Assembly: GCF_029626025.1 (NCBI RefSeq)
Contig: NZ_JARUBF010000001.1
Span: 4,464,001-4,528,000, forward strand
Direction of reading: 5' to 3'
DNA from: Solwaraspora sp. WMMD406
GTDB lineage: Bacteria > Actinomycetota > Actinomycetes > Mycobacteriales > Micromonosporaceae
Length of the DNA stretch: 64,000 nucleotides
Under the pieces are notes generated by a model. The model had not been told where the DNA came from. It saw only the letters and a list, made by a program, of their open reading frames with translations, and searched no databases. The number at the start of each line of letters is the position of its first letter. Position 1 is the first letter of the stretch. Positions 1-64,000 of this stretch are shown here, piece after piece. The position numbers and the translations under genes are program-made.

Positions 1-430
1 ATCCGGCCAGCAGGCCCCGCAGGTCCGCCGGCAGGTTGCTGTGCACGTCGTCCCATTCACCCGCGCTGACGTGCCGGCGCAACACCTGGGTCACCGCTTC
101 GATGACCCGTACCGCTCCGCCGTCGACGTCGAAGCGGACGTCACGCCGTACCCGGGCGACGAAGGCGTCGCGGTCCAGCTTGACCGGGACCGACGCCGGC
201 TCCCACCCTTCGTAGTACAACCCCCGCACGAGCAGCGGCAGCTGGGCGCCCAACTGCACCGCCTCGGTCACCGGAAGTCGGTCACGCAGCGCGTGCAGGA
301 CCGCGGTCAGCGCGGCGTACGACTGGTGTCGTCGCTGGGCCGGCCACCCGAGAAGCTGGTCGATCTCACCGAGCATCCGGTTGGTCTTGTCCACCGTCGC
401 GTCGACGGTGGATAGCTGAGCGGTGGCCAT
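1..430 (-). CDS. DUF2267 protein, C-terminus cut by window edge
   Basis: The protein starts MATAQLSTVD and continues with the pattern of the longer DUF2267 type, including TNRMLGEIDQLLG, AVLHALRDRLPV and LYYEGWEP. It runs off the left edge after about 143 codons. The ATG at 430 is preceded by a GGGGGAG ribosome binding site. DUF2267 proteins are small helical cytoplasmic proteins of unknown biochemical function, common in actinobacterial stress and dormancy clusters. A second, shorter DUF2267 gene lies at 47576-47965. Unlike that gene, no GGGTAY promoter element was found upstream of this one. Confidence 0.85.
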   Translation of the reverse strand, partial: MATAQLSTVDATVDKTNRMLGEIDQLLGWPAQRRHQSYAALTAVLHALRDRLPVTEAVQLGAQLPLLVRGLYYEGWEPASVPVKLDRDAFVARVRRDVRFDVDGGAVRVIEAVTQVLRRHVSAGEWDDVHSNLPADLRGLLAG

Positions 431-570
431 GGTGGCTCCCCCTGTTCGCGGGTCGGTCGGGTCCTGGGGGGCAGGCATATCGTGGCAGCACCGTGGATGA
501 GCGGCGGTCGCCCGTACCGGGTGACCGCCGCTGCGGGTCGGCGGACATCGCCCGGCCGGGATGGCCGCCG

Positions 571-1014
571 TCAGGCGACCCGACGCTCGCGCGACTGTTT
601 GCAGGCGACGCAGGTCGTGGCCGATGGATAGATCTCCAGCCGCTCCACCGGGATGGGTTGGGCGCACCCTTCGCACCGGCCGTAGTCACCGGCGGCCAGT
701 CGGGCCAGGGCATGCTCGAACTGGGTCCGACGTTCCGCGATGGTGCGGATCAACGACTGGGCGGCGTCACGCTCGGCGGTCTTCGTCCCGCTGTCCGCCT
801 GATCGTCGCCGGCGGTGTCGCCGCCTTCGATGAGCCGTAGTACCTGGCTCTGCGCCACCGCCTGCTCGTATTCCGCGCTCAGCTCCTGGTAGCGGTGGTG
901 CAACGCGGTCCGAATCCGGCGACTGTCAACAGCGGCCGGCTCCGGTTCGGCCGTGGCCAGCACCGCCGTCTGGACGGGGGTGTCCACCTGTTTCCCCGCA
1001 TCGTGCGTCAGCAT
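571..1014 (-). CDS. DksA/TraR-type C4 zinc-finger protein
   Basis: This 147-residue protein has a helical central region (RIRTALHHRYQELSAEYEQAV) typical of the DksA coiled coil. It ends in a four-cysteine zinc finger (CEGC, then CVAC 18 residues later) that matches the DksA/TraR family. Family members bind the RNA polymerase secondary channel or are small stress proteins; which applies here is inferred. The ATG at 1014 follows an AAGGGGGAT ribosome binding site, and longer in-frame extensions lack one. A GTTT-N16-GGGTAT element about 80 bp upstream (1094-1119) indicates transcription by a SigB-type sigma factor. Confidence 0.85.
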   Translation of the reverse strand: MLTHDAGKQVDTPVQTAVLATAEPEPAAVDSRRIRTALHHRYQELSAEYEQAVAQSQVLRLIEGGDTAGDDQADSGTKTAERDAAQSLIRTIAERRTQFEHALARLAAGDYGRCEGCAQPIPVERLEIYPSATTCVACKQSRERRVA

Positions 1015-1093
1015 GCGCCCATCCCCCTTCGATCGAGTACGGCGGCCCGCCGACGCTTCTGCCAGCCAGCGGTCCGCCGCGAAGATCGGCCTC

Positions 1094-1119
1094 ATACCCC
1101 GGGCGTCGGGGCGGCAAAC
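1094..1119 (-). promoter_or_regulatory. SigB/SigF-type promoter of the DksA-like gene
   Basis: On the minus strand GTTT (1119-1116) is followed by a 16-nt spacer and GGGTAT (1099-1094). This fits the GNNT-N14-16-GGGTA(T/C) consensus known for actinobacterial stress sigma factors. The predicted start is near 1087, giving a leader of about 70 nt to the ATG at 1014. The element falls inside the 3' part of the neighbouring winged-helix regulator's downstream spacer. Confidence 0.6.
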
Positions 1120-1138
1120 CCGGCGGTGGGCGACGACT

Positions 1139-1780
1139 TCAGCCCGCCCGGTCGATGGTGATGCGCACGTCGTCGGCGAGCCGGTAGCCGACACCGTAGA
1201 CGGTGGTGATCAGTGGCGTCTCGCCGACCTTGACCCGGAGCCGACGGATGTGCACGTCGACGGTACGGACCCCGGTGTGCTCGTAGCCCCACACCGCGGC
1301 GAGCAGCTGCAGCCGGGTGAAGACCCGGCGTGGATTCTCGACCAGGTGCAGCAGCAGGTCGAACTCGAGCCGGGTCAGCGGCAAGGGCTCGCCGTCCAGT
1401 AGCACGGTCCGGGAGGCGACCATCACATGCAGCGCGGTGGCGGTCGTGGTGGCCCCGCGTCGGGGGTGGTCGGTACCCGAGGTGACGCGGCCGGCCCCCC
1501 GCTCGGCTTCCACCGCGACCGTGTCCGGCCAGGGGTGGTCGGTGCCCGGCACGGTGACGGTCGCCTCGCCGCGTTCGACCAGTTCGCGGGCGGCGTCGAG
1601 CAGTCGGCGGGCGGTCGGGGTGAGTGCGTCCTCGCCAGCGGCGATCGGGATCGACACGGTCACGGTGACCATCGCCACCGCTGGGCCGCTCCCCCGCCGT
1701 GGTGCGCCGGGAGGACGAGAGGCACCAGACGGCGGTAAACCGGACCACCCGGCACGTGGCGAGGCAGGACTGACCGACAT
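1139..1780 (-). CDS. Winged-helix (OmpR/PhoB-type) transcriptional regulator without receiver domain
   Basis: This 213-residue protein has a C-terminal OmpR/PhoB DNA-binding domain at about residues 115-210. Visible marks are LTRLEFDLLLHLVENP, VFTRLQLLAAVWGY, the recognition helix RTVDVHIRRLRVKVG, and the wing TVYGVGYRL. The N-terminal half (MVTVTVSIPIAAGED, TPTARRLLDAARELV) does not carry the Asp/Lys pattern of a response-regulator receiver domain, so it is probably not a partner of a histidine kinase. The start at 1780 is chosen for its strong AAGGAGG site, 4 nt upstream of the ATG. It is a single gene divergent from the AEC transporter. Confidence 0.85.
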   Translation of the reverse strand: MSVSPASPRAGWSGLPPSGASRPPGAPRRGSGPAVAMVTVTVSIPIAAGEDALTPTARRLLDAARELVERGEATVTVPGTDHPWPDTVAVEAERGAGRVTSGTDHPRRGATTTATALHVMVASRTVLLDGEPLPLTRLEFDLLLHLVENPRRVFTRLQLLAAVWGYEHTGVRTVDVHIRRLRVKVGETPLITTVYGVGYRLADDVRITIDRAG

Positions 1781-2048
1781 GGTCCTCCTTGGCAGGTCCG
1801 GCCGGGACATCTCCCGCCGTCAGGTACCCGTGGGAGCGACTCCCCGGTGGGACACGGCGACCAGCACCGGACACAACAGACAGGTGTGCACCGAACGGCC
1901 CCGTACGCACCGATGTTCCCGGCCGACGGGTCTGCGGTCAATAGCAGACGGTGTTGCGGGAATGTGATGATTGACAAACGCAACGTAATCGATTGCTCGC
2001 TCTAGATACCTGATCTCGATGCTATTGGCGACCGGGCAGGATGCTCAC

Positions 2049-2972
2049 ATGCGCGCAATCGTCGCCGGCTTCGCCGCGATCTGGTCGGTCACCCTGATCG
2101 GCTACCTGATCGGCCGGTACGACCTGCTCGGACCAGACGGTACGACCGTTCTCGCGCGGCTGACGTTCTTCGTCGCCACCCCGGCACTGCTGTTCGTCAC
2201 CCTCGCCCGCAGCGACCCGACCGAACTGTTCAGCGGAATCTTCGCCGCCTACCTGGCCAGCAGCGTCGTGGTCGCGGGCGGCTATCTCGTCGTCGCGCGC
2301 GGCATCTGGCGCCGGCCGGCCGGTGACGTCACCATCGGCACGCTCGGCGCCTCCTACGTCAACGCCGCGAACCTCGGCATCCCGGTCGCCGCCTACGTCC
2401 TCGGCGATGTCTCCGTCGTCGCACCGGTGCTGCTGTTCCAGGTGCTGGTCGCCGCGCCACTGGCGCTCGCCGTACTCGACCTCGCCACGGGAGGCGGACG
2501 GCCGTCGCCACGACGGCTCGCGTCGCTGCCCGCCCGCAACCCGATCATGGTGGCGTCCGGGGCCGGACTGGCGCTGGCGGTCACCGGCTGGCGTCCCCCT
2601 GACGAACTACTCCGCCCGTTCGACTTGCTCGGCGCCGCCGCCGTGCCGTTGGCACTGCTCGCACTGGGCATGTCACTGCCCGGTAGCCGACTCCTGGCGT
2701 CCGGCGTCGACACCCGCGAGCGCTACACCGCCGTCGGGCTCAAGGTCTTCGGCCAGCCGATCGTGGCGTACCTGATCGGTCGCTACGGCCTCGGACTGGC
2801 CGGACCGGCGCTGCTCGCGGCAGTGGTCACGGCGGCGCTACCCACCGCGCAGAACGTCTTCATCTTCGCCACCCGCTACCGGCACGCCGAACGGTTGGCT
2901 CGGGACACGGTGGTGCTGTCGACCATCGCCACCGCCGTCACCCTGCTGCTGATCGCCGCCTGGCTGGCCTGA
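2049..2972 (+). CDS. AEC (auxin efflux carrier) family transporter
   Basis: This protein of about 307 residues is almost wholly hydrophobic, with about ten membrane segments. The family features are an N-terminal IGYLIGRYDLLG repeat start, the unwound-helix type motif NAANLGIPVAAYVLG, and a second repeat ending PTAQNVFIFATRY. AEC proteins are secondary transporters of small organic anions or auxin-like acids; the substrate here cannot be read from sequence. The ATG at 2049 has a GGCAGGATG site, and an upstream in-frame ATG at 2019 looks weaker. Its last 135 bp are antisense to the 3' end of the patatin-like gene. Confidence 0.85.
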   Translation: MRAIVAGFAAIWSVTLIGYLIGRYDLLGPDGTTVLARLTFFVATPALLFVTLARSDPTELFSGIFAAYLASSVVVAGGYLVVARGIWRRPAGDVTIGTLGASYVNAANLGIPVAAYVLGDVSVVAPVLLFQVLVAAPLALAVLDLATGGGRPSPRRLASLPARNPIMVASGAGLALAVTGWRPPDELLRPFDLLGAAAVPLALLALGMSLPGSRLLASGVDTRERYTAVGLKVFGQPIVAYLIGRYGLGLAGPALLAAVVTAALPTAQNVFIFATRYRHAERLARDTVVLSTIATAVTLLLIAAWLA

Positions 2973-3806
2973 GCCGGCACCCCACTGTCGCGCCAACGAC
3001 GGGGCCAGCGCCTCTCCTTGACGCACGCCGGCGGCCAGCACCGCGGCGCGGTCGGTGGGATCGTCCGAGTCGGAACCGATCGCCGCAACGGCCACCGGCG
3101 ACGGCCGGACGAGCACCGACAGCGCGGCCTCGGCCCGCCGCGCCAGCGGCCCCGGCTCCGGCTCCGGAAAGAGGTCGTCCAGCGGTGCCAGGACCAGCGC
3201 CACGTCGGCCTCCGCCGCCAGGTGGGCGTTGGTCGTCGAATGGACGCAACCGTCGAGATGGCGGCGACCCACGACGGCGACCGGCGGGAACACCCCGGGT
3301 ACGGCGCAGCTGGCGGCGAGGGCGCTACCCAGCGACACCCCGTCGTCGGCGTCCCAGGACACCTCCGCGCCGGTGTGGGCGTCGACCGCGACGATCACCA
3401 GACGAGGGACTCGCGGCCAGTCCCGTACCGGAACGATCTCCGCGAGCGTCTGCCGCTGACGCTCGGGCAGACCGGATCCGGCGGCGATCGCCAGCCGACC
3501 GATCTGGGCCCGGACCTTGGCCGAAGGCAGCTCGGCGTACCCGTCGATCCGGTACGCCTCGGCGACCAGCTCCAGATGCGGCCGTCCGGCGAGGGCGCCT
3601 CGCACGTCCGCGTGCACGGCGAACCGGGCCGCCTCGGCGAGGCTGCCACCCGCGATCAGCACACCCGCGATCGCACCCGCCGAGGTCCCGACGACCAGAT
3701 CGGGCGCGGCCAGACCGCGGGTCGCCCGCGCCACCCCGGCCAGCACGCCCACCTGCCACGCGATCCCGGTGATCCCGCCACCGCCCAGCACCAGCGCACG
3801 CCTCAT
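2838..3806 (-). CDS. Patatin-like phospholipase family protein
   Basis: This is a 322-residue protein with a patatin fold. It begins MRRALVLGGGGITG (glycine-rich oxyanion loop), followed by VVGTSAGAIAGV, the G-x-S-x-G nucleophile elbow, and RRHLDGCVHSTTNAHLA, where the DG of the Ser-Asp dyad is found. It is probably a cytoplasmic lipid acyl hydrolase. The ATG at 3806 is the first codon before the glycine loop. The last 45 residues are unusual (GQPGGDQQQGDGGGDG) and are encoded antisense to the AEC transporter gene. They look like read-through past an ancestral stop codon rather than a conserved domain. Confidence 0.82.
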   Translation of the reverse strand: MRRALVLGGGGITGIAWQVGVLAGVARATRGLAAPDLVVGTSAGAIAGVLIAGGSLAEAARFAVHADVRGALAGRPHLELVAEAYRIDGYAELPSAKVRAQIGRLAIAAGSGLPERQRQTLAEIVPVRDWPRVPRLVIVAVDAHTGAEVSWDADDGVSLGSALAASCAVPGVFPPVAVVGRRHLDGCVHSTTNAHLAAEADVALVLAPLDDLFPEPEPGPLARRAEAALSVLVRPSPVAVAAIGSDSDDPTDRAAVLAAGVRQGEALAPSLARQWGAGSGQPGGDQQQGDGGGDGRQHHRVPSQPFGVPVAGGEDEDVLRGG

Positions 3807-4023
3807 CGACGCCCCCCTGACCTCCCGCCGCCGCGAGGGACGACGGGCACCTCTCGACCATCCGCCGCGATCGGCGCCTCTCGACCATTCACCGCGATTT
3901 CGGTTGCCGTACCAACACCCACCGCAACGATCGATTGGTGAACGAACGCCGACCCACTGGCGAACGGCAGGCGAACGGCGTCGCCGGTACGGCGATGGTC
4001 CACGCCGAACGTCGCTTGTCACT

Positions 4024-4067
4024 CGGGTGGGCCTGGACCGGGCAGCTGCCCGGTCCAGGCCCACCCG
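4024..4067. terminator. 44-bp perfect palindrome, likely terminator of the LPMO gene
   Basis: The sequence from 4024 to 4067 is a perfect inverted repeat with no spacer (arms 4024-4045 and 4046-4067). It lies 37 bp past the LPMO stop codon. No U-tract follows on either strand, as is common for actinobacterial hairpin terminators. The rest of the 3807-4103 gap shows no gene. Confidence 0.7.
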
Positions 4068-4103
4068 CGGATCCTCGTCGTACGGTTCAGACCGGGCCGG
4101 TCC

Positions 4104-5219
4104 TCACGCGCACGGGGACCCGTTCAACGCGACACCACTCGGGCCCGGGTTCGACGAACCACTACCGATGAACCCGATCGACGTCGACGCGCCTGGCGCC
4201 AGGCTCTGCGCCCAGCTCGGCGCGGTGGCGGTCACCGTACTGCCGCTCTGCGACACGGTGGCGTTCCAGCCCTGGGTGACGGAACTACCGCCGGGCATGG
4301 TCCAGGTCGCCGTCCAGGGGCTGATCGCCGACGAGCCGGTGTTGGTCACCGTCACGGTCGCCTGGTATCCGCCGGACCAGGAGCTGTCCACCCGCACGGC
4401 GGCGGTGCAGGCTCCCGCAGGCGGGTTCGAGGTCGGGGCAGCGGTGGTCGGCGGCACCGTCGTCGGCGGCACCGTCGTCGGCGGCGCGGTGGTCGGCGGC
4501 ACCGTCGTCGGCGGCGCGGTGGTCGGCGGCGCGGTCGTCGGGTCACCACCACCGACGAAGTTGACGTCCGAGCAGTTGTAGAACGCTTCCGGGCTGTCCG
4601 ACCGCTGCCAGATGGAGTAGATGATGTGTCGGCCGCTCTTGTTGGGCAGCTGCGCCTGCCACGAGTACTCCGCCCCCGATTCCCCGCCACCCAGCGGCGG
4701 GTTGGTCACCTGGTCGAACGGTGCCGGCTCCAGATCGGACCAGCGCAACGGCTGGTTCGGGTTCCAACCGTCCTTGGTCACGTACTGGTACCAGGTACCG
4801 GGATGCGGCGCCCAGGCGTTGTACTTGAACGTGACGCTGGCTCCTGAGCGCAGAGTCGTGGTGGGCCAATCGGTCCGCGCGGCGTTGTAGGCGGCGTACT
4901 TGTCCGTTCCGGCGCCGCAGAGCTCGCCGTCGGGGATGATCTCCTGGTGCCGGCCGCCGGCGTTGCCGATCAGGACCGCGTAGAAGTCCCACAGCGGCTG
5001 CTTGCCGCCCTGGGCCACCGCGTCCACACACGCCGGGTTGGTGGGGTAGAGATCGCCGCCGCCGGCGGCCCGCCCATCGACATAGCAGGCGTAGGTCCTG
5101 GTCGCCGGGTAGACGAACGCCCCGTGGGCCATCGCCGCGTCCGGCTTGAGCAGGAGCGGAACGCCGGTGCCCAACACAGCTGCGGCGGCCACGACCGCCA
5201 TCTTCCGTCGAATTGTCAC
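4104..5219 (-). CDS. Secreted AA10 lytic polysaccharide monooxygenase with CBM2
   Basis: This is a 371-residue exported enzyme that oxidatively cleaves chitin or cellulose using copper. A signal peptide (about residues 1-31) ends AMA and leaves an N-terminal His (HGAFVYP), the first ligand of the histidine brace. The second ligand lies in NAWAPHPGTW. The catalytic domain spans about residues 32-223. A Pro-Thr linker of repeated PPTTAPPTT/PPTTVPPTT units follows (about 225-270). A C-terminal CBM2 (about 271-371) has the usual terminal Cys pair and Trp residues. The GTG at 5219 is chosen because GAAAGGGA precedes it and the signal peptide begins there; upstream reading frame has no signal character. 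Monocistronic between two strong palindromic terminators. Confidence 0.93.
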   Translation of the reverse strand: MTIRRKMAVVAAAAVLGTGVPLLLKPDAAMAHGAFVYPATRTYACYVDGRAAGGGDLYPTNPACVDAVAQGGKQPLWDFYAVLIGNAGGRHQEIIPDGELCGAGTDKYAAYNAARTDWPTTTLRSGASVTFKYNAWAPHPGTWYQYVTKDGWNPNQPLRWSDLEPAPFDQVTNPPLGGGESGAEYSWQAQLPNKSGRHIIYSIWQRSDSPEAFYNCSDVNFVGGGDPTTAPPTTAPPTTVPPTTAPPTTVPPTTVPPTTAAPTSNPPAGACTAAVRVDSSWSGGYQATVTVTNTGSSAISPWTATWTMPGGSSVTQGWNATVSQSGSTVTATAPSWAQSLAPGASTSIGFIGSGSSNPGPSGVALNGSPCA

Positions 5220-5488
5220 AGAATTCCCTTTCAGTGGCTGCACCCGTGCCCGCCGGGACGAACCGGCGTCGACGACACGGGTACGTGGGTGCGGGGCTGG
5301 GCAGCCATGCCCACCGATCCCACACCCGATCTGTCCGACGATGCGCGCTGCGTCGTACGGCCACTCTGGAAGCGTTGCCCTGGACGCTCCCGGCCCGGTA
5401 CACCGTGACAGCGCGCGGCCACTCGCGACCGCCACGCACCGACATTGCACCATGATCCGACGCAGTGAGCAACGTGAATGCGGGCATG

Positions 5489-5538
5489 GCGCTGGGCCGG
5501 GCCGCCGACCGCGTGCGGTCGGCGGCCCGGCCCAGCGC
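5489..5538. terminator. 24-bp-stem hairpin terminator of the LVIVD-repeat gene
   Basis: The arms 5489-5512 and 5515-5538 pair perfectly over 24 bp around a 2-nt centre. The hairpin sits 33 bp beyond the stop codon of the LVIVD-repeat gene. The remainder of the 5220-5571 gap holds the 5' region of the LPMO gene, in which no recognisable promoter hexamers were found. Confidence 0.75.
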
Positions 5539-5571
5539 ACCGTCAGGACCGGTGGTGAGTCGTCTCGCGCG

Positions 5572-7077
5572 TCACCAACTGAGATACCAGGACTGCGTCT
5601 GTACGTTGAGCTCGGGGAACCGGACCAGCTTGGCACTGGCGGTCCGCCAGTCGCGGATCTCCAGGACGTCCAGGCCTTTCTGGATGTCGCTGGAGTAGAT
5701 GTATCCGTTGTAGTAATAGGTCGACCACGGCCCACCGGTGACCCGGCGCTCCAGGTCGAGTGGACCACGCTCCCAGAACCCGATCTCCACCGGAGCAGCG
5801 GAGTTGGTGAAGTCCCACACCGAGACACCACCCTGATACCAGGCCTGCACCATGATGTCGCGGCCGAGCACCGGGATCAGCGATCCGTTGTGCGCCACGC
5901 AGTTCTCGGTCGGGCCGTTGGTACGGGGGATCTTGAAGTAGCTACGGAACACCAGCGTCCGGGCATCTGCCGTACCGGTGATGTCGTAGATCGCGTTCGC
6001 TCCCCGCTGTGGACCGATCTCCGGGTTGCACGTCGCCGAACCACCGCCGCCGAGCTCGTCGGTGAAGACCACCTTCGTGCCGGAGTTGTTGAAGGTCGCC
6101 GAGTGCCAGAAGGCGAAGTTGGTGGTGTCGCGCACCTGGTGGATCACCCGGGGCGCCTCGCGGTCGGCGATGTCCAGCAGCACACCGTCACCCATGCAGG
6201 CACCGGCGGCGAGGTCCTTGGCGGGGTAGGCGGTGATGTCGTGGCAGCCGCTCGTGGTCGAGCTGCCGTTGCCGCCTGGGTTACCGCCGTCCGGGAACAG
6301 GTTCGGAGTGTCGATGAGCACCGCCTCGGTCGGCTTCTTCAGCGGGACCTTGATGATCGAGATGAGGTCGTGCGGCGGTTGGCAGTCGGGAAAGCTCGCC
6401 GACGGGCTGTACGACGAGACGTAGATGTAGACCGACTTGCGGTTCTTCGCCGGCACCAGGGTGTGCGTGTGGGAGCCACAGTTCGTCTCGACCGACTTGA
6501 TGTACCGGGGGTTCTTCTTGTCCCGGATGTCGAAGATCTTCATGCCCTCCCAGGACTCCTTGACCGACGCCGACTGCGAGACGCTGTCGCAGGAGTCGTC
6601 GCTACGAGACGAGTCGGTGGAGAGGAACAGCAGATCGCCGTAGACCGAGATGTCGTTCTGCGCGCCGACGCAGACCACCTGGGACACCAGACGCGGCGCG
6701 CGGGGGTCGCCGATGTCGTAGATGACGAAGCCGTTGTAGTTGCCGACGAAGGCGTACCTGCCCTGGAACGCCAGATCCGAGTTCAGGGCCGATTCGGTGT
6801 TGAACGGCGCCGGTTTCGGCAGGTTGGCGATCTGACGCAGGTTGGGACTACTCGCGATCTCGTCCACGCCGAGCCCGGGATCGTCCGTGGCGTCGAGTGT
6901 GCGCTGCGCGAGACACAACTCGACGGCGAGTGCGTCGGTCGCATCGGCACAGTCCTCGTCGAACGGCGTCCTGGCGTGGCTCGGCGTGGCCACCGCGACG
7001 CTGGTCAGCAGGGTGACGATCGCCACCACCGCGACGGTCCGGAGCTGCCGCAGCCCTTGTGGGGAGCGTGTGATCAT
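5572..7077 (-). CDS. Secreted LVIVD-repeat (beta-propeller-like) protein
   Basis: This is a 501-residue protein with a clear signal peptide (LRQLRTVAVVAIVTLLTSVAVATPSHA in pieces; cleavage near SHA). Repeated blade-like segments follow, such as YAFVGNYNGFVIYDIGDPRAPRLV, GMKIFDIRDKKNPRYI, GVLLDIADREAPRVI and GVSVWDFTNSAAPVEI. This is the LVIVD pattern of secreted propeller-like proteins. Several Cys residues (for example HNG/ENC and DSCDS regions) may form disulfides outside the cell. No catalytic motif is visible and its ligand is unknown. The ATG at 7077 has GAAGGG eight nt upstream and is preferred over the GTG at 7086. It is divergent from the DUF305 gene, with a CRP-type palindrome between them. 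Confidence 0.85.
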   Translation of the reverse strand: MITRSPQGLRQLRTVAVVAIVTLLTSVAVATPSHARTPFDEDCADATDALAVELCLAQRTLDATDDPGLGVDEIASSPNLRQIANLPKPAPFNTESALNSDLAFQGRYAFVGNYNGFVIYDIGDPRAPRLVSQVVCVGAQNDISVYGDLLFLSTDSSRSDDSCDSVSQSASVKESWEGMKIFDIRDKKNPRYIKSVETNCGSHTHTLVPAKNRKSVYIYVSSYSPSASFPDCQPPHDLISIIKVPLKKPTEAVLIDTPNLFPDGGNPGGNGSSTTSGCHDITAYPAKDLAAGACMGDGVLLDIADREAPRVIHQVRDTTNFAFWHSATFNNSGTKVVFTDELGGGGSATCNPEIGPQRGANAIYDITGTADARTLVFRSYFKIPRTNGPTENCVAHNGSLIPVLGRDIMVQAWYQGGVSVWDFTNSAAPVEIGFWERGPLDLERRVTGGPWSTYYYNGYIYSSDIQKGLDVLEIRDWRTASAKLVRFPELNVQTQSWYLSW

Positions 7078-7133
7078 GTGCGGCACCCTTCGAAAGGGGT
7101 TGATGATGGAGCTGACCTTACCGTTGAGTTCCC

Positions 7134-7165
7134 GGCATCGATGTGATAGTCATCACATCGATGCC
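7134..7165. promoter_or_regulatory. CRP/GlxR-type operator between the LVIVD and DUF305 genes
   Basis: A perfect 13-bp inverted repeat (arms 7134-7146 and 7153-7165) around a 6-bp centre contains TGTGA-N6-TCACA, the textbook CRP/GlxR site. A -10-like TAGCAT at 7181-7186 places the operator centre about 43 bp upstream of the predicted DUF305 start. That is close to the class II activator position (-41.5). The same operator is 72 bp from the LVIVD start codon. Confidence 0.75.
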
Positions 7166-7212
7166 ATCCGACTCCGTGGATAGCATCGCGGCAACTCCAC
7201 TGGGGGGCATCG

Positions 7213-7890
7213 TTGAGTCGACACCGTCGTCACCTGCTGGTGATCCTGCTGACCGCCACGGTGGTCGGTACCGCCATCGGCGTGTCCCGGATGGCCGATT
7301 CCGGACCCGGCACCCAGGAGCCTTCCGGTGTGGACATCCAGTCGGCTGGTGACGCCGCCAGCGACCCGCCGGTCATCCTGCCGGGCAGACCGGGCGAACC
7401 GGCCGAGGTACGTCCGGGATCGGACGTGGTCATCGATCCACCGCAATACAACGCGGTGGACACCTGGTACGTCCAGATGATGATCCCGCACCACGATCAG
7501 GCAGTCCGGATGGCGTCGCTGGCCGCCGGCCGCACGGACAACCCCGCCGTCGTCGCCTTCGCCGACCGCATCCGGGCCGGCCAGTCTGCCGAACTCGACG
7601 TCCTGCGCGGCTGGCTGCAGGACAGAGGCCTGCCGGCCGGCACCCACGACCACGCCACCATGCCCGGGATGCAGACGTCCGAGGCGATCCGCCGACTGGC
7701 CGCCGCCCGCGACGGCGAGTTCGACCGACGGTTCGTCGAGATGATGAGCGCCCACCATCAGGGCGCCATCGACATGTCCACCCGGGTACTACAGGCCGGC
7801 AGCGACCTCGCGGTAGAGGAACTCGCGACGGCGATCGCCGCCGAGCAGGCGGTGGAGGTCGATCGGATGCGGGACATGATCGCCAGCTGA
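7213..7890 (+). CDS. DUF305 exported/membrane-anchored protein
   Basis: This 225-residue protein has an N-terminal hydrophobic segment (HLLVILLTATVVGTAIGV) that acts as a signal or anchor. A ferritin-like four-helix DUF305 unit follows, with its two paired-histidine motifs, MMIPHHDQAV and MMSAHHQGAI. DUF305 proteins are exported His/Met-rich proteins often linked to copper or other metal handling; the metal is not established here. The TTG at 7213 is preceded by GGGGGG. It is transcribed away from the LVIVD gene under the shared CRP-type operator and ends 5 bp from the convergent DUF2231 gene. Confidence 0.88.
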   Translation: MSRHRRHLLVILLTATVVGTAIGVSRMADSGPGTQEPSGVDIQSAGDAASDPPVILPGRPGEPAEVRPGSDVVIDPPQYNAVDTWYVQMMIPHHDQAVRMASLAAGRTDNPAVVAFADRIRAGQSAELDVLRGWLQDRGLPAGTHDHATMPGMQTSEAIRRLAAARDGEFDRRFVEMMSAHHQGAIDMSTRVLQAGSDLAVEELATAIAAEQAVEVDRMRDMIAS

Positions 7891-7895
7891 GCCCG

Positions 7896-8393
7896 TCACG
7901 CCCTGCGCCCCCGGGCCGTCTGTCCGCCCTGGACGTCCACCGTGATCCGATGGTCGAGGTCGGTCACCGACGAATCCCCGGAGTGGCGCAACAACGCGCC
8001 GACGTACCGCAGGCCGACCCCGCCGACGCCCAGGCCGACCAGCTCGACCAGCAGCAACGCGGGTCTCACCAGCACGACGGTGGTACCGGCGCGGATCAGA
8101 CAGACCAGCAGGAACACCGCCCCCATGCCGGCGGCGAACAGGTTGAAGCGCACGAGTGCCGACCGGAAGGCCCCGGCGGGCTCGTCCCACAGATCGATCA
8201 ATCCCGCCCCCGTCGTGACCGCCATCGCCACCAGGCCGGCCACCATCGTCCAGTAGCCGACCTCCCCGAACAGCGTCGGGCCGCCAGCGAGCGTCGAGAC
8301 GTCGAACAACGTGGCGCAGACGAAGAGCCCGAGGGGTAGCGTGACCAGCATCGGCTGGATCGGATGACCGGGCACCCGCTGTCGGCTGTCCAT
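7896..8393 (-). CDS. DUF2231 membrane protein
   Basis: This is a 165-residue protein with four predicted membrane helices. It opens HPIQPMLVTLPLGLFVCATLFD, the conserved N-terminus of the DUF2231 family. In this family a His-Pro and a second-helix Asp or Glu are typical, and a heme or quinone link has been suggested but not shown here. The ATG at 8393 follows GGCGGGAG. The short C-terminal cytoplasmic tail (HRITVDVQGG) is hydrophilic. Confidence 0.85.
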   Translation of the reverse strand: MDSRQRVPGHPIQPMLVTLPLGLFVCATLFDVSTLAGGPTLFGEVGYWTMVAGLVAMAVTTGAGLIDLWDEPAGAFRSALVRFNLFAAGMGAVFLLVCLIRAGTTVVLVRPALLLVELVGLGVGGVGLRYVGALLRHSGDSSVTDLDHRITVDVQGGQTARGRRA

Positions 8394-8494
8394 CGAACTC
8401 CCGCCTTTCCGCAGTTCGTCACGCTGTCGCGGCGCCGTCACTCCCGAGTGTGCTCCTGGTCCGACCGGACCGCCACTGTGCACACCCGTGGGGC

Positions 8495-9220
8495 TCACCC
8501 GCCAGTGCGCTCCACCGAGGAGACGAGCCGCTCGGCTACCTCGGCCAGCGGGATGGCGGTCGCCGCCGCGGCGTCCTGGAGCACCTCCAGCGCCTGCTCC
8601 GCCCGGCAACGGCGCTGCGTCATCACCACCCCGATCGCCTGGCTGATCACGTCACCGTGCGGACGGGTCGGGTCGACCCGGTCCGCCTCGCGAGCGCGGT
8701 CACGGACCGCGCTGAGCAGGAGTCCCGCGTGTTCGGCGAGCAGCATCGCGGTCAGTTGCTCGCGAGCGGCGAGCGCGCCGGGACGCTCGGCGTACAGGTT
8801 GATCGAACCGATCGCCTCTTCGTCGACGTCCACCGGCGCGCAGAGCACCGCGTGGATGCCCCGCCCAGCCGCCGCCGAGGTCCACCGGGGCCAGCGACGA
8901 TCGTCCGTGAGGGACGGGGCGAACACGATCTCCCGGTCCCGGATCGCGGTCATCGCCGGGCCGTCGGCGGCGTACTGCAGTTCGTCGAGGTCCTTGATCA
9001 GTGGATCGGAGGCGGTGACCGACGCGGGTTGGCCGGCCCGCAGCACGCACACACTGGCGTACGCGACAGCGGGCAACGCGTGCCGGGTGGTTCCGGCCAG
9101 GTGGTCCAGCGCGTCATCGAAATCGACACACCGGATCATGCCAGCGGTCAGTTCGCGAAGCACCGCAGCGGTCTCCACGACCGCCAGTCCGGCGGAGTCC
9201 CACTGATCGGTCCGCTTCAC
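8495..9220 (-). CDS. GAF-ANTAR domain RNA-binding regulator
   Basis: A GAF domain occupies about residues 20-160 (AYASVCVLRAGQPASV, GPAMTAIRDREIVFAPSL, GIHAVLCAPVDVDEEAIG). A C-terminal ANTAR domain follows at about residues 178-235, with IGVVMTQRRCRAEQALEVLQDAA. ANTAR proteins bind paired RNA hairpins and prevent transcription termination, here presumably in response to a ligand or redox signal at the GAF domain. The GTG at 9220 is the tentative start, and a TTG at 9262 with a distant GAGGTG is the alternative. A TTGACA lies at 9299-9294 on the same strand but no good -10 was found. No ANTAR target hairpin pair was recognised nearby. Confidence 0.85.
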   Translation of the reverse strand: MKRTDQWDSAGLAVVETAAVLRELTAGMIRCVDFDDALDHLAGTTRHALPAVAYASVCVLRAGQPASVTASDPLIKDLDELQYAADGPAMTAIRDREIVFAPSLTDDRRWPRWTSAAAGRGIHAVLCAPVDVDEEAIGSINLYAERPGALAAREQLTAMLLAEHAGLLLSAVRDRAREADRVDPTRPHGDVISQAIGVVMTQRRCRAEQALEVLQDAAAATAIPLAEVAERLVSSVERTGG

Positions 9221-9454
9221 CGGTCGGCGACCGGACGGGCGGCACCGCCGATCGGCGGGCAACCGCTGGTGTACGTCACCTCGGTCATCGGATTGTCAAC
9301 TCCGGTCTCCCGTCAGCGCCCAGACTCGACCTGCCAGTTGCGAACTTTAGTGCAATCTGTCGCTTCCGGGGACGACCTACCCGAGTGCCTCCCGATCACA
9401 CCGCACGGCGGGAACTCCAGCTGATCCGCCGCGCGGGCGGGAACGGCATCGCGG

Positions 9455-11746
9455 TCACGCCCGACCCGCCAGACGACGCCCGACCGAGGAGATCAACCGG
9501 TCCAGCTCGGATCCGAACGGGTTGTCGTGCACCAGGTAGGTCCAGGTGGCACTCGGTCGCACCAGCTGCGCCTGGTCCGGCTGCCAGTCGTCGTCCAGCT
9601 CGGTCTCGGAGAACGTCTCCACGGTGCGTGCCTCGATCTCCGGTACCAATCGGTTGAAGGCCGGAACAGCCGCCCGGTGAAACTCGTCCAGCGGATCCAG
9701 CCGGCCCAGCGCGCGCAGGTGCACACCCTCGCGGACCTCGGACAGTTCCGCCAGGTGCTCGGCCCAGAGCCGGTCGAGGTGGTAAAGAGCGATGCTGCGG
9801 GCGGCTCGGGACAGCACGTCCTCGTCGAGCTCGGCACAGCGCTGCGGGAAGCGCTCCATCAGCATCAGCGCGGCGACCTCGGTGGTCAGCAGCCGCTCGC
9901 GGCGTTGCGCCAGCGCCTTGCGCTGTTGCTCGATGACGACGCTGTAGCGCCAGGTGTTGCGATGGATCTCGTAGTCGACTCCTTCGGCGATTCGCTGCGC
10001 GTGCTCGATGGCGAAATCGACCTGTTCGTCCTGCACGATGCCGTCGGCGGTCATCCGGGGCGACGGTGGAATGGCGTCCGGGGCGTGCCGAACCACCAGG
10101 TCGTCCTCCAGGCTGACGAAGAAGACCGAACCACCCGGGTCGCCCTGCCGGCCCGCCCGGCCCCGCAGTTGGTTGTCCACCCGTCGGCTGTCGTGCCGGC
10201 CGCTACCGATGACGTACAGCCCGCCCAGTTCGGCGACCTGATCCCGATCGGCCTGGTCACTACCGCCGAGCCGGATGTCCACGCCACGACCGGCCATCTG
10301 CGTGGACACCGTCACCGCGCCCAGCGCACCGGCCTCGGCGATGATCGCCGCCTCCTCGTCGTCGTTCTTGGCGTTGAGGACCACACAGGTCACTCCGGCC
10401 TCGGCCAACGCCGCGGCCAGACTCTCCGACTCCTTGACGTCGAGCGTGCCGACCAGCACCGGACGACCGGTGGCGTGAGCGGCGGCGATCTCGGCTACCA
10501 GCGCCTCGTCCTTCTCCGCCCGGGTGGCGTAGATCCGATCCGGCTCGTCGACACGGACGTTGGGCTCGTGCGGCGGAATCACCGCGACTTCCAGTTTGAA
10601 GAACTCCCGAAGCTGGTCGCCGACGAGCACCGCCGTGGCGGTCATGCCACACAGGGTGCGGTACATCCCCACGAACGCCTGGACGGTGATCGTGCCGAGC
10701 ACCTCCCCTTCGGCGGTCGCGTTCAGGCCTTCCTTGGCCTCGACCGCCGCCTGCAGGCCGTCCGGCCAGCGACGTCGCTGCGCGACCCGGCCCCGCATCT
10801 CGTCGACCAGTTCCACCGCGCCGTCCCGCACGATGTAGTCGACATCCCGCTTGAGCAGGGCGTGCGCGTGCAACGCGACGTGGATCGCCGACAGCTGCCC
10901 GACGTTGTCGTCGGCGTACAGGTCGATGCCGGCCAGCTTCTCCTCCACGGCGGCCAGGCCGGCGGTGGTGAAGGCCACGCTCCGACCGTCGTCGGCCACC
11001 TCGAAGTCCCGCCCCGCCCGCAGATTGCGTACCAGCGCGGCGGCGGCGTGCACCGGGTCCTGCTCGCCGGGCACCGCACCGGCCAGCACCATCGGCACCC
11101 GCGCCTCGTCGATCAGGATCGAGTCGGCCTCGTCGACGATGGCGGTGGCCAGCGCCGGCTGGACCCGGTCGGCGATGTCGGTGACCAGCTGGTCACGGAG
11201 GAAGTCGAAGCCGGCCTCACTGACCGAGACGTAGGTGACGTCACGCTGATAGGCCTCGCGCCGCTGCTGCGGCGTGCTGGCCTCGGTGACCCAGCCGACG
11301 CTCAGACCCAGCAGCCCGTACACCGGAGCCATCCATTCGGCGTCCCGGCGGGCCAGGTAGTCGTTGACGGTGAGCACGTGCACCGGGGCGTTACCTCGCC
11401 GGACGTGGCCGTAGGCCGCGATCGTCGCGGTCAGGGTCTTGCCCTCACCGGTCGCCATCTCCGCCACCTTGCCGGCGAGCAGCGACATGGCGCCCAGCAA
11501 CTGCTCGTCGAAGGGGCGCTCGTCGATGGCGCGCCGCGCCGCCTCGCGGCCCACCGCGCACAGGTCGACGAATTCGCGGGCCTTGTCCGCACGGGCGGTC
11601 AGGGCCATGTCGTCGAGCTCCCGTAGCTCGTCTTCGCGCGCGGCGATCGCGGGTAGCAACTTCTCCAGCGGCGCGAGATCGACGGTACTGCCCGGCCGCT
11701 GGAGGAAACGCCGGAACCGACTCTTCAGACGATGCGACACACCCAT
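9455..11746 (-). CDS. secA2: Accessory Sec translocase ATPase SecA2
   Basis: This is a 763-residue SecA-family motor that drives export of a subset of proteins through SecYEG. Walker A is MATGEGKTLTA, Walker B is IVDEADSILIDEARVP, and helicase motif VI is represented by QLRGRAGRQGDPGGS. The preprotein cross-linking and helical wing/scaffold regions follow. It lacks the C-terminal cysteine zinc domain of housekeeping SecA and is shorter than SecA1, which fits the mycobacterial-type SecA2. The ATG at 11746 begins at MGVSHRLKSRFRRFL, the normal SecA2 N-terminus, though its ribosome binding site is weak. It is divergent from gpgS and carries an upstream GGCT-N15-GGGTAT element. Confidence 0.92.
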   Translation of the reverse strand: MGVSHRLKSRFRRFLQRPGSTVDLAPLEKLLPAIAAREDELRELDDMALTARADKAREFVDLCAVGREAARRAIDERPFDEQLLGAMSLLAGKVAEMATGEGKTLTATIAAYGHVRRGNAPVHVLTVNDYLARRDAEWMAPVYGLLGLSVGWVTEASTPQQRREAYQRDVTYVSVSEAGFDFLRDQLVTDIADRVQPALATAIVDEADSILIDEARVPMVLAGAVPGEQDPVHAAAALVRNLRAGRDFEVADDGRSVAFTTAGLAAVEEKLAGIDLYADDNVGQLSAIHVALHAHALLKRDVDYIVRDGAVELVDEMRGRVAQRRRWPDGLQAAVEAKEGLNATAEGEVLGTITVQAFVGMYRTLCGMTATAVLVGDQLREFFKLEVAVIPPHEPNVRVDEPDRIYATRAEKDEALVAEIAAAHATGRPVLVGTLDVKESESLAAALAEAGVTCVVLNAKNDDEEAAIIAEAGALGAVTVSTQMAGRGVDIRLGGSDQADRDQVAELGGLYVIGSGRHDSRRVDNQLRGRAGRQGDPGGSVFFVSLEDDLVVRHAPDAIPPSPRMTADGIVQDEQVDFAIEHAQRIAEGVDYEIHRNTWRYSVVIEQQRKALAQRRERLLTTEVAALMLMERFPQRCAELDEDVLSRAARSIALYHLDRLWAEHLAELSEVREGVHLRALGRLDPLDEFHRAAVPAFNRLVPEIEARTVETFSETELDDDWQPDQAQLVRPSATWTYLVHDNPFGSELDRLISSVGRRLAGRA

Positions 11747-11829
11747 GTCGGTCAACGCTACGCGACGCGGCGACGATCGGGCGCCCCGGCCGGGCACTGT
11801 CGTCGCGAGCCCGCCGGGCGCGGGCAGGC

Positions 11830-11854
11830 ATACCCGGGTTCCGCCCGGGTAGCC
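11830..11854 (-). promoter_or_regulatory. SigB/SigF-type promoter upstream of secA2
   Basis: On the minus strand GGCT (11854-11851) is followed by 15 nt and GGGTAT (11835-11830). The -35 box matches only the relaxed GNNT consensus, so the call is weaker than those with GTTT. The predicted leader to the secA2 ATG is about 78 nt. Confidence 0.4.
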
Positions 11855-11890
11855 AGGAGCCGGCCCAGCGTCGGCACCGAGGAGTGGATC

Positions 11891-12898
11891 ATGAGGTACG
11901 CGCGGCAGACCGTCACTCCCACGGTCGGAGACTGGACGGTCCGACGCACCGCGTCGGCCCGCCGATGGGCGCCCTGGGAACTGGCGTCGGTGAAGGCCGG
12001 CCACCGGGTGAGCGTCGTGTTGCCGGCCCGCGACGAGGAAGCCACCGTCGGGGCGATCGTCGGGGCGATCCGCGAGCATCTGGTCGACCGGGTTCCGCTC
12101 GTCGACGAGATCGTGGTGGTCGACTCGCGGTCGCAGGACGCCACCGCGGCCGTGGCCGCCGCGGCGGGGGCGCGGGTCGTCAGCCAGGACGAGATGACCA
12201 TCGGGCTGCCCCGGTTGGAGGGCAAGGGCGACGCCCTCTGGGCCGGGTTGGCCGCCAGTGACGGCGACCTGATCGCCTTCGTCGACGCCGACCTGCGGGA
12301 GTTCCAGCCGGCGTTCGTGACCGGCCTGCTCGGTCCGCTGCTCAGTGACGCTTCGGTCAGTTTCGTCAAGGGCTTCTACCACCGGCCGCTGGTGCGGTCC
12401 AGCGACGTGGAGGCCGACGCCGGTGGACGGGTCACCGAGATCATGGCCCGCCCGCTGTTCAATCTCTTCTGGCCCGATCTGGCGGGTTTCGTGCAGCCGC
12501 TGGCGGGCGAGTACGCCGGGCGCCGGACGGTGTTGGAGCAGATCCCGTTCGTGTCCGGCTACGGTGTCGAGACGGCGATGCTGATCGACCTGCTGGAGCT
12601 CTGCGGGTTGGACGCGTTGGCCCAGGTCGACCTCGGCGAGCGACGGCACCGCCACCAGAGCACCGAGGCGCTGGGGCGGATGTCCGCGCAGATCATGCTC
12701 ACCGCGTGGTCGCGGCTATACCGCAAGGGGTGGGTGATCTCGGAGTACCCGCCCGGCAGCCTGATCACGCAGTTCCGCCGGGGCGGAGCTGACGCGTTGA
12801 GCAACCTCGACCGCGAGATCGTGGTGAGCGACGTGTCGGTGCGGGAACGGCCTCCGTTGGGTCAGCACCGGCGGTCGCTGGCGACGGCGGCCGGCTGA
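11891..12898 (+). CDS. gpgS: Glucosyl-3-phosphoglycerate synthase
   Basis: This 335-residue GT-A fold retaining glycosyltransferase transfers glucose from an NDP-glucose donor to 3-phosphoglycerate, the first committed step of methylglucose lipopolysaccharide (MGLP) and glucosylglycerate synthesis. Visible features are VVLPARDEEATVG, VVDSRSQDATAAVA, the metal-binding FVDADLREFQP (D-x-D), GGRVTEIMARPLFNLFWPDL and FVSGYGVETAMLID, all characteristic of GpgS. The ATG at 11891 has a GAGGAG site. Its stop overlaps a perfect palindromic terminator. A likely MGLP elongation enzyme lies at 17986-19395. Confidence 0.93.
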   Translation: MRYARQTVTPTVGDWTVRRTASARRWAPWELASVKAGHRVSVVLPARDEEATVGAIVGAIREHLVDRVPLVDEIVVVDSRSQDATAAVAAAAGARVVSQDEMTIGLPRLEGKGDALWAGLAASDGDLIAFVDADLREFQPAFVTGLLGPLLSDASVSFVKGFYHRPLVRSSDVEADAGGRVTEIMARPLFNLFWPDLAGFVQPLAGEYAGRRTVLEQIPFVSGYGVETAMLIDLLELCGLDALAQVDLGERRHRHQSTEALGRMSAQIMLTAWSRLYRKGWVISEYPPGSLITQFRRGGADALSNLDREIVVSDVSVRERPPLGQHRRSLATAAG

Positions 12899-12922
12899 TC
12901 AACGCTGCCGGCAGCGTTGATC
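12897..12922 (+). terminator. Palindromic terminator of gpgS
   Basis: A 26-bp perfect inverted repeat without a loop spacer overlaps the gpgS stop codon. A partial copy of the arm (ACGCTGCCGGCA) recurs immediately downstream. Confidence 0.7.
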
Positions 12923-13012
12923 ACGCTGCCGGCACCGCCGGATCACACCGCTGCCGGCCCTGCACCGCCGGTGCGCCGCTCCGCCGGCATCGGCTCCAGA
13001 CGACGGCACGGG

Positions 13013-13210
13013 TCACTTCTTGCTGTCGGCCTTGGGCTTGGTGGCGCTGAAGACGACCACTCCGACGACCACTCCGACGAGGGCGATCGCGCCGGCGTTG
13101 GAGGTGTCGTCACCGGCTCCGGAGACACCGAAGCCGAAGGTCACGACACCCGCGACGACTGCGGCGACCAGACGATTACCACGTTGCTTCACATTGCGGA
13201 TGTTAGCCAC
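13013..13210 (-). CDS. Small membrane protein (hypothetical)
   Basis: This 65-residue frame encodes a basic N-terminus (NIRNVKQRGNR), two hydrophobic helices (LVAAVVAGVVTFGFG and AGAIALVGVVVGVVVFSA) and a lysine-rich tail (KPKADSKK). The topology and charge distribution are those of a real small membrane protein, while the opposite-strand frame is low in hydrophobic content. The GTG start at 13210 has no clear ribosome binding site. No family was recognised. Confidence 0.5.
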   Translation of the reverse strand: MANIRNVKQRGNRLVAAVVAGVVTFGFGVSGAGDDTSNAGAIALVGVVVGVVVFSATKPKADSKK

Positions 13211-13283
13211 TTTTGTGCTGTAATCTGCCTGGTGCCTCGATCGGGTGACGCGGGCCCGGTGGGCCGATCAGCGCTCTGCCTGA

Positions 13284-14447
13284 TCAGCGCTCTGCCCGCT
13301 CAGCTGACGGCTCGTCGAAGAGCCCGGCCAGGCCGGCGACGGCGAGGCTACGGCGTACGTAGGGCTGCGGCCGGGCCAGCCGCAGGCGTATCCCGGCCCG
13401 ACGCGCCACCTCCTGGCTGGCCAACAGAGCGGCGACCCCCGAGGCGTCCACGGACGGTACGCCGTCGAGGTCGACCAACACCTCGGTCTCGGCGCAGGTG
13501 CGTACGGCGTCGGCCAGGCCGAGACGGACCTGCTCGGCCGAGTCCCGGTCCAGATCGCCGCGCACCGTGACCCGGACGCGGCTGCCGGCGCGGTCCACCG
13601 ACAGGGTCAGCGACGCGACGTTGTCCGGTTGACCGGTGCCGGACTCCCAGCGGGGCGGGGAGTCGGTCAGCATCGCCTGACGCAGCCAGGTCAGGGTCCG
13701 GGAGAGCAGCCGTGAGACGTGCATCTGGGAAATGCCGAACTCAGCGGCGATGTCGGACTGCGTGTAGTTGCCGTAGAAGCGCATCGCCAGGATCCGACGT
13801 TCCCGGGCCGGGAGCCGGTAGAGCAGGTCGCTGACGGTCAGCCGGTCGTCGACCGACTCCAGGTCCGCGTCGAGTGCGCCGAACATGTCACCGAGTTCGG
13901 CCGGTCCGTCGTCACCCACCGGCCCGTTGAGCGAGGCGGGCGTGTAACCGGCGGCCGACTCCAGCGCGGCGAGGATGTCCTCTTCCGAGGTCTCCAGTCG
14001 CGCGGCCAGCTCGGCGACCGTCGGTGACCGGGACAGTTCACTGGTCAGTACGGCGGTCGCCTGGCTGACCTCGATGGTCAGGTCCTGGAGCCGACGGGGC
14101 ACGTGCACGCCCCACGTACGGTCCCGGAAGTGCCGCTTGATCTCGCCGGTGATCGTCACCGCCGCGTACGCGGTGAACGAACCCCGCTCCGGGTCGTAGC
14201 GGTCGACGGCCTTGACCAGGCCGAGGCGGGCCACCTGCTCCAGGTCCTCCAGCGGCTCGCCCCGTCCCCGGTAGCGGCGGGCGAGACGACCGGCGAACGG
14301 GAGCGCGAGTTGGACGAGCTCCTCGCGTGAGCCTCGGCGTTGGTTCTCCGCCTGGTCGGCGAAGCGGGCCGCGTAGGACAGCGCGGCACCGTCGAGATCT
14401 TCCAGTACGTGTTCCGAGCGCGTTGCTGTACGCTTTTGTCCGGACAT
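13284..14447 (-). CDS. SigB/SigF-family RNA polymerase sigma factor fused to a C-terminal STAS domain
   Basis: This is a 387-residue protein. Residues about 40-270 form a group 3 sigma factor. Region 2 has FAGRLARRYRGRGEPLEDLEQVA and DRYDPERGSFTAYA; region 3 has WGVHVPRRLQDL. Region 4 has ERRILAMRFYGNYTQSDIA followed by the helix-turn-helix ISQMHVSRLLSRTL. After a short linker, residues about 282-380 form a STAS domain (RVRVTVRGDLDRDSAEQVR, VLVDLDGVPSVDASGVAALL) like anti-sigma-factor antagonists. The residue after the conserved Asp is Ala (D-A-S-G), where classical SpoIIAA/RsbV antagonists have the phosphorylated Ser. The ATG at 14447 follows GGGAGGGG. No anti-sigma kinase gene adjoins it. 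It is a natural candidate to read the GGGTAY promoters in this window. Confidence 0.93.
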   Translation of the reverse strand: MSGQKRTATRSEHVLEDLDGAALSYAARFADQAENQRRGSREELVQLALPFAGRLARRYRGRGEPLEDLEQVARLGLVKAVDRYDPERGSFTAYAAVTITGEIKRHFRDRTWGVHVPRRLQDLTIEVSQATAVLTSELSRSPTVAELAARLETSEEDILAALESAAGYTPASLNGPVGDDGPAELGDMFGALDADLESVDDRLTVSDLLYRLPARERRILAMRFYGNYTQSDIAAEFGISQMHVSRLLSRTLTWLRQAMLTDSPPRWESGTGQPDNVASLTLSVDRAGSRVRVTVRGDLDRDSAEQVRLGLADAVRTCAETEVLVDLDGVPSVDASGVAALLASQEVARRAGIRLRLARPQPYVRRSLAVAGLAGLFDEPSAERAER

Positions 14448-14708
14448 TCCGCCCCTCCCGGGTGATCCGGCTCCGAGCTACGCATTCCGGTACATGGGAT
14501 CGACCGGTCCCGTTCCACGTGCCCCGGTCGTGATTCCCCGCCGCGACCCGTCACCTGCCGTTCACTCCCTACGCCGGACCTTACTGCCCGTGACCGAGCG
14601 GCTTCGCGCATAGCCAGGAAAAGGCGTGGAAATTCCATGCCGGAATCCGCTCACCGGAACCACCGACCGGGAACCACCGACCGGGAACCGCCATAGGCCC
14701 CGCTCGGC

Positions 14709-15815
14709 TCAGGCGGTCGACTGGTCCGCGTACCGCAGCACGGCGCCGACGCCGCCGTCGAGGTCGGCTTCGTCCGGTCCCACCAGCACCAGATCGGCGT
14801 CGGTGGCGGCCAGCGCACGCAGCAACGCGGCGTCCGCTCGGACCTCACGCGCCTCGGCGACCGACATCGCGCCCAGTTCGCCGGGCTCCAGCGCGATCTG
14901 GGTGGCCTCCGGGCCGATCCACAGCCGCCGGGTCGACGACGGATCATCGACCAGCAGCAGCGTGTCCACCTGAGCCCGCCGCAGCGCCTCGACGACGGCG
15001 GACAGCCCGACGCCGCGCCCCTGTTGGGCGCCGAAGCGGTCCAGCACCCGCGCGGAGCGCCCGGCCGCGACCTCGGCGATCGCCTGGATGGTCACGTCGG
15101 TCAGCGGCTCCGGGTCCGCGCCGAGGGCACGCGCGCCGGCATCGGTTTCGACGGTGCGTTCCTGCCAGCGTCGCGGCAGCTGGGCGATGAGCAGCCGCCG
15201 TGCCTGCGGATCACCCGCCACCACGAGCACCTCGGCACCCACCTCGTCGGCGAGGGCGGCCGTGGCGACCGCGCTGTCCCCGGCGTTGCGCCGCCAGCTG
15301 ACCTCCGCCGCGCGTTGGAACCGCGCCTGCGACCACGCGCCGGGCTGGACCTTGCGGATCGGGTACGCGGCGGACCCGTCGACCGAGAGCTGCCGGGGCA
15401 GCGCACCGGCACTGACCGCGTCGACGTCGGCGCCGGTACGGCTGACGAGTACCCGCAGCCAGCTGATCTCCTCGCCCCGCTGAGCGACCAGTGGCATCAC
15501 GTGGGGTAGCGGTCCCACCGTGGCCAGGTCGCGGCGGGGTGGCGCGGACAGGTAGTCGTGCATCATCACCTCGCCGCCGGCGGCGCCCAACGCGAGGCCG
15601 TACTCCCCCGGCCGAGGGACGTGTCGCCGCAGCGCCAGGTCCATGGCCCGAACGGTGTCGGGATCGGCTCCCTGCTCGTCGAGACGGTCGCGCAGGGACC
15701 GCCACCGCAAGTTCAGCGCCTCGGCGGCGTCCTCGGTGTCCCGGGACGCGTCGAGGTAGACCGAGGCCCACGGTCCGGGGCGGGCGTAGAGCGGTCGCAG
15801 GAAGGACAGGTCCAT
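14709..15815 (-). CDS. baeRF/Vms1-type protein (Rv2629-like)
   Basis: This is a 368-residue protein of the bacterial archaeo-eukaryotic release factor-like superfamily, related to mycobacterial Rv2629. It starts MDLSFLRPLYARPGPWASVYLD. The middle carries WRRNAGDSAVATAALADEV and EVLVVAGDPQARRLLIAQLP, and the last third has a GAQQGRGVGLSAVVEALRRAQVDTLLLVDD segment like the eRF1 domain 3 fold. A role at stalled or hibernating ribosomes is inferred from the family. The ATG at 15815 has GGGGGTG upstream. A GATT-N13-GGGTAT element lies at 15844-15866. Confidence 0.82.
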   Translation of the reverse strand: MDLSFLRPLYARPGPWASVYLDASRDTEDAAEALNLRWRSLRDRLDEQGADPDTVRAMDLALRRHVPRPGEYGLALGAAGGEVMMHDYLSAPPRRDLATVGPLPHVMPLVAQRGEEISWLRVLVSRTGADVDAVSAGALPRQLSVDGSAAYPIRKVQPGAWSQARFQRAAEVSWRRNAGDSAVATAALADEVGAEVLVVAGDPQARRLLIAQLPRRWQERTVETDAGARALGADPEPLTDVTIQAIAEVAAGRSARVLDRFGAQQGRGVGLSAVVEALRRAQVDTLLLVDDPSSTRRLWIGPEATQIALEPGELGAMSVAEAREVRADAALLRALAATDADLVLVGPDEADLDGGVGAVLRYADQSTA

Positions 15816-15843
15816 GGCAGCACCCCCTCATCTCACGACCGAC

Positions 15844-15866
15844 ATACCCGGCTAGGTCCGCCAATC
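15844..15866 (-). promoter_or_regulatory. Possible SigB-type promoter of the baeRF gene
   Basis: On the minus strand GATT is followed by 13 nt and GGGTAT (15849-15844). The spacer is one nt shorter than the usual 14-16, so this is a weaker match than the other GGGTAY elements. It lies 29 bp upstream of the ATG. Confidence 0.35.
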
Positions 15867-15972
15867 ACCTCAAATCTCCCGGTAATCGCCCGCTGAGCGC
15901 CATTCACTCATGGCATTCACGTACACCCATCGATACAATGCGTAAACAGTCACAGACTTTGGGTGGTGATCG

Positions 15973-16533
15973 ATGGATCCCGAACTCTTCCCGGAACGTG
16001 CCGTCCACCGCCCAGGACCGATCATCACCGGACACGTGGTCCGGCTGGTCGGCGGCTACTCCCGCCCGATCAAGGTGGGGCAGCCGGTCCTCGTCGGGGT
16101 CCTGGCCGCCGCCGGCGTGGTCCGGGTGCTGAGCGCGGCCATCTCCTCGCTCCGGCTCGCCGGAAGCGGTTCCACCGCCGGCCGACGCAAATGGAAGGAG
16201 CTGCGCAACGGCCCGGAATTCCTGGTCACGCCGCTGCACATCCGAGACACCAGCGGCGTGCTCTGCGAAATGGAGATCCACGGACACGTGCCGCAGAGCG
16301 CGCTCGACCCCACCGACCACGTCCAGGTCACCGTACGGCGGCAGAAGGACCCCGAACTGCCGCCCCGGGTCGAACGGATCGTCAACCTCACCACCGGGCA
16401 GTTCCTCACCCCCCGTACCCCGACGGTCTGGTCCCACCTCGGACCCGCACTGCTGTTCCAGGCGATCCTCGGTGTCGCGCTGCTCGCGGCCGTCGGCGCG
16501 GCGGTCGTCGCGCTGGCGCGCACCGGTGGGTGA
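15973..16533 (+). CDS. Hypothetical membrane protein
   Basis: This 186-residue protein has a hydrophobic stretch near residues 34-60 (VGQPVLVGVLAAAGVVRVL) and a C-terminal membrane helix (LLFQAILGVALLAAVGAAVVALA). Between them is a soluble beta-rich domain (FLVTPLHIRDTSGVLCEMEIHGHV, HVQVTVRRQKDPELPPRVERIVNL). No family was recognised. The ATG at 15973 follows GGTGGTGATCG. It stands alone between genes on the other strand and the DMT transporter. Confidence 0.72.
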   Translation: MDPELFPERAVHRPGPIITGHVVRLVGGYSRPIKVGQPVLVGVLAAAGVVRVLSAAISSLRLAGSGSTAGRRKWKELRNGPEFLVTPLHIRDTSGVLCEMEIHGHVPQSALDPTDHVQVTVRRQKDPELPPRVERIVNLTTGQFLTPRTPTVWSHLGPALLFQAILGVALLAAVGAAVVALARTGG

Positions 16534-16696
16534 TCCACCCATGATCCACCCAACCGCCCATCCCTCTGGCGGATGAGTCCGCCCGACGGCGTACTGCGTG
16601 AGACGTAGGCGACTGACCCACGGCCGGGCGACGCCAACCGTGACGGTCTCGGAGATCATGAGGTGATGAGGACGTCAGCCGGGCGACAGGCCGCTC

Positions 16697-17701
16697 GTGA
16701 GTGATCTGCTGATCGCGGTCGCCTTCGCGGTCGCCTCCGCCGGCGCGTACGCCCTCGCCGCGGTGTTCCAGGAACGACTCGCGGTCCGGCTTGGCGCGCA
16801 GGCACCCTGGCGAAGGACCCTACGAGCGCTGCTCGGCGCACGACGATGGTGGCTGGCCGTGGCGCTCAACGGCACCGGCGCCCTGCTGCACGTCGCCGCG
16901 CTGGCCTACGGACCGCTGTCGGTGGTGCAGCCGCTCGGCGTACTCACCCTGGTGTTGGCGTTGCCGATCGGCGCGGCCCTGAGCGCCCGACGGGTCGGTG
17001 CCCGCCAATGGCAGGGTGCCGCGTTGACCATCGTGGGGCTGGCACTGCTGCTCCTGCTCATCGTTCCGAGTAGCGGCGAACGTCTGGACGGCGCGGACGG
17101 GACCATCTTGATGCTCGCCGGCGGCGGAGTCGTGGCCGTACTGACGACCGGTGCCACACTGGTCCGCAGAGCGGTGCCGCGCAGCCTGCTGCACGCCACT
17201 GGGTCCGGCGTCGCGTTCGCCGTGGCCTCCGCGTTGACCCACGCGGTGACCCGCGAGTACGACGCCGCCGGGCTCCCGGCCCTGGTCACCCCGCTGATAC
17301 CGGCCATCGGCGTGATGGCGGTCGCCGGGGTGCTGCTGTCCCAGCTCGCCTACCGGGGCAGCGGGCTCGGCGCACCGCTCGCCACCGTCACACTGGCCAA
17401 CCCGGTCGCCTCGGCGGTCATCGGAGTGGCGTTGTTCGACGAGCGATTCGCCGCCGGCCCGGTCGCCGCCGCGCTGTTGGTCGTGGCCGCCGCCACCGCT
17501 GGTGCCGGCATCCTGTTGCTGGTGCCCGGGGAGAAACCGATGGCCCCGGCAGACCCACCCGCCGGATCGGACGCGGAGCCGCCGCTCGACCCGCGATCCG
17601 GGTCGCCCCGACCCGAGGCGGAGGTTGCGTCATCCGCCGACGGCGTGCCGGGAACGGGCAGGTCCCGCGCGTCGCGGACCTCGGCGCTGTGCCGCCGCTG
17701 A
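16697..17701 (+). CDS. DMT/EamA-like multi-pass membrane protein
   Basis: This 334-residue protein has about nine to ten membrane helices in two DMT-like halves (LLIAVAFAVASAGAYALAAVFQERL, GPLSVVQPLGVLTLVLALPIGAALS; then GVMAVAGVLLSQLAYRGSGLGAPLATVTLANPVAS in the second half). Family members are drug/metabolite or magnesium-type transporters, and the substrate is unknown. The C-terminal 60 residues are hydrophilic and Pro/Ser-rich. The stop codon lies inside the first unit of a 27-bp tandem repeat. The GTG at 16697 was chosen with a GGCGACAGG-like site. Confidence 0.8.
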   Translation: MSDLLIAVAFAVASAGAYALAAVFQERLAVRLGAQAPWRRTLRALLGARRWWLAVALNGTGALLHVAALAYGPLSVVQPLGVLTLVLALPIGAALSARRVGARQWQGAALTIVGLALLLLLIVPSSGERLDGADGTILMLAGGGVVAVLTTGATLVRRAVPRSLLHATGSGVAFAVASALTHAVTREYDAAGLPALVTPLIPAIGVMAVAGVLLSQLAYRGSGLGAPLATVTLANPVASAVIGVALFDERFAAGPVAAALLVVAAATAGAGILLLVPGEKPMAPADPPAGSDAEPPLDPRSGSPRPEAEVASSADGVPGTGRSRASRTSALCRR

Positions 17702-17760
17702 CGCCGAACCGCGCGGAGCCGCCGCTGACGCCGAACCGCGCGGAGCCGCCGCTGACGCCG
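17691..17760 (+). repeat. 27-bp tandem repeat (2.6 copies) containing the upstream stop codon
   Basis: Two identical 27-bp units (17691-17717 and 17718-17744) and a 16-bp partial unit (17745-17760) follow each other without change. Unit 1 includes the DMT gene's TGA (17699-17701), so the stop codon and its context have been duplicated downstream. Confidence 0.9.
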
Positions 17761-17768
17761 TGACACAG

Positions 17769-17801
17769 CCGCCCGAGGTGTCTTCGGTCACCTCAGGGCG
17801 G
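17769..17801 (+). terminator. Intrinsic terminator after the DMT transporter gene
   Basis: CCGCCCGAGGTG (17769-17780) pairs with CACCTC-A-GGGCGG (17789-17801) around a TCTTCGGT loop, leaving one bulged A, and is followed by TTTGGGG. The loop contains a stabilising UUCG. The rest of the gap up to 17985 shows no gene. Confidence 0.75.
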
Positions 17802-17985
17802 TTTGGGGATGCGGATCCGGCGCGGATGCCTTCTCCTTGACGCAAGGGGCACTCGAGCGCACCGCGGCGCCGGATCCCCGTCCCGGCTGTCAGCCACCTT
17901 CCGCACCACACGCACCCGCACCATTCCTCACCCTGCCCTGCCGCCATCGGCACCCGTTTCCGCCTGCATGGATGGAGAGATTGCG

Positions 17986-19395
17986 ATGACCCCGCGGGTC
18001 GGCGACCAGTTCGCCAACGCACTGGTCACCCAGGACGGTCCGTGCCGTCCGGTCCCGACGTCACGTCCACACCCGCCGCTGCCGACCGACGGCGCGGGCA
18101 CGAACGCCCGGCACCGCATCCTGATGTTGTCCTGGGAATACCCGCCGGTACTGGTGGGTGGGCTGGGCCGGCACGTGCACGCCCTGTCCGTCGCCCTGGC
18201 CAACGCCGGCCACGAGGTCACCGTCGTCACCCGCCACGCCCCCGGCGCACCCCTCGAGGAATACGCCGACGGCGTACGCATCATCCGCGCCGCCGAAGAC
18301 CCACCCCTGTTCCCCCTGGCCACCCCCAGCCTCCTCGCCTGGACCATGGCCTTCAACCACACCCTCACCCGCGCCGCCCTACGCGCCACCCAGTCCGCCG
18401 AATACGACGTCATCCACGCCCACGACTGGCTCGTCACCCACACCGCCATCACCCTCAAGGAACACCTCGACATCCCTCTCGTCGCCACCATCCACGCCAC
18501 CGAAGCCGGCCGCCACCAGGGCTGGCTGCCCAACGAGATGAACAAGTCCATCCACTCCATCGAGCACTGGCTCGGCCACGAGTCCGGCCGGGTGATCACC
18601 TGCTCCGGCTACATGCGTGACGAGGTGATCGACCTGTTCGGCGTACGGCCCGACCGGGTGGACGTGGTGGCCAACGGTGTCGACGCCGGCCGCTGGCAGG
18701 TCTCCCCCGACGCGGTCGCCGCGGCCCGCGCCCGGTTCGCCGGAGACGGTCCACTGGTCACCTTCGTCGGCCGGCTGGTCTACGAGAAGGGCGTGCAGCA
18801 CCTGATCGCCGCCCTGCCCCGGCTGCGCCACCGACACCCCGGGCTCCGCCTGGTGATCGTGGGCGACGGCCCGTACCGGGCGGAACTGGAGGCCGAGATC
18901 GACCGGCACGGGCTGCGGAACGCCGTCAGCCTGCCCGGCTTCCTGGGCGGCACCGACCTGCCGGCGGTGATGGCCGCCTCGGACTGCTTCGCGGTGCCGA
19001 GCATCTACGAACCATTCGGCATGGTCGCCTTGGAGGGCGCCGCCGCCGGTGCGCCACTCGCCGTCGCCGCCACCGGCGGGCTCGCCGAGATCGTCGAGCC
19101 GGGCGTCACCGGGATGACCTTCCGGCCCAACGACCCCGACGGGCTGGCCGACGCGGTCGGCACCCTGCTCGCCGACGCGGACCTCGCCCGGCGGGTCGCC
19201 CGGCGGGCCCGCCGGATGGTGCACGACCAGTACGGCTGGTCGGCGATCGCGCATCGTACCGCCGCCACCTACTCGGCGGCGATCACGCAGTCGTCGGCAT
19301 TCACCACGGAACGGGCGGCCGCCCGGATGGCGCAGGGTCAGACCACTATCGTCATCCCGGACGGAAATCTCCTCGCCGGTGCGGGGAGCAGGTGA
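17986..19395 (+). CDS. GT4 alpha-glucan glycosyltransferase (Rv3032-like)
   Basis: This 469-residue GT-B enzyme has the N-terminal motif [26 protein letters not shown]. That is strikingly like mycobacterial Rv3032, the alpha-1,4-glucosyltransferase that elongates methylglucose lipopolysaccharides and glycogen. Downstream motifs include [25 protein letters not shown] and the donor-binding [17 protein letters not shown] (E-x7-E). Residues 1-45 are a non-conserved leader. The ATG at 17986 has GGAGAG seven nt upstream, better placed than the ATG at 17968. It overlaps glgB by 4 nt (GTGA), so both are translationally coupled in one alpha-glucan operon. Confidence 0.88.
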
Positions 19396-21467
19396 CCTCG
19401 ACCGGGGAGGCTGCACTGATCGACACGATCAGCGACTTCGACCTGTACCTGTTCGCGCAGGGCCGCCACGAGCAGTTGTGGCGGATGCTCGGCGCCCACC
19501 CCCGGGCCGGCGGCTGCCGGTTCGCGGTGTGGGCGCCGAACGCCCAACAGGTCCGGGTGATCGGTGACGGGCCGGGCTGGGGTCCGTACGAGGGGCACGC
19601 CCTGGACCGGCTCGGCGCCAGCGGGGTCTGGGCGGGTTTCGTGCCCGGCGTGGTGGCCGGACAGCGGTACAAGTTCCGGGTCCAGGGCGCCGACGGCACC
19701 TGGACGGACCGGGCCGACCCGATGGCCAACGCCACCGAGGTGCCGCCTCGGACCGCGTCGGTGGTCTACCAGTCCGGCTACGTGTGGAACGACACCGACT
19801 GGATGACCCGCCGGCGCGGCGACCACCACGCCCGGCCGATGGCCGTCTACGAGGTCCATCTCGGCTCGTGGCGGCCCGGGCTCGGCTACCGGGAACTCGC
19901 CGACCAACTCGTCGGCTACGTCACCGACCTGGGCTTCACCCATGTGGAGTTCATGCCGGTGATGGAGCATCCCTTCGGTGGCTCCTGGGGCTACCAGGTG
20001 ACCGGCTACTACGCGCCGACGTCCCGGTTCGGCACACCGGACGACCTGCGCTACCTGATCGACCGGCTGCATCAGGCCGGGGTCGGCGTGTTGCTGGACT
20101 GGGTGCCGGCGCACTTTCCCCGCGACGCCTGGGCGCTGGCCCGGTTCGACGGCACCGCGCTGTACGAGCATCCGGATCCACGCCGGGGTGAGCACCCGGA
20201 CTGGGGTAGCCTGATCTTCGACTACGGCCGGCCGGAGGTCCGCAACTTCCTCGTCGCGAACGCGCTGTACTGGCTGGAGGAGTTCCACGTCGACGGCCTG
20301 CGGGTCGACGCCGTCGCATCGATGCTCTACCTGGACTATTCCCGTGGTCCGGGGCAGTGGCTGCCCAACGCCGAGGGCGGCAACGCCCACACCGAGGCGA
20401 TCGAGTTGCTCAAGGAACTCAACGCCACCGCGTACCGGCAGCATCCGGGGATCGTCATGATCGCCGAGGAGTCCACCGCGTGGCCCGGCGTCACCCGGCC
20501 GACGGACTGGGACGGCCTGGGATTCGGTCTCAAGTGGAACATGGGGTGGATGCACGACACCCTGAGCTACCTGGCCCGCGACCCAGTGCACCGTAGTCAC
20601 CACCACGACGAGATGACCTGGCCGGCGGCGTACGCGCACACCGAGCAGTTCCTGCTGCCGATCAGCCATGACGAGGTGGTGCACGGCAAGGGCTCGCTGA
20701 CCGCCAAGTTGCCGGGTGACCGGTGGCAGCGGTTGGCCGGGCTGCGCGGTCTGCTCGGCTACATGTGGGCCTTTCCCGGCAAGCAACTGCTCTTCATGGG
20801 CTGCGAACTCGCCGACGAGCATGAGTGGAGCGAACAACGAGGGCTGGACTGGTCACTGGCCGCCGACCCGGCGGTGGGTGGGATCGGCAACCTGCTCCGC
20901 GACCTCAACCGGGCCTACCGGGACTGCCCCGCGCTGTGGGATCTCGACGTCTCCCCCGACGGGTTTCGGTGGATCGACCACACCGGCGCCGCCACCAACG
21001 TGCTGTCGTTCCTGCGGTACGCCAGTGACGGCGGTGTGATGGCCTGTGTGGTGAACTTCTCCGGCGTGCCACGGCACGATCACCGGGTGGGTCTGCCCAC
21101 CGGCGGCGACTGGATCGAGGTGGTCAACACCGACGCACAGTGGTACGGCGGCTCCAACGTGGGCAACATGGGCGCGGTCCGGGCCGACGGTCCACCCACG
21201 AACGGGCAACCGACGTCGGCGCTGGTCCAGGTGGGGCCGTTCGCCGCGGTCTGGTTGCGGCCAAGGCCGACGGCCGACGCCACAACGACCGCAACGACGG
21301 GTGCGACGGGTGCGGAACCCGGGACGCGTGGACCTGACGGCGGAGCCGACGCCGACTCGGCGGCCGGCGCGCCCGGTCCGGCATCGGCCGCCGGTCCGGC
21401 GGCTGTCGCGCCCGGTCCGGCGGCGGAAGCCGGACTGACCAGCGGTACGCCGATGTCGTCGACCTGA
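19392..21467 (+). CDS. glgB: 1,4-alpha-glucan branching enzyme
   Basis: This 691-residue GH13 enzyme transfers alpha-1,4-glucan segments to form alpha-1,6 branches. It has an N-terminal CBM48 ([16 protein letters not shown]) and a TIM barrel with the nucleophile in [15 protein letters not shown]. The acid/base Glu is in [15 protein letters not shown], and the transition-state Asp is in [12 protein letters not shown]. The family C-terminal domain ends near AAVWLRP. About 65 further residues are Ala/Gly/Pro/Thr-rich and not part of the fold. The GTG start overlaps the stop of the upstream glycosyltransferase gene. It is convergent with gltA across a long hairpin. Confidence 0.94.
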
Positions 21468-21499
21468 CCGCGCACGACGACGGGCCCGGGCACACGACG

Positions 21500-21552
21500 A
21501 CGGCCGGTCGGCGATACGAGACGAGGTGGGTCTCGTACCGCCGACCGGCCGT
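21500..21552. terminator. Bidirectional terminator between glgB and gltA
   Basis: A 23-bp stem (21500-21522 with 21530-21552, one mismatch) encloses the 7-nt loop GAGGTGG. It is placed 33 bp after glgB and 40 bp after gltA on the opposite strand, so it can serve both convergent transcripts. Confidence 0.8.
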
Positions 21553-21591
21553 CGGTGTCCGATCAGTGGGCAGCCAGCGGATCAGGACTGG

Positions 21592-22875
<1,284 letters not shown>

Positions 22876-23069
22876 ATGGTCCCTCGCTTCGCCGGCAGAT
22901 CTTCGTCGAGTGCCTGACTTTCACCGTAATCGTGCGGCGAGGTTACGCCACCTTTACCGGGCCATGGTGAGGGATGCGTCACCCCATTCAGCAGTGCAAA
23001 CCCGCCATAAAGGTCGTAACGTGCGGTCACCTTGCATGGCTGCCACTACAGCGGGCCTGGCCTCGCCAC

Positions 23070-25217
23070 TTACAGTCGGCGCAACTCGGTTCCGCCGGCG
23101 GCGACCTCGAACAGCTCCAGATCGTTGGATCCCGGCCGGAACAGGGACTCGTCGTCGATCAGGGCGGCGAACCGTCGCCCGCTGGCGTCCGGCGCCAGCG
23201 CCGGCACCACCGCGGCGATCCGACCATTGACCGCGACCGCGATCGGCGCGCCGGTCCGCACCGAGGCCGGCAACCGGCCGTACGGCAGCAACGGCAGGTC
23301 ACCACTGTCCGGATCGACGTCGGCGAAATCCTCGATGGTGGCCACCTCGGCACGTACGCCGGAGTCGACCACCGACAGCCCGCCGACGGACCTACCCACC
23401 AGCTCCGGATGGACGGCGGCCGGCACCGGCGGGCCGGCCCGACCATCGATCAGCGCTGCGAAGGTGTCCGGTCCGGGTACGCTCACCGCCTCCCCTGGTA
23501 CGTCCCGGAACTCCTTGTCCACCCGGTCGCGCGGTGGGCACGCCGCGCACCGACCATCGACCGGGAAGGGCAGCCGTACGCCCGCGTGGTCGGCGATGGT
23601 CGGCAACAGGTCGACGTGTTCCCAGTTCTGGTCGTCGACACGTCCCGCACGCTGTCCCGGCTCCTTGACGAAGGTGGGCACCCAGAGCACCTCGGCGGGA
23701 GCGGCCCGTACCGCGCCCATCCCCCGGCCCTGCTCGCCGAGCGTGAAGCTCACGCCATGGTCAGCGGTGACCACCAGCAACGCGTCGTCGTACTGTCCGC
23801 TGGCGCGCAACGCCGCCAGGGTCCGGCCGATCAGACCGTCGGTGTAGCCGAGCTGGGCGAGGTGGCGCTGCCGGGCCAGGTCCACCCAGCCAGCGCCCTC
23901 GTTCGGCAGATCACCCGGATCCGCGTACCGCACTCCGGACGGCAGGTAGGTCCACGGGGCATGCGGCATCAACAGATGCAGGAAATGCAGGGTCGGCGCG
24001 TCGTCCGGGACGGACAGGTCGTCGATGAACTCGGCGAACCTCGCCGGTTGGTTGTCGTCGAGGGTGTGAAAGCGGAACTTGGGGTCGGTGGGTCCGGACG
24101 CGGCCGGGCTGGCACCAGGCTCCGGGACGCCGACGGGATCGGCCCCGGCCGCCGATCCGGCGAGACCGGTGTCGCGGCGGGTCGGCTCGCGGAAGCTGGC
24201 CGTCGGATCGTCCTGACTGTCCACCGGAGACATGATCTGCCCGAGCAGGGTACCGGTCTCCTTGAACAGCACCGACCATCCACTGCCGCCGATGCCAGTG
24301 TCGGTGACGCAGACCTCCGGCGGACACAGTTCGGTGATGCTCTCCTGCGCCCTGATTTGATAGGCACCGCCGAGTGCGGTGAACAGATTGTCGGGATGTC
24401 GGGAGTAGTGCGGCGCCACCGACTCCTGGGGATAGCGTCCGGTGAGCATCGCCGGCAGGGCGTACGGGGTCCAGCCACTGACCGCCGTCGAGTTGCGGTA
24501 CCAGGTGGAGCCGGCGGCCAACTCGGCGAAGTGCGGGTAGCGGTCCGCGTCGATCCGACCATCCGGGCCGAGCAACGACACCAGTGGCAGTTCGTCGAGG
24601 ATCAACACCACCACCGGTGGATGGTCGGCCGTGGCGGCCTCGGCGGTCCCGGGTCCGGCGCTGTCCGGTCCGGTGGCCAGCACCACCGCCGATGCGGGTG
24701 AGGCGAACACGAACAACGCCACGAAGACCACCGGACCGACGGCCGCGAGTCGCAGAAGCTGACTCAAGGGGGACCATCGGCGCAACGCCCAGGTGACGCC
24801 GCCACCGACCAGCACCGCCGGTACGATCAGCGCCAGCCCGCGCAGGGGCAGCAGGTGTTTGCCGATCTGCACCGCCAGGGCGATCATCAGCACGGCGACC
24901 GTGGCCAGGTGGGTGATCTCGCGCGCCCGATCGCCAGCCAGCCGGGCGAGCAGCCCCGGCACCCAGCAGACCAGCGGCGGTACGATCGTGTAGAACGCCA
25001 CCAGCAGCACGATCTCGGCGGTCGCCGCATCGTGGAACAGGAAGAAGTCGGGACTTCGGCCCATCACGTCGAGCAACGGCGCGACGACGACCAGCCCACA
25101 GAGCGCGACGATCTCGACGAGCCGGCGCAGTTCCGCCGTCCAACCGCCGACCGCCGACGGCGCGCCGACGACCGGCGTCGGCGCGCCGTCGCCCGCCGAG
25201 GCCGCGGCGTCAGGCAC
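23070..25217 (-). CDS. Membrane-anchored alkaline-phosphatase-superfamily (sulfatase-like) enzyme
   Basis: This 715-residue protein has about five N-terminal membrane helices (residues 30-180) and a large extracellular hydrolase domain. Motifs are VVVLILDELP (first metal Asp), GWTPYALPAMLTGRYP, and LVVTADHGVSF (Asp-His metal ligands). At the nucleophile the usual sulfatase C-x-P-x-R is absent and a Thr sits in W-T-P-Y-A-L-P, as in lipoteichoic-acid-synthase or phosphoethanolamine-transferase relatives. A transfer or hydrolysis reaction on cell-surface phosphoglycans is therefore more likely than true sulfatase activity. The GTG start overlaps the upstream methyltransferase stop by 8 bp. Confidence 0.85.
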   Translation of the reverse strand: MPDAAASAGDGAPTPVVGAPSAVGGWTAELRRLVEIVALCGLVVVAPLLDVMGRSPDFFLFHDAATAEIVLLVAFYTIVPPLVCWVPGLLARLAGDRAREITHLATVAVLMIALAVQIGKHLLPLRGLALIVPAVLVGGGVTWALRRWSPLSQLLRLAAVGPVVFVALFVFASPASAVVLATGPDSAGPGTAEAATADHPPVVVLILDELPLVSLLGPDGRIDADRYPHFAELAAGSTWYRNSTAVSGWTPYALPAMLTGRYPQESVAPHYSRHPDNLFTALGGAYQIRAQESITELCPPEVCVTDTGIGGSGWSVLFKETGTLLGQIMSPVDSQDDPTASFREPTRRDTGLAGSAAGADPVGVPEPGASPAASGPTDPKFRFHTLDDNQPARFAEFIDDLSVPDDAPTLHFLHLLMPHAPWTYLPSGVRYADPGDLPNEGAGWVDLARQRHLAQLGYTDGLIGRTLAALRASGQYDDALLVVTADHGVSFTLGEQGRGMGAVRAAPAEVLWVPTFVKEPGQRAGRVDDQNWEHVDLLPTIADHAGVRLPFPVDGRCAACPPRDRVDKEFRDVPGEAVSVPGPDTFAALIDGRAGPPVPAAVHPELVGRSVGGLSVVDSGVRAEVATIEDFADVDPDSGDLPLLPYGRLPASVRTGAPIAVAVNGRIAAVVPALAPDASGRRFAALIDDESLFRPGSNDLELFEVAAGGTELRRL

Positions 25218-26658
25218 GACGCGGTGTCCCGACGTACAGGGTCCGCGTGCCGGAAGGCAGCTCCTCCCGCCGGGTGATCTCGCAGCGCTCGGTCAGCAAC
25301 CGCTCGAATTCCGGCCGGTGGTAGTCGGCGAACAGGCCGGCCGGCTTGTTCGCCAGCAATTGGCGCGCCATCGGATCATCCGGATGCACGAACTCGACGA
25401 TCAGCTGCCCCGCCCCCGGCCCGGGTGCGGTGGGCAGCAGCGCCAGCAGCCAGTCCAGGATTCGCGGCAGCGGCACGTTTCGGCCGATGGCCAGGTGGTG
25501 GATGACCGCCAGCGCCAGGACCGTGTCGGCTCGGGCTCGGGTGCCGAACGGCGCGCGCTCGGTGCCGGCCCAGCCACCACCGGATGACGGGTCGGCCAGG
25601 TCCATCAGGATCGGCAGGATCCGATTTTGTCGTGCACCGCGCAGATCGCGGTAGAGCGTGTCGACCACGGCGGGGTCGCTCTCCACCGCGACCACGTACC
25701 GGGCGTGTCGGGCGGCGAGCCGGGAGTAGGTGCCGTCGTTGGCGCCGAGGTCGAAGACCAGGCCCGGCCGGCTGCTGGCCAGCTCGGCGTCGACGAACGC
25801 GGTCTTGGCGTCCCGGTCGGCCGGCGAGTAGGTGCAGGTCTGCTGGTAGTTCACCCAGTGGCTGCGGGCAGGCGCCCAATCGAGGCGGTCGACCAGCTTG
25901 GCGACCGCGCGGACGGTGGCCTGCACCAGTTCACGGGAGAAGCCGGCGTCGCGAATCTCGGCGCGCACCGCACCGGTGGTGGCGCTGGCGTTGCGGGCCT
26001 GCATGGCGTCGTGCAGATGCACGTGCTTGAGCACCCCGGCCCGTAGCCGCCGGGTACCGCTGAACAGCCGACGCATCTGCCCCGACTCGATGCCGTCGAT
26101 GCGTGCCCGTAGCCAGGGCTGGAAATCGAGGTCGAGATGTGCCTGGAGCAGCAGTGGGTAGAGCATGGTCTGGCAGAACTGCCGATATCCGGCCCAGGGC
26201 TCACCGTCGCCTCCGGGTTGGAACGACCCGACGTCGATGAAGACCGGCTCAGCGCCCCGCCACTGCAGGTTGTAGGCCGAGCCGTCCCGCATGGTGACCC
26301 CGTCGGCCAGCGCCGCCTGCAGGATCTCCAGATGCAGGCGGGCGGCGTCGCGCAGCATGGCGAAGGACCACTCGTACGGATAGCTCACGAACGGTACGCG
26401 TTCGTGCCGCAGCACGGTGGTCCAGCGGCCGGCGGCCTCCGGCAGATCGGTCAGGTCGGCGGTCTCGGTGCCGATGACCTTGCCGGCCGCGATCAGCGGT
26501 GGCAGGAACGCGCCGCCGCTGATCGTTTGCCAGTCCTCGGCCGCTTGCGGATCCATGCCGCGCAGAACCTGGTCCCCGACGTAGAAGACCTGGTTGGCCG
26601 GGTCTCGGAAGGAGCCGGGTTCGGGGCGTGCCGTCGAGAGGGGAGTCTCGGAGATCAT
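25210..26658 (-). CDS. Kinase-like/SAM-dependent methyltransferase fusion (NoeA-like)
   Basis: This is a 482-residue protein. The C-terminal half is a class I methyltransferase with the SAM motif LVFDLGANDGTYSRLAARHA, followed by VVAVESDPAVVD and LALAVIHHLAIG. The N-terminal half (about residues 40-200) carries RDGSAYN (D125-x4-N130) and FIDVGSF (D142). These look like the catalytic-loop D-x4-N and the DFG-type metal motif of aminoglycoside-phosphotransferase-like kinases. The upstream region lacks a clear glycine loop, so activity is uncertain. It is the middle gene of a three-gene operon with a small membrane protein and a surface hydrolase, suggesting glycan modification. ATG at 26658. Confidence 0.82.
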   Translation of the reverse strand: MISETPLSTARPEPGSFRDPANQVFYVGDQVLRGMDPQAAEDWQTISGGAFLPPLIAAGKVIGTETADLTDLPEAAGRWTTVLRHERVPFVSYPYEWSFAMLRDAARLHLEILQAALADGVTMRDGSAYNLQWRGAEPVFIDVGSFQPGGDGEPWAGYRQFCQTMLYPLLLQAHLDLDFQPWLRARIDGIESGQMRRLFSGTRRLRAGVLKHVHLHDAMQARNASATTGAVRAEIRDAGFSRELVQATVRAVAKLVDRLDWAPARSHWVNYQQTCTYSPADRDAKTAFVDAELASSRPGLVFDLGANDGTYSRLAARHARYVVAVESDPAVVDTLYRDLRGARQNRILPILMDLADPSSGGGWAGTERAPFGTRARADTVLALAVIHHLAIGRNVPLPRILDWLLALLPTAPGPGAGQLIVEFVHPDDPMARQLLANKPAGLFADYHRPEFERLLTERCEITRREELPSGTRTLYVGTPRRA

Positions 26659-26672
26659 CGAACCGGAGTCAC

Positions 26673-26819
26673 TCAGTCTTTCTTGGTGGGCTGCTTGCGG
26701 AACCGACTGACCAGCCTGCGCCAGTAGAGCTTGGTGGCGACGACCATGCCGGCCGCACCAGCCACCACTGCCTGGACGATCAGACTGCCGGAACCGGCAT
26801 CCAGGTAGGCCAGGTCCAT
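26673..26819 (-). CDS. Small single-pass membrane protein
   Basis: This is a 48-residue protein starting MDLAYLDAGSGS. It has one membrane helix (LIVQAVVAGAAGMVVATKLYW) and a basic tail (RRLVSRFRKQPTKKD), giving an N-out, C-in topology. The ATG at 26819 has GGGAGG 10 nt upstream. It ends 14 bp before the methyltransferase gene and is probably the first gene of that operon. It may act as a membrane anchor or scaffold for it (inference). Confidence 0.7.
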   Translation of the reverse strand: MDLAYLDAGSGSLIVQAVVAGAAGMVVATKLYWRRLVSRFRKQPTKKD

Positions 26820-27241
26820 CCGCCGGCCACCTCCCAACTGTGTTCGGACTCGCAACGACAGGTACGGCCGCGCTGGCGGGCTGCCGCGCGGCGACGGTCG
26901 AGTCGCCGCAGAGTCACCCCTTGTTGGCCCCTACGCCAACCCGCCGTCAACAGACGTACACCACACCCTACGCCGTCAACCTCACCGGTACCGCCAGCCC
27001 CACCACTCGCGGCGGGACGCGGTCGACGAAGTGCGGCCTGATTCACGGCGCCGTGGGCGTTTCGCCCGATTCGTCACGAGCGGTGACCTGGCCACCGATC
27101 GACCCTGACGGCCATCAGCAGGAGATGTAACGGTTCCGCAACGGCCTCGTTCCGTTCACCTTCACCCCGGCGGCGACACTCGCCGATCATCACACCGACA
27201 TCAGGTGGTCATCATCCGCACGACTCGCGGGTCGGACCGGA
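26820..27241. other. 422-bp intergenic region, no gene recognised
   Basis: This gap lies between the helR/helD stop and the small membrane protein start, with both genes on the minus strand, so it must hold the promoter of the surface-modification operon. No convincing promoter hexamers, hairpin or conserved short gene was found; the open frames here have non-coding composition. Confidence 0.6.
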
Positions 27242-29617
27242 TCAGCCCGGGTCGGCGAGCACCGCCGGCAGGTCTCCCGAATACAGCACGCCGAGTCGCG
27301 CCGTCGCCCGGGTCAACGCCACGTACAGATCGTTGTGACCGCGCGGCGACTCGGCGAGGATCCGTGCTGGGTCCACCACCAGCACCGAGTCGAACTCCAG
27401 CCCTTTGGCCTGCGCGACGGTCAACACCACAACCGTCGCCGTCAGGTCGGGTTGGTCGCCGAGCGCGACCTCTGCCACCGACTCGTCGACCGCCGCGCCG
27501 AGCTCGGCAGCCGTCCCCGCCGGCACGATCACACCGAGGCGGCCTCCGCCCACCTCGGGCAGCTCCTGACGCACCAGCTCCACCAGCCGACCGGCCAACC
27601 GACCGCCGTCGTCGACCCGCTCCCACCGGGGCGCGACACCGGATTCCCGGACCGCGACCGGCACGGCCGCAGTCGGGTCGATCGCCGCCAGCACCCGGGC
27701 CGCGACCGTCAGGATCTCGGCTGGTGTCCGATAACTCACCGCCAGCTCGGCGAGGCGCCACCGGTCGGCGACGTACGGCGCCAACAGCTCCGACCAGGAC
27801 GCCGCCCCCGCCAGCGTGCCGGTCTGCGCGACATCGCCGACGATGGTCATCGACCGACTCGGGCAACGCCGCATCAACAGCCGCCACGCCATGGCCGAGA
27901 GTTCCTGCGCCTCGTCGACCACCACGTGCCCGAACGCCCAGCGACGATCCGCCGCCGCCCGTTCCGCCGCCGTACGGTGGTCCGTCTCCTGCTGGCGGGA
28001 GGCCAACGCCGCCGCGTCCACCACGTCCGTCGCGCCGAGGATCTCCGGCTCCGCCTCGTCTTCGACATCGATGGACTCCGACCCACGCAGCACGTCGAGC
28101 GCCTCCTCGGCGTATGCCAACCGCCGCTGGCGTTGCTGCTCCGTCCGGGCCCGCTGCGCGCTCTCGTCGACCCCGAGCAGTTCGGCTGCCTCGTCGAGCA
28201 ACGCGACGTCGGCCGGGGTCCAGCCGCCGCCGGGGGCGCGCCACAACAGGTCGTGTTCGCTCGGATCGAGGTGGCCTGTCGCGGCGGCGGCCAGCCGCTC
28301 GGTGCTGGCGTAGAGATCACTGAGTAACCGCTGCGGGGTGAGCACCGGCCAGTACCGGTCCAGCGCCGTCTGGACAGCCGGGTCGGCTCGCAGTTCCCGG
28401 CGGATGTCGGCCAGGTCGGCATCGGCCAGCACCTGGGGGTCACCCGGAGCGTCGTCGCCACCGAGTGGGTCGTCCGCGTACGGGTCGACGTCGATCTCCT
28501 CGGCGATCTGGGCGGCCAGGGCGTGCACGACCTCGGTGTCGAACAGCGGACGTGCCAGGTTGTGCAGTCGACCCGACCGGCGGGTGTGCTCCCGGGCGTC
28601 GAGACAGATCTGCGGGGTGAGGCGCAGGACATGCCCGTCGACATCGATCAGTACGGTGTCGGACGGCACCTCCTGCCGGTCCCGTACCGCCGCCGCGATG
28701 ACGTCGGCCATCACAGCGCGACCCTTGATCTCGGCCACCGGTGCCGACTCCGCCCGTCGGGCGGTCACGCCCGGGAAAAGGTCTCCCGGGGTGCGCAGCA
28801 ACACGCCGGTCTCGGCCAGTGAGGGCAGTACCTGAGCGATGTACCGCAGGAACGTCGCGTTCGGACCCACGACCAGCACGCCTCGGCTGGACAGTTCCCG
28901 GCGGTGGGTGTACAGCAGATACGCGGCGCGGTGCAGCGCGACAGCCGTCTTGCCGGTGCCAGGTCCGCCCTGCACGACCAGCACGCCGTCGACTGGTGCC
29001 CGGATGACCTCGTCCTGCTCGGCCTGGATGGTCTGGACGATGTCCTTCATGCGGCCGGTCCGCCCGGCCGTGATCGCCGCGAGGAGCGCGGCCTCACCGG
29101 TCAACAGGCTGCCGGGCTGGTCTCGGGCGAGTTCGATGTCGAGCAACTCGTCGTCGATCGCGGTGACCGTACGCAGCCGGCTACGGATGTGGCGGCGCCG
29201 CCGGACCCCGTCCGGCGCGGCGGCGGTGGCGAGGTAGAAGGGACGGGCGGCCGGCGCCCGCCAGTCGATCAGCAAGGGCTCGTAGTCGCCTTCGTCATCG
29301 AACAGACCGATTCGACCGATGTAGCGGTTGGTGCCGTCGATCAGATCGAGCCGTCCGAAACACAGACCGTTGTCCACCGCGTCGTACAGGGCGATCCGGT
29401 CGCCGTGCAGCGCGACCGCGCTTTCCCGTTCCGAACGGGCCTGCGGCGTACCCCCGGTTTGTCGTAGCGCCGTGGCCAGGCGCTGCTGTGCCTGGGTCCG
29501 CAAGGCGTCCAACCGGCCGTGCAGCATCGTGACGTACCGCTGCTCACGGGTGAGTTCGGCGGCTCGGTCCGCGTCGTCGATGCCTTCCCGGCTGGACGTA
29601 CCCACCGCACTTGACAA
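27242..29617 (-). CDS. helR: HelD/HelR-type superfamily I helicase-like ATPase
   Basis: This 791-residue protein resembles the UvrD/Rep-like motors that bind RNA polymerase and recycle stalled or rifamycin-bound enzyme. An N-terminal coiled-coil arm (RAAELTREQRYVTMLHGRLDAL) precedes GNKY-like NRYIGRIGLFDDEGDYEPLLIDWRAP. Walker A is VVQGGPGTGKTAVALHRAAYLL, Walker B is VVVDEAQELSAMAW, motif III is IVGDVAQTG, and motif VI is NDLYVALTRAT. HelR and generic HelD cannot be told apart here by sequence alone. The TTG at 29617 follows AGGGGGC. No rifamycin-associated element was found upstream. Confidence 0.85.
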   Translation of the reverse strand: MSSAVGTSSREGIDDADRAAELTREQRYVTMLHGRLDALRTQAQQRLATALRQTGGTPQARSERESAVALHGDRIALYDAVDNGLCFGRLDLIDGTNRYIGRIGLFDDEGDYEPLLIDWRAPAARPFYLATAAAPDGVRRRRHIRSRLRTVTAIDDELLDIELARDQPGSLLTGEAALLAAITAGRTGRMKDIVQTIQAEQDEVIRAPVDGVLVVQGGPGTGKTAVALHRAAYLLYTHRRELSSRGVLVVGPNATFLRYIAQVLPSLAETGVLLRTPGDLFPGVTARRAESAPVAEIKGRAVMADVIAAAVRDRQEVPSDTVLIDVDGHVLRLTPQICLDAREHTRRSGRLHNLARPLFDTEVVHALAAQIAEEIDVDPYADDPLGGDDAPGDPQVLADADLADIRRELRADPAVQTALDRYWPVLTPQRLLSDLYASTERLAAAATGHLDPSEHDLLWRAPGGGWTPADVALLDEAAELLGVDESAQRARTEQQRQRRLAYAEEALDVLRGSESIDVEDEAEPEILGATDVVDAAALASRQQETDHRTAAERAAADRRWAFGHVVVDEAQELSAMAWRLLMRRCPSRSMTIVGDVAQTGTLAGAASWSELLAPYVADRWRLAELAVSYRTPAEILTVAARVLAAIDPTAAVPVAVRESGVAPRWERVDDGGRLAGRLVELVRQELPEVGGGRLGVIVPAGTAAELGAAVDESVAEVALGDQPDLTATVVVLTVAQAKGLEFDSVLVVDPARILAESPRGHNDLYVALTRATARLGVLYSGDLPAVLADPG

Positions 29618-29644
29618 GTGTGCCCCCTGATTAGTACGTTGCCC

Positions 29645-29672
29645 GACGTAGGCACCTCAGTAGAGGTGTCCA
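29645..29672 (-). promoter_or_regulatory. Possible promoter with internal dyad for the helR/helD gene
   Basis: Reading leftward, TGGACA (29672-29667) and TACGTC (29650-29645) are 16 bp apart and resemble -35 and -10 boxes. A perfect 6-bp dyad CACCTC-AGTA-GAGGTG (29653-29668) fills the spacer. An operator between promoter boxes would suit a repressor or MerR-type regulator, but the -10 match is poor. Confidence 0.25.
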
Positions 29673-29841
29673 TTTTGTCTTGGTCGTTCGCCCATGGCAC
29701 GCCATGGAGCGCCAACCATAACGCGCGGATCGGCCTTGCGCATATCTCCTCGCGCGGGCGTCTCCTCGCGCGGACGCGGCGCGTCCGGCAAAGGCCCACT
29801 GCCCGGCATCCACCCCACCGGCCGGCACCGCCGCGATCCGT

Positions 29842-29921
29842 CGAGATCGCCGTCGTTGAGCCGTCCTTGAGCCGTCGTTGAGCCGTCGTTGAGCCGTCGA
29901 GATCGCCGTCGTTGAGCCGTC
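29842..29921 (+). repeat. 11-bp direct repeats upstream of the OsmC-like gene
   Basis: TTGAGCCGTC occurs at 29856, 29867, 29878, 29889 and 29912, the first four with an exact 11-bp period. GAGATCGCCGTC brackets the run at 29843 and 29899. The array ends 30 bp before the -35 box of the OsmC-like promoter. Confidence 0.85.
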
Positions 29922-29950
29922 TCACCGGCCGCACGGCCGGATTCGAGATC

Positions 29951-29975
29951 GTTTCAGCACTGGTCCGGGGGGTAC
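29951..29975 (+). promoter_or_regulatory. SigB/SigF-type promoter of the OsmC-like gene
   Basis: GTTT (29951-29954), a 15-nt spacer and GGGTAC (29970-29975) match the stress sigma consensus exactly. The predicted start is near 29982, 26 nt before the ATG, leaving room for the GAGGGGG ribosome binding site. Confidence 0.65.
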
Positions 29976-30007
29976 GCACCGCACGCCACGACGCGGGTGA
30001 GGGGGCC

Positions 30008-30457
30008 ATGATGGGCGAGGCGGACACCTGGAACCACCGGGCTGCGGCGACCGCGCGAGGCGGTCGGGTCCAGACCGACGACGGCGCGTTCTCCAGCCGG
30101 CTCTCGTCGCCGCTCGCCCCACCTGGCAGTGGGCTCACCCCGGAGCACCTGCTGGCGGCGGCGTTCGCGACATGTCTGCATCACGCCGCCGCGGAAGCGG
30201 CCACCGAGATCACCAACGAGCCGCACACGGTCGAGGTCCACGCCGAGACCCGGCTGCGCCGTGACCCCGACGGGCGCTACCGGGCCGAGGTACGGGCCAG
30301 TGTCTCCTCCTGCGGGCTGTCGCCGGACCAGTTGTCGGCGCTGGTGAACCGCGCCGATCAGCTCTGGCCGTTCTCCAGCTCCGGTGACGTACGGCACGCG
30401 CTGCACGTGGTGGCGGGCCGCGTCGAGGAGAACCAGCCGCAGGCTCAGCTGAGCTGA
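30008..30457 (+). CDS. OsmC/Ohr-family protein
   Basis: This is a 149-residue OsmC-fold protein: GLTPEHLLAAAFATCLHHA holds the peroxidatic-position Cys (C56). The second Cys of the classical Ohr/OsmC pair (CPYS near the C-terminus) is replaced by Trp (LWPFSSSG, W120). Another Cys, C102 in SSCGLSPDQ, lies elsewhere. OsmC and Ohr proteins reduce organic peroxides with lipoyl or thiol partners; activity of this variant is uncertain. The ATG at 30008 follows GAGGGGG. It is preceded by a GTTT-N15-GGGTAC promoter, which supports a stress role. Confidence 0.85.
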   Translation: MMGEADTWNHRAAATARGGRVQTDDGAFSSRLSSPLAPPGSGLTPEHLLAAAFATCLHHAAAEAATEITNEPHTVEVHAETRLRRDPDGRYRAEVRASVSSCGLSPDQLSALVNRADQLWPFSSSGDVRHALHVVAGRVEENQPQAQLS

Positions 30458-30471
30458 CCCAGGTTCGCGGG

Positions 30472-31434
30472 TCACCGTCGGAACCCCGCGAAGACCGCCC
30501 GATGGTCGCTGGCCGGGGTCCGGACCACCCCGGCGGCGGTAGCGGTGAACCCACGGTAGAGCACATGATCCGGCCGGGTCACCGGCAGTGGTGCCGGCCA
30601 GGTGAACCCAGGGCCACTCCCGGCGTCGGCCTGGGCGTCGCGGAGCAGATCGGTCAACGGGGTGATCACCCGGTCGGTGGTGGCCGTGTTGAAGTCACCC
30701 ACCACGATCAGACGATCGGCCCGTTCCTGGCGCAGTGTGGCGGCGAGAGTGGCGACGGTCCGGTCCCTCAGCACGGTGTCACCAGCTCGGGCCGAGCCGA
30801 GATGCACGACGTAGACCACGATGTCGCCGGTGGGTCCGGCGACCACGGCTCGTAACGCCCGGGTCCAGTCGAGCCCGGTGTCCACGCCGACCGCCTGCTG
30901 GATCGGCCACCGACTCCACAGGGCGACGGTGGAGAGCACGACACGGTGTGGATACCGTGGAGCCAACGCGGCGGCGATCGGCCGATGGCCGTGTTCGGAG
31001 ATCTCCTGCAGAGCGATCAGGTCCGGATCCGCGTCGAGCAACACGTTCACGGTGGCAGCCGGGTCCGGATTCCCGGCCCGCACGTTCTGGCTGATCACCG
31101 TCAACTCGGCCGGGCCGTCGGCGGGCCCAGGCAACCAGACGATCCCGAAAGACGCGGTCCAGACGACCGTCGGCACCAGCACCGAGCCCAAGGCGGGAGC
31201 GGACCGACGCAGCAGCGCCACCGCGACCAACGGCATGATCCCCAGGCCGAGGAAGGGAATGACGCTGTCCAACAGACTGCCGAGGCCACGAACGTTGGGG
31301 ACGAACTGGTGACCGGCGAGCAGGCCCGCCAGCAGCAGCGCGACGGCACTGGTACGGGCACCTCGGCGATGGGTGGGACGGGCCGCCGCGTCACCGACGG
31401 CAACGTCGATCTTGTGGGTGGTCACCGCGTACAT
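30472..31434 (-). CDS. Membrane-anchored endonuclease/exonuclease/phosphatase (EEP) family protein
   Basis: This 320-residue protein has three N-terminal membrane helices (AVALLLAGLLAGHQFVP, VIPFLGLGIMPLVAVALL, SVLVPTVVWTASFGIVWL) followed by an EEP domain. Catalytic motifs are VISQNVRAGN, DLIALQEIS (metal Glu), IVVYVVHL, IVVGDFNTA (D-x-N) and SDHRAVFAGF (C-terminal DH). The substrate (nucleic acid, phospholipid or inositol phosphate) is not evident; the domain faces outward if the helices insert conventionally. ATG at 31434. It is convergent with the OsmC-like gene. Confidence 0.85.
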   Translation of the reverse strand: MYAVTTHKIDVAVGDAAARPTHRRGARTSAVALLLAGLLAGHQFVPNVRGLGSLLDSVIPFLGLGIMPLVAVALLRRSAPALGSVLVPTVVWTASFGIVWLPGPADGPAELTVISQNVRAGNPDPAATVNVLLDADPDLIALQEISEHGHRPIAAALAPRYPHRVVLSTVALWSRWPIQQAVGVDTGLDWTRALRAVVAGPTGDIVVYVVHLGSARAGDTVLRDRTVATLAATLRQERADRLIVVGDFNTATTDRVITPLTDLLRDAQADAGSGPGFTWPAPLPVTRPDHVLYRGFTATAAGVVRTPASDHRAVFAGFRR

Positions 31435-31502
31435 GGTAGCGGCCGGCCGGAAGGGCGCTCCACAACGGACCGACGCCGCGCGGCGCGGTGGTGTCGACTC
31501 GG

Positions 31503-33995
31503 TCAGCCGGAGCTGACCCGGCGTAGCCGGGGCATCCGCACGACGTTCGCCCCGGAATGCAGGCTCGGCGCCAGCGTTCCCGCGACCCCGTCACGTCCCT
31601 TACGGAGGGTGTCGAGCACATCGGTCAGACCGGCCGCCCCGGGCCAGAACAGCCGGCCCTGGCCGGCGGTGCAGCCCATCTCCCACAGCAGCCGGCGTTG
31701 GCCCGTCGTGGCCACGCCGGTGGCCACCACCAGATTCGCCAGATCACGTCCGAGTCCGACAAGCGAAGGAAGCGCGGCCGGCGAGTTTCCCGAAGCCGCC
31801 AGCGCCGGATGGTCGATCTTGACCAGGTGGACCGGGATCCGCAGGAGCGCCGCGAGCGAGACGTCGGAGGTGCCGAATCCGGCGAAGGCGATCCGGACTC
31901 CGTCGTCGTGCAGCTGGTCGAGGGCCCTGGTGGCCAGGTCCGGACAGTTCGCCCCGCCGGTCTCGGTGAGCTCGATGATCAGCTGGTCGGCGGCGATTCG
32001 ATGAGCCGCCAGCCGCTGCCGGATCTCGGTGGGGAACGCCGGGTCGAGCAGGCTCCGCGCGGAGACGCAGACCGACACCGGAAGGCGGAATCCGGCGTCC
32101 TGCCAGACCCGCGCCGCCGCCAGCGACCGGTCGACCATGCTCCGGGTGAACTCGGCGAGCAGTCCGGACCGCTCGACCAACGCCAGCATCCCGGTGGCCG
32201 GCTGGTCACCGAGCTCCGGCTGACCCCACCGGACGACCGCGTCGACGCCCAGTGCCGCCCCACTACCGAGATCGACGATCGGCGCGAAGCCGATGTCGAA
32301 CCGGTGTTCGCTGACCGCACCGGGAAGTTCACCCCGCAGCGCCAACCGGTGTGGATCAGCGGTGTCCCGGCTGCGGTCGTACCGGGCCAACGCCCGTCCG
32401 GCATCCTTGGCCTGGTACATCGCCACGTCGGCCCGGCGCAGCATCTCCTCGGTACTCGAGCTGCCGTTGGCGGTGGCGAGACCCGCGCTGGCCCGCAGGC
32501 TCACCCGGATCCCGTCGAGGTCCATCGGATCGCGCAGCACCTCGAGGATCTGGCGGGCGTCGTGTTCGGCCCGAGCCGGCGCGGAGTGCCCGTCGAGGAT
32601 GACAGCGAACTCGTCGCCGCCCAGCCGGGCCACCAGGCCGTCACCCGCCGCCCCGCGTAGCCGGTTCGCCACCTCGATCAGGACCTGGTCACCGGCGGAA
32701 TGGCCGAGGGTGTCGTTGACCTCCTTGAAGTGGTCGAGATCGATGAGCAACAACGCCGTACTGGGCAGACTCCGCCGGTCGGCCAGTGCCGCCCCGAGGC
32801 GGTCGCGCAGGTGGCGGCGGTTGGCGAGGCCGGTCAGCGGGTCGTGGGTCGCGTCATGTTCGTGGCGGGCGGCGAGTTCGGTGGCCTGCGCGTACGCGAT
32901 CGCGTTGCGGATCGCCGTGGTGAGCGCCGCGCCGAAGGTGCGCAGCGTGTACCGCTCCCGGTCGGACAGCCCGGCGGTCGGCAGGACCAACCGCAGCACA
33001 CCCGGACCGGTCGGTTCCGGTCCGATGGCGCCAAGCGGCACCGTGACGGGTTCACCAGCGGAGGGTGGGCCGCCGGCTCCGGCCGGGCCGTCGTACCGTA
33101 GGCCGTGCTCATCGCCCCGGATCAACCGGCGTTGCCCGGCGTACTGGAACTCGATCTCGACCAGCCGCGCGGAGAACAGCCGGGCCGCTCCGTCGATCGC
33201 GGTCCGCAGCACCACGTCGAGGTCGACGGTGTTGAGCGCGTCGGTGGTTTCGGCCAGCTGCCGCCAGGCCGAGCGCTCCTCGCCGAGGTGCAGCCGCCGC
33301 CGATATCCGGAGTGCAGCAGCAAGACCGCGAGCGGGGTGGCCACCAGCAGTCTCGCGTCGATGGCGGTCACCAGCACCGTGGCCAACGCCAACACCAGGG
33401 TCGCGGCCTTGACGCCGGCGCGAACGCGGGCACCCCGCTGGACCACTCGCCGCCAGGGGGTCCGGTCGGCCAGCGCGACGACCGGCACCGGTACGGTCTC
33501 GTCGACCACGGCGTAGACGAGTGCGGCGGCGCACAGCGCCACCACCGTGGTCGGCCAGGAGTCGGCGAGATGTCCGGTGGAACCGAGTACCGGGGTCAGC
33601 CCGATCCAGCCGGCGGTGAGCGCCGCGGCGAGTGCGGCGATGGACTCCTTGGCGGCGGCGAAGGCGACCTTCGCGGGCGCGGAACCGACGACCGACCGAC
33701 CGACGCCCACTCCGACAGCGGTGCAGACGACCACCCAGTGTGTCGGCAGCACGGCCACCGACACCAGCACCGCCGCGCTGGTCGAGGAGATGCCCTGAGG
33801 GGTACGGGTACGGATGGGCACGGTGCACCCGCTGGCCACGGCGACCAGGCTGGCCAGCACCACCGGGTAGTAGAGGGCCGGACGGCTGGGTGGTGCCTCG
33901 ATCCCGGACACCGCCCATGCCACCGTCACCAGGCCACAACAGACGATCAGACCGACGATCGGCGCCAGCCGCCGGTCCATCCCGTCGCTACGCAC
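31503..33995 (-). CDS. Membrane GGDEF protein with degenerate EAL domain
   Basis: This is an 830-residue c-di-GMP-type protein. About seven or eight N-terminal membrane helices (residues 10-230) precede a GAF-like region (about 245-370). A GGDEF domain follows (about 385-545) with the intact signature RLGGDEFAV and DLDHFKEVND, predicting diguanylate cyclase activity. The inhibitory RxxD site is absent (AGDG). The C-terminal EAL-like domain has lost key residues: VDAV in place of EAL, AGFGTS in place of DDFGTG, and ATGVAT in place of AEGVE. It is probably catalytically dead. The GTG at 33995 has a GCGAGAG site. Confidence 0.88.
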   Translation of the reverse strand: MRSDGMDRRLAPIVGLIVCCGLVTVAWAVSGIEAPPSRPALYYPVVLASLVAVASGCTVPIRTRTPQGISSTSAAVLVSVAVLPTHWVVVCTAVGVGVGRSVVGSAPAKVAFAAAKESIAALAAALTAGWIGLTPVLGSTGHLADSWPTTVVALCAAALVYAVVDETVPVPVVALADRTPWRRVVQRGARVRAGVKAATLVLALATVLVTAIDARLLVATPLAVLLLHSGYRRRLHLGEERSAWRQLAETTDALNTVDLDVVLRTAIDGAARLFSARLVEIEFQYAGQRRLIRGDEHGLRYDGPAGAGGPPSAGEPVTVPLGAIGPEPTGPGVLRLVLPTAGLSDRERYTLRTFGAALTTAIRNAIAYAQATELAARHEHDATHDPLTGLANRRHLRDRLGAALADRRSLPSTALLLIDLDHFKEVNDTLGHSAGDQVLIEVANRLRGAAGDGLVARLGGDEFAVILDGHSAPARAEHDARQILEVLRDPMDLDGIRVSLRASAGLATANGSSSTEEMLRRADVAMYQAKDAGRALARYDRSRDTADPHRLALRGELPGAVSEHRFDIGFAPIVDLGSGAALGVDAVVRWGQPELGDQPATGMLALVERSGLLAEFTRSMVDRSLAAARVWQDAGFRLPVSVCVSARSLLDPAFPTEIRQRLAAHRIAADQLIIELTETGGANCPDLATRALDQLHDDGVRIAFAGFGTSDVSLAALLRIPVHLVKIDHPALAASGNSPAALPSLVGLGRDLANLVVATGVATTGQRRLLWEMGCTAGQGRLFWPGAAGLTDVLDTLRKGRDGVAGTLAPSLHSGANVVRMPRLRRVSSG

Positions 33996-34401
33996 CGTAG
34001 CTCTCGCCTCGCTTCCTGGCCGAACAGAACCATCTACATAAGCCTCGCGTCAGCGTCTCATAACTCACCGTCCATAGAACAGGTCCGGAGTCACAGCCAA
34101 TCGTTGTCACGCATCTCGCCACCTCCTCCGATCTACTCGATGCAGTGGAAGGATAAGCAACGTAAGTACCGGTTGGTATAGCTAAATGTCTTTTGCCCCA
34201 CTAATCGACTATTATTGCTAAATGAGCGCAGAGCGCCTTTAGGAACCCACGGGACCACATCGGATACTCCGCGACACCACTTTCCAAAGTGATCAGTGCA
34301 CAACGGATGAATCCGAGACGAACCCGGACGACACCTCGGCCGTCAAGGCACGATCGGAACCCCACCCATCACCACGAACTCCGCGCCCGACGGGCGAACC
34401 A
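33996..34401. other. 406-bp intergenic region with an AT-rich core
   Basis: Between the GGDEF gene start and the B12-sensor gene stop, both on the minus strand, bases 34010-34250 are strikingly AT-rich for this genome. They include TATAGCTAAATG and TTATTGCTAAATG, a GCTAAATG direct repeat. It presumably holds the GGDEF gene's promoter; no clear hexamer pair and no coding frame were found. Confidence 0.6.
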
Positions 34402-35439
34402 TCACCCTCGCGCCACTGACCAGAGCGCTCGCCGACCCGCACGCAGGAAGGCACCCGCCCGAGGGAAATCACGAAGAGTCTCGACATAAACACTGAGGGT
34501 TCTCATCACGCCGGCAACGGACACTCCGCGAGCGGCGAGTACGTCGCGTGTCCACCGCATCGACTCGGTGAAAAGCTGCTCGTCGTCCACATAGACGGCG
34601 GCGGCCAGGAAGTCGACGATATGCCCGAGGTCGGCGACGGTCGCGTCCCATTGGGCAACCGTGTAGTCGGCGACGCTCGGTTGCCTGCGCCGCAGGTCGT
34701 CCAACCCCAGATCGATGATCTCGGCCCGTCGACTGATGAGTCCGACGTACTCCTCGCCGCCGAGCGAGCCGGTCCCGGTGCCCGGCCCGGAGAGCGCGTC
34801 CCCACCCTCGGCCAGCAGATCGGCGGCCCGGCGGGCGTCCGACGCCCAGACCACCCCGAGCTTGCGGGCCCACCGCCCGTCCGGACCGAACCCACGCCCA
34901 CCCACCAGGATCGGCACGTCCGCGCGGCGGCACGACTCGATCATCCGGTGTGCTTGGGGAAGTCGCATCGGCAGCGCGCAGGCCAACGCGAGCGCGGACG
35001 CGTCATGACGATGCAGGTACCCCATCAGGTGCACGGCCGGCACGCTGGCCCCCAGAAAGGTGACCTGCCAACCGCGCAGCCGTAGCACTTCGGCGACCAG
35101 CCGGGGTGGCAGGGCATGCCACTCGCCGTCCATGCAGGCCACGATCACCCGGCCCCGGTACGGCCGTGGTGCCGACCTGGTGGTGACGGCGGAGACCACC
35201 AGCTCACTGATGTGGGTCGCGGCGTGTTCCTGAGCGACCGACCACTCGTTGCTCTGCCACCAGCGGCCCACCTGGACCTGCGCCGGTACGATCAGCTCCA
35301 ACAGGACCGATTCCGCCGCGACCCCGGTGGTGAGCAGTTCGTCGGCGAGTTCCAGCGCACCGATCTCGTCCGCCGCCGCCAGACAGGACAGAAAGGCTGG
35401 ATAGGCGCTAGCCAGGTCTAAGGTGGACGGGGCCGCCAC
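34402..35439 (-). CDS. Cobalamin-binding sensor protein (CarH-like B12 domain) coupled to a SpoIIE phosphatase
   Basis: This is a 345-residue protein. Residues about 10-85 form the helical cap of a B12-binding module with W61-x9-E71-H72, the signature of the CarH adenosylcobalamin photoreceptor. Residues about 95-215 form the Rossmann part, with E106-W-H108, where the His is the expected lower cobalt ligand, then GWQVTFLGASVP and a glycine-rich VPILVGGRGFG. There is no MerR DNA-binding domain. Instead a C-terminal helical domain (residues about 225-340) resembles the sensor helices of RsbR-type stressosome proteins, by general pattern only. The residue after W61 is Gln, whereas CarH has the light-state His ligand there. 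Its GTG start overlaps the phosphatase stop (TAGTG), so the two are translationally coupled. Confidence 0.85.
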   Translation of the reverse strand: MAAPSTLDLASAYPAFLSCLAAADEIGALELADELLTTGVAAESVLLELIVPAQVQVGRWWQSNEWSVAQEHAATHISELVVSAVTTRSAPRPYRGRVIVACMDGEWHALPPRLVAEVLRLRGWQVTFLGASVPAVHLMGYLHRHDASALALACALPMRLPQAHRMIESCRRADVPILVGGRGFGPDGRWARKLGVVWASDARRAADLLAEGGDALSGPGTGTGSLGGEEYVGLISRRAEIIDLGLDDLRRRQPSVADYTVAQWDATVADLGHIVDFLAAAVYVDDEQLFTESMRWTRDVLAARGVSVAGVMRTLSVYVETLRDFPRAGAFLRAGRRALWSVARG

Positions 35440-37259
35440 TACCGGCCTGCCTCCGGTTTCGCCGGGCCCGAACCGCCTACCGGGTTCGCCTGGGAGGGAC
35501 CGGTACCGGTGATCGTGTCGGGCACCGCGTGCAGGTGCCGACCGCGTGCCCTCGATGACGGCCGATCGGCACGGACCGCGAACACGGCGATGTCGTCGTG
35601 TTCGCGACCCGCCAGCCAGTCACCGGCCAGCTGTTCGACCCGCTCGGCGAGCGCCGGGGCCGGCATCCGGTGACAGCCGCGCAGGGCGTGGACGAGCCGG
35701 CTGAGCCCGTACTGCTCGTCGCCGTAGCGACCGCCCCGGGCCTCGGTGACGCCATCGCTGTAGAGCAGGCAGGTCTCCCCCGCCGCGAGATGCACGGCGA
35801 CCTGACCGATCCGGGGATCCGGCACCACCCCGATCAGCATCCCGCTCAACGGCACCGGCTCGACCGTGCCGTCGGCGCGCAGCACAAGCGGCGGTAGATG
35901 GCCGCCGCCGGCGAGGGTCACGGTCACCCCGCCGTCGCGCCCCGGCTCGGCAACCCCGAGCACCATCGTCGCGAACCGGCCTTGACCGTGTGCCTGGGTG
36001 GTCTCCAACACCGACTCGTTGAGCAGCCGCAGCAGCTGCCTCGGGTCGGTCTCGACGTTACGCAGTGCCTGCAGGCCCTGCCGCACCTGGCCGGTGAAGA
36101 CGGCCGCCTCGACTCCCTTGCCGGAGACGTCGCCGAGGAAGAACAGCGTGTTGCCGTCCGAGAGGTCGAAGGCACCGTAGAAGTCGCCGCCGATCCGCAA
36201 CGACGACTGCGCCGGCCGGTACGCCGTACCCCATTGCAGCCCGGCGACCGGCGTGGGAGCGGTGGGCAGCAGGCTCGCCTGCAGAGTCTCGGCGATCTCG
36301 GACTGATGCCGGAAGAGCACCGCCGCGTCCAGCGCCGAACCGGCCCGGGCGGCGAAGCCTCGGAGCAGGTGATCGTCGGCGTCGTCGTACTCCGCCGGAC
36401 GAGATCGTACGACGACCAGCACCCCGGTCGGACGGGCACTGCCGGGCAGCCCGGTGATCCGCGGCAACGCCTCACCGGCCTGCGCCTCGGTCAGCCAGCC
36501 GACATCGACCAACTGTTCGGCGAGCCAGTCGACCGACGTGGGCTCGACCCCCGCCAATGCTTCCGTGAACGCTGGTGGCAGTTCGGCCATCGGCACCATT
36601 CCGCCGTCGACCTCGGGCCTGGTGCCCGCTGCCCCACCGCGCGCCCGCCACCACTGCGCCCGACCTCGGCGCGGAGCCAGGACCAGTATCGCCACCTCGC
36701 CCAGTGTCGGCACCGCGAGCCGGACCGCCGCACGGGCGGCGCGGTCCTCGTGCAAGGGGTTGCCGAGTTGCTGACTGGCGGTGGCCAGGAACATCCATCG
36801 CGCCCGTTCCGCGAGCAACGCGTCGGATCGGGCAGTCGAGTCGGTGGCGTCGTCGACGTACCAGCCGATCCGGTCCGGGCCGAGGGTCACCCGACGCAGC
36901 CGCAGCCGGTGCCCCCGGTGACTCAGCTCCGCCGGGGTGACCTCGGCGGCCATCGCGGCGGCCAGTCCGGGGATGCCGCTGGCCGCGACCACCTGGTCGG
37001 ACGCGAGTTCGGGCAGCAGCCGGCGAGCGGTCGCGTCAACGTGTCGGACCACGCCGGCACCGTCACAGACGACCAGGCCCTCCCGGAAGTTGTCGATCAC
37101 CGCCTGATCGACGATCGCCGGCTGGCGAAGCAGATCAGCCGGCGCGCACCGTACCCCGGCGGCGGGCAGGCCCGCACCGGAAGCCGTCGATGCCGTCGGC
37201 TCTGGTGCCCGGACCGACCCGTCACCCGAATCGCAATTCGTGACGTCGGCGGCGCTCAC
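35439..37259 (-). CDS. SpoIIE-type PP2C phosphatase with N-terminal PAS-like and GAF domains
   Basis: This protein of about 606 residues probably dephosphorylates a STAS anti-sigma-factor antagonist. A PAS-like region (IDNFREGLVVCDGAGVVRHVD) is followed by a GAF domain (about residues 150-320) and the PP2C domain (about 340-565). Metal-binding motifs are intact: RIGGDFYG, FLGDVSGKGVEAAVF, LAGGGHLPPL, LLYSDGVTEARG and HDDIAVFAV. There is no C-terminal HATPase kinase domain. The GTG at 37259 with GAGGAG 12 nt upstream is the tentative start. It is coupled to the B12-sensor gene downstream and divergent from a STAS gene, its likely substrate. Confidence 0.88.
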   Translation of the reverse strand: MSAADVTNCDSGDGSVRAPEPTASTASGAGLPAAGVRCAPADLLRQPAIVDQAVIDNFREGLVVCDGAGVVRHVDATARRLLPELASDQVVAASGIPGLAAAMAAEVTPAELSHRGHRLRLRRVTLGPDRIGWYVDDATDSTARSDALLAERARWMFLATASQQLGNPLHEDRAARAAVRLAVPTLGEVAILVLAPRRGRAQWWRARGGAAGTRPEVDGGMVPMAELPPAFTEALAGVEPTSVDWLAEQLVDVGWLTEAQAGEALPRITGLPGSARPTGVLVVVRSRPAEYDDADDHLLRGFAARAGSALDAAVLFRHQSEIAETLQASLLPTAPTPVAGLQWGTAYRPAQSSLRIGGDFYGAFDLSDGNTLFFLGDVSGKGVEAAVFTGQVRQGLQALRNVETDPRQLLRLLNESVLETTQAHGQGRFATMVLGVAEPGRDGGVTVTLAGGGHLPPLVLRADGTVEPVPLSGMLIGVVPDPRIGQVAVHLAAGETCLLYSDGVTEARGGRYGDEQYGLSRLVHALRGCHRMPAPALAERVEQLAGDWLAGREHDDIAVFAVRADRPSSRARGRHLHAVPDTITGTGPSQANPVGGSGPAKPEAGR

Positions 37260-37527
37260 CAGCCAGACCCACTCCTCACGTTCATCGACACGACCGCCGG
37301 CATCATGGTCACCGGGGTCACTACTCGTGCTCCACCCTACGCGGGTCACCGGCGACCGCCACCGGAGCGCAAAGCAACTACTCTCAGTTGAGATAACCAG
37401 GACACACGGCGATCGGCGCGCCATGGATCACCCGCCCGCCGCGCGAACCATCGCCACCGGGATTAGCCTGGTATGGGCCGGACCACGGAATCCCACCCGC
37501 CCGACACCGACGAGGGCGAGCGTCCGG

Positions 37528-37556
37528 TATCAGGCACAGGGTCCTGTTATCAGGCA
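37528..37556 (+). promoter_or_regulatory. Two TATCAGGCA direct repeats in the SpoIIE/STAS divergent region
   Basis: TATCAGGCA occurs at 37528-37536 and 37548-37556, 20 bp apart and so on the same face of the helix. They lie 15-43 bp upstream of the STAS start codon. The remainder of the 311-bp divergent gap (37260-37570) shows no GGGTAY promoter and no gene. Confidence 0.4.
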
Positions 37557-37570
37557 GAAAGGCAGAATCG

Positions 37571-37945
37571 GTGATTCCTGACGGCCGGAACGCCACAGCG
37601 ACACCCCTGGCGATGACTGTCGACACGACTACCGACGGTCAACCGGTGCTCCGGCTCTCCGGCGACCTCGACTTCCAGACGGCCACGACCCTGCGCGAGC
37701 AGATCGATCGACTGATGACGCGGCCACCGACCCGACTCGTACTCTCGTTCGCCGGGCTGCGCTTCATCGACAGCACCGGCTTGGCGGTTCTGGTGCACGC
37801 CTGGCGGCTGGCACATCCCCTCGGCACCCGGATCGAACTCAGCGAGGTTCCCGCGTTCCTTGCCAGCGTGCTGGACATCACCGGCGTTGGTGAACTGGTG
37901 AACCGACCGGCGGCCGCTGTCGACGACGACGCCAGCACCGCCTGA
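37571..37945 (+). CDS. STAS-domain anti-sigma-factor antagonist
   Basis: This 124-residue protein is a single STAS domain of the SpoIIAA/RsbV type: LRLSGDLDFQTATTLREQID, LVLSFAGLRFIDSTGLAVLV and RIELSEVPAFLASVLDITG. The D-S-T-G motif retains the phosphorylatable Ser. When unphosphorylated it should bind an anti-sigma kinase and release a sigma factor. The GTG at 37571 follows AAGGCAGAATCG. It is divergent from the SpoIIE phosphatase that probably activates it; no anti-sigma kinase gene is present in the window. Confidence 0.92.
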   Translation: MIPDGRNATATPLAMTVDTTTDGQPVLRLSGDLDFQTATTLREQIDRLMTRPPTRLVLSFAGLRFIDSTGLAVLVHAWRLAHPLGTRIELSEVPAFLASVLDITGVGELVNRPAAAVDDDASTA

Positions 37946-37983
37946 CGGCGGCGATGCCAGCGACTGGCCCCAGTGAGACCAGC

Positions 37984-38015
37984 CGGCGGTCGGAGACTGA
38001 AGACGCCGACCGCCG
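37984..38015. terminator. Bidirectional hairpin between the STAS and GT4 genes
   Basis: CGGCGGTCGG (37984-37993) pairs perfectly with CCGACCGCCG (38006-38015) around a 12-nt loop in the 108-bp convergent gap. Confidence 0.6.
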
Positions 38016-38053
38016 ACCGTTGGCTGAGGAGACGCCCCCGGCAGGAACCGCGG

Positions 38054-39196
38054 TCAGCCGGCCGCGACAGCGGGCAGCAACTGCTGACTCGACCGATCGG
38101 CCGCGTCGGCCACCTCACTGGGCGACAGCGGCATCGCACGCTTCCACCGGTGGTAGATCCGCTCGTATCGGGCGGCCATCAGATCCGGCGAGAAGGAATC
38201 CCGGACGTGGTCGGCGCAGACCGTCGGGTCGATCCCGCTCGCCTGCCGAATCCCGTCGGGAAGTTCCCTGGGATCCGTACAGATGATGCCGGTCTCACCA
38301 TGGCGGACCACCTCGGGTACGGCGCCCCGATTGAGCGCGACCACCGGAGTACCGCACGCCATCGCCTCCAGCATCACCATCCCGAAGGGCTCCTCCCAGC
38401 GGATCGGCATGAGTAGGCAGCGCGCCTCGGCCAACAGACCCCAACAGCGCTGGCGGTCGGGATTGACCAACAGTTCCACGTCCGGGCCGAGCATCGGACG
38501 GACGACCTCATCGAGGTAGCGCTGCTCCGACGGCTCGGTCGCCTTGCCCGCCAGGACCAACCGCGAACCCGCCTCGCGGCAGGCTTCGATCGCCAGGTCC
38601 GGACCCTTGTCCGCCGCGAACCGGCCCAACCAGAGCACCGGTCCGTCGGTGGGTGCCGGTTTAGCCGACACGTCGGTCGACAGCCCGTTGTGCACCGTTG
38701 CCGTCCAGGGCAGACCTGCCCCGACCCGGCGCTGGGCGTAGGAAATGGACACCAGGGCGACAGCACGGTCGATCCCGCGCAGATACTCGCCAAGTTCGCC
38801 GTCGGGTGAGTTGTGCACGGTCACCACGGTCGGTACCCGGCGTTGCGCCGCGGCCAACGGGCCCACCGTGGTGTGGTCGTGCACCACGTCGAAGCTGCGA
38901 TCCTCGATCAGCCGGTCCACCCGGGCCAGGTGCACCAGTTCGGGTAGCGAGTGGCCGAGCCGGTCGGCCTGCGGCTCCCGGACGGTGCTCACGAAGTTCG
39001 CGGCGGTGCCGGTCTTGCTGCCCGCGCCGAACAGGGTCACTTCGTTGCCTCGGGCGACCAGGGCGTCGACAAGCGCGGCGCACACCTGTTCGACGCCCCC
39101 GTACCCGGGTGGAGGCAGTTCGTAGTACGGCGGGACGATCATGGCGATCCGCAATGCCGTGTGGTGCTCGGTGTGCGTGGACGGGATCTCGTTCAC
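38054..39196 (-). CDS. GT4 family glycosyltransferase
   Basis: This 380-residue GT-B enzyme has an N-terminal acceptor domain beginning IAMIVPPYYELPPPGYGGVEQV. SFDVVHDHTTVG and VVTVHNSPDGELG follow. The donor domain has VLWLGRFAADKGPDLAIEA and WEEPFGMVMLEAMACGTPVV (E-x7-E). Donor and acceptor are unknown. The GTG at 39196 follows GGGGGTGCGCC. A GTTT-N16-GGGTAA element 48 bp upstream of the start suggests stress-sigma transcription. Confidence 0.87.
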   Translation of the reverse strand: MNEIPSTHTEHHTALRIAMIVPPYYELPPPGYGGVEQVCAALVDALVARGNEVTLFGAGSKTGTAANFVSTVREPQADRLGHSLPELVHLARVDRLIEDRSFDVVHDHTTVGPLAAAQRRVPTVVTVHNSPDGELGEYLRGIDRAVALVSISYAQRRVGAGLPWTATVHNGLSTDVSAKPAPTDGPVLWLGRFAADKGPDLAIEACREAGSRLVLAGKATEPSEQRYLDEVVRPMLGPDVELLVNPDRQRCWGLLAEARCLLMPIRWEEPFGMVMLEAMACGTPVVALNRGAVPEVVRHGETGIICTDPRELPDGIRQASGIDPTVCADHVRDSFSPDLMAARYERIYHRWKRAMPLSPSEVADAADRSSQQLLPAVAAG

Positions 39197-39243
39197 GGCG
39201 CACCCCCTGCGCTCAGCCCGGCGCTACGGCCGGATGGCATCGG

Positions 39244-39269
39244 TTACCCGGCTACCGACGGATAAAAAC
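39244..39269 (-). promoter_or_regulatory. SigB/SigF-type promoter of the GT4 gene
   Basis: On the minus strand GTTT (39269-39266), a 16-nt spacer and GGGTAA (39249-39244) match the consensus except for the last base of the -10 box. The predicted leader is about 41 nt. Confidence 0.45.
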
Positions 39270-39465
39270 GGATATATCTGGGAGTAAGCCGAAGCGAGCC
39301 GGACTGTGGAACGCACGGCCGCAGGACCCGGCCGCCCGTGGGTGGGCCGCCAGCTCGCCCGGTCCAGGCGATGTGCGGCGTTAGATCCGGCCGGCTCGGG
39401 GAACGCCACCGCGACACACACGCACCGCTCGCCACCTGGCGGTCGGTCCGACGAGGGGGTGGCCG

Positions 39466-42216
39466 ATGCGCACAGCCGGACAGGACACCATGGCGGACCA
39501 GCGCGGCACGCCGCGACCCGACAGCCTGACCGGCACCGAGGCGCTCCCCCTACTCGCGTCCAAGATCACCCAACCCGACCCGCCGACCGGTCTGGTGGAC
39601 CGTCCCCGGCTCCTCGCCCGGCTGGACGCCGGCGTCCACACGCCGATCACGCTGCTGGTGGCACCGGCGGGTTGGGGCAAGACGACGCTGCTCACGACCT
39701 GGTTCGCCCAACACCGGACGGCGACGGCGATCACGGCCTGGCTGACCCTCGAGCCCGGTGACGACGCCGACCGGTTCTGGACCTACCTGCACGCGGCGAT
39801 CACGGACGAGATCTCGCGCCGGCTACCGGACCACCCTGCCGTGCCGCGACCGGGAGCGGCCGGCACCGGCGACTACCTGCCCAGGTTCGCGGCGGCGATC
39901 GCCGCGCTACCGGAGCCGGCTGTCGTCGTACTCGACGACTTTCACACCGTGACCGACCCTCGGGTGACCGGTGGGCTGGAGTTCCTCCTCCGGCACTGCC
40001 GAGGCCGGCTCCGCTTGGTGATCTCCGGTCGAACCGAACCGGCGCTGGCTCTGCATCGCTGGCGACTGGCCGGTGAACTGACCGAGCTGCGCAGCGGCGA
40101 CCTCGCGCTGACCATCGCCGAGAGCGCCACACTCGTCACCGAGCAGGGCGGCGGTCTGTCGAACGAGCGGATCCGCGAACTCCACACACAGGCCGAGGGG
40201 TGGCCGGCCGGGGTACGGCTGGCCGCGCTGGCACATCGCCAGGTCGAGGAAGCCGCCGCAGCTCGGCAGGGGGGCGACGGCCCCGGTATCGGCCTGGTCG
40301 AGTACCTCAACGCCGAGGTCGTCGCCGGGCAGTCCCCGGCGGTTCGGGAAACGTTGATCCGTACCGCCCTGCTGGACCGGATGTGCGGCGATCTCGCCGA
40401 CGCGCTCACCGGCCGACACGATGGCGACGAGCATCTCGCCGCGGCGGTCCGCGAAACGGCCGGTTTCGTCGTCCGGGAAACCCCCGGCGCGGTCGTCCGT
40501 GACGCGGCGGGCATGGCCGTCGACACCGCCACCGGCACCGTCTGGTACCGGTGTCACCAGATGCTCGGCGACGTGTTGTACGCAGAGCTCCTCCGGCGAC
40601 AGCCGGACGGACTCGTAGACCTGCACCGGCGGGCCTTCGACTGGTACCGAACGCACGAGCGCCCGGTGGCCGCGCTCCGCCACGCCATGGCCCTGGCCGG
40701 AACGGGGGCGACGGACTGGCAAGTGCCCGCCGCACTCGCCGACGCCCATTGGCCGGAGCTGCTGCTGTGCGGCCACGAGGACGCCGGCCGCACCGCTGTG
40801 CCGACGGCGGTGACGTCCGACGATCCGGCGCTACGGTTGGCCGTCGTCGTCGACCGCCTGGAGACGGCAGGTCGCCTGGAGACGGCAGGTCACATCGTGG
40901 CACCGCCCGACGGACCGGGATCCGACGATCATCCGGCGTCGACGGCGCTGCACCTGGTGACGGCGCTGGCCCGGGGCGACTTCTCCGACGCGGTGACGTA
41001 CGCGGGCCGGTTGCTGGCGATGACGGGACCAGCGACGACGGCCAACCGGCGGGGACACCGGGTCGCCCTGGTCGCGCGAGGTGCCGCCCAGCTCGGACTC
41101 GGCGACCTGGCCCGAGCCGAACAGTCCCTGATCGCCGCACGCGCCGACGACGGCCCCCACCGCTGCCCGGTCCGCCTGGCCACCGGGCTGCTCGCTCTGA
41201 TACACGCGTGGCGCGGTGACGTGACCCAGGCACAGCGGACCGGCCAACAGGCGCTCGCGCTGCCGAGTTGCGCCGGCCGCCGGTGCGCCGGCCACTCGGC
41301 CGCGGCCCACCTGGCGTTCGCGCTGGTCGCGCTGCACCGCGACGACCTGACCGACGCCGCTCGGCACCTGGACCAGGTGCTCATGCTGGCGGTCCCCGGC
41401 GCGGACGCCGCCGTCGGTCGGTTGGCCGCCGTGGTCCGGGCCCAGGTCGACCTCGCCCACGGGGAGTACGCCGTCGCGACCTCGGTGCCGGACCAGCAAC
41501 CGCCGCCCCCGCACGACCACCTGGAGTACGCCCGCCTGGTCATCGTGGCCGAGGCACGGATGGCCTGTGGCGACCTGGGCGGCGCCCGCGCGCTGCTGAC
41601 CATGCTCACCGGCGGTCGACGCCATGCCGACCCGGTTCCGCGTGCACGCGGCACGATCGCGCTGGCCCGGTTGCACCTACTCAGCGGGCAGCCAGCGGCA
41701 GCGCTCAGCAGCGTCCCCGACTGGTCGCCGCAGGCGACCCACCAGTTGAGCACAGTGGACCGGATCGACGCCGGGCTGGTCGCGGCCGTGGCCACCCGCG
41801 CGCTGGGCGACCACCGGCGGGCCAGGGAACTGCTGGAGCGGGTACTCGACCTGGCGGAGCCGGACGGGCACCGGCGGGTGTTCCACCACGGCGGGTCACC
41901 CGTACGGGACCTGCTGGTGGACCATCTCGACTCCGGCACCCGGCACCGGGGGCTGGTCAACGATCTCGTGGACACCGCCGGCCGGCGGCACGCCGATCGG
42001 CATCGGCCGACCCCGACGCTGGCGGAGCCGTTGACCGACCGGGAACTCACGGTGCTGCGGTACCTGCAGAGCACCCTGTCCAACGGGGAGATCGCCGCCG
42101 AGCTGTTCCTGTCGGTCAACACCGTCAAGACTCATGTCCGCAACATCTACCAGAAGCTCGGCGCACCACGGCGGCGCGATGCGGTGCGTCGGGCCCGCGA
42201 ACTGCGTCTTCTGTAG
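39466..42216 (+). CDS. MalT-like LuxR-family ATP-dependent transcriptional regulator
   Basis: This is a 916-residue STAND regulator. The N-terminal NTPase has Walker A LVAPAGWGKTTLL, Walker B VVLDDFHTVT and the sensor-type HCRGRLRLVISGRTEP. A long helical repeat (TPR-like) region occupies about residues 400-830. A LuxR helix-turn-helix is at the C-terminus: LTDRELTVLRYLQSTLSNGEIA then VNTVKTHVRNIYQKLG. Such proteins oligomerise with ATP and a small inducer to activate transcription. The ATG at 39466 has GGGGGTGG. BON and MscS genes follow directly on the same strand, 42 bp after it, and are plausible targets or operon partners. Confidence 0.9.
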   Translation: MRTAGQDTMADQRGTPRPDSLTGTEALPLLASKITQPDPPTGLVDRPRLLARLDAGVHTPITLLVAPAGWGKTTLLTTWFAQHRTATAITAWLTLEPGDDADRFWTYLHAAITDEISRRLPDHPAVPRPGAAGTGDYLPRFAAAIAALPEPAVVVLDDFHTVTDPRVTGGLEFLLRHCRGRLRLVISGRTEPALALHRWRLAGELTELRSGDLALTIAESATLVTEQGGGLSNERIRELHTQAEGWPAGVRLAALAHRQVEEAAAARQGGDGPGIGLVEYLNAEVVAGQSPAVRETLIRTALLDRMCGDLADALTGRHDGDEHLAAAVRETAGFVVRETPGAVVRDAAGMAVDTATGTVWYRCHQMLGDVLYAELLRRQPDGLVDLHRRAFDWYRTHERPVAALRHAMALAGTGATDWQVPAALADAHWPELLLCGHEDAGRTAVPTAVTSDDPALRLAVVVDRLETAGRLETAGHIVAPPDGPGSDDHPASTALHLVTALARGDFSDAVTYAGRLLAMTGPATTANRRGHRVALVARGAAQLGLGDLARAEQSLIAARADDGPHRCPVRLATGLLALIHAWRGDVTQAQRTGQQALALPSCAGRRCAGHSAAAHLAFALVALHRDDLTDAARHLDQVLMLAVPGADAAVGRLAAVVRAQVDLAHGEYAVATSVPDQQPPPPHDHLEYARLVIVAEARMACGDLGGARALLTMLTGGRRHADPVPRARGTIALARLHLLSGQPAAALSSVPDWSPQATHQLSTVDRIDAGLVAAVATRALGDHRRARELLERVLDLAEPDGHRRVFHHGGSPVRDLLVDHLDSGTRHRGLVNDLVDTAGRRHADRHRPTPTLAEPLTDRELTVLRYLQSTLSNGEIAAELFLSVNTVKTHVRNIYQKLGAPRRRDAVRRARELRLL

Positions 42217-42258
42217 CACCCACCAGTGATGCCGCAGCCGACCTCCCCAGGAGGAACC

Positions 42259-42942
42259 ATGACAGCGACGACGGCGCGCCGCAGCGACGACGACATCCAG
42301 CACGACGTCCTAGAGGAATTGAAATGGGACGCCCGGGTCCAGCCCAACGAGATCGGCGTGATCGTGCGCGACGGGGTGGTCACCCTGCTCGGCTGGGTGG
42401 ACAACTACGGCAAGAAGTGGGCGGCCGAGCGGACCACCCATCGCGTACGGGGTGTGACGGCGGTCGCCAACGACATCGAGGTACGGCTGCCGAGTAGCGC
42501 CGAACGCACCGACGCCGACGTGGCCGGTGCCGCCACCCGGGCCCTGGAGTGGGACGCGTTCGTCCCGATCGAGCGTCTCGAGGTCACCGTCGCCCAGGGT
42601 TGGGTGACCCTCAAGGGCGAGGTGGAATGGGAGTTCCAGCGGCGGGCGGCCGAACGAGCGGTCCGCCGACTGTCCGGCGTACGCGGGGTGACCAACCTGA
42701 TCGCGGTCCGGCCCCGGATCAATCCTTCCACGACGGAACTGCGCCGCAGCATCGAAGACGCGCTCACCCGCAGCGCGGCCACCGACGCACGCCACATCAC
42801 CGTCGACGCCGACGGTGGTGACGTCGTCGTCGAGGGCGTGGTCCGGTCCTGGCTGGAACGGGAAGAGGCGGAACGGATCGCCTGGTCGGCTCCGGGCGTG
42901 ACAGCGGTGAGGAACCGCATCGCGGTCGACCCGCAGCCGTGA
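42259..42942 (+). CDS. Protein with three BON domains
   Basis: This 227-residue protein has three consecutive BON domains. The first (about residues 10-75) has IQHDVLEELKWDARV, VRDGVVTLLGWVDNY and VRGVTAVANDIEV. The second (about 82-150) has LEWDAFVP, VAQGWVTLKGEV and LSGVRGVTNLIAV. The third (about 155-225) has VDADGGDVVVEGVV and PGVTAVRNRIAV. There is no signal peptide, so it is cytoplasmic. BON domains bind phospholipid or other macromolecules and mark osmotic-stress proteins. The ATG at 42259 has an ideal AGGAGG site. The MscS gene follows at 82 bp. Confidence 0.9.
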   Translation: MTATTARRSDDDIQHDVLEELKWDARVQPNEIGVIVRDGVVTLLGWVDNYGKKWAAERTTHRVRGVTAVANDIEVRLPSSAERTDADVAGAATRALEWDAFVPIERLEVTVAQGWVTLKGEVEWEFQRRAAERAVRRLSGVRGVTNLIAVRPRINPSTTELRRSIEDALTRSAATDARHITVDADGGDVVVEGVVRSWLEREEAERIAWSAPGVTAVRNRIAVDPQP

Positions 42943-43024
42943 GCGTGGCGACGGGGGCGTCAGCGGCCGGGCTTCGGAGGCCGGACCGAAACACGATCGT
43001 CGGACCGGTGGAGGCGACCGGGAC

Positions 43025-44332
43025 ATGTGGGACGAGCAGGTAGGGCGGGCCGTCGCGGCGGTCGTGGTCGCGATCGTCGGATCGCTGGCCCTGACCTGGA
43101 TCTCCGGGCGGGTGGTACGGCATGCGGCCCGGGGGCGGTACGCCCCCTTTCTCAACACACTGCACCGGGAGTGTCACCGACCCTGGGGTGCCACGCTCGT
43201 CGTGTCCGGGACGCTGCTCGCGGTACCGTTCAGCGGGATCACCGGTGACCTGCGCGCCGAGGTACTGCACATCGGACTGCTCGCCCTCATCTACGCCGGT
43301 GCGTGGCTGGTCATCCGGATCCTGTTCGTCTTCGAGGACACGGCATTCCGCCGGTTGCCGGTGGACATGGCCGACAACCGACGTCGGCGCCGGGCCCGGA
43401 CCCAGATCGGCCTGCTCCGCCGGTTGACCGCCGTGATCATCGGCATCGTGGCGCTCGCCGCGACCTTGATGACCTTCTCCCAGCTGAGGGCGCTCGGGGC
43501 GTCGCTGCTCGCGTCCGCCGGTGTCGCGGGCGTCGTCGCCGGTCTGGCCGCCCAATCGGTGCTCGGCCACGTGTTCGCCGGCCTGCAGTTGGCCTTCAGC
43601 GACGAACTACGTCTCGACGACGTGGTGGTGGTGAACGAGGAATGGGGCCGGATCGAGGAAATCCGCCTCACCTACGTGGTGGTCCGGGTGTGGGACCAGC
43701 GCCGGCTCATCCTGCCGACGTCCTACTTCACCACCACTCCGTTCCAGAACTGGACCCGCAACGAAGCGCAGGTGCTGGGTACCGTCGTCCTACACCTGGA
43801 TTTCACCGCCGACATCGACGTCCTTCGCGCCGAAGCGCACCGGATCGTGGACGCGTCGCCGCTGTGGGACCGACGCGAGTGGGTGATGCAGGTGGTGGAC
43901 GCCACCGAGACGACGATCTGTGTACGCGCGATCGCCTCGGCCGCCGACGCCCCGAGCTCCTGGGACCTTCGCTGCGAGCTTCGGGAAGGACTGTTCACGT
44001 TTCTCCGTAGTCACCACCCGGACTGGCTGCCCCGGGCCCGAAGCGAACTGGCCGGGCCGGTGGTCGATGATGCCGGGTCCCCGACGACGCCCGCCAGGTC
44101 GGGCGGCGGGTCGGGTCGTACCGCCGGCGGCACGACCGGCGGCCCCACCGGCGGTCGGCTCGGCCGTCCGGGGTCCGGCGGCCCCGATCCGGCGACCACC
44201 CGCGGCACCGGGCCGCGCGGCCGCGCGGCCCGAGCCGCCGGTACGCGCCAACTCGGCACCCGGGCGAGCGCTCGTCAGCAACAGATCGCCGACGCGGTCA
44301 GCCGGCGGACCACGCCCACCGCCGAAGCCTGA
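43025..44332 (+). CDS. MscS-family mechanosensitive ion channel
   Basis: This is a 435-residue protein. The N-terminal helices (VGRAVAAVVVAIVGSLALTWI, ATLVVSGTLLAVPFSG, IGLLALIYAGAWLVIRILFVF, LTAVIIGIVALAATLMTF) precede the pore helix ALGASLLASAGVAGVVAGLAAQ. The beta domain follows (LRLDDVVVVNEEWGRIEEIRLTYVVVRVWDQRRLILP). It should open under hypo-osmotic tension. The last 100 residues are a Gly/Pro/Arg-rich tail, not part of the channel fold. ATG at 43025. It probably shares a transcript with the BON gene. Confidence 0.9.
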   Translation: MWDEQVGRAVAAVVVAIVGSLALTWISGRVVRHAARGRYAPFLNTLHRECHRPWGATLVVSGTLLAVPFSGITGDLRAEVLHIGLLALIYAGAWLVIRILFVFEDTAFRRLPVDMADNRRRRRARTQIGLLRRLTAVIIGIVALAATLMTFSQLRALGASLLASAGVAGVVAGLAAQSVLGHVFAGLQLAFSDELRLDDVVVVNEEWGRIEEIRLTYVVVRVWDQRRLILPTSYFTTTPFQNWTRNEAQVLGTVVLHLDFTADIDVLRAEAHRIVDASPLWDRREWVMQVVDATETTICVRAIASAADAPSSWDLRCELREGLFTFLRSHHPDWLPRARSELAGPVVDDAGSPTTPARSGGGSGRTAGGTTGGPTGGRLGRPGSGGPDPATTRGTGPRGRAARAAGTRQLGTRASARQQQIADAVSRRTTPTAEA

Positions 44333-44362
44333 CCGAACGGGCGGGCGGGTCGTGGTGGTGGT

Positions 44363-44434
44363 GGGTGCGTCTTGGGTGGGGGTGGTGGGTGCGTCTTGGG
44401 TGGGGGTGGTTGGTGCGTCTTGGGTGGGGGTGGT
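44363..44434. repeat. G-rich 24-bp tandem repeat (3 copies)
   Basis: The units 44363-44386 and 44387-44410 are identical; 44411-44434 differs at its first base or two. On the plus strand each unit has several runs of three to five G, so the array could form G-quadruplexes. It fills the convergent gap between the MscS and Hsp70 genes, where no hairpin terminator was found. Confidence 0.85.
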
Positions 44435-44453
44435 GGGTGGTGACTGGGTGCCG

Positions 44454-46289
44454 TCAGGCTTGGATCGGCGCGCTGAGCGCGGCCGCTACCTGGCGCAGTT
44501 CGGCGCAGAGGGTCCGTAGCCGATCCACCGGGGCCTGCTCGGCGAGCGCGCCCCGGGCATCGTCGAGCAGCATCCGGGCCCGGGCCAGCTCATGGACCGG
44601 GGCGCCGGTGTTCGACTCGGTGTCCAGACGCTGTTCCACCAGAGTCGTCACGATCTCCAACTCGCCACGCGGATCGACGTCGCCGGCCTCGACGACCACG
44701 GCAGCCGAATCACCCGGTTCGCCCCCGCCGGTGCGGCTGGCCGTCGGGCTGCTGGTAGAGGGGCGGACCGAGTCGTCGGTCCGGTCCCGCTCCGGTTCCT
44801 GGATCTCGGTCACCGTGATCGTCTGGGTACTGCCACTGTCGGCGTCGCGCGCCGACACGGTGACGATGCCGTCCGCGTCGGTGTCGACGGTGACCTCGAT
44901 TCGCGGCACGCCGCGCGGGGCGGGCCGGATGCCGGACAGTCGCAGCCGGCCCAGCACCCGATTGTCGGCCGCCTGCGGCCGCTGTCCCTGCCGGATCACG
45001 ACATCGACGCTGGTCTGATCGTCCTCGGCGGTCGAGAAGATCTGGGTCCGGCGGACCGGGATGGCTGTGTTGCGCTCGATGACGGTGGCCATCGTGCCGT
45101 CGTGGGCCTGCAGGCCGAGCGCCAGCGGCGTGACGTCGCGCAACCGGGTCGCCGCGCCGACACCGGTCAGCAGTCCGGCCTGCACCGCCGCTCCCAGGGC
45201 GACCACCTCGTCGGCGTTGATCATCAAGTGCGGCTCACGGCCGGACAACCGGCGCACCAGATCCCGTACCGCCGGGATGCGGGTGGCTCCGCCGACCATT
45301 ACCACCTGGTCGAGTTCGGCGGAGGTGACCCGGGCGTCCCGCATCGCCTGCTCCACCGGGCCCCGGCAGCGGTCCACCAGATCGCGGGTCAGCTCGTCGA
45401 AACGCTGCCGCTCGACCAACGTCCGCAGATGCCGGGGCCCGGCCGGGTCAGCGGTGATGAACGGGAGGTTCACCTCGACCTCGGTCATCGCGGAGAGTTC
45501 CTCCTTGGCCCGCCGCGCCGCCTCGGCGAGCCGCTGCCGGACCTGCGGATCGGTGGCCAGGTCGATGCCGTGGTCCCGGTGGAACTCGGCGACCAGATCA
45601 TCCACCAGCCGGCTGTCGAAGTCGTCGCCGCCGAGCTGCGCGTCGCCAGCGGCGGCCCGGACCTCGACCGTACCGTCGCCGGTGTCGAGCACGCTGACGT
45701 CGAAGGTGCCACCCCCGAGATCGACCACCAACACCGTCTGACGCTGCCGCAGGTGCAGCCCGTAGGCCAACGCGGCCGCGGTGGGCTCGTTGATGATCCG
45801 CAGGATCCGCAGACCCGCCATCCGACCCGCCTGGCGGGTCGCGGTGCGCTGAGCGTCGTCGAAGTGCGCCGGTACGGTGATCACCGCGAGTCCGACCCGC
45901 TCCCCGAGGACCTCGGCCGCCTCGTCGACCAGGCGACGCAGCACCATGGCGCTGATCTCCTCCGGGGCGTACCGACGGCCCCGGACGTCGAAGCGAGTCA
46001 TCCCACCGTCACCGACCACGTCGAAGACCACCGCCGCCGCCTGACGGGCGACCTCGTCGTAGCGACGGCCGGTGAAGCGTTTCGCGGAGTAGATGGTCCC
46101 TTCCGGGTTGAGCACCGCCTGCCGTCGGGCGGGTTCGCCCACCAGTCGTGCCCCGGCCTCGGTGAACGCGACGACCGAGGGCGTCGTCCGGGAACCGGCG
46201 GCGTTCGGGACCACGGTCGGCCGACCGCCGGACACCGCCGCGATGACCGAGTTGGTGGTCCCCAGGTCGATTCCTACTGCCTGCGGCAT
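44454..46289 (-). CDS. DnaK-type Hsp70 chaperone (orphan paralogue)
   Basis: This 611-residue Hsp70 has an N-terminal ATPase domain with phosphate 1 motif GIDLGTTNSVIA, connect and phosphate 2 motifs including VVDLGGGTFDVSVLD, INEPTAAALAYGL, and adenosine motif VMVGGATRIPAVRDLV. The interdomain linker DVTPLALGLQ and a substrate-binding beta domain follow. The C-terminal lid is short and preceded by an acidic, Ser-rich stretch. No dnaJ, grpE, hspR, CIRCE or HAIR site is nearby, so it is probably a second, differently regulated DnaK. The ATG at 46289 follows GAAGGGCAG. Confidence 0.9.
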   Translation of the reverse strand: MPQAVGIDLGTTNSVIAAVSGGRPTVVPNAAGSRTTPSVVAFTEAGARLVGEPARRQAVLNPEGTIYSAKRFTGRRYDEVARQAAAVVFDVVGDGGMTRFDVRGRRYAPEEISAMVLRRLVDEAAEVLGERVGLAVITVPAHFDDAQRTATRQAGRMAGLRILRIINEPTAAALAYGLHLRQRQTVLVVDLGGGTFDVSVLDTGDGTVEVRAAAGDAQLGGDDFDSRLVDDLVAEFHRDHGIDLATDPQVRQRLAEAARRAKEELSAMTEVEVNLPFITADPAGPRHLRTLVERQRFDELTRDLVDRCRGPVEQAMRDARVTSAELDQVVMVGGATRIPAVRDLVRRLSGREPHLMINADEVVALGAAVQAGLLTGVGAATRLRDVTPLALGLQAHDGTMATVIERNTAIPVRRTQIFSTAEDDQTSVDVVIRQGQRPQAADNRVLGRLRLSGIRPAPRGVPRIEVTVDTDADGIVTVSARDADSGSTQTITVTEIQEPERDRTDDSVRPSTSSPTASRTGGGEPGDSAAVVVEAGDVDPRGELEIVTTLVEQRLDTESNTGAPVHELARARMLLDDARGALAEQAPVDRLRTLCAELRQVAAALSAPIQA

Positions 46290-46454
46290 GGCCACTGCCC
46301 TTCGTCGAGGTGGCTGGCGTACGCGCACCGGCAGGCGTGGTCGTGTCCACGCCGGCAGCGTCATGATGTCCTCGGACCGGATGACGCCGACTCACCCGTA
46401 CCGGACGAGCGACCCGCCACCGCCGACCGCGCATGACAGCTGACCGCCGACCGC

Positions 46455-46480
46455 GCATGACCGCCCGCCACGGCGGGTAC
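46455..46480 (+). promoter_or_regulatory. SigB/SigF-type promoter of the DUF2795 gene
   Basis: GCAT (46455-46458), a 16-nt spacer and GGGTAC (46475-46480) fit the GNNT-N14-16-GGGTAC consensus. The predicted start (about 46487) is only 4 nt before the ATG, so the mRNA would be near-leaderless. This agrees with the absence of a ribosome binding site. Confidence 0.5.
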
Positions 46481-46490
46481 CACCGCGGTC

Positions 46491-46679
46491 ATGACCGACG
46501 CGCTACGACTGCCGGACTACGTCACGGGACTGGACTTCCCACTGTCGCGGGAGGATCTGGTCCGCCGGGCCCAGGAACTCGGCGCGGACACCGCGCTGCT
46601 GCGGGCACTGCGGTCGTTGCCCGCCGAACGGTTCACCAGCGCCGAGCAGCTCCTGGCGGCCCTGGGACAGCCCGGTTGA
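46491..46679 (+). CDS. DUF2795 small protein
   Basis: This 62-residue protein (DYVTGLDFPLSREDLVRRAQELGAD, LLRALRSLPAERFTSAEQL) matches the DUF2795 pattern of small actinobacterial helical proteins, whose function is unknown. The ATG at 46491 has no Shine-Dalgarno sequence but sits just after a GGGTAC -10 element. It ends 12 bp from the convergent surE gene. Confidence 0.82.
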   Translation: MTDALRLPDYVTGLDFPLSREDLVRRAQELGADTALLRALRSLPAERFTSAEQLLAALGQPG

Positions 46680-46691
46680 CCGGGTCAGCCG

Positions 46692-47510
46692 TCACAGGTC
46701 GAGCTGGATGTCCTCGGCTTCGTCGATCGACCGCAACGGCGTCACGGTGGCGTAACCGCCAGCGAGGTCCGCCAGATCGGTACCGGGGGTCAGGCGGGCA
46801 CCGGTCTCCTCGACCGAGGTGCGCAGATAGCCCTCCCCCGACTCGGCGATCGCCATCTGCACCTGCCCGAAGGACGCCAGCCGCGCCCGGCGTAGTCCCC
46901 GCAACCGGTCCGCCGGTACGTCGGGCGCGTTGACGTTGAACACCGTCCCGGCTGGTGCCCGCCGCAGCATCGGCAGCAACCGCCCCAGCAGCTCGGCTGC
47001 CGTACCCCAGTGGCGGATCTCGTCGTCGGTGTCGTCCAGCGCCGCGATCGCCGTCACCCCACCGGACGAACTGGCGGCTACCGGCGACAGCACGTCCAGC
47101 GAGAAGGCGATCGCCCGTTGTCCCTGCCCGGCTGCGGTGAGCGCCGCACCGACCGTCCCGGAGTGGATCACCGCGTGCCCGGCGTTGGCTCCCCGGTTGA
47201 TCCCGGAGAGCACGATCTGCGGCGGCGGGCCGAAGGCGCCGAGGGCGGCGAGGACGACGATGTAGCTCGGTGACGCGCTCACCCCGTACGCCGGCACGTC
47301 GTCGAGCCCCGGCAGTGGTCGGCGCTCGACGAGGACCCTGGCGTGGTCGGTGATCGCGGTCATCGCCGCGCTCATTCCGCTCGCCTCCTGCAGCGGGGCG
47401 GCGACCGTCACCTGGCAGCCCTCGTCCACCGCGGCCACCGCCAGTCGCCGCAGTCCGGGCGCGTCGATGCCGTCGTCGTTGGTGATCAGTACCGTTGGTC
47501 CTGCGGTCAA
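46692..47510 (-). CDS. surE: 5'/3'-nucleotidase SurE
   Basis: This 272-residue protein hydrolyses nucleoside monophosphates in stationary or stress conditions. Metal and catalytic motifs are LITNDDGIDAPGL, VAAPLQEASGMS, VLSGINRGANAG and IHSGTVGAALTA. The TTG at 47510 is supported by GAGGGGGAG immediately upstream and starts the protein right before the first strand of the fold. It lies 65 bp downstream of the DUF2267 gene and is probably co-transcribed from that gene's GGGTAC promoter. Confidence 0.92.
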   Translation of the reverse strand: MTAGPTVLITNDDGIDAPGLRRLAVAAVDEGCQVTVAAPLQEASGMSAAMTAITDHARVLVERRPLPGLDDVPAYGVSASPSYIVVLAALGAFGPPPQIVLSGINRGANAGHAVIHSGTVGAALTAAGQGQRAIAFSLDVLSPVAASSSGGVTAIAALDDTDDEIRHWGTAAELLGRLLPMLRRAPAGTVFNVNAPDVPADRLRGLRRARLASFGQVQMAIAESGEGYLRTSVEETGARLTPGTDLADLAGGYATVTPLRSIDEAEDIQLDL

Positions 47511-47575
47511 CGCTCCCCCTCTCCCCCGCACCACGGTCACCTATCGGGCCTGGACCGTCAACCGTCCGGTCCCCC

Positions 47576-47965
47576 TCAGCCGCTGAGCCCGGCGCGCCCG
47601 AACAGTTCGGCGTACCCGGACGGCAGCTGGGTGAGCACGTCGTTGAGCTCGCCGCCGGACACCGCCTCGGCCACCGTGGACAGCACCGCGCCCGCGTCCC
47701 ACTGGGCCGTCTGCTCGGTCGCCCCGCTCGGTTCGGCGATCTGGGCCAGGAACTCGTGGACCGCGTACGGTATCGCCGGGCCGTCCTGGTCGAGCAACGC
47801 CGCAGCGGCCGGCTGCGGCAACTGCGCCGCCAAGTCCCGGGCCTCACCTCGATCGAGCCGCTGGCCGAGCACCGACAGCACCGTCTGGGTGGCCGATTCG
47901 GCCTCGTCCCGGTCGGCGTACTCACCACGGTCCCGCACCTTGGCCAAGAACTCGTCGTAGCGCAT
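47576..47965 (-). CDS. DUF2267 protein
   Basis: This 129-residue protein begins MRYDEFLAKVRDRGEYADRD, the standard start of the short DUF2267 type. It continues with TQTVLSVLGQRLDRGEARDLAAQLP and ELNDVLTQLPSGYAELF. Function is unknown and no membrane segment is present. The ATG at 47965 has an exceptionally strong GGAGGAGGAGG site. A GCAT-N15-GGGTAC promoter lies upstream (48040-48064). surE follows in the same direction. Confidence 0.9.
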   Translation of the reverse strand: MRYDEFLAKVRDRGEYADRDEAESATQTVLSVLGQRLDRGEARDLAAQLPQPAAAALLDQDGPAIPYAVHEFLAQIAEPSGATEQTAQWDAGAVLSTVAEAVSGGELNDVLTQLPSGYAELFGRAGLSG

Positions 47966-48039
47966 CGCTTCCTCCTCCTCCGTCCACCCGCCGCCTCGCC
48001 CGGCGTCCGAACGGATGCGGCGGCATCGGTCGACGACGG

Positions 48040-48064
48040 GTACCCGGCCAGCCGGCGCCGATGC
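48040..48064 (-). promoter_or_regulatory. SigB/SigF-type promoter of the DUF2267-surE unit
   Basis: On the minus strand GCAT (48064-48061), a 15-nt spacer and GGGTAC (48045-48040) match the relaxed consensus. The predicted leader is about 68 nt. It is back to back with the promoter at 48079-48103, only 14 bp away. Confidence 0.5.
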
Positions 48065-48078
48065 GCGGCGCGGGCCAC

Positions 48079-48103
48079 GTTTCGGACCCACCTCGCCGGG
48101 TAC
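48079..48103 (+). promoter_or_regulatory. SigB/SigF-type promoter of the BON-methyltransferase gene
   Basis: GTTT (48079-48082), a 15-nt spacer and GGGTAC (48098-48103) match the consensus exactly. The predicted start near 48110 is 3 nt from the GTG at 48113, implying a near-leaderless mRNA. Confidence 0.6.
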
Positions 48104-48112
48104 GCGGCGGCC

Positions 48113-48826
48113 GTGTTCTACGCGGACAGCTTCTCCAGCGCCCGACACCGACTGCACGACGGCTACCTCACGGTCACGGCGGCCGACCTGATCGCCACGG
48201 ATCCGCGACTACGTGACCTCGACGTCGACGTCCGGTTCGACGGCGGCGTCGCACACCTGACCGGCGAGGTCGCCGACGACGACCAACTGCGCCGGGTACG
48301 GGAGGCGATCGGCCGACTGGCCGGGGTGCACGGCGTCTGGGACCGGCTCCGGGTCGGTGGCCGGGCGCCGGTGATCCTGGACATCGGCTGCGGTGACGCG
48401 CCGCAGTACCCGGGCAACATCGGGCTCGACCAGCGGCCCGGCAAGGCGGTGTCGGTGGTCGCGGACCTGCGCGACGGACTGCCGATCGCCGACGCCACCG
48501 CCGACCAGATCTTCGCGGTCCACGTGTTGGAGCATCTCACCGACTACCTGCGGCTGGTACGGGAGTGCCACCGGGTGCTGCGTCCGGGCGGGGTTTTGCA
48601 CATCCTGTCGCCGTGGTGGCGGCACGTGAACGCGGTCGCCGACCCCACCCACCTTCGCTTCTTCGACCTGCAGACGATCAAGGGAATCTGCCAGCAGCCG
48701 ACTCCGGATCGGTGGTATCCCCAGCACGCCTCCTGCGACGGCGCGACCGTCTTCGCCGACCTGGTCGCCGCCCGGCCGACCGATCCCGAGCCCGACCCCC
48801 GCCATCTGGCCCGATTCTTCGACTGA
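48113..48826 (+). CDS. BON domain fused to a SAM-dependent methyltransferase
   Basis: This is a 237-residue protein. Residues about 15-85 form a BON domain (TVTAADLIATDPRLRDLDV, FDGGVAHLTGEVADDDQ, LAGVHGVWDRLRV). Residues about 87-237 form a compact class I methyltransferase with ILDIGCGDAPQYPGNIGLD (motif I), VADLRDGLPIADATADQIFAVHVLEHL, and VLRPGGVLHILSP. The substrate is unknown. The GTG at 48113 is chosen because it follows a GTTT-N15-GGGTAC promoter with no Shine-Dalgarno sequence, suggesting near-leaderless translation. It is convergent with the alpha/beta hydrolase gene. Confidence 0.82.
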   Translation: MFYADSFSSARHRLHDGYLTVTAADLIATDPRLRDLDVDVRFDGGVAHLTGEVADDDQLRRVREAIGRLAGVHGVWDRLRVGGRAPVILDIGCGDAPQYPGNIGLDQRPGKAVSVVADLRDGLPIADATADQIFAVHVLEHLTDYLRLVRECHRVLRPGGVLHILSPWWRHVNAVADPTHLRFFDLQTIKGICQQPTPDRWYPQHASCDGATVFADLVAARPTDPEPDPRHLARFFD

Positions 48827-48949
48827 CCCCGACGGCGGCGGCCGGGCCGGTACCGACGGTCGGACCCGGCCGGCCACCGAGGGGTACGCGTCGTAGCCGG
48901 CGGTGTCGACGTAGCGGCTTCTCGGTCCACCCGGTGCTGGGGTCGAATC

Positions 48950-50575
48950 TCAGACCAGCCCGCCAGCGGCCAGGACGAGCCAGGTCAGTTCGGGATGCAG
49001 GATGTCGCTGTGCGCGCCGCTCGGCGGCCCGCCACCGCAGACGACGGCGGAGGCGTCCACGTTGAGGATCCGGCGATGGCCGTGCCGGTATCGTCCCGAC
49101 CGCCCGACCGCGCGGATCGGGTCGCGGGGAGCGCTCACCGCGCGAGCACCCCGGTACCCGAGCGCACCCCACCGTTCGCCGATGTCGGGCAACGCGGCGG
49201 CGGCGTCACCGGCGGCCATCGAAGCGAGCGGGTAGAAGATCCCCAGCGCGGCGTCGTGCACCGAGTAACAGACGGTCAACGGGCCGTCGACACGGGCCGG
49301 CAGCTCGACCAGTGCACCCGCCCGGTGGGCGGCGAACGGCAGCACCGGAGCGAAGGCAAACTGCGAGAACGCCGCCTGCAGCAGGGTCACCGACCGCACC
49401 GGACCCGGAGCCGGAGCCGGAGCCGCGCCGGGCAGCCAGGCGGCGGCGTGACAGACCAGCCTGGCCCCGAAGCTGTGCCCCACGAGATGCAGCCGGATGC
49501 CCGGCACGGCCGCTGGCAACCGGCCGAGCAGCGGGCCGAGTCCGTTCCGTCCCACCACACCGGCCCGGTTCTTCATCTGCCAGTACGTCAGCTGCCGCAA
49601 CGCCTCCTTGGCACCGTTCCAGATCCCCCGCAGCGGATCGCCGAGACCGGCGGCGCCTCCGACGGCGTCGACCCCGGCCAGCGGAGCGTCGCACCGCCGT
49701 AGTCCGTCCAGGAACCTGCGATAGACCTCGACCGGGTCACCCTCGAGCATCCGGGGCAGGGCGGGCGTACCGGTGCCCCGGTCGCCGGGCTGGGCGGCGC
49801 GGTCGGCTTCACCGTCGGTCTCTCCGTCGGTCACTCCGTCGGTCTCTCCGTCGTCGAACCCCTCGGCCACCGTCGTGGCGAACTGCCGTAACTCGGTCGC
49901 GAACGCCCGTACCCGGGCGGTGGTGGGCGCGGTCGCGAGCAGGTGCGCCATCCGGTCCAAGGCCGGCGCGCCACGCGGGAAGGTCGCCCGCAGACCGTGC
50001 AAGGTGGCCGCGTCCAGCAGGGTCGTCACCGGCTGCGCGGCCCGTGCTCCCGAGCCACCGCCGGGTCCGACCTCGCCGCCTGGTCCGAGCCCACCACGCG
50101 GCCCGAGCCCAGCACGCGGTCGCAGGCCAGCGGCACCAGCGGGTCGGACGCCTCCCACCGCCGCCGCGCCGCCCGGCGACCCGACGCCGCGACCCGCCGC
50201 TGGTCCGCCGCCGGGTCGGGATGCCGACGGCGCGGCCGGTACGTCGGCACCGAGCCGGACCGGATCGACCGGCGCGTAGTCGGCGACCGGTTCGTCGGAC
50301 CATCGCCGCGCCGGCCAGTGCACGCCGACCAGACCGAGGGTGTCCGCCCACGGGCCGGCCTGCCGCGCCTGCCGCGCGAGCAGCCCGAAGAACGCCTCGT
50401 AGAGTCCGGTCGCGATCGACCGGTCGTTGTTCCAGCCGTGGACGAAGACAACGAGGTCGGTCACGCCGCAGGCGCGCAGCCCGGCGACCAGCCGGGTCGC
50501 GGCCACCGGATCGGGGTCGCCGGCGGCGTCGAACCCCAGTTCCCAGTACGGTAGCCCGCCGATCCGCTGGTGCAT
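48950..50575 (-). CDS. Alpha/beta hydrolase with low-complexity insertions
   Basis: This is a 541-residue cytoplasmic protein. The oxyanion strand is LVVFVHGWNNDRS, and the nucleophile elbow is LHLVGHSFGARLVCHA. A late SGAHSDILHPELTW probably supplies the catalytic His. Two non-conserved insertions are very Gly/Ala-rich (about residues 115-185) or acidic with T-D-G-E repeats (about 240-260). It has no signal peptide. The substrate is unknown. The ATG at 50575 follows GGGAGGAAG. It lies 33 bp downstream of the subtilase gene, so the two form an operon. Confidence 0.82.
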   Translation of the reverse strand: MHQRIGGLPYWELGFDAAGDPDPVAATRLVAGLRACGVTDLVVFVHGWNNDRSIATGLYEAFFGLLARQARQAGPWADTLGLVGVHWPARRWSDEPVADYAPVDPVRLGADVPAAPSASRPGGGPAAGRGVGSPGGAAAVGGVRPAGAAGLRPRAGLGPRGGLGPGGEVGPGGGSGARAAQPVTTLLDAATLHGLRATFPRGAPALDRMAHLLATAPTTARVRAFATELRQFATTVAEGFDDGETDGVTDGETDGEADRAAQPGDRGTGTPALPRMLEGDPVEVYRRFLDGLRRCDAPLAGVDAVGGAAGLGDPLRGIWNGAKEALRQLTYWQMKNRAGVVGRNGLGPLLGRLPAAVPGIRLHLVGHSFGARLVCHAAAWLPGAAPAPAPGPVRSVTLLQAAFSQFAFAPVLPFAAHRAGALVELPARVDGPLTVCYSVHDAALGIFYPLASMAAGDAAAALPDIGERWGALGYRGARAVSAPRDPIRAVGRSGRYRHGHRRILNVDASAVVCGGGPPSGAHSDILHPELTWLVLAAGGLV

Positions 50576-50608
50576 GCCCGACTTCCTCCCTGGCCGTCCC
50601 CGCCGCCG

Positions 50609-52582
50609 TCACACCGACTGCAGGGCGCGCAGCAGATCGACCAATCCGTGTCCTTGGAACTGTCGGTCCCGGCCCAGCGGGACGGCGCTGGACACCATCA
50701 CCTGTTTGACCCGCTCGGGCTGGCCGATGAACTCGCGCCGGACCGAGAGGAAGGCGGCGATCGCCCCCGACACGTGTGGGGCGGCGACACTGGTGCCGGA
50801 TTCCTCCAGGTAGACGGCGGGCTGTGGCCCGGTCCAGCCGGCCAGCGCGGCGGTCAGCTTCACGCCGGCCGCGCAGGACACGATCCGCTCCCCCGGCGCG
50901 ACCAGGTCCGGCTTGTGCCGGCCGTCACCGGTCGGCCCCTTCGAGGAGAAGTACGACACTCCGTACGTGTGCGGCATGTCGCGATGGGTGGAGCCGACGG
51001 TGATGGCCCGTTCGGCGTTGCCCGGGTCGTTGATCGTCATCCCGAGGGTGAATCGCGACGGTACGCCGAACGGCGCCGCGACCGATCCGTAGCCGGAGTT
51101 GCCGGCGGCCGTCACCACCACCACGCCGGACCGGACGAGCTTGTCCACCTCCCGGCAGAGCGGGGACTGTCCACACGCGAACCACTCCGGGTCGAACTCG
51201 TACCCGACGCTCAGGTTGACACCGTGGATCCGCATCACCCGGTCGCTGCCCGCGTTGACATGGCGGACGTACGCGAGCGCGCTGATCACCCGGGACACCC
51301 GTTCGGTCAGACCGCCGCCACCGTGCAAGACCTTGAGGCTGACGAGCCGGGTCAGCGGCGCGATGCCGGTGAGCGGCTCCGCCGCGGTGTACGGGCGGGG
51401 CACCTGGATCGGTTCGTCGGGGTTGTCGATGTCGTAGTGGTTCTCGATGACCCGTACCACCCGGTCCGGCTGCTCTCGCGCCCAGCCGTCCAGCCCACCG
51501 GCGATGATTCCCGCGACGTGGGTGCCGTGCCCGGTCTCGTCCACCAGCGCTCCGTCGGCGCGGGGCGGCCCGACGGCGGGGAAGGTCCGGTGCAGGTCGC
51601 GCACTTCCGGTGCCGTAACGGTGGCGTGGCGGGAGAAATGCGGATGGGTGGCGTCGATGCCGGAATCGACCACCGCCCAGACGATCCGCTCGCCGAGGGC
51701 GGCGAAGGTACGCCGGGCCGCGTCGGCCTTGATCGTCGCGGTCGACACGTCGATCTGCTGCGCGACCGGGAAGTCCGGCCAGACGCGGTGCACGCTGCGC
51801 CGGGCCGGGTCGCCCTCGACCGAGTCGGCGGCCACCAGCCGCTTCATCTGGTTGACGCTCAGCTCGCCGACGGCGTACTCACCGGCGAGCGGCTGCGGAT
51901 GGCGGCCGGCCGTGACCCGGAACCACAAACCGGCCAGCTGGTCCATCGCCCGCCGGGCACCTCCGTCGAAGTGCAGGTTGAGCGCTACCAGCACTGGCAT
52001 CGGTTCGTCGGGATCGGCCGGGAATCCGATCCGCCGACGGCCACTGGGCCGGCGTAGCGGCGCGGCGATGATCCCGGGTGCCGGCACCGCCACGGCCGGA
52101 GGAGCATCGGCCGGCGGAGCATCGGCCGGCGGAGCATCGGCCGGAGGAGCATCGGCCGGCGGAGCATCGGCCGGCCGGTGCGACGTCGTGGTCGGCCCGG
52201 TTCGCTCGGCCCTGCCCCCGGTTCGCTCGGCACCGCCCTCAGCCGGGACGGGCGGGGGTTCACCAGTAGAACCGCCACTAGCGGTCTGCTGGCGGGTGTC
52301 GGCCGAGTCGGTGTGGTCCGCCGCCCGGGCACGACCGGCCGTGGTGAGCACGAACGTTCGGGTTCCGCTGACCAGTCCGGCGCGCCGGAGCCGGTCGAGT
52401 GCGTCGCGCACGTGCTGGTGCCAGCGGGGTTCTCCGTCGCGATAGGTGCGTTCCGCGTCGGTCAAGGCGTCGCCGAACCGCAGGGCCACCTCCCGCAGCA
52501 CCGGCGCCGTGCCCGCGATCGCTCGCGACCGCTGCGCCAGTACCAGGAGCGTCCGGACGTCCCATTCCTCAGGCTCCGCCAT
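50609..52582 (-). CDS. Intracellular S8 (subtilisin) peptidase with N-terminal winged helix
   Basis: This is a 657-residue protein without a signal peptide. Residues about 5-90 look like a winged helix of the Mrr N-terminal type: DVRTLLVLAQRSRAI, DALTDAERTYRDGEPRWHQHV, and DALDRLRRAGLVSGTRTFVLTTAG. A linker of repeated ADAPP units follows (about 135-165). The peptidase domain has the full triad: WAVVDSGID (Asp about 305), GHGTHVAGI (His about 353) and ESGTSVAAPHVSG (Ser about 598). Oxyanion Asn is in VVTAAGNSGYG. The ATG at 52582 has TAGGGAGG. It is the first gene of an operon with the alpha/beta hydrolase. Confidence 0.87.
   Translation of the reverse strand: MAEPEEWDVRTLLVLAQRSRAIAGTAPVLREVALRFGDALTDAERTYRDGEPRWHQHVRDALDRLRRAGLVSGTRTFVLTTAGRARAADHTDSADTRQQTASGGSTGEPPPVPAEGGAERTGGRAERTGPTTTSHRPADAPPADAPPADAPPADAPPADAPPAVAVPAPGIIAAPLRRPSGRRRIGFPADPDEPMPVLVALNLHFDGGARRAMDQLAGLWFRVTAGRHPQPLAGEYAVGELSVNQMKRLVAADSVEGDPARRSVHRVWPDFPVAQQIDVSTATIKADAARRTFAALGERIVWAVVDSGIDATHPHFSRHATVTAPEVRDLHRTFPAVGPPRADGALVDETGHGTHVAGIIAGGLDGWAREQPDRVVRVIENHYDIDNPDEPIQVPRPYTAAEPLTGIAPLTRLVSLKVLHGGGGLTERVSRVISALAYVRHVNAGSDRVMRIHGVNLSVGYEFDPEWFACGQSPLCREVDKLVRSGVVVVTAAGNSGYGSVAAPFGVPSRFTLGMTINDPGNAERAITVGSTHRDMPHTYGVSYFSSKGPTGDGRHKPDLVAPGERIVSCAAGVKLTAALAGWTGPQPAVYLEESGTSVAAPHVSGAIAAFLSVRREFIGQPERVKQVMVSSAVPLGRDRQFQGHGLVDLLRALQSV
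52094..52174 (-). repeat. 15-bp tandem repeat encoding the ADAPP linker
   Basis: Five 15-bp units with a single variable base in each, plus a partial unit, encode the repeated Ala-Asp-Ala-Pro-Pro linker between the winged helix and the peptidase domain. Confidence 0.85.
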
Positions 52583-52826
52583 GGCGGCCCTCCCTACCGG
52601 CCGCCGTGTCGGCCGACCCATCGGACGACACGGCGGACAATACAAGCTTAGAGCGACCATGTGATTACTTGAAGTCACCAAACAGCCACGTTCGTGCCCG
52701 GTGCGGCAGCGACAAATTCCGAACCCGCCTCGGTTCTCCTGGTGGAGATCTACGGTGGGATAGCAAGACCGTCCCGTCACCCCCCTTTCTTCTGCGGGCG
52801 CTGGCCGAACAGGGAGGTGACGCCCC

Positions 52827-55800
52827 ATGCTGGAGCGTCCGGCAGCCACCATCTCATCGGTGCGACGCCGCCGGATGGCGCACGCCCGGCATGCCTGGGC
52901 CTACGACGGACACGCCCATCTGGAGATCAGTACGGACGACGACGGTCGAGCCATCGCCGACGTACCGGCGCTGGAGCGCGCGCTGGAAGCCGTCGACGGA
53001 ATCCACTGGGCGGCCTGGAACGGCGCCCTGTGCCGGATGGTCGTCCGGTTCGACCCCGACGTGATCAGCGGCAGCGAGTTGGTCGCCGCGCTGGGCACGG
53101 CGGAACGCCGAATCAACCCCCAGGCGGTCGGCAACACCCATGTCGACGCCAGCCTCGGCAACGCCGTCTCATTGGCCGGTGACCTGATCGGCGCCGGGGC
53201 CGGAATCCTCGGCCGACTCCTACGGCTGCCGGCCATGCCGAACGAGATCGCCGCCCTACCGGCGGCCTTCGAACACGTCCCGCAACTCCGGTCCCGACTC
53301 CGTCGGATCCTCGGACCTGTCGGTGCCGACCTCGGACAGGCACTGTTCGCCACCGCCGTGGCCGCCGCGAGCCAACGACCGCTGACCAGTCTCACCGACG
53401 CCGTCCTGCGCGCCGGGCTGATCGCCGAGAACTCCGCCTACCACGACGTCTGGGCCAGCCGGGTCCACGAATTACACCGCGACGCGGCCAGCAGCCGGGC
53501 CGCCGTCCTGCCACCGACGGCGCGGCCCCGGCCACTGCCCGACGGGCCGATCGAGCGGTACGCCCAGCGGATGAGCACCCTCACCCTGGTGGCCGCCGGT
53601 ATCCTCACCGTGCTGCCCGGGGGGCGGCAACGCGCCGCCCGGGTCACGGCGGTCGCGTCACCCCGCAGCGCCCGCACCGGCCGCGACGCCTACGCCGGGC
53701 AACTCGGCCGTACCCTGGCTCGCCAGGGTGTCGTCGTCCGCGAGGCGGCGGCGCTGCGCCGGCTCGACCGGATCGACACCGTGGTCGTCGACGCGTCGCT
53801 GCTGCTGACCGGCCGGACCTTGATCACCACCGTGCTCCCCGTGACCGGGACCGAACAACAGGCCCGCGACCAGGCGACCCGCCTGCTCGACGGCGACGGT
53901 GGCGGAGCCGACGGCTGGGCCCTGACCAGCCCGCGCCGGCTCGCCACCCCGGCTCCGGCGGACCTGGTCGACCACGCCCACGCCGCCCACGCCGCCGGGA
54001 CGGACGACGGCACCATCGGCGACGAACTACTCGCCCTGAGCCGCCACGGTGAACTGGTCGCGCTGGTACGAACCACCGCCGAACTCGACCCGTTGGCCGC
54101 CGCGGTGACCGCGAGCGCCCGGCGGGTCGGCCGACTGCTGATCGCCGGACACTCCACCACACCGCAGGCCGGCACGGGCACCGTCGCCGGCAGCGCACTC
54201 GCCGCCCGCTTCCACGCCGAGGGCACCGTCGCGGGCGGCGGCAAACTGGCCGCGTCGGTACGGACCCTGCAGCAGGCCGGACACGGCGTGGTGTTGATCT
54301 CCGCCCGAAACGACGTGGCGCTGGCCGACGCCGACTGCGGAATCGGCATCATCCGCGACGCCGACCGACGCCCGCCCTGGGGTGCCCACCTGATCTGCGG
54401 ATCGGGACTGGACAGCGCCTGGCTGGTCCTGGAAGGAGCTGTCCTGGCCCGGGCGGTCAGCGCCCGCAGCGCCGGGCGGGCGATGCTCGGCTCGGTCGCC
54501 GCCGCCGCGCTCGGGGTACTCGACGGCACGCCCCGTGGCGGCGCACGGGCGTTGCTGATCGACAACATCGCCGGGTTGATCAACCTCGGGGCCGGTTACT
54601 GGGCCGCACGTGAGCTCGGTCGCCGACCACTACCGGTGGCCGACAGCCAGGTCCCGTGGCACGAGATGTCCGCCGAGCAGGTGCTGCGTATGCTCGACAG
54701 CTCCGCCGACGGGCTCAGCGACGACCAGGCCCGCCAGCGGCTGGGCGAGCAGGACGCAGACGACACCGAGTCGGACCGACCACGCGGGCTGTGGCGGGCG
54801 GCGGCGGCCGAACTCGACACCCCGCTGACCGCACCGCTGGCCGCCGGCGCCGGGGTATCCGCGTTCACCGGTTCCACCGTCGACGCCGTCATGGTGCTCT
54901 CGGTGATCACCGCGAACGCGCTGCTCGCCGGAGCGCAGGAGGTGACCGCCGGGCGGGCGCTGCGCCGGCTGCTGCGCGCCAGCGCGCTGCGGGTACGGCT
55001 GCGGCGCGACGGCAGTCAACGGATCGGCCCCGCCCAGGAACTCGTCGTCGGCGACCTGATCTGCCTCGAACCGGGCGACTCCGTGGCGGCCGACTGCCGC
55101 CTGATCACCGCAACCGGCCTGGAGATGGACGAGTCCAACCTCACCGGGGAGTCCGTCCCGGTGAGCAAGTCGGCCGCCGGTAGCGGCGCGACGGCCATCG
55201 CCGAACGCACCAGCATGGTCTACGCCGGCACCACGGTCGCCGCCGGCACCGCCACGGCCGTGGTGGTGGCCACCGGACGATCCACCGAAGCCGGTCGCAG
55301 CGCCCACCAGGTACGCGACGAGGCCCCACCGGGTGGAGTCCAGGCCCGGCTGCGGCAGATCACCGCCGCGTCCGTACCAGCTGCCCTGGCCGCCGCGGTC
55401 GCCACCCTCGGCAGCGGACTGCTGCGGGGGCGGCTCGCCGAATCCGTCAACTCGTCGGTCGCCCTCGCCGTCGCCGCCATCCCCGAAGGACTCCCCTTCG
55501 TCGCCACCGCGGCGCAGCTCAGCGCCAGCAAACGCCTCTCCCGGCACAACATCCTGATCCGCGATCCGCGGGCGATGGAAGCTCTCGGCCGGGTCGACGT
55601 CATCTGCTTCGACAAGACCGGCACCCTGACCCAAGGCTCGATCGGTCTGCACAGCGTTTCCGACGGCCTGCGCGGCGAGCCGGTCGACGCGCTGACCGCC
55701 GGTCACCGACACATCCTGGCCGCAGCGCTGCGCGCCACGCCCGTACCGGATGGTGATCAGAAGTTGCCGCACCCCACCGACCAGGCGGTGGTCACCGGCG

Positions 55801-57323
55801 CACAGGACCACGGCGTCGGAATCCGCGACGGCGCGGACGGCTGGCAACTCGTCGCCGAGCTGCCGTTCGAGCCGGGACGGGGCTTCCACGCGGTTCTCGG
55901 CGCCGGTCCCTCCGGCGCGACGATCTGCGTCAAGGGCGCGCCGGAGACGGTCCTGCCGCGCTGCGTCGACTGGCGACGCGGTGACGAGGTGGTCCCGATG
56001 GACGAGGCGCACCGCCGCGACGTCGAAGCGGAGATCGACCGCCTTGCCCGTAACGGGCTGCGGGTACTCGCGGTCGCCGATCGCGACGCCTCGCAGCGGC
56101 GTGACCTCGCCGACGACCGGGTCGACCGGCTGGTCCTGCGCGGACTACTCGGACTGGCCGACCCGCCACGCGACAGCGCCGCCGAAGCCGTACGCCGGCT
56201 CCGTCAGGCGGGCATCACCGTGGTGATGCTGACCGGAGACCACCCCAGCACGGCCGAGTCGATCGGCGCACACCTCGGACTGCTCAACGGCAGCGAGGTG
56301 GTGACCGGTGCCCAACTGGACGCGACGAGTGACGAAGACCTCGCCGACCTGGTCGCCCGTACGGCGGTGTTCGCCCGGGTCAGCCCGGCCCACAAGGTCG
56401 CGGTGGTCAGGGCGTTGCGCCAGGCCGGACGAGTGGTCGCGGTCACCGGTGACGGAGCCAACGACGCACCCGCCATCCGGCTCGCCGACGTCGGAATCGC
56501 GCTCGGCGATCACGGCACCAGCGCCGCCCGGCAGGCGGCGGACATGATCGTCGTCGACGGCCGGATCGAAAGCATCGCCGAGGGGGTGACCGAAGGCCGG
56601 GCCATGTGGGTGTCCGTACGCGAGGCGCTGGCCCTGCTCCTCGGCGGCAACCTCGGCGAGATCCTCTTCTCGGTGGGCAGTTCGCTGATCTCCGGCCAGC
56701 AGGCACTCAACCCACGTCAGATCCTCTTCGTCAACTTGATGACCGACCTGCTGCCCGCGATCACCGTCGCCGCGCGTCCGCCACGCGGGGTCACCCCGGA
56801 CGAACTCGCCCGGGAGGGACCGGAGTCGTCACTGGGCGTGAGCCTCAACCAGGAGGTCGCCCGGCGGGCGGCGGCCACGGCACTGGCGACCACGGGCGGC
56901 TGGCTCGCCGCCCGGCTGACCGGAACCCCGGCCCGGGCCAGCAGCGTCGCCTTGGCCGGTCTGGTGGCCGCGCAACTCGCCCAGACCGCGGTGGCCGCCA
57001 AAGGTGATCCCCTGGTGTTGGGTGCCGCCGGAGTGTCGATGGGTGCCCTGTTCGGTGTGGTGCAGACCCCCGTGGTCAGCCAGTTCTTCGGCTGCCGGCC
57101 GCTGGGGCCGGTCGGCTGGTCCATCGTGGGCGGATCGGCGGTGGCCGGCGCCGGGCTGGGTCTGCTGCCGTTGGAACGCATCCAGCGGTTGCGGCGCACC
57201 CGGATGGGGCGGTTCACCGTCGACGCCACGCGTCCGCTGCGGACCCGCCGGGTCCGGCGGACGGCACCGAGGACGGCGCACGGCCTACGACCGGTCGGCG
57301 ACCGTGCGTTCCAGGCCACTTGA
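52827..57323 (+). CDS. Giant cation-transporting P-type ATPase (CtpI-like) with degenerate N-terminal copy
   Basis: This 1498-residue protein resembles mycobacterial CtpI. The C-terminal half (from about residue 610) is a complete P-type ATPase: actuator NLTGESVPVSK, membrane motif AIPEGLPF, phosphorylation site CFDKTGTLT (about residue 928), VMLTGDHPSTAE, hinge TGDGANDAPAI (about 1208), and FVNLMTDLLPA. PEGLP suggests a P2-type, calcium- or other divalent-cation class. The N-terminal half has an HMA-like domain lacking CxxC and a dead haloacid-dehalogenase copy. There VVVDASLLLT replaces DKTGTLT (about 318) and ISARNDVALADADCGIGI mirrors the hinge (about 490). ATG at 52827 after GGGAGGTGA. 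Confidence 0.9.
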   Translation: MLERPAATISSVRRRRMAHARHAWAYDGHAHLEISTDDDGRAIADVPALERALEAVDGIHWAAWNGALCRMVVRFDPDVISGSELVAALGTAERRINPQAVGNTHVDASLGNAVSLAGDLIGAGAGILGRLLRLPAMPNEIAALPAAFEHVPQLRSRLRRILGPVGADLGQALFATAVAAASQRPLTSLTDAVLRAGLIAENSAYHDVWASRVHELHRDAASSRAAVLPPTARPRPLPDGPIERYAQRMSTLTLVAAGILTVLPGGRQRAARVTAVASPRSARTGRDAYAGQLGRTLARQGVVVREAAALRRLDRIDTVVVDASLLLTGRTLITTVLPVTGTEQQARDQATRLLDGDGGGADGWALTSPRRLATPAPADLVDHAHAAHAAGTDDGTIGDELLALSRHGELVALVRTTAELDPLAAAVTASARRVGRLLIAGHSTTPQAGTGTVAGSALAARFHAEGTVAGGGKLAASVRTLQQAGHGVVLISARNDVALADADCGIGIIRDADRRPPWGAHLICGSGLDSAWLVLEGAVLARAVSARSAGRAMLGSVAAAALGVLDGTPRGGARALLIDNIAGLINLGAGYWAARELGRRPLPVADSQVPWHEMSAEQVLRMLDSSADGLSDDQARQRLGEQDADDTESDRPRGLWRAAAAELDTPLTAPLAAGAGVSAFTGSTVDAVMVLSVITANALLAGAQEVTAGRALRRLLRASALRVRLRRDGSQRIGPAQELVVGDLICLEPGDSVAADCRLITATGLEMDESNLTGESVPVSKSAAGSGATAIAERTSMVYAGTTVAAGTATAVVVATGRSTEAGRSAHQVRDEAPPGGVQARLRQITAASVPAALAAAVATLGSGLLRGRLAESVNSSVALAVAAIPEGLPFVATAAQLSASKRLSRHNILIRDPRAMEALGRVDVICFDKTGTLTQGSIGLHSVSDGLRGEPVDALTAGHRHILAAALRATPVPDGDQKLPHPTDQAVVTGAQDHGVGIRDGADGWQLVAELPFEPGRGFHAVLGAGPSGATICVKGAPETVLPRCVDWRRGDEVVPMDEAHRRDVEAEIDRLARNGLRVLAVADRDASQRRDLADDRVDRLVLRGLLGLADPPRDSAAEAVRRLRQAGITVVMLTGDHPSTAESIGAHLGLLNGSEVVTGAQLDATSDEDLADLVARTAVFARVSPAHKVAVVRALRQAGRVVAVTGDGANDAPAIRLADVGIALGDHGTSAARQAADMIVVDGRIESIAEGVTEGRAMWVSVREALALLLGGNLGEILFSVGSSLISGQQALNPRQILFVNLMTDLLPAITVAARPPRGVTPDELAREGPESSLGVSLNQEVARRAAATALATTGGWLAARLTGTPARASSVALAGLVAAQLAQTAVAAKGDPLVLGAAGVSMGALFGVVQTPVVSQFFGCRPLGPVGWSIVGGSAVAGAGLGLLPLERIQRLRRTRMGRFTVDATRPLRTRRVRRTAPRTAHGLRPVGDRAFQAT

Positions 57324-57987
57324 TCCATCCTCGCGGTCCCAGACGTCGTCGCGGTCCGAACCAGCCCGGCTTCGCCGGCAGCTCCTGGTCGTGGTCTGCC
57401 CTGGGCTCGGCACCGGACTCACCGTCGGAATAGTCGAATCCGCGCTGCTGGGACCGTTGGCCGGCTGGGCCGTCACCGCCGCTGCCTACCTGGCGTTGCG
57501 CTGGCCGGCGATCTGGCGGTCAAACGCGGCGGCCACCGCCCGCGCGGTCGACCAGGTCGACCCGGGCCGGCTCCTGGCGGACACCGTACTCGTCGGTGCC
57601 GCACTGGCAAGCCTGCTCGCGGTCGTGGTGGTGCTCGGCGCCCCCCGAGTGGCGCACGATCCGAAAAGCACCTGGCACATCGCGCTGAGTGTGCTCGGCG
57701 TCGTACTCTCCTGGGCCGTGATCCACGAGGTGTTCACCGGCCGGTACGCCCGGCTGTACTACGGCGACCGCGCCGGCGGCATCGACTTCCACCAGGACCA
57801 ACCGCCCCGATTCAGCGACTTCGCCTACCTCGCATTCACCATCGGGATGACCTTCCAGGTCTCTGATCCCCAGCTCACCAGCAGCCCGATGCGCCGCGCG
57901 GTGCTCTGCCACGCGGTGCTGTCGTTCCTGTTCGGCGCGGTCATCATCGCGGTGCTGATCAACCTGATCGGCGGCTTGGTACGGTGA
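57304..57987 (+). CDS. DUF1345 membrane protein
   Basis: This 227-residue protein has about five membrane helices (LLVVVCPGLGTGLTVGIV, LLGPLAGWAVTAAAYLAL, LLADTVLVGAALASLLAVVVVLG, HIALSVLGVVLSWAVIHEVF, LCHAVLSFLFGAVIIAVLINLI). The conserved central block ARLYYGDRAGGIDFHQDQPPRF, split here, and FAYLAFTIGMTFQVSD are hallmarks of DUF1345. The GTG at 57304 overlaps the end of the P-type ATPase gene by 20 bp, so the two are coupled and the protein may be an accessory factor for the pump (inference). Confidence 0.83.
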   Translation: MRSRPLDPSSRSQTSSRSEPARLRRQLLVVVCPGLGTGLTVGIVESALLGPLAGWAVTAAAYLALRWPAIWRSNAAATARAVDQVDPGRLLADTVLVGAALASLLAVVVVLGAPRVAHDPKSTWHIALSVLGVVLSWAVIHEVFTGRYARLYYGDRAGGIDFHQDQPPRFSDFAYLAFTIGMTFQVSDPQLTSSPMRRAVLCHAVLSFLFGAVIIAVLINLIGGLVR

Positions 57988-58049
57988 ACCAACGCCGAAC
58001 GCGCGGATCCCGGGCCCGGGCCACAGCCCCCGGTCACGGTTCACCAACC

Positions 58050-58120
58050 GGCTACGCCGCGTCGCGGCATCAGGACGGCTACGCCGCGTCGCGGCATCAG
58101 GGCGGCTACGCCGCGTCGCT
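58050..58120. repeat. 27-bp tandem repeat (2.6 copies) containing a stop codon
   Basis: Units 58050-58076 and 58077-58103 differ by one base. The partial third unit (58104-58120) is the 3' end of the minus-strand gene and includes its TAG stop (58108-58106). The array fills the convergent gap with the DUF1345 gene. Confidence 0.9.
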
Positions 58121-58684
58121 GATCTGGCGTTCGAATCGCTGCCGCAACGTCTCCGCCCGGTCCGGATCGGTGAACCCCCGGAACGCCTGCTCGACGAACT
58201 GCGGCGGCATCATCACCTCGACCTGGCTCCGGAAGTCCTCGTCGAGTTTGGTCACCGTCAGCTCGGGCGGGTCGGTGAGCCGGGCGACGATCGGTCCGGC
58301 GTTCATCCGGGAACGGATGTACGGCGTACCGGGCGTACCGGTGGCGCACAGGTAGTAGCCGTAGGCGGTGCCGGCCCCGCTGGCCGTCGCGGTGTCATCG
58401 GACTCCAGATGCCACACCTCGACGACACACAACATCCGTTCGTCGGCGTTGACCTCGTGCCCGTGCGCGGCGTGCTCGTCAGTGGTCGACTGCTCGATCG
58501 CGGTGGCGATGCGCGACGCGGCGTCGGCACGGCGCTGCTCCTCGGTGACCACCGGCGTGGCCGCCGCGACCGAGTAGTACAGGCCGACCGACAGCACCGC
58601 CAGGACGAGGGCCTCGGGCACCAGCCACCAGGTCCGCTGGAAGCGGCGCCGGGACACCCCCAGCGAATCGACATCTTTCGACAT
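58106..58684 (-). CDS. Membrane-anchored hypothetical protein
   Basis: This is a 192-residue protein with one N-terminal membrane helix (TWWLVPEALVLAVLSVGLYYSVAA) after a basic cytoplasmic start. An extracytoplasmic domain follows with two Cys (MLCVVEVWHL, YYLCATGTPG) that could form a disulfide. No family was recognised. The ATG at 58684 lacks a good ribosome binding site. It follows the TlpA-like gene by 44 bp and is probably the last gene of the electron-transfer operon. Confidence 0.72.
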   Translation of the reverse strand: MSKDVDSLGVSRRRFQRTWWLVPEALVLAVLSVGLYYSVAAATPVVTEEQRRADAASRIATAIEQSTTDEHAAHGHEVNADERMLCVVEVWHLESDDTATASGAGTAYGYYLCATGTPGTPYIRSRMNAGPIVARLTDPPELTVTKLDEDFRSQVEVMMPPQFVEQAFRGFTDPDRAETLRQRFERQISDAA

Positions 58685-58728
58685 TCAAGCAGTGTCGCAG
58701 CAGAACCGGCCGAGGGAAAGCCACCGCG

Positions 58729-59295
58729 TCAGCGGGCCAACTCGGCCACCTGCTGATCGAACTGCAGACTATCCAGCCAGCCCCGGTGCACCATCGTGCC
58801 GTCGGCGTCGAGGAACACGTACCAGCTCTGCTCGGTGATTTCGAACTCGCGCCACACCGCGCCATCGGTGTCCCGCAGGTGCGGAAAACCGTACAGGTCG
58901 AACTCCTCGACGAAGTCGCGCATCGCGGCCTCCTCGCCCAGGCCGGCCACGCCGACGACCGACAGGCGCCCGCCGTACTCATCGGCGACCGAGGCGACCG
59001 ACGACGCCTGTCCCGCGCACATCGCACACCACGGTGCCCAGAACCAGAGCACCGCTGGTCGGCCGGCCAGGCTCCGGCCGTCGAAGGTCGCGTCGTCGAG
59101 CGTCGGCGCGGTGAAGGTCAGATACGCCGGCAGCGGATCGGGAACCTCGGCGGCCGACGGCCGAGCGTCGACGTGACCGGGGGCGGTGGAACCCGCCGAG
59201 ACCGGTCGATCGGCCGCGCTCGGACCAGGCCCGCATCCGGTCACCACCAACACCACCGCGACCAACGCGACAGCGATGATCCGGTCACGCCACAC
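58729..59295 (-). CDS. TlpA/thioredoxin-like lipoprotein
   Basis: This is a 188-residue lipoprotein. The signal sequence RIIAVALVAVVLVVTGC carries a lipobox with the acylated Cys at residue 21. The thioredoxin-fold domain has VLWFWAPWCAMC with the redox pair C90/C93, and a later GFPHLRDTDG cis-Pro loop region. It should act as an extracytoplasmic thiol-disulfide oxidoreductase or reductant acceptor. The GTG at 59295 has a GGGAGG site eight nt upstream. It is 109 bp downstream of the NuoF-ferredoxin gene and may receive its electrons (inference). Confidence 0.87.
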   Translation of the reverse strand: MWRDRIIAVALVAVVLVVTGCGPGPSAADRPVSAGSTAPGHVDARPSAAEVPDPLPAYLTFTAPTLDDATFDGRSLAGRPAVLWFWAPWCAMCAGQASSVASVADEYGGRLSVVGVAGLGEEAAMRDFVEEFDLYGFPHLRDTDGAVWREFEITEQSWYVFLDADGTMVHRGWLDSLQFDQQVAELAR

Positions 59296-59404
59296 CGTGA
59301 TACCTCCCGAGGCCGCCGACCGCTGCCGGCAGTCGCCAGTGCCAGCAGTCGCCAACCGTCCCTGGCCAGTTGCGCGCCGGACGCGCTAGTGGCCGCCCTT
59401 GCCC

Positions 59405-60865
59405 TCACCCGAGGCGCAACGCCAGCGCCGGACACATGTTGACCGCCTTGCGGGCACCCGGTTCGAGCCACACCGGCACCGGGGACGGCGGGAACGCCGG
59501 GTATCCGTTGGCGTCGAGCCGAATGAACTCCGGAACCACATGGGCGCAGAGCCCGTGCCCGTCGCAGCGGGTCCAGTCGACGCTGAGCCGTTTGGTGCCA
59601 CCGGACGGCGCGTCGGCGGGCAACGGCAGGATTCCCTTGACCTGCTTGCCGCACCCGTCGCCCTGAGCGTGCGCGGCCAGGTCCTCGGCGAAGACCTCCA
59701 GGGCGGAGATCGCGAACCGTGAGGTGCCGTCCGGGTGGCTGCAGGCACCGCGACCCTTGACCACGCTCGCCGCCGCCCGCACCACGTCGACCGCCGCGCT
59801 GCCGATCACCAGGGAGTCGACCGCCCGGGCCAGGTCCGGCAGGCCGAGCCGACACGGGCCGCACTGGCCGGCAGACTCTCCGGCAAGGTAGTGCACCACT
59901 CGCGCGACCTCACCCAGTGGGCAGGTTCCTTCGCCGAGCGGAACGGTGATCCCCGCCCCGAGCGTGCCACCGACCCTGGTGAAACCCTGACGGGACACCT
60001 CCACGGTGGCCACCGCCTCCGGTGTGATCCACTTCCCGTGGAATCCACCAATCAACAGCCCGGGTCCGACCGGTGCCTCACACAGCTCCAGGATGTCGAG
60101 CAGCGGTGTGCCGGTCGGACATTCCACCACCGCCGGCCGGGCCGCCGACCCGCCGATGGTGAGCAGCACCGTCCCCGGTTCGTCGGGCAGACCGAGCGCG
60201 GCGAACTCGTACGGTCCGAGTCTGGCCGCAACCGCCAGCTGCGAGTAGGTCTCCGCGTTGGACAACAGCGTCGGCAGACCGCTGACTCCGGAGTCACTGG
60301 CCCGGACCTTCACCCCGGGCGGGATGTGCGGCAACCCGTTGATCCCGCGTACCAGGGCACCTCCCTCTCCGGAGATGAATCGGTGCGGGACGGTGACGAT
60401 GCTGGTCGGCGCGGGCATCCGACGTTCGGCCAGGGCGGCGGAGAGTGACGCACCACCGACACCGTCGTCGGCGACGCCGATCACGATCTCCTCGGCGTCG
60501 AGCGCGAAGGCGGCCAACGCGGCGCCGTCGAGGATGAGGTGCGGCGCGCGGGTGAGCAGGACCTTGTCTTTCCAGCTCGCCGGTTCGCCTTCGGTGGCGT
60601 TGACCACGACCACGACGGGCTTGTCCTGCTTCTCGGCGGAGTCGACCACCGCTTGGACCTTGCGGTGGAACGGGAAGCCCGCACCGCCGCGGCCACGTAG
60701 CTCGATCGCCTCGGCCAGCCGGATCAGGTCGGCCACCGACAACGGTCCGACCCCGCCGTGCACCTCCTCGTGCGCCCGCAGGTCGAGCCGCCCGAACTCC
60801 TCGAAGCCGGCGGTGAGCCGAGGCGGGCCGATGGTGGCTACGGGGGGAACCGGTGCCGCTCTCAA
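59405..60865 (-). CDS. NuoF-like NADH dehydrogenase flavoprotein fused to a ferredoxin
   Basis: This is a 486-residue protein. The NADH/FMN site has LRGRGGAGFPFHRKV and VVNATEGEPASWKDK. An SLBB-like domain follows (LSNAETYSQL through GGFHGKWI). The Fe-S domain has SAGQCGPCRLG (C335, C338) and GRGACSHPDG (C375); the canonical first Cys is Ala332. A C-terminal ferredoxin domain has C434-DGH-GLC440 and VNMC478P, typical of single-cluster [3Fe-4S]-type ferredoxins with His in place of one Cys. It probably passes electrons from NADH to the neighbouring heme membrane protein. The TTG start overlaps the upstream stop by 4 nt (TTGA) after GGAGAAG. Confidence 0.88.
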   Translation of the reverse strand: MRAAPVPPVATIGPPRLTAGFEEFGRLDLRAHEEVHGGVGPLSVADLIRLAEAIELRGRGGAGFPFHRKVQAVVDSAEKQDKPVVVVVNATEGEPASWKDKVLLTRAPHLILDGAALAAFALDAEEIVIGVADDGVGGASLSAALAERRMPAPTSIVTVPHRFISGEGGALVRGINGLPHIPPGVKVRASDSGVSGLPTLLSNAETYSQLAVAARLGPYEFAALGLPDEPGTVLLTIGGSAARPAVVECPTGTPLLDILELCEAPVGPGLLIGGFHGKWITPEAVATVEVSRQGFTRVGGTLGAGITVPLGEGTCPLGEVARVVHYLAGESAGQCGPCRLGLPDLARAVDSLVIGSAAVDVVRAAASVVKGRGACSHPDGTSRFAISALEVFAEDLAAHAQGDGCGKQVKGILPLPADAPSGGTKRLSVDWTRCDGHGLCAHVVPEFIRLDANGYPAFPPSPVPVWLEPGARKAVNMCPALALRLG

Positions 60866-62526
60866 TTCGCTTCTCCTCGAAGCTGGGTCCAGTACTCCTC
60901 ATCGAAGTCGTCGGAGGCTCCGCGACGGCGGCGGGACCGGCGACCAGCGGCCGGGTCGGCTGCGGCGGCGGCCCGCTTGGCGCGCCGGGACGCCAGGTCG
61001 ACCAGGGTGGGAGTGTCATCCGGTGGCAGGTAATCGTCCTCTGGCTGGCGGGTGGAACGAGGTGGCGGGACCGTCTCCTCCTCGTCGGCACGGCGGCGGG
61101 CGGCGCGGCTGCGCACCGGCTCCGCCGAGACCGGACGGTCGTCGAATCGCCCCCGGGGGCCGGCGCCGGAGACGGGACGTTCGTCGGCGAACCGGCTACG
61201 CGCGCCGGCACCGGACACCGGGCGGTCCTCGGGGGCGTAGCGACCACGGGACCCGACCGGCTCCTGCGTCGAGCGCCGCGGCTCGTACCGGCGGTCGTCG
61301 ACCCCGTCGGTGAATCGGGCGTCGGCGTCGTAACGGGTGTCGGCGTACCGGGCGTCGTCGGCGGCGTAGCGCCGGCGCCCGCTGTCCGGCTCGGCGTAGC
61401 GGCCACGGCCGTCGTCGGGCTCGGCGTAGCGGCGACGGGCGGCCGTGTCGTCGGCGTAGCGGCCACGGCCGTCGTCGGACTCGGCGTAGCGGCCACGGCC
61501 GGGGATCTGTTCGTCGTCCCAGTCGCGGTCCGGCTCGGCCACGGTGGGTCGCGGACGCGGGCTCGGCCGTGGTACCTCCGGCACCCGATACCGGTCCGAC
61601 GACGTCGGTTGGCTCGTCCGGGCCGTTGCGCCCCGGCCCGCGCCGACCGGCGCCCAAGAGTCGATCATGTCGGCGGCGCGGTCGCCGATCGACGCGAACC
61701 GGCTCGTCACCGGCTCCAGGCTGATCTCGTCGTCCCGGCTGCCACGGCGACGGGCCGAGCCCGACCCGGTACGGAGATCCTCGGCCATCTTGCCGACCGG
61801 TTTGATCGACGTCCCGGTGGCCTGCGACACGAAGGGCTTCTTCTTGCCGACGCCGGTGGCGAACCGGACCAGTAGCGCGATGACCACGAGCAACGCGCAG
61901 CCGAGGTAGCTCAGGGTCACCCAGGTCGCTGGCGGACGCCCGGCGCTCAGCCCGTGCAGAATGCCGATCGGCCACGCGGCGTAGGCGCCACTGTGCAGGG
62001 CCCGCCACATCCAGGGTGGACCCACATCGACGAATCGCGCTCTGGCCAGACCCGTCCAGAGGATCGCGAACAACAGATAGGCCGCCACGGTCCCGAACCC
62101 GACGTAGATCGCCTGCCCGCCGCCGAGGAACGGGACGAAGGCGCCGACCGCCGAAACCGCACCGGTGGTGATCTGGGTGACGATGTGCAGCACCAGGAAC
62201 GTGATCGACATGATGCCGGTGGTGCGATGCGCGGATTGCAACAGCACTCGATGCCGGGGCAGCAGCACGATCCGGTCGGTCGCGAGCAGCCCGATCATGA
62301 CGGTGATGCTCAGCGCGACGAGCGCGAACACGCCCCCGAAGAAGTCCATGAAGAAAAACGCGTAGACGTAGGCGATCCGGCCGGTGGGAGTCAGCATCGC
62401 CAGGGCCCAGAAGGCCGCCAGTACCGACGCCGAGAGCGCCAGGACCGACAGTCGCGAGGGTTGCCGACCCCCGGAGAGTTCGGGCCTGGGGCCGGCGGGT
62501 CGCTGGTTCTGCTTCGTCCGCGCCAT
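60862..62526 (-). CDS. Ferric-reductase-like heme b membrane protein with long disordered tail
   Basis: This is a 554-residue protein. The N-terminal 240 residues have six to seven membrane helices of the ferric reductase-like transmembrane domain. Candidate heme histidines are LLQSAHRTTG, FLVLHIVTQI, WRALHSGAYA and IGILHGLSAG. The remaining 310 residues are cytoplasmic, highly charged and repetitive, with recurring GRGRYAEPDDG-like and RPVSGAGPRGRF-like units, and are predicted disordered. There is no FAD/NAD domain in this protein; the coupled NuoF-ferredoxin gene probably supplies electrons. The ATG at 62526 (MARTKQNQRP) follows GAGGAG; an ATG at 62559 is the alternative. Confidence 0.83.
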   Translation of the reverse strand: MARTKQNQRPAGPRPELSGGRQPSRLSVLALSASVLAAFWALAMLTPTGRIAYVYAFFFMDFFGGVFALVALSITVMIGLLATDRIVLLPRHRVLLQSAHRTTGIMSITFLVLHIVTQITTGAVSAVGAFVPFLGGGQAIYVGFGTVAAYLLFAILWTGLARARFVDVGPPWMWRALHSGAYAAWPIGILHGLSAGRPPATWVTLSYLGCALLVVIALLVRFATGVGKKKPFVSQATGTSIKPVGKMAEDLRTGSGSARRRGSRDDEISLEPVTSRFASIGDRAADMIDSWAPVGAGRGATARTSQPTSSDRYRVPEVPRPSPRPRPTVAEPDRDWDDEQIPGRGRYAESDDGRGRYADDTAARRRYAEPDDGRGRYAEPDSGRRRYAADDARYADTRYDADARFTDGVDDRRYEPRRSTQEPVGSRGRYAPEDRPVSGAGARSRFADERPVSGAGPRGRFDDRPVSAEPVRSRAARRRADEEETVPPPRSTRQPEDDYLPPDDTPTLVDLASRRAKRAAAAADPAAGRRSRRRRGASDDFDEEYWTQLRGEAN

Positions 62527-62847
62527 ATGCTCCTCGATCTCCCGCTCGGTGCCATCCATGCGCTCGGTCGTCCGGGCTGTCCGCCCGGTCGCCGCGAGTG
62601 CCTGCCCTTGGCGTGGCGCCGGAGAAACCGTACCGCTTCCCGGTCGTCCCACCCGCCCCAGCGCCCCGTCCCTCACCATCTACGTAGCGGAAGCGCGTAC
62701 GGATGAACCGCTTCGAGATTTGCTTGTTCCCCGGACGTTCTGCCGGAATCGTCCCGCTACTTCCGGGTCCATCGACGGCCACCCCGCCTGTCTGGATAAC
62801 AGAGAGTCACTGTCCGATCACGACAGATCATAAGTGGAAATTAAGAC
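62527..62847. other. Upstream region of the electron-transfer operon
   Basis: The 321 bp between the heme protein start and the 16-bp-stem hairpin must contain the operon's promoter. Several AT-rich stretches lie near 62700-62845, but no GGGTAY element or convincing -35/-10 pair was found. Confidence 0.5.
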
Positions 62848-62886
62848 GCCCTTCCGGTTCCGCGAAGAGAGCGGAACCGGAAGGGC
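62848..62886 (-). terminator. 16-bp-stem intrinsic terminator
   Basis: The arms 62848-62863 and 62871-62886 pair perfectly around a 7-nt loop. Read leftward, the stem is followed by GTCTTAATTT, a partial U-tract, so it probably terminates the minus-strand gene ending at 63032. It also insulates the electron-transfer operon. Confidence 0.75.
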
Positions 62887-63031
62887 TGGTTCCCGGGTGA
62901 GCGGCGGGAACCGGCTTGGCGCGATCCGAGCCATCGCCTGCGGTCGGACAGTCGCACCGCGCGGCCGACGATGACCGGGCGCCCGTGGGGTCAGCGGACC
63001 CGTAGTTGGTCGCCTGACCAGCCGGGTCGGG

Positions 63032-63487
63032 TCAACCGACCACCAACGAGCAGGTGGCCAGCGGTTCCAGACCCACCGGCCGCTGCGCCTGCCGACCGAT
63101 CGAGATCGCGATCCGGTCGATCGTCGCCGTCCGCTTACTCGCCAGCGGACCGAGGATCGCGTTGTTCACGAAGTTCGGACCACCCTGACCCTGGCTACTG
63201 GCCAACCGCGCGTTCGCCTCAGCCAGCTGCGTCTCCAGCAACCGCAGGTTCCGATCCACCTCCACCCGAGCCGCCGCCGGCACCGCCGGCAACCGATCGG
63301 CGACACTCGGACACTGGATCACACCGACCGAGGAGGACTCGGAGGTATCTGCAGCGGCGAGCCCGAGCCCGGCGCCCATGATCAGGGCCGCCAGTCCGAG
63401 GGTGCCGGCCACCTTCCACCGCCGCGAGTTCAACGGCGACGGACCGACCGGGTGGTCGACCCTACGCCGAGGAGAACGTGAGTACAT
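63032..63487 (-). CDS. Exported hypothetical protein
   Basis: This is a 151-residue protein with a basic N-terminus (MYSRSPRRRVDHP) and one hydrophobic segment (VAGTLGLAALIMGAGLGLAAA) that acts as a signal peptide or anchor. A small exported domain has two Cys (GVIQCPSVADRLP and PLATCSLVVG). A helix rich in coiled-coil heptads (AARVEVDRNLRLLETQLAEANARLA) sits between them. No family was recognised. The ATG at 63487 begins just before the basic region, but the ribosome binding site is weak. Confidence 0.68.
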   Translation of the reverse strand: MYSRSPRRRVDHPVGPSPLNSRRWKVAGTLGLAALIMGAGLGLAAADTSESSSVGVIQCPSVADRLPAVPAAARVEVDRNLRLLETQLAEANARLASSQGQGGPNFVNNAILGPLASKRTATIDRIAISIGRQAQRPVGLEPLATCSLVVG

Positions 63488-64000
63488 GCGACTGACAACC
63501 CAACCCTTCTGGGAACAGTTGCCGGTGGCCGCGCCGCTCGATCGTCGGCTTACCGGCGGGTGGTTCCACCCGCGCCCGGCGACACCCCGAGCGTGGGGCC
63601 GCCGGACACTGCGTGAGACGTTCCGGTCGAGGCGTCGGCGATCTTCGCCGCCGTCTCGACCATGCATACGTCGGTCCCACGGGGACGGTTCAACCGGTCG
63701 CGCAGAACGTGAAACAGGCCGAGCCGCCGCAGGGGACACCGATGCCCGCCGCGCGAAACGGTCCCGGGGTACCCGGACACGACCCTTCGCGGGACGTCCA
63801 AGAATGAGGTGGGGCGACGCAGCCGACTCTTGCGGGAGACCGACGTTAAGGCGCGCCGCCCCGCTTAAGAACACTACTCCCGTACCCTGCGAAAAGGATC
63901 GCTGGACTCGCTGTAGCGATCGAGCAATTGCTTGGGTTTCCGGATTCCGGCGTTCGGCCGACGGCTGATCAACCACTCAGCCTGCCGCCGCGGGAGACCC
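63488..64000. other. Right-edge region without a recognisable gene
   Basis: The last 513 bp contain overlapping open frames in several frames, none with a ribosome binding site, family motif or hydrophobic pattern. A GGGTACCC palindrome at 63767-63774 has no matching -35 box on either strand. It presumably holds the promoter for the exported protein. Confidence 0.5.

Follow-up and report, generated by a model that had tools for sequence, protein, structure and literature searches.

The window, which is the whole stretch of 64,000 nucleotides analysed from Solwaraspora sp. WMMD406, carries a gene for a B12-binding protein and, overlapping its start, a gene for a SpoIIE-type phosphatase, with a STAS gene on the opposite strand (Table 1). 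Both the overlapping TAGTG and the divergent STAS antagonist with an intact D-S-T-G had been pointed out in an earlier note made from the letters alone, and both are found in the sequence, the latter matched by Pfam and TIGR00377.

Table 1. Features of the photocobilin-SpoIIE locus, in window positions
Feature	Position	Strand	Basis
GGDEF-EAL protein gene, downstream of photocobilin	31503-33995	-	
Stand-alone photocobilin, 345 aa	34402..35439	-	Pfam; PDB matches; key residues at identical numbers
Photocobilin domain order: four-helix bundle, B12 Rossmann domain, C-terminal bilin-binding globin domain	34402..35439	-	
Photoglobin/biliverdin-binding domain, D270 and W296, limits approximate	34420..34767	-	SasPcob alignment, residue counts
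B12-binding Rossmann domain, residues 96-198; H108 (lower axial ligand position), G130-P134	34846..35154	-	Pfam
B12-binding_2 four-helix bundle, residues 17-84; adenosyl pocket W61, E71-H72	35188..35391	-	Pfam
TAGTG: SpoIIE stop overlaps photocobilin GTG start	35437..35441	-	sequence
SpoIIE-type PP2C phosphatase ORF	35439..37424	-	Pfam
SpoIIE catalytic domain (Pfam limits), residues 422-619 of ORF	35568..36161	-	PF07228, 144.7 bits
GAF domain	36327..36746	-	below cut-off in window protein; aligned partners; DevS GAF chains matched by profile
N-terminal PAS-like region, limits approximate	36855..37103	-	PAS_8 in aligned partners
STAS anti-anti-sigma protein, D-S-T-G within FIDSTGLAVL	37571..37945	+	Pfam; TIGR00377 over cut-off
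GT4 glycosyltransferase, neighbour	38054..39196	-	Pfam
GTTT-N16-GGGTA, sigmaB/F-like promoter pattern, ahead of glycosyltransferase	39245..39269	-	sequence pattern

By its sequence, the B12 protein is a photocobilin, a member of a two-chromophore family whose relatives bind both adenosylcobalamin (AdoCbl) and biliverdin (passages of Zhang et al. 2024, PMC10979010). Its best solved match is SasPcob of Saccharothrix syringae (8J2W/8J2X; E 5e-98, residues 10-339), a protein of near-identical length and domain order, in which the adenosylcobalamin residues W61, E71, H72 and H108 and the biliverdin residues D270, W296 and H137, all kept in the window protein, have the same numbers. The C-terminal ~120 aa align to the globin domain with which photocobilins bind biliverdin, E106-W-H108 forms the E/DxH motif, W61 with E71-H72 forms the W-x9-EH motif, and the published light-response signatures GxxW, EH, GxxH and GxxxP (PMC11796333, in the part of the text consulted) are all four present. 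Among 141 aligned photocobilin loci, W61, E71, H72 and H108 occur in every one, D270 in 130 and W296 in 138.

The earlier note had described this protein as CarH-like and devoid of a DNA-binding domain. The second half of this description holds, as no MerR or other DNA-binding domain was found in a Pfam scan of the protein at E 0.1, while the first does not suffice. The NCBIfam CarH model reaches 53.4 bits against a cut-off of 400, and the name "CarH minus its DNA-binding domain" was discarded since the match to SasPcob extends over nearly the full protein and takes in the bilin-binding globin domain that had been overlooked. CarH uses a His at position 62 for its bis-His light state; in the counts for the 141 photocobilin loci, in contrast, residue 62 was not His. 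The B12 domain with its W-x9-EH and E/DxH motifs is nevertheless common to the window protein and to the AdoCbl photoreceptor CarH (as described in passages of PMC10979010), the former lacking MerR and carrying the extra globin domain.

The upstream phosphatase has a clear SpoIIE domain, and the PAS-GAF-SpoIIE architecture proposed for it is reasonable only by way of its aligned partners: in the window protein itself Pfam gives no match for PAS and a GAF match below cut-off, but among 36 aligned SpoIIE partners, 18 match GAF (PF01590) and six match PAS_8. D414, D432, D557, D610 and D611, putative catalytic aspartates which presumably have a metal role, are invariant in 36 sequences. The true start is probably the GTG at 37257-37259, giving 606 aa: of the 50 relatives in which the ADV string after this position could be located, 45 have GTG there, and in 16 the frame does not stay open for even 20 codons upstream of it. 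With this start, the gap between the STAS and SpoIIE genes would be about 310 bp. A sigmaB-like promoter was sought in this gap, with an unconvincing outcome (hits in 8 loci out of 119, and in 4 once each had been shuffled a single time). Sigma-70 promoter and terminator patterns were absent from 34000-38100. Two copies of a short direct repeat, TATCAGGCA, lie at 37528 and 37548.

The pairing of the two genes was surveyed across related genomes. In 131 of 141 loci a SpoIIE gene lies directly upstream of the photocobilin gene and in the same orientation: in the window itself, 40/40 loci of the family, 80/80 named loci and 10/20 loci of a phylum sample. This holds for every Actinomycetes locus whose upstream flank was read; the remaining ten all fall outside class Actinomycetes, and five of them have a GGDEF gene in the upstream slot. 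Since the 7.16 Mb genome of Solwaraspora sp. WMMD406 holds 12 SpoIIE matches, such adjacency is more than chance would give. Of the 131 pairs, 93 have a stop/start offset of -4 and another 22 one of -1 (together 115), as measured by a script that used the first potential start codon close to the stop. The family loci were hand-picked from 190 matching genomes, and for the named set the best 80 were taken out of 86; outside the family, 24 of 48 match rows extended past query residue 300, of which 20 loci were used (G660, G642, G308 and G597, left out, are all outside class Actinomycetes). As named and unnamed sets share organisms, the 141 loci reduce to 133 distinct sequences, SpoIIE being present in 123.

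Presence across genomes gives a similar picture: among 300 Micromonosporaceae genomes, 190 hold the sensor, 189 the SpoIIE partner (a count that scored four candidates per genome, so that diverged partners are undercounted), and 186 both. The co-occurrence that the earlier note had proposed to look for, and with it the genetic tie between a B12 sensor devoid of a DNA-binding domain and a SpoIIE phosphatase, is thus borne out. The four sensor-only genomes comprise three with an adjacent diverged SpoIIE on inspection and one with its sensor at a contig edge, as is also the case in G254; the photocobilin frame is in pieces at locus L039 and likewise in genome G136. Against the pairing, three family genomes (G130, G220 and G238) hold the partner SpoIIE with no photocobilin detected, and the phosphatase can therefore persist without the sensor.

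Duplicated and diverged copies are also informative. Five two-copy genomes have a separate SpoIIE beside each sensor, and in the four two-sensor Micromonospora genomes both partners have diverged alike between copies (45-47% and 42-43% identity); the second photocobilin copies (L149-L153) have A or G instead of D270. Sensor and partner distances are congruent (r 0.95), as plain vertical descent would also make them. In a tree, 27 of 30 partner SpoIIEs stand apart from the other SpoIIEs of the genome (support 93/86). The other three do not join this main group, and its support does not reach the level that the tree tool marks with a star; two changes were counted for the partner group, one of them forced because the window gene was entered in both groups. 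Taken together, these comparisons are stronger evidence than before that photocobilin and SpoIIE phosphatase form a dedicated pair.

As for the other components of a partner switch, 85 of the 123 distinct loci have a STAS gene next to the pair. Against such a switch, no STAS gene is near in the other 38, five of which have incomplete flanks, and within 30 kb of the locus there is no match to an anti-sigma kinase (HATPase_c_2), the genome holding 31 matches, 19 of them over cut-off. Two SigB/F/G-type sigma genes are over cut-off in the genome, the nearest being 20 kb away, within the window and fused to STAS.

Several features of this arrangement have precedents. What was already known is the photocobilin family and its suggested stress role, and what is added here is the tight co-travel of the two genes, counted over many genomes; the window protein is assigned to the photocobilin family by sequence. 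A light-controlled phosphatase feeding a STAS/anti-sigma switch, which we infer for the window, is not a new idea: SasPcob has been predicted in print to regulate stress by interacting with proteins of the STAS and SpoIIE types (passages of PMC10979010). This is the only paper naming SpoIIE and photocobilin together that our literature search found, although the photoglobin neighbourhood data of Schneider 2022 may already show SpoIIE; "SpoIIE" is not mentioned in PMC11796333 or PMC10151467. According to passages of the same defining paper, the role of stand-alone photocobilins is "less clear", AbPcob has His at the position of window D270, and AbDPcob (8J2Y) likewise joins a photocobilin to an enzyme, a diguanylate cyclase, with control shown in vitro; the paper also describes a diguanylate cyclase activated in trans by photocobilin. 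The AbDPcob enzyme is a fused GGDEF, whereas in the window the SpoIIE protein is separate and encoded upstream. In RsbT-RsbU (from the portion of PMC12143880 consulted), a separate partner protein switches a SpoIIE-family phosphatase, much as proposed here, except that in the window this part falls to a homologue of photoreceptors and that the locus includes neither the kinase nor the sigma factor. LOV or BLUF proteins with SpoIIE or STAS domains (passages of PMC4844311) also bring light into STAS/SpoIIE signalling, but with flavin, and with sensor and effector in one protein instead of a separate B12 (and probably bilin) sensor.

How could such a pair operate? It appears likely that photocobilin and SpoIIE are a dedicated two-gene unit, in which light-altered photocobilin changes phosphatase activity, and through STAS a sigmaB/F-type factor. 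In the dark, photocobilin would be a dimer with AdoCbl, and probably biliverdin, bound; light would break the cobalt-carbon bond and split the dimer, as SasPcob monomerises in light (passages of PMC10979010). The changed photocobilin would then act on the PAS-GAF-SpoIIE protein, probably via its sensor/linker region, and alter its phosphatase activity towards a STAS antagonist, for which the divergent gene is the first candidate. Once dephosphorylated, the antagonist would bind an anti-sigma kinase encoded elsewhere and so free the sigma factor. In this scheme we infer the action on SpoIIE and its direction, which STAS protein, kinase and sigma factor take part, and that stress genes are the output.

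Photocobilin might, however, signal to the phosphatase the supply of adenosylcobalamin, or redox state, instead of light, which we regard as unlikely. In its favour, AbDPcob is less active with AdoCbl in the dark than as apo protein (passages of PMC10979010), and the bilin channel is not assured everywhere: D270 is missing in the second copies, and although the Solwaraspora sp. WMMD406 genome has one heme oxygenase as biliverdin source, PF01126 occurs in 24 of 89 photocobilin-bearing Micromonospora genomes (strong matches in 16), making biliverdin use there doubtful. Yet in SasPcob W61 and E71-H72 hold the adenosyl group, and their helix moves on its loss (passages of PMC10979010), so that the invariance of these residues, together with the near-constancy of D270 and W296, is more than a pure cofactor sensor would need; moreover, nothing in the window, be it a cobalamin riboswitch or any other Rfam family, scores above its gathering score. 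Less probable still is that the phosphatase takes its input through its PAS-GAF part and works with a STAS protein from an unlinked gene, photocobilin being only co-transcribed and acting elsewhere, for example on the GGDEF-EAL protein. The gene for the latter comes after that of photocobilin, in the same orientation, both in the window and in all five congener loci read, a GGDEF enzyme is controlled by photocobilin in vitro (passages of PMC10979010), and SpoIIE is kept in the three genomes with no detected sensor; but none of the 35 family loci read outside Solwaraspora has a GGDEF-EAL gene directly following in the same orientation, and the constant upstream SpoIIE of Actinomycetes, with GGDEF taking that place in half of the other loci, looks as if the upstream slot were that of the effector.

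Beyond the light-controlled phosphatase preferred here, it is conceivable, though we would lean somewhat against it, that photocobilins in general are dedicated, exchangeable light-controlled subunits of the upstream-encoded enzyme (SpoIIE in Actinomycetes, a separate GGDEF in some other classes), here forming a B12/bilin light input to a sigmaB/F-type regulon, and that two-copy genomes have colour-tuned channels, one bilin-competent and one probably B12-only after loss of D270. If the light-controlled reading is true, ordinary actinomycetes would sense light through vitamin B12, perhaps with a bile pigment, and pass it via a phosphatase to stress or developmental genes, and a green/red-light-controlled separate phosphatase regulator would be useful for optogenetics. 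With a conserved partner whose reading frame overlaps its own, the stand-alone photocobilin gains a definite enzyme and substrate on which its function could be tested directly.

A possible output gene of the module is the GT4 glycosyltransferase gene, whose membership we would suggest from its position: in five of the five Solwaraspora congener loci read, it adjoins either the pair or the STAS gene that goes with it. The GTTT-N16-GGGTA pattern, which we liken to sigmaB/F promoters on an assumed consensus, also stands ahead of the glycosyltransferase in five congener loci, as read by eye.

The B12 protein encoded in the window, which the earlier note had called CarH-like, is by sequence a photocobilin, combining a B12 domain with a biliverdin-binding globin domain. 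Among solved structures it matches best SasPcob, the stand-alone photocobilin of Saccharothrix syringae, in both its dark and its light crystal form (8J2W and 8J2X, E ~5e-98, residues 10-339), followed by the photocobilin part of the photocobilin-diguanylate cyclase AbDPcob (8J2Y, E 3e-39); CarH structures rank after these (E ~6e-10). The residues that Zhang et al. 2024 (PMC10979010) assign to adenosylcobalamin (Trp61, Glu71-His72, His108) and to biliverdin (Asp270, Trp296), together with His137, which may form a cross-dimer salt bridge with biliverdin, all occur at identical numbers in the window protein. All four light-responsive B12-domain signatures given in PMC11796333 are present as well, hence the assignment. 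Chromophore binding and photochemistry are predicted. No other strong match of this type occurs in the genome, the second-best one being weak (E 8e-4, 26% identity). CarH uses a His at the position equivalent to 62 for its bis-His light state. In counts over the 141 loci, window included, residue 62 is not His, which fits SasPcob, where, unlike in CarH, the bis-His light state is reported as absent (PMC10979010).

Coordinates of the features discussed (window positions)
Feature	Position	Strand	Remark
B12 protein (photocobilin)	34402-35439	-	345 aa; GTG start
SpoIIE protein gene	35439-37424	-	stop overlaps the B12 gene's GTG within TAGTG
Probable SpoIIE start	37257-37259	-	GTG; 606 aa
STAS protein	37571-37945	divergent from the pair	FIDSTGLAVL
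GGDEF-EAL protein	31503-33995	-	follows the photocobilin
SigmaB/F/G-type sigma factor	13284-14447	-	Sigma70 r2, r3, r4, then C-terminal fused STAS
GTTT-N-GGGTA string	39245-39269	-	precedes the glycosyltransferase gene
Glycosyltransferase gene	38054-39196
GTTT-N-GGGTA string	29951-29974	+	at the 5' end of an ORF

As the earlier note had claimed, the sequence (window GC ~70%) contains the TAGTG overlap joining the photocobilin and SpoIIE genes, and the divergent STAS antagonist carries D-S-T-G. The true SpoIIE start is probably the downstream GTG (Table), since among the 50 relatives where the adjoining string was located this GTG is kept in 45, and the frame is closed less than 20 codons upstream of it in 16.

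Could the two genes be neighbors by chance? Among 300 genomes from the window organism's family, 190 have photocobilin, spanning 18 of 44 genera, and the gene-neighbourhood survey suggested by the earlier note bore out the pairing: the immediate upstream neighbour, in the same orientation, encodes a SpoIIE domain in 40/40 family loci examined, in 80/80 named loci (the best 80 of 86) and in 10 of 20 phylum-sample loci examined, the positives being exactly the ten from the same order or class and the negatives the ten from outside the class. The named loci include Micromonospora, Actinoplanes, Dactylosporangium, Asanoa, Allokutzneria, Streptomyces carminius and Actinomadura hibisca, and in 115/131 pairs the two frames share 4 bases or 1 base (scripted offsets). 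Because the 7.16-Mb window genome holds only 12 SpoIIE matches, chance adjacency is negligible.

SpoIIE and photocobilin are also inherited together. A SpoIIE match at E 1e-60 was found in 189/300 family genomes, 186 of which also carry photocobilin; four genomes seemed to have the sensor only, three of them with a diverged SpoIIE adjoining it and one with the sensor at a contig end. Photocobilin is present twice, every copy being accompanied by a separate SpoIIE, in four Micromonospora genomes, where the copies diverge to a similar extent in both partners, and in one genome from another family of the order. In a catalytic-domain tree, 27 of the 30 partner SpoIIEs cluster together (support 93/86, below the tool's starred level); outside this cluster fall the window genome's other 11 SpoIIE matches and three partners, all from that other family. 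Distance matrices of the partners are correlated (r 0.953; 0/999 permutations as high), a value that shared descent alone can produce. Evidence against absolute dependence comes from three family genomes with SpoIIE and no detected sensor: G130 and G220 (loci L176 and L177) retain STAS-SpoIIE-STAS with no photocobilin found in the 8-9 kb examined, and none was found genome-wide at E 1e-10 in G238.

Biliverdin supply may be uneven. One heme oxygenase is present in the window genome and 175/300 family genomes have one, and PF01126 was matched in only 24 of 89 photocobilin-bearing Micromonospora genomes (16 strongly), despite which D270 is kept in the first-copy Micromonospora photocobilins examined. 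Ala, Gly or Thr replaces it in Micromonospora second copies L149-L153 and in L156, L170 and L173 (another family of the order). AbPcob, the photocobilin part of AbDPcob, with His at this position, is reported to bind biliverdin poorly (PMC10979010), and these variants, judged from their residues, may be B12-only. Each keeps its own SpoIIE.

In five of the ten loci outside the class (L164, L165, L166, L169, L172), the immediate upstream neighbour is a separate frame with a GGDEF domain, whose end lies 23-376 bases ahead of where the photocobilin match begins. It thus seems that a photocobilin is encoded just after the enzyme under its control. SasPcob is described as activating a foreign diguanylate cyclase in trans (PMC10979010). 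According to a 2025 study, the sensors of PPM phosphatases and diguanylate cyclases are exchangeable because both enzyme types have a dimeric coiled-coil linker in common (PMC12143880); on this basis, photocobilin would likely contact the sensor/linker part of SpoIIE. The GGDEF-EAL gene, found after photocobilin in the window and in five congener loci, is a possible second light output.

A stress-control role for the B12 sensor, SpoIIE and STAS, as the earlier note put forward, is not a new idea, STAS and SpoIIE proteins having been proposed as SasPcob partners in stress control from a predicted interaction network (PMC10979010). The present analysis contributes the pairing count and the overlap of the frames, the joint duplication, the genomes in which the sensor is missing, and the exchange of GGDEF for SpoIIE; a 2022 photoglobin paper may show part of this. 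At least one STAS gene flanks 85/123 distinct pairs, and the short motif reads DSTG or DSSG in 181/187 STAS matches. In Micromonospora loci, photocobilin is followed by a further STAS gene and frequently by one for a response regulator (a cluster of 12 members, 41 loci clustered); at L068:9833-10720 and similar Micromonospora loci, STAS and a single-domain response regulator follow it directly. No match to an anti-sigma kinase came closer than 30 kb to the window locus; 19 above cut-off lie elsewhere in the genome, which has two sigmaB/F/G-type factors above cut-off, one in the window being fused to STAS. The GTTT-N-GGGTA string, a putative sigmaB/F-like promoter, occurs four times in the window (0.3 expected; 0/100 shuffles reach 4), and the copy before the glycosyltransferase gene recurs in five congener loci. 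It is a hint of a sigmaB-type regulon in the neighbourhood but does not tie that regulon to the pair. Another copy heads an ORF that is presumably OsmC-like.
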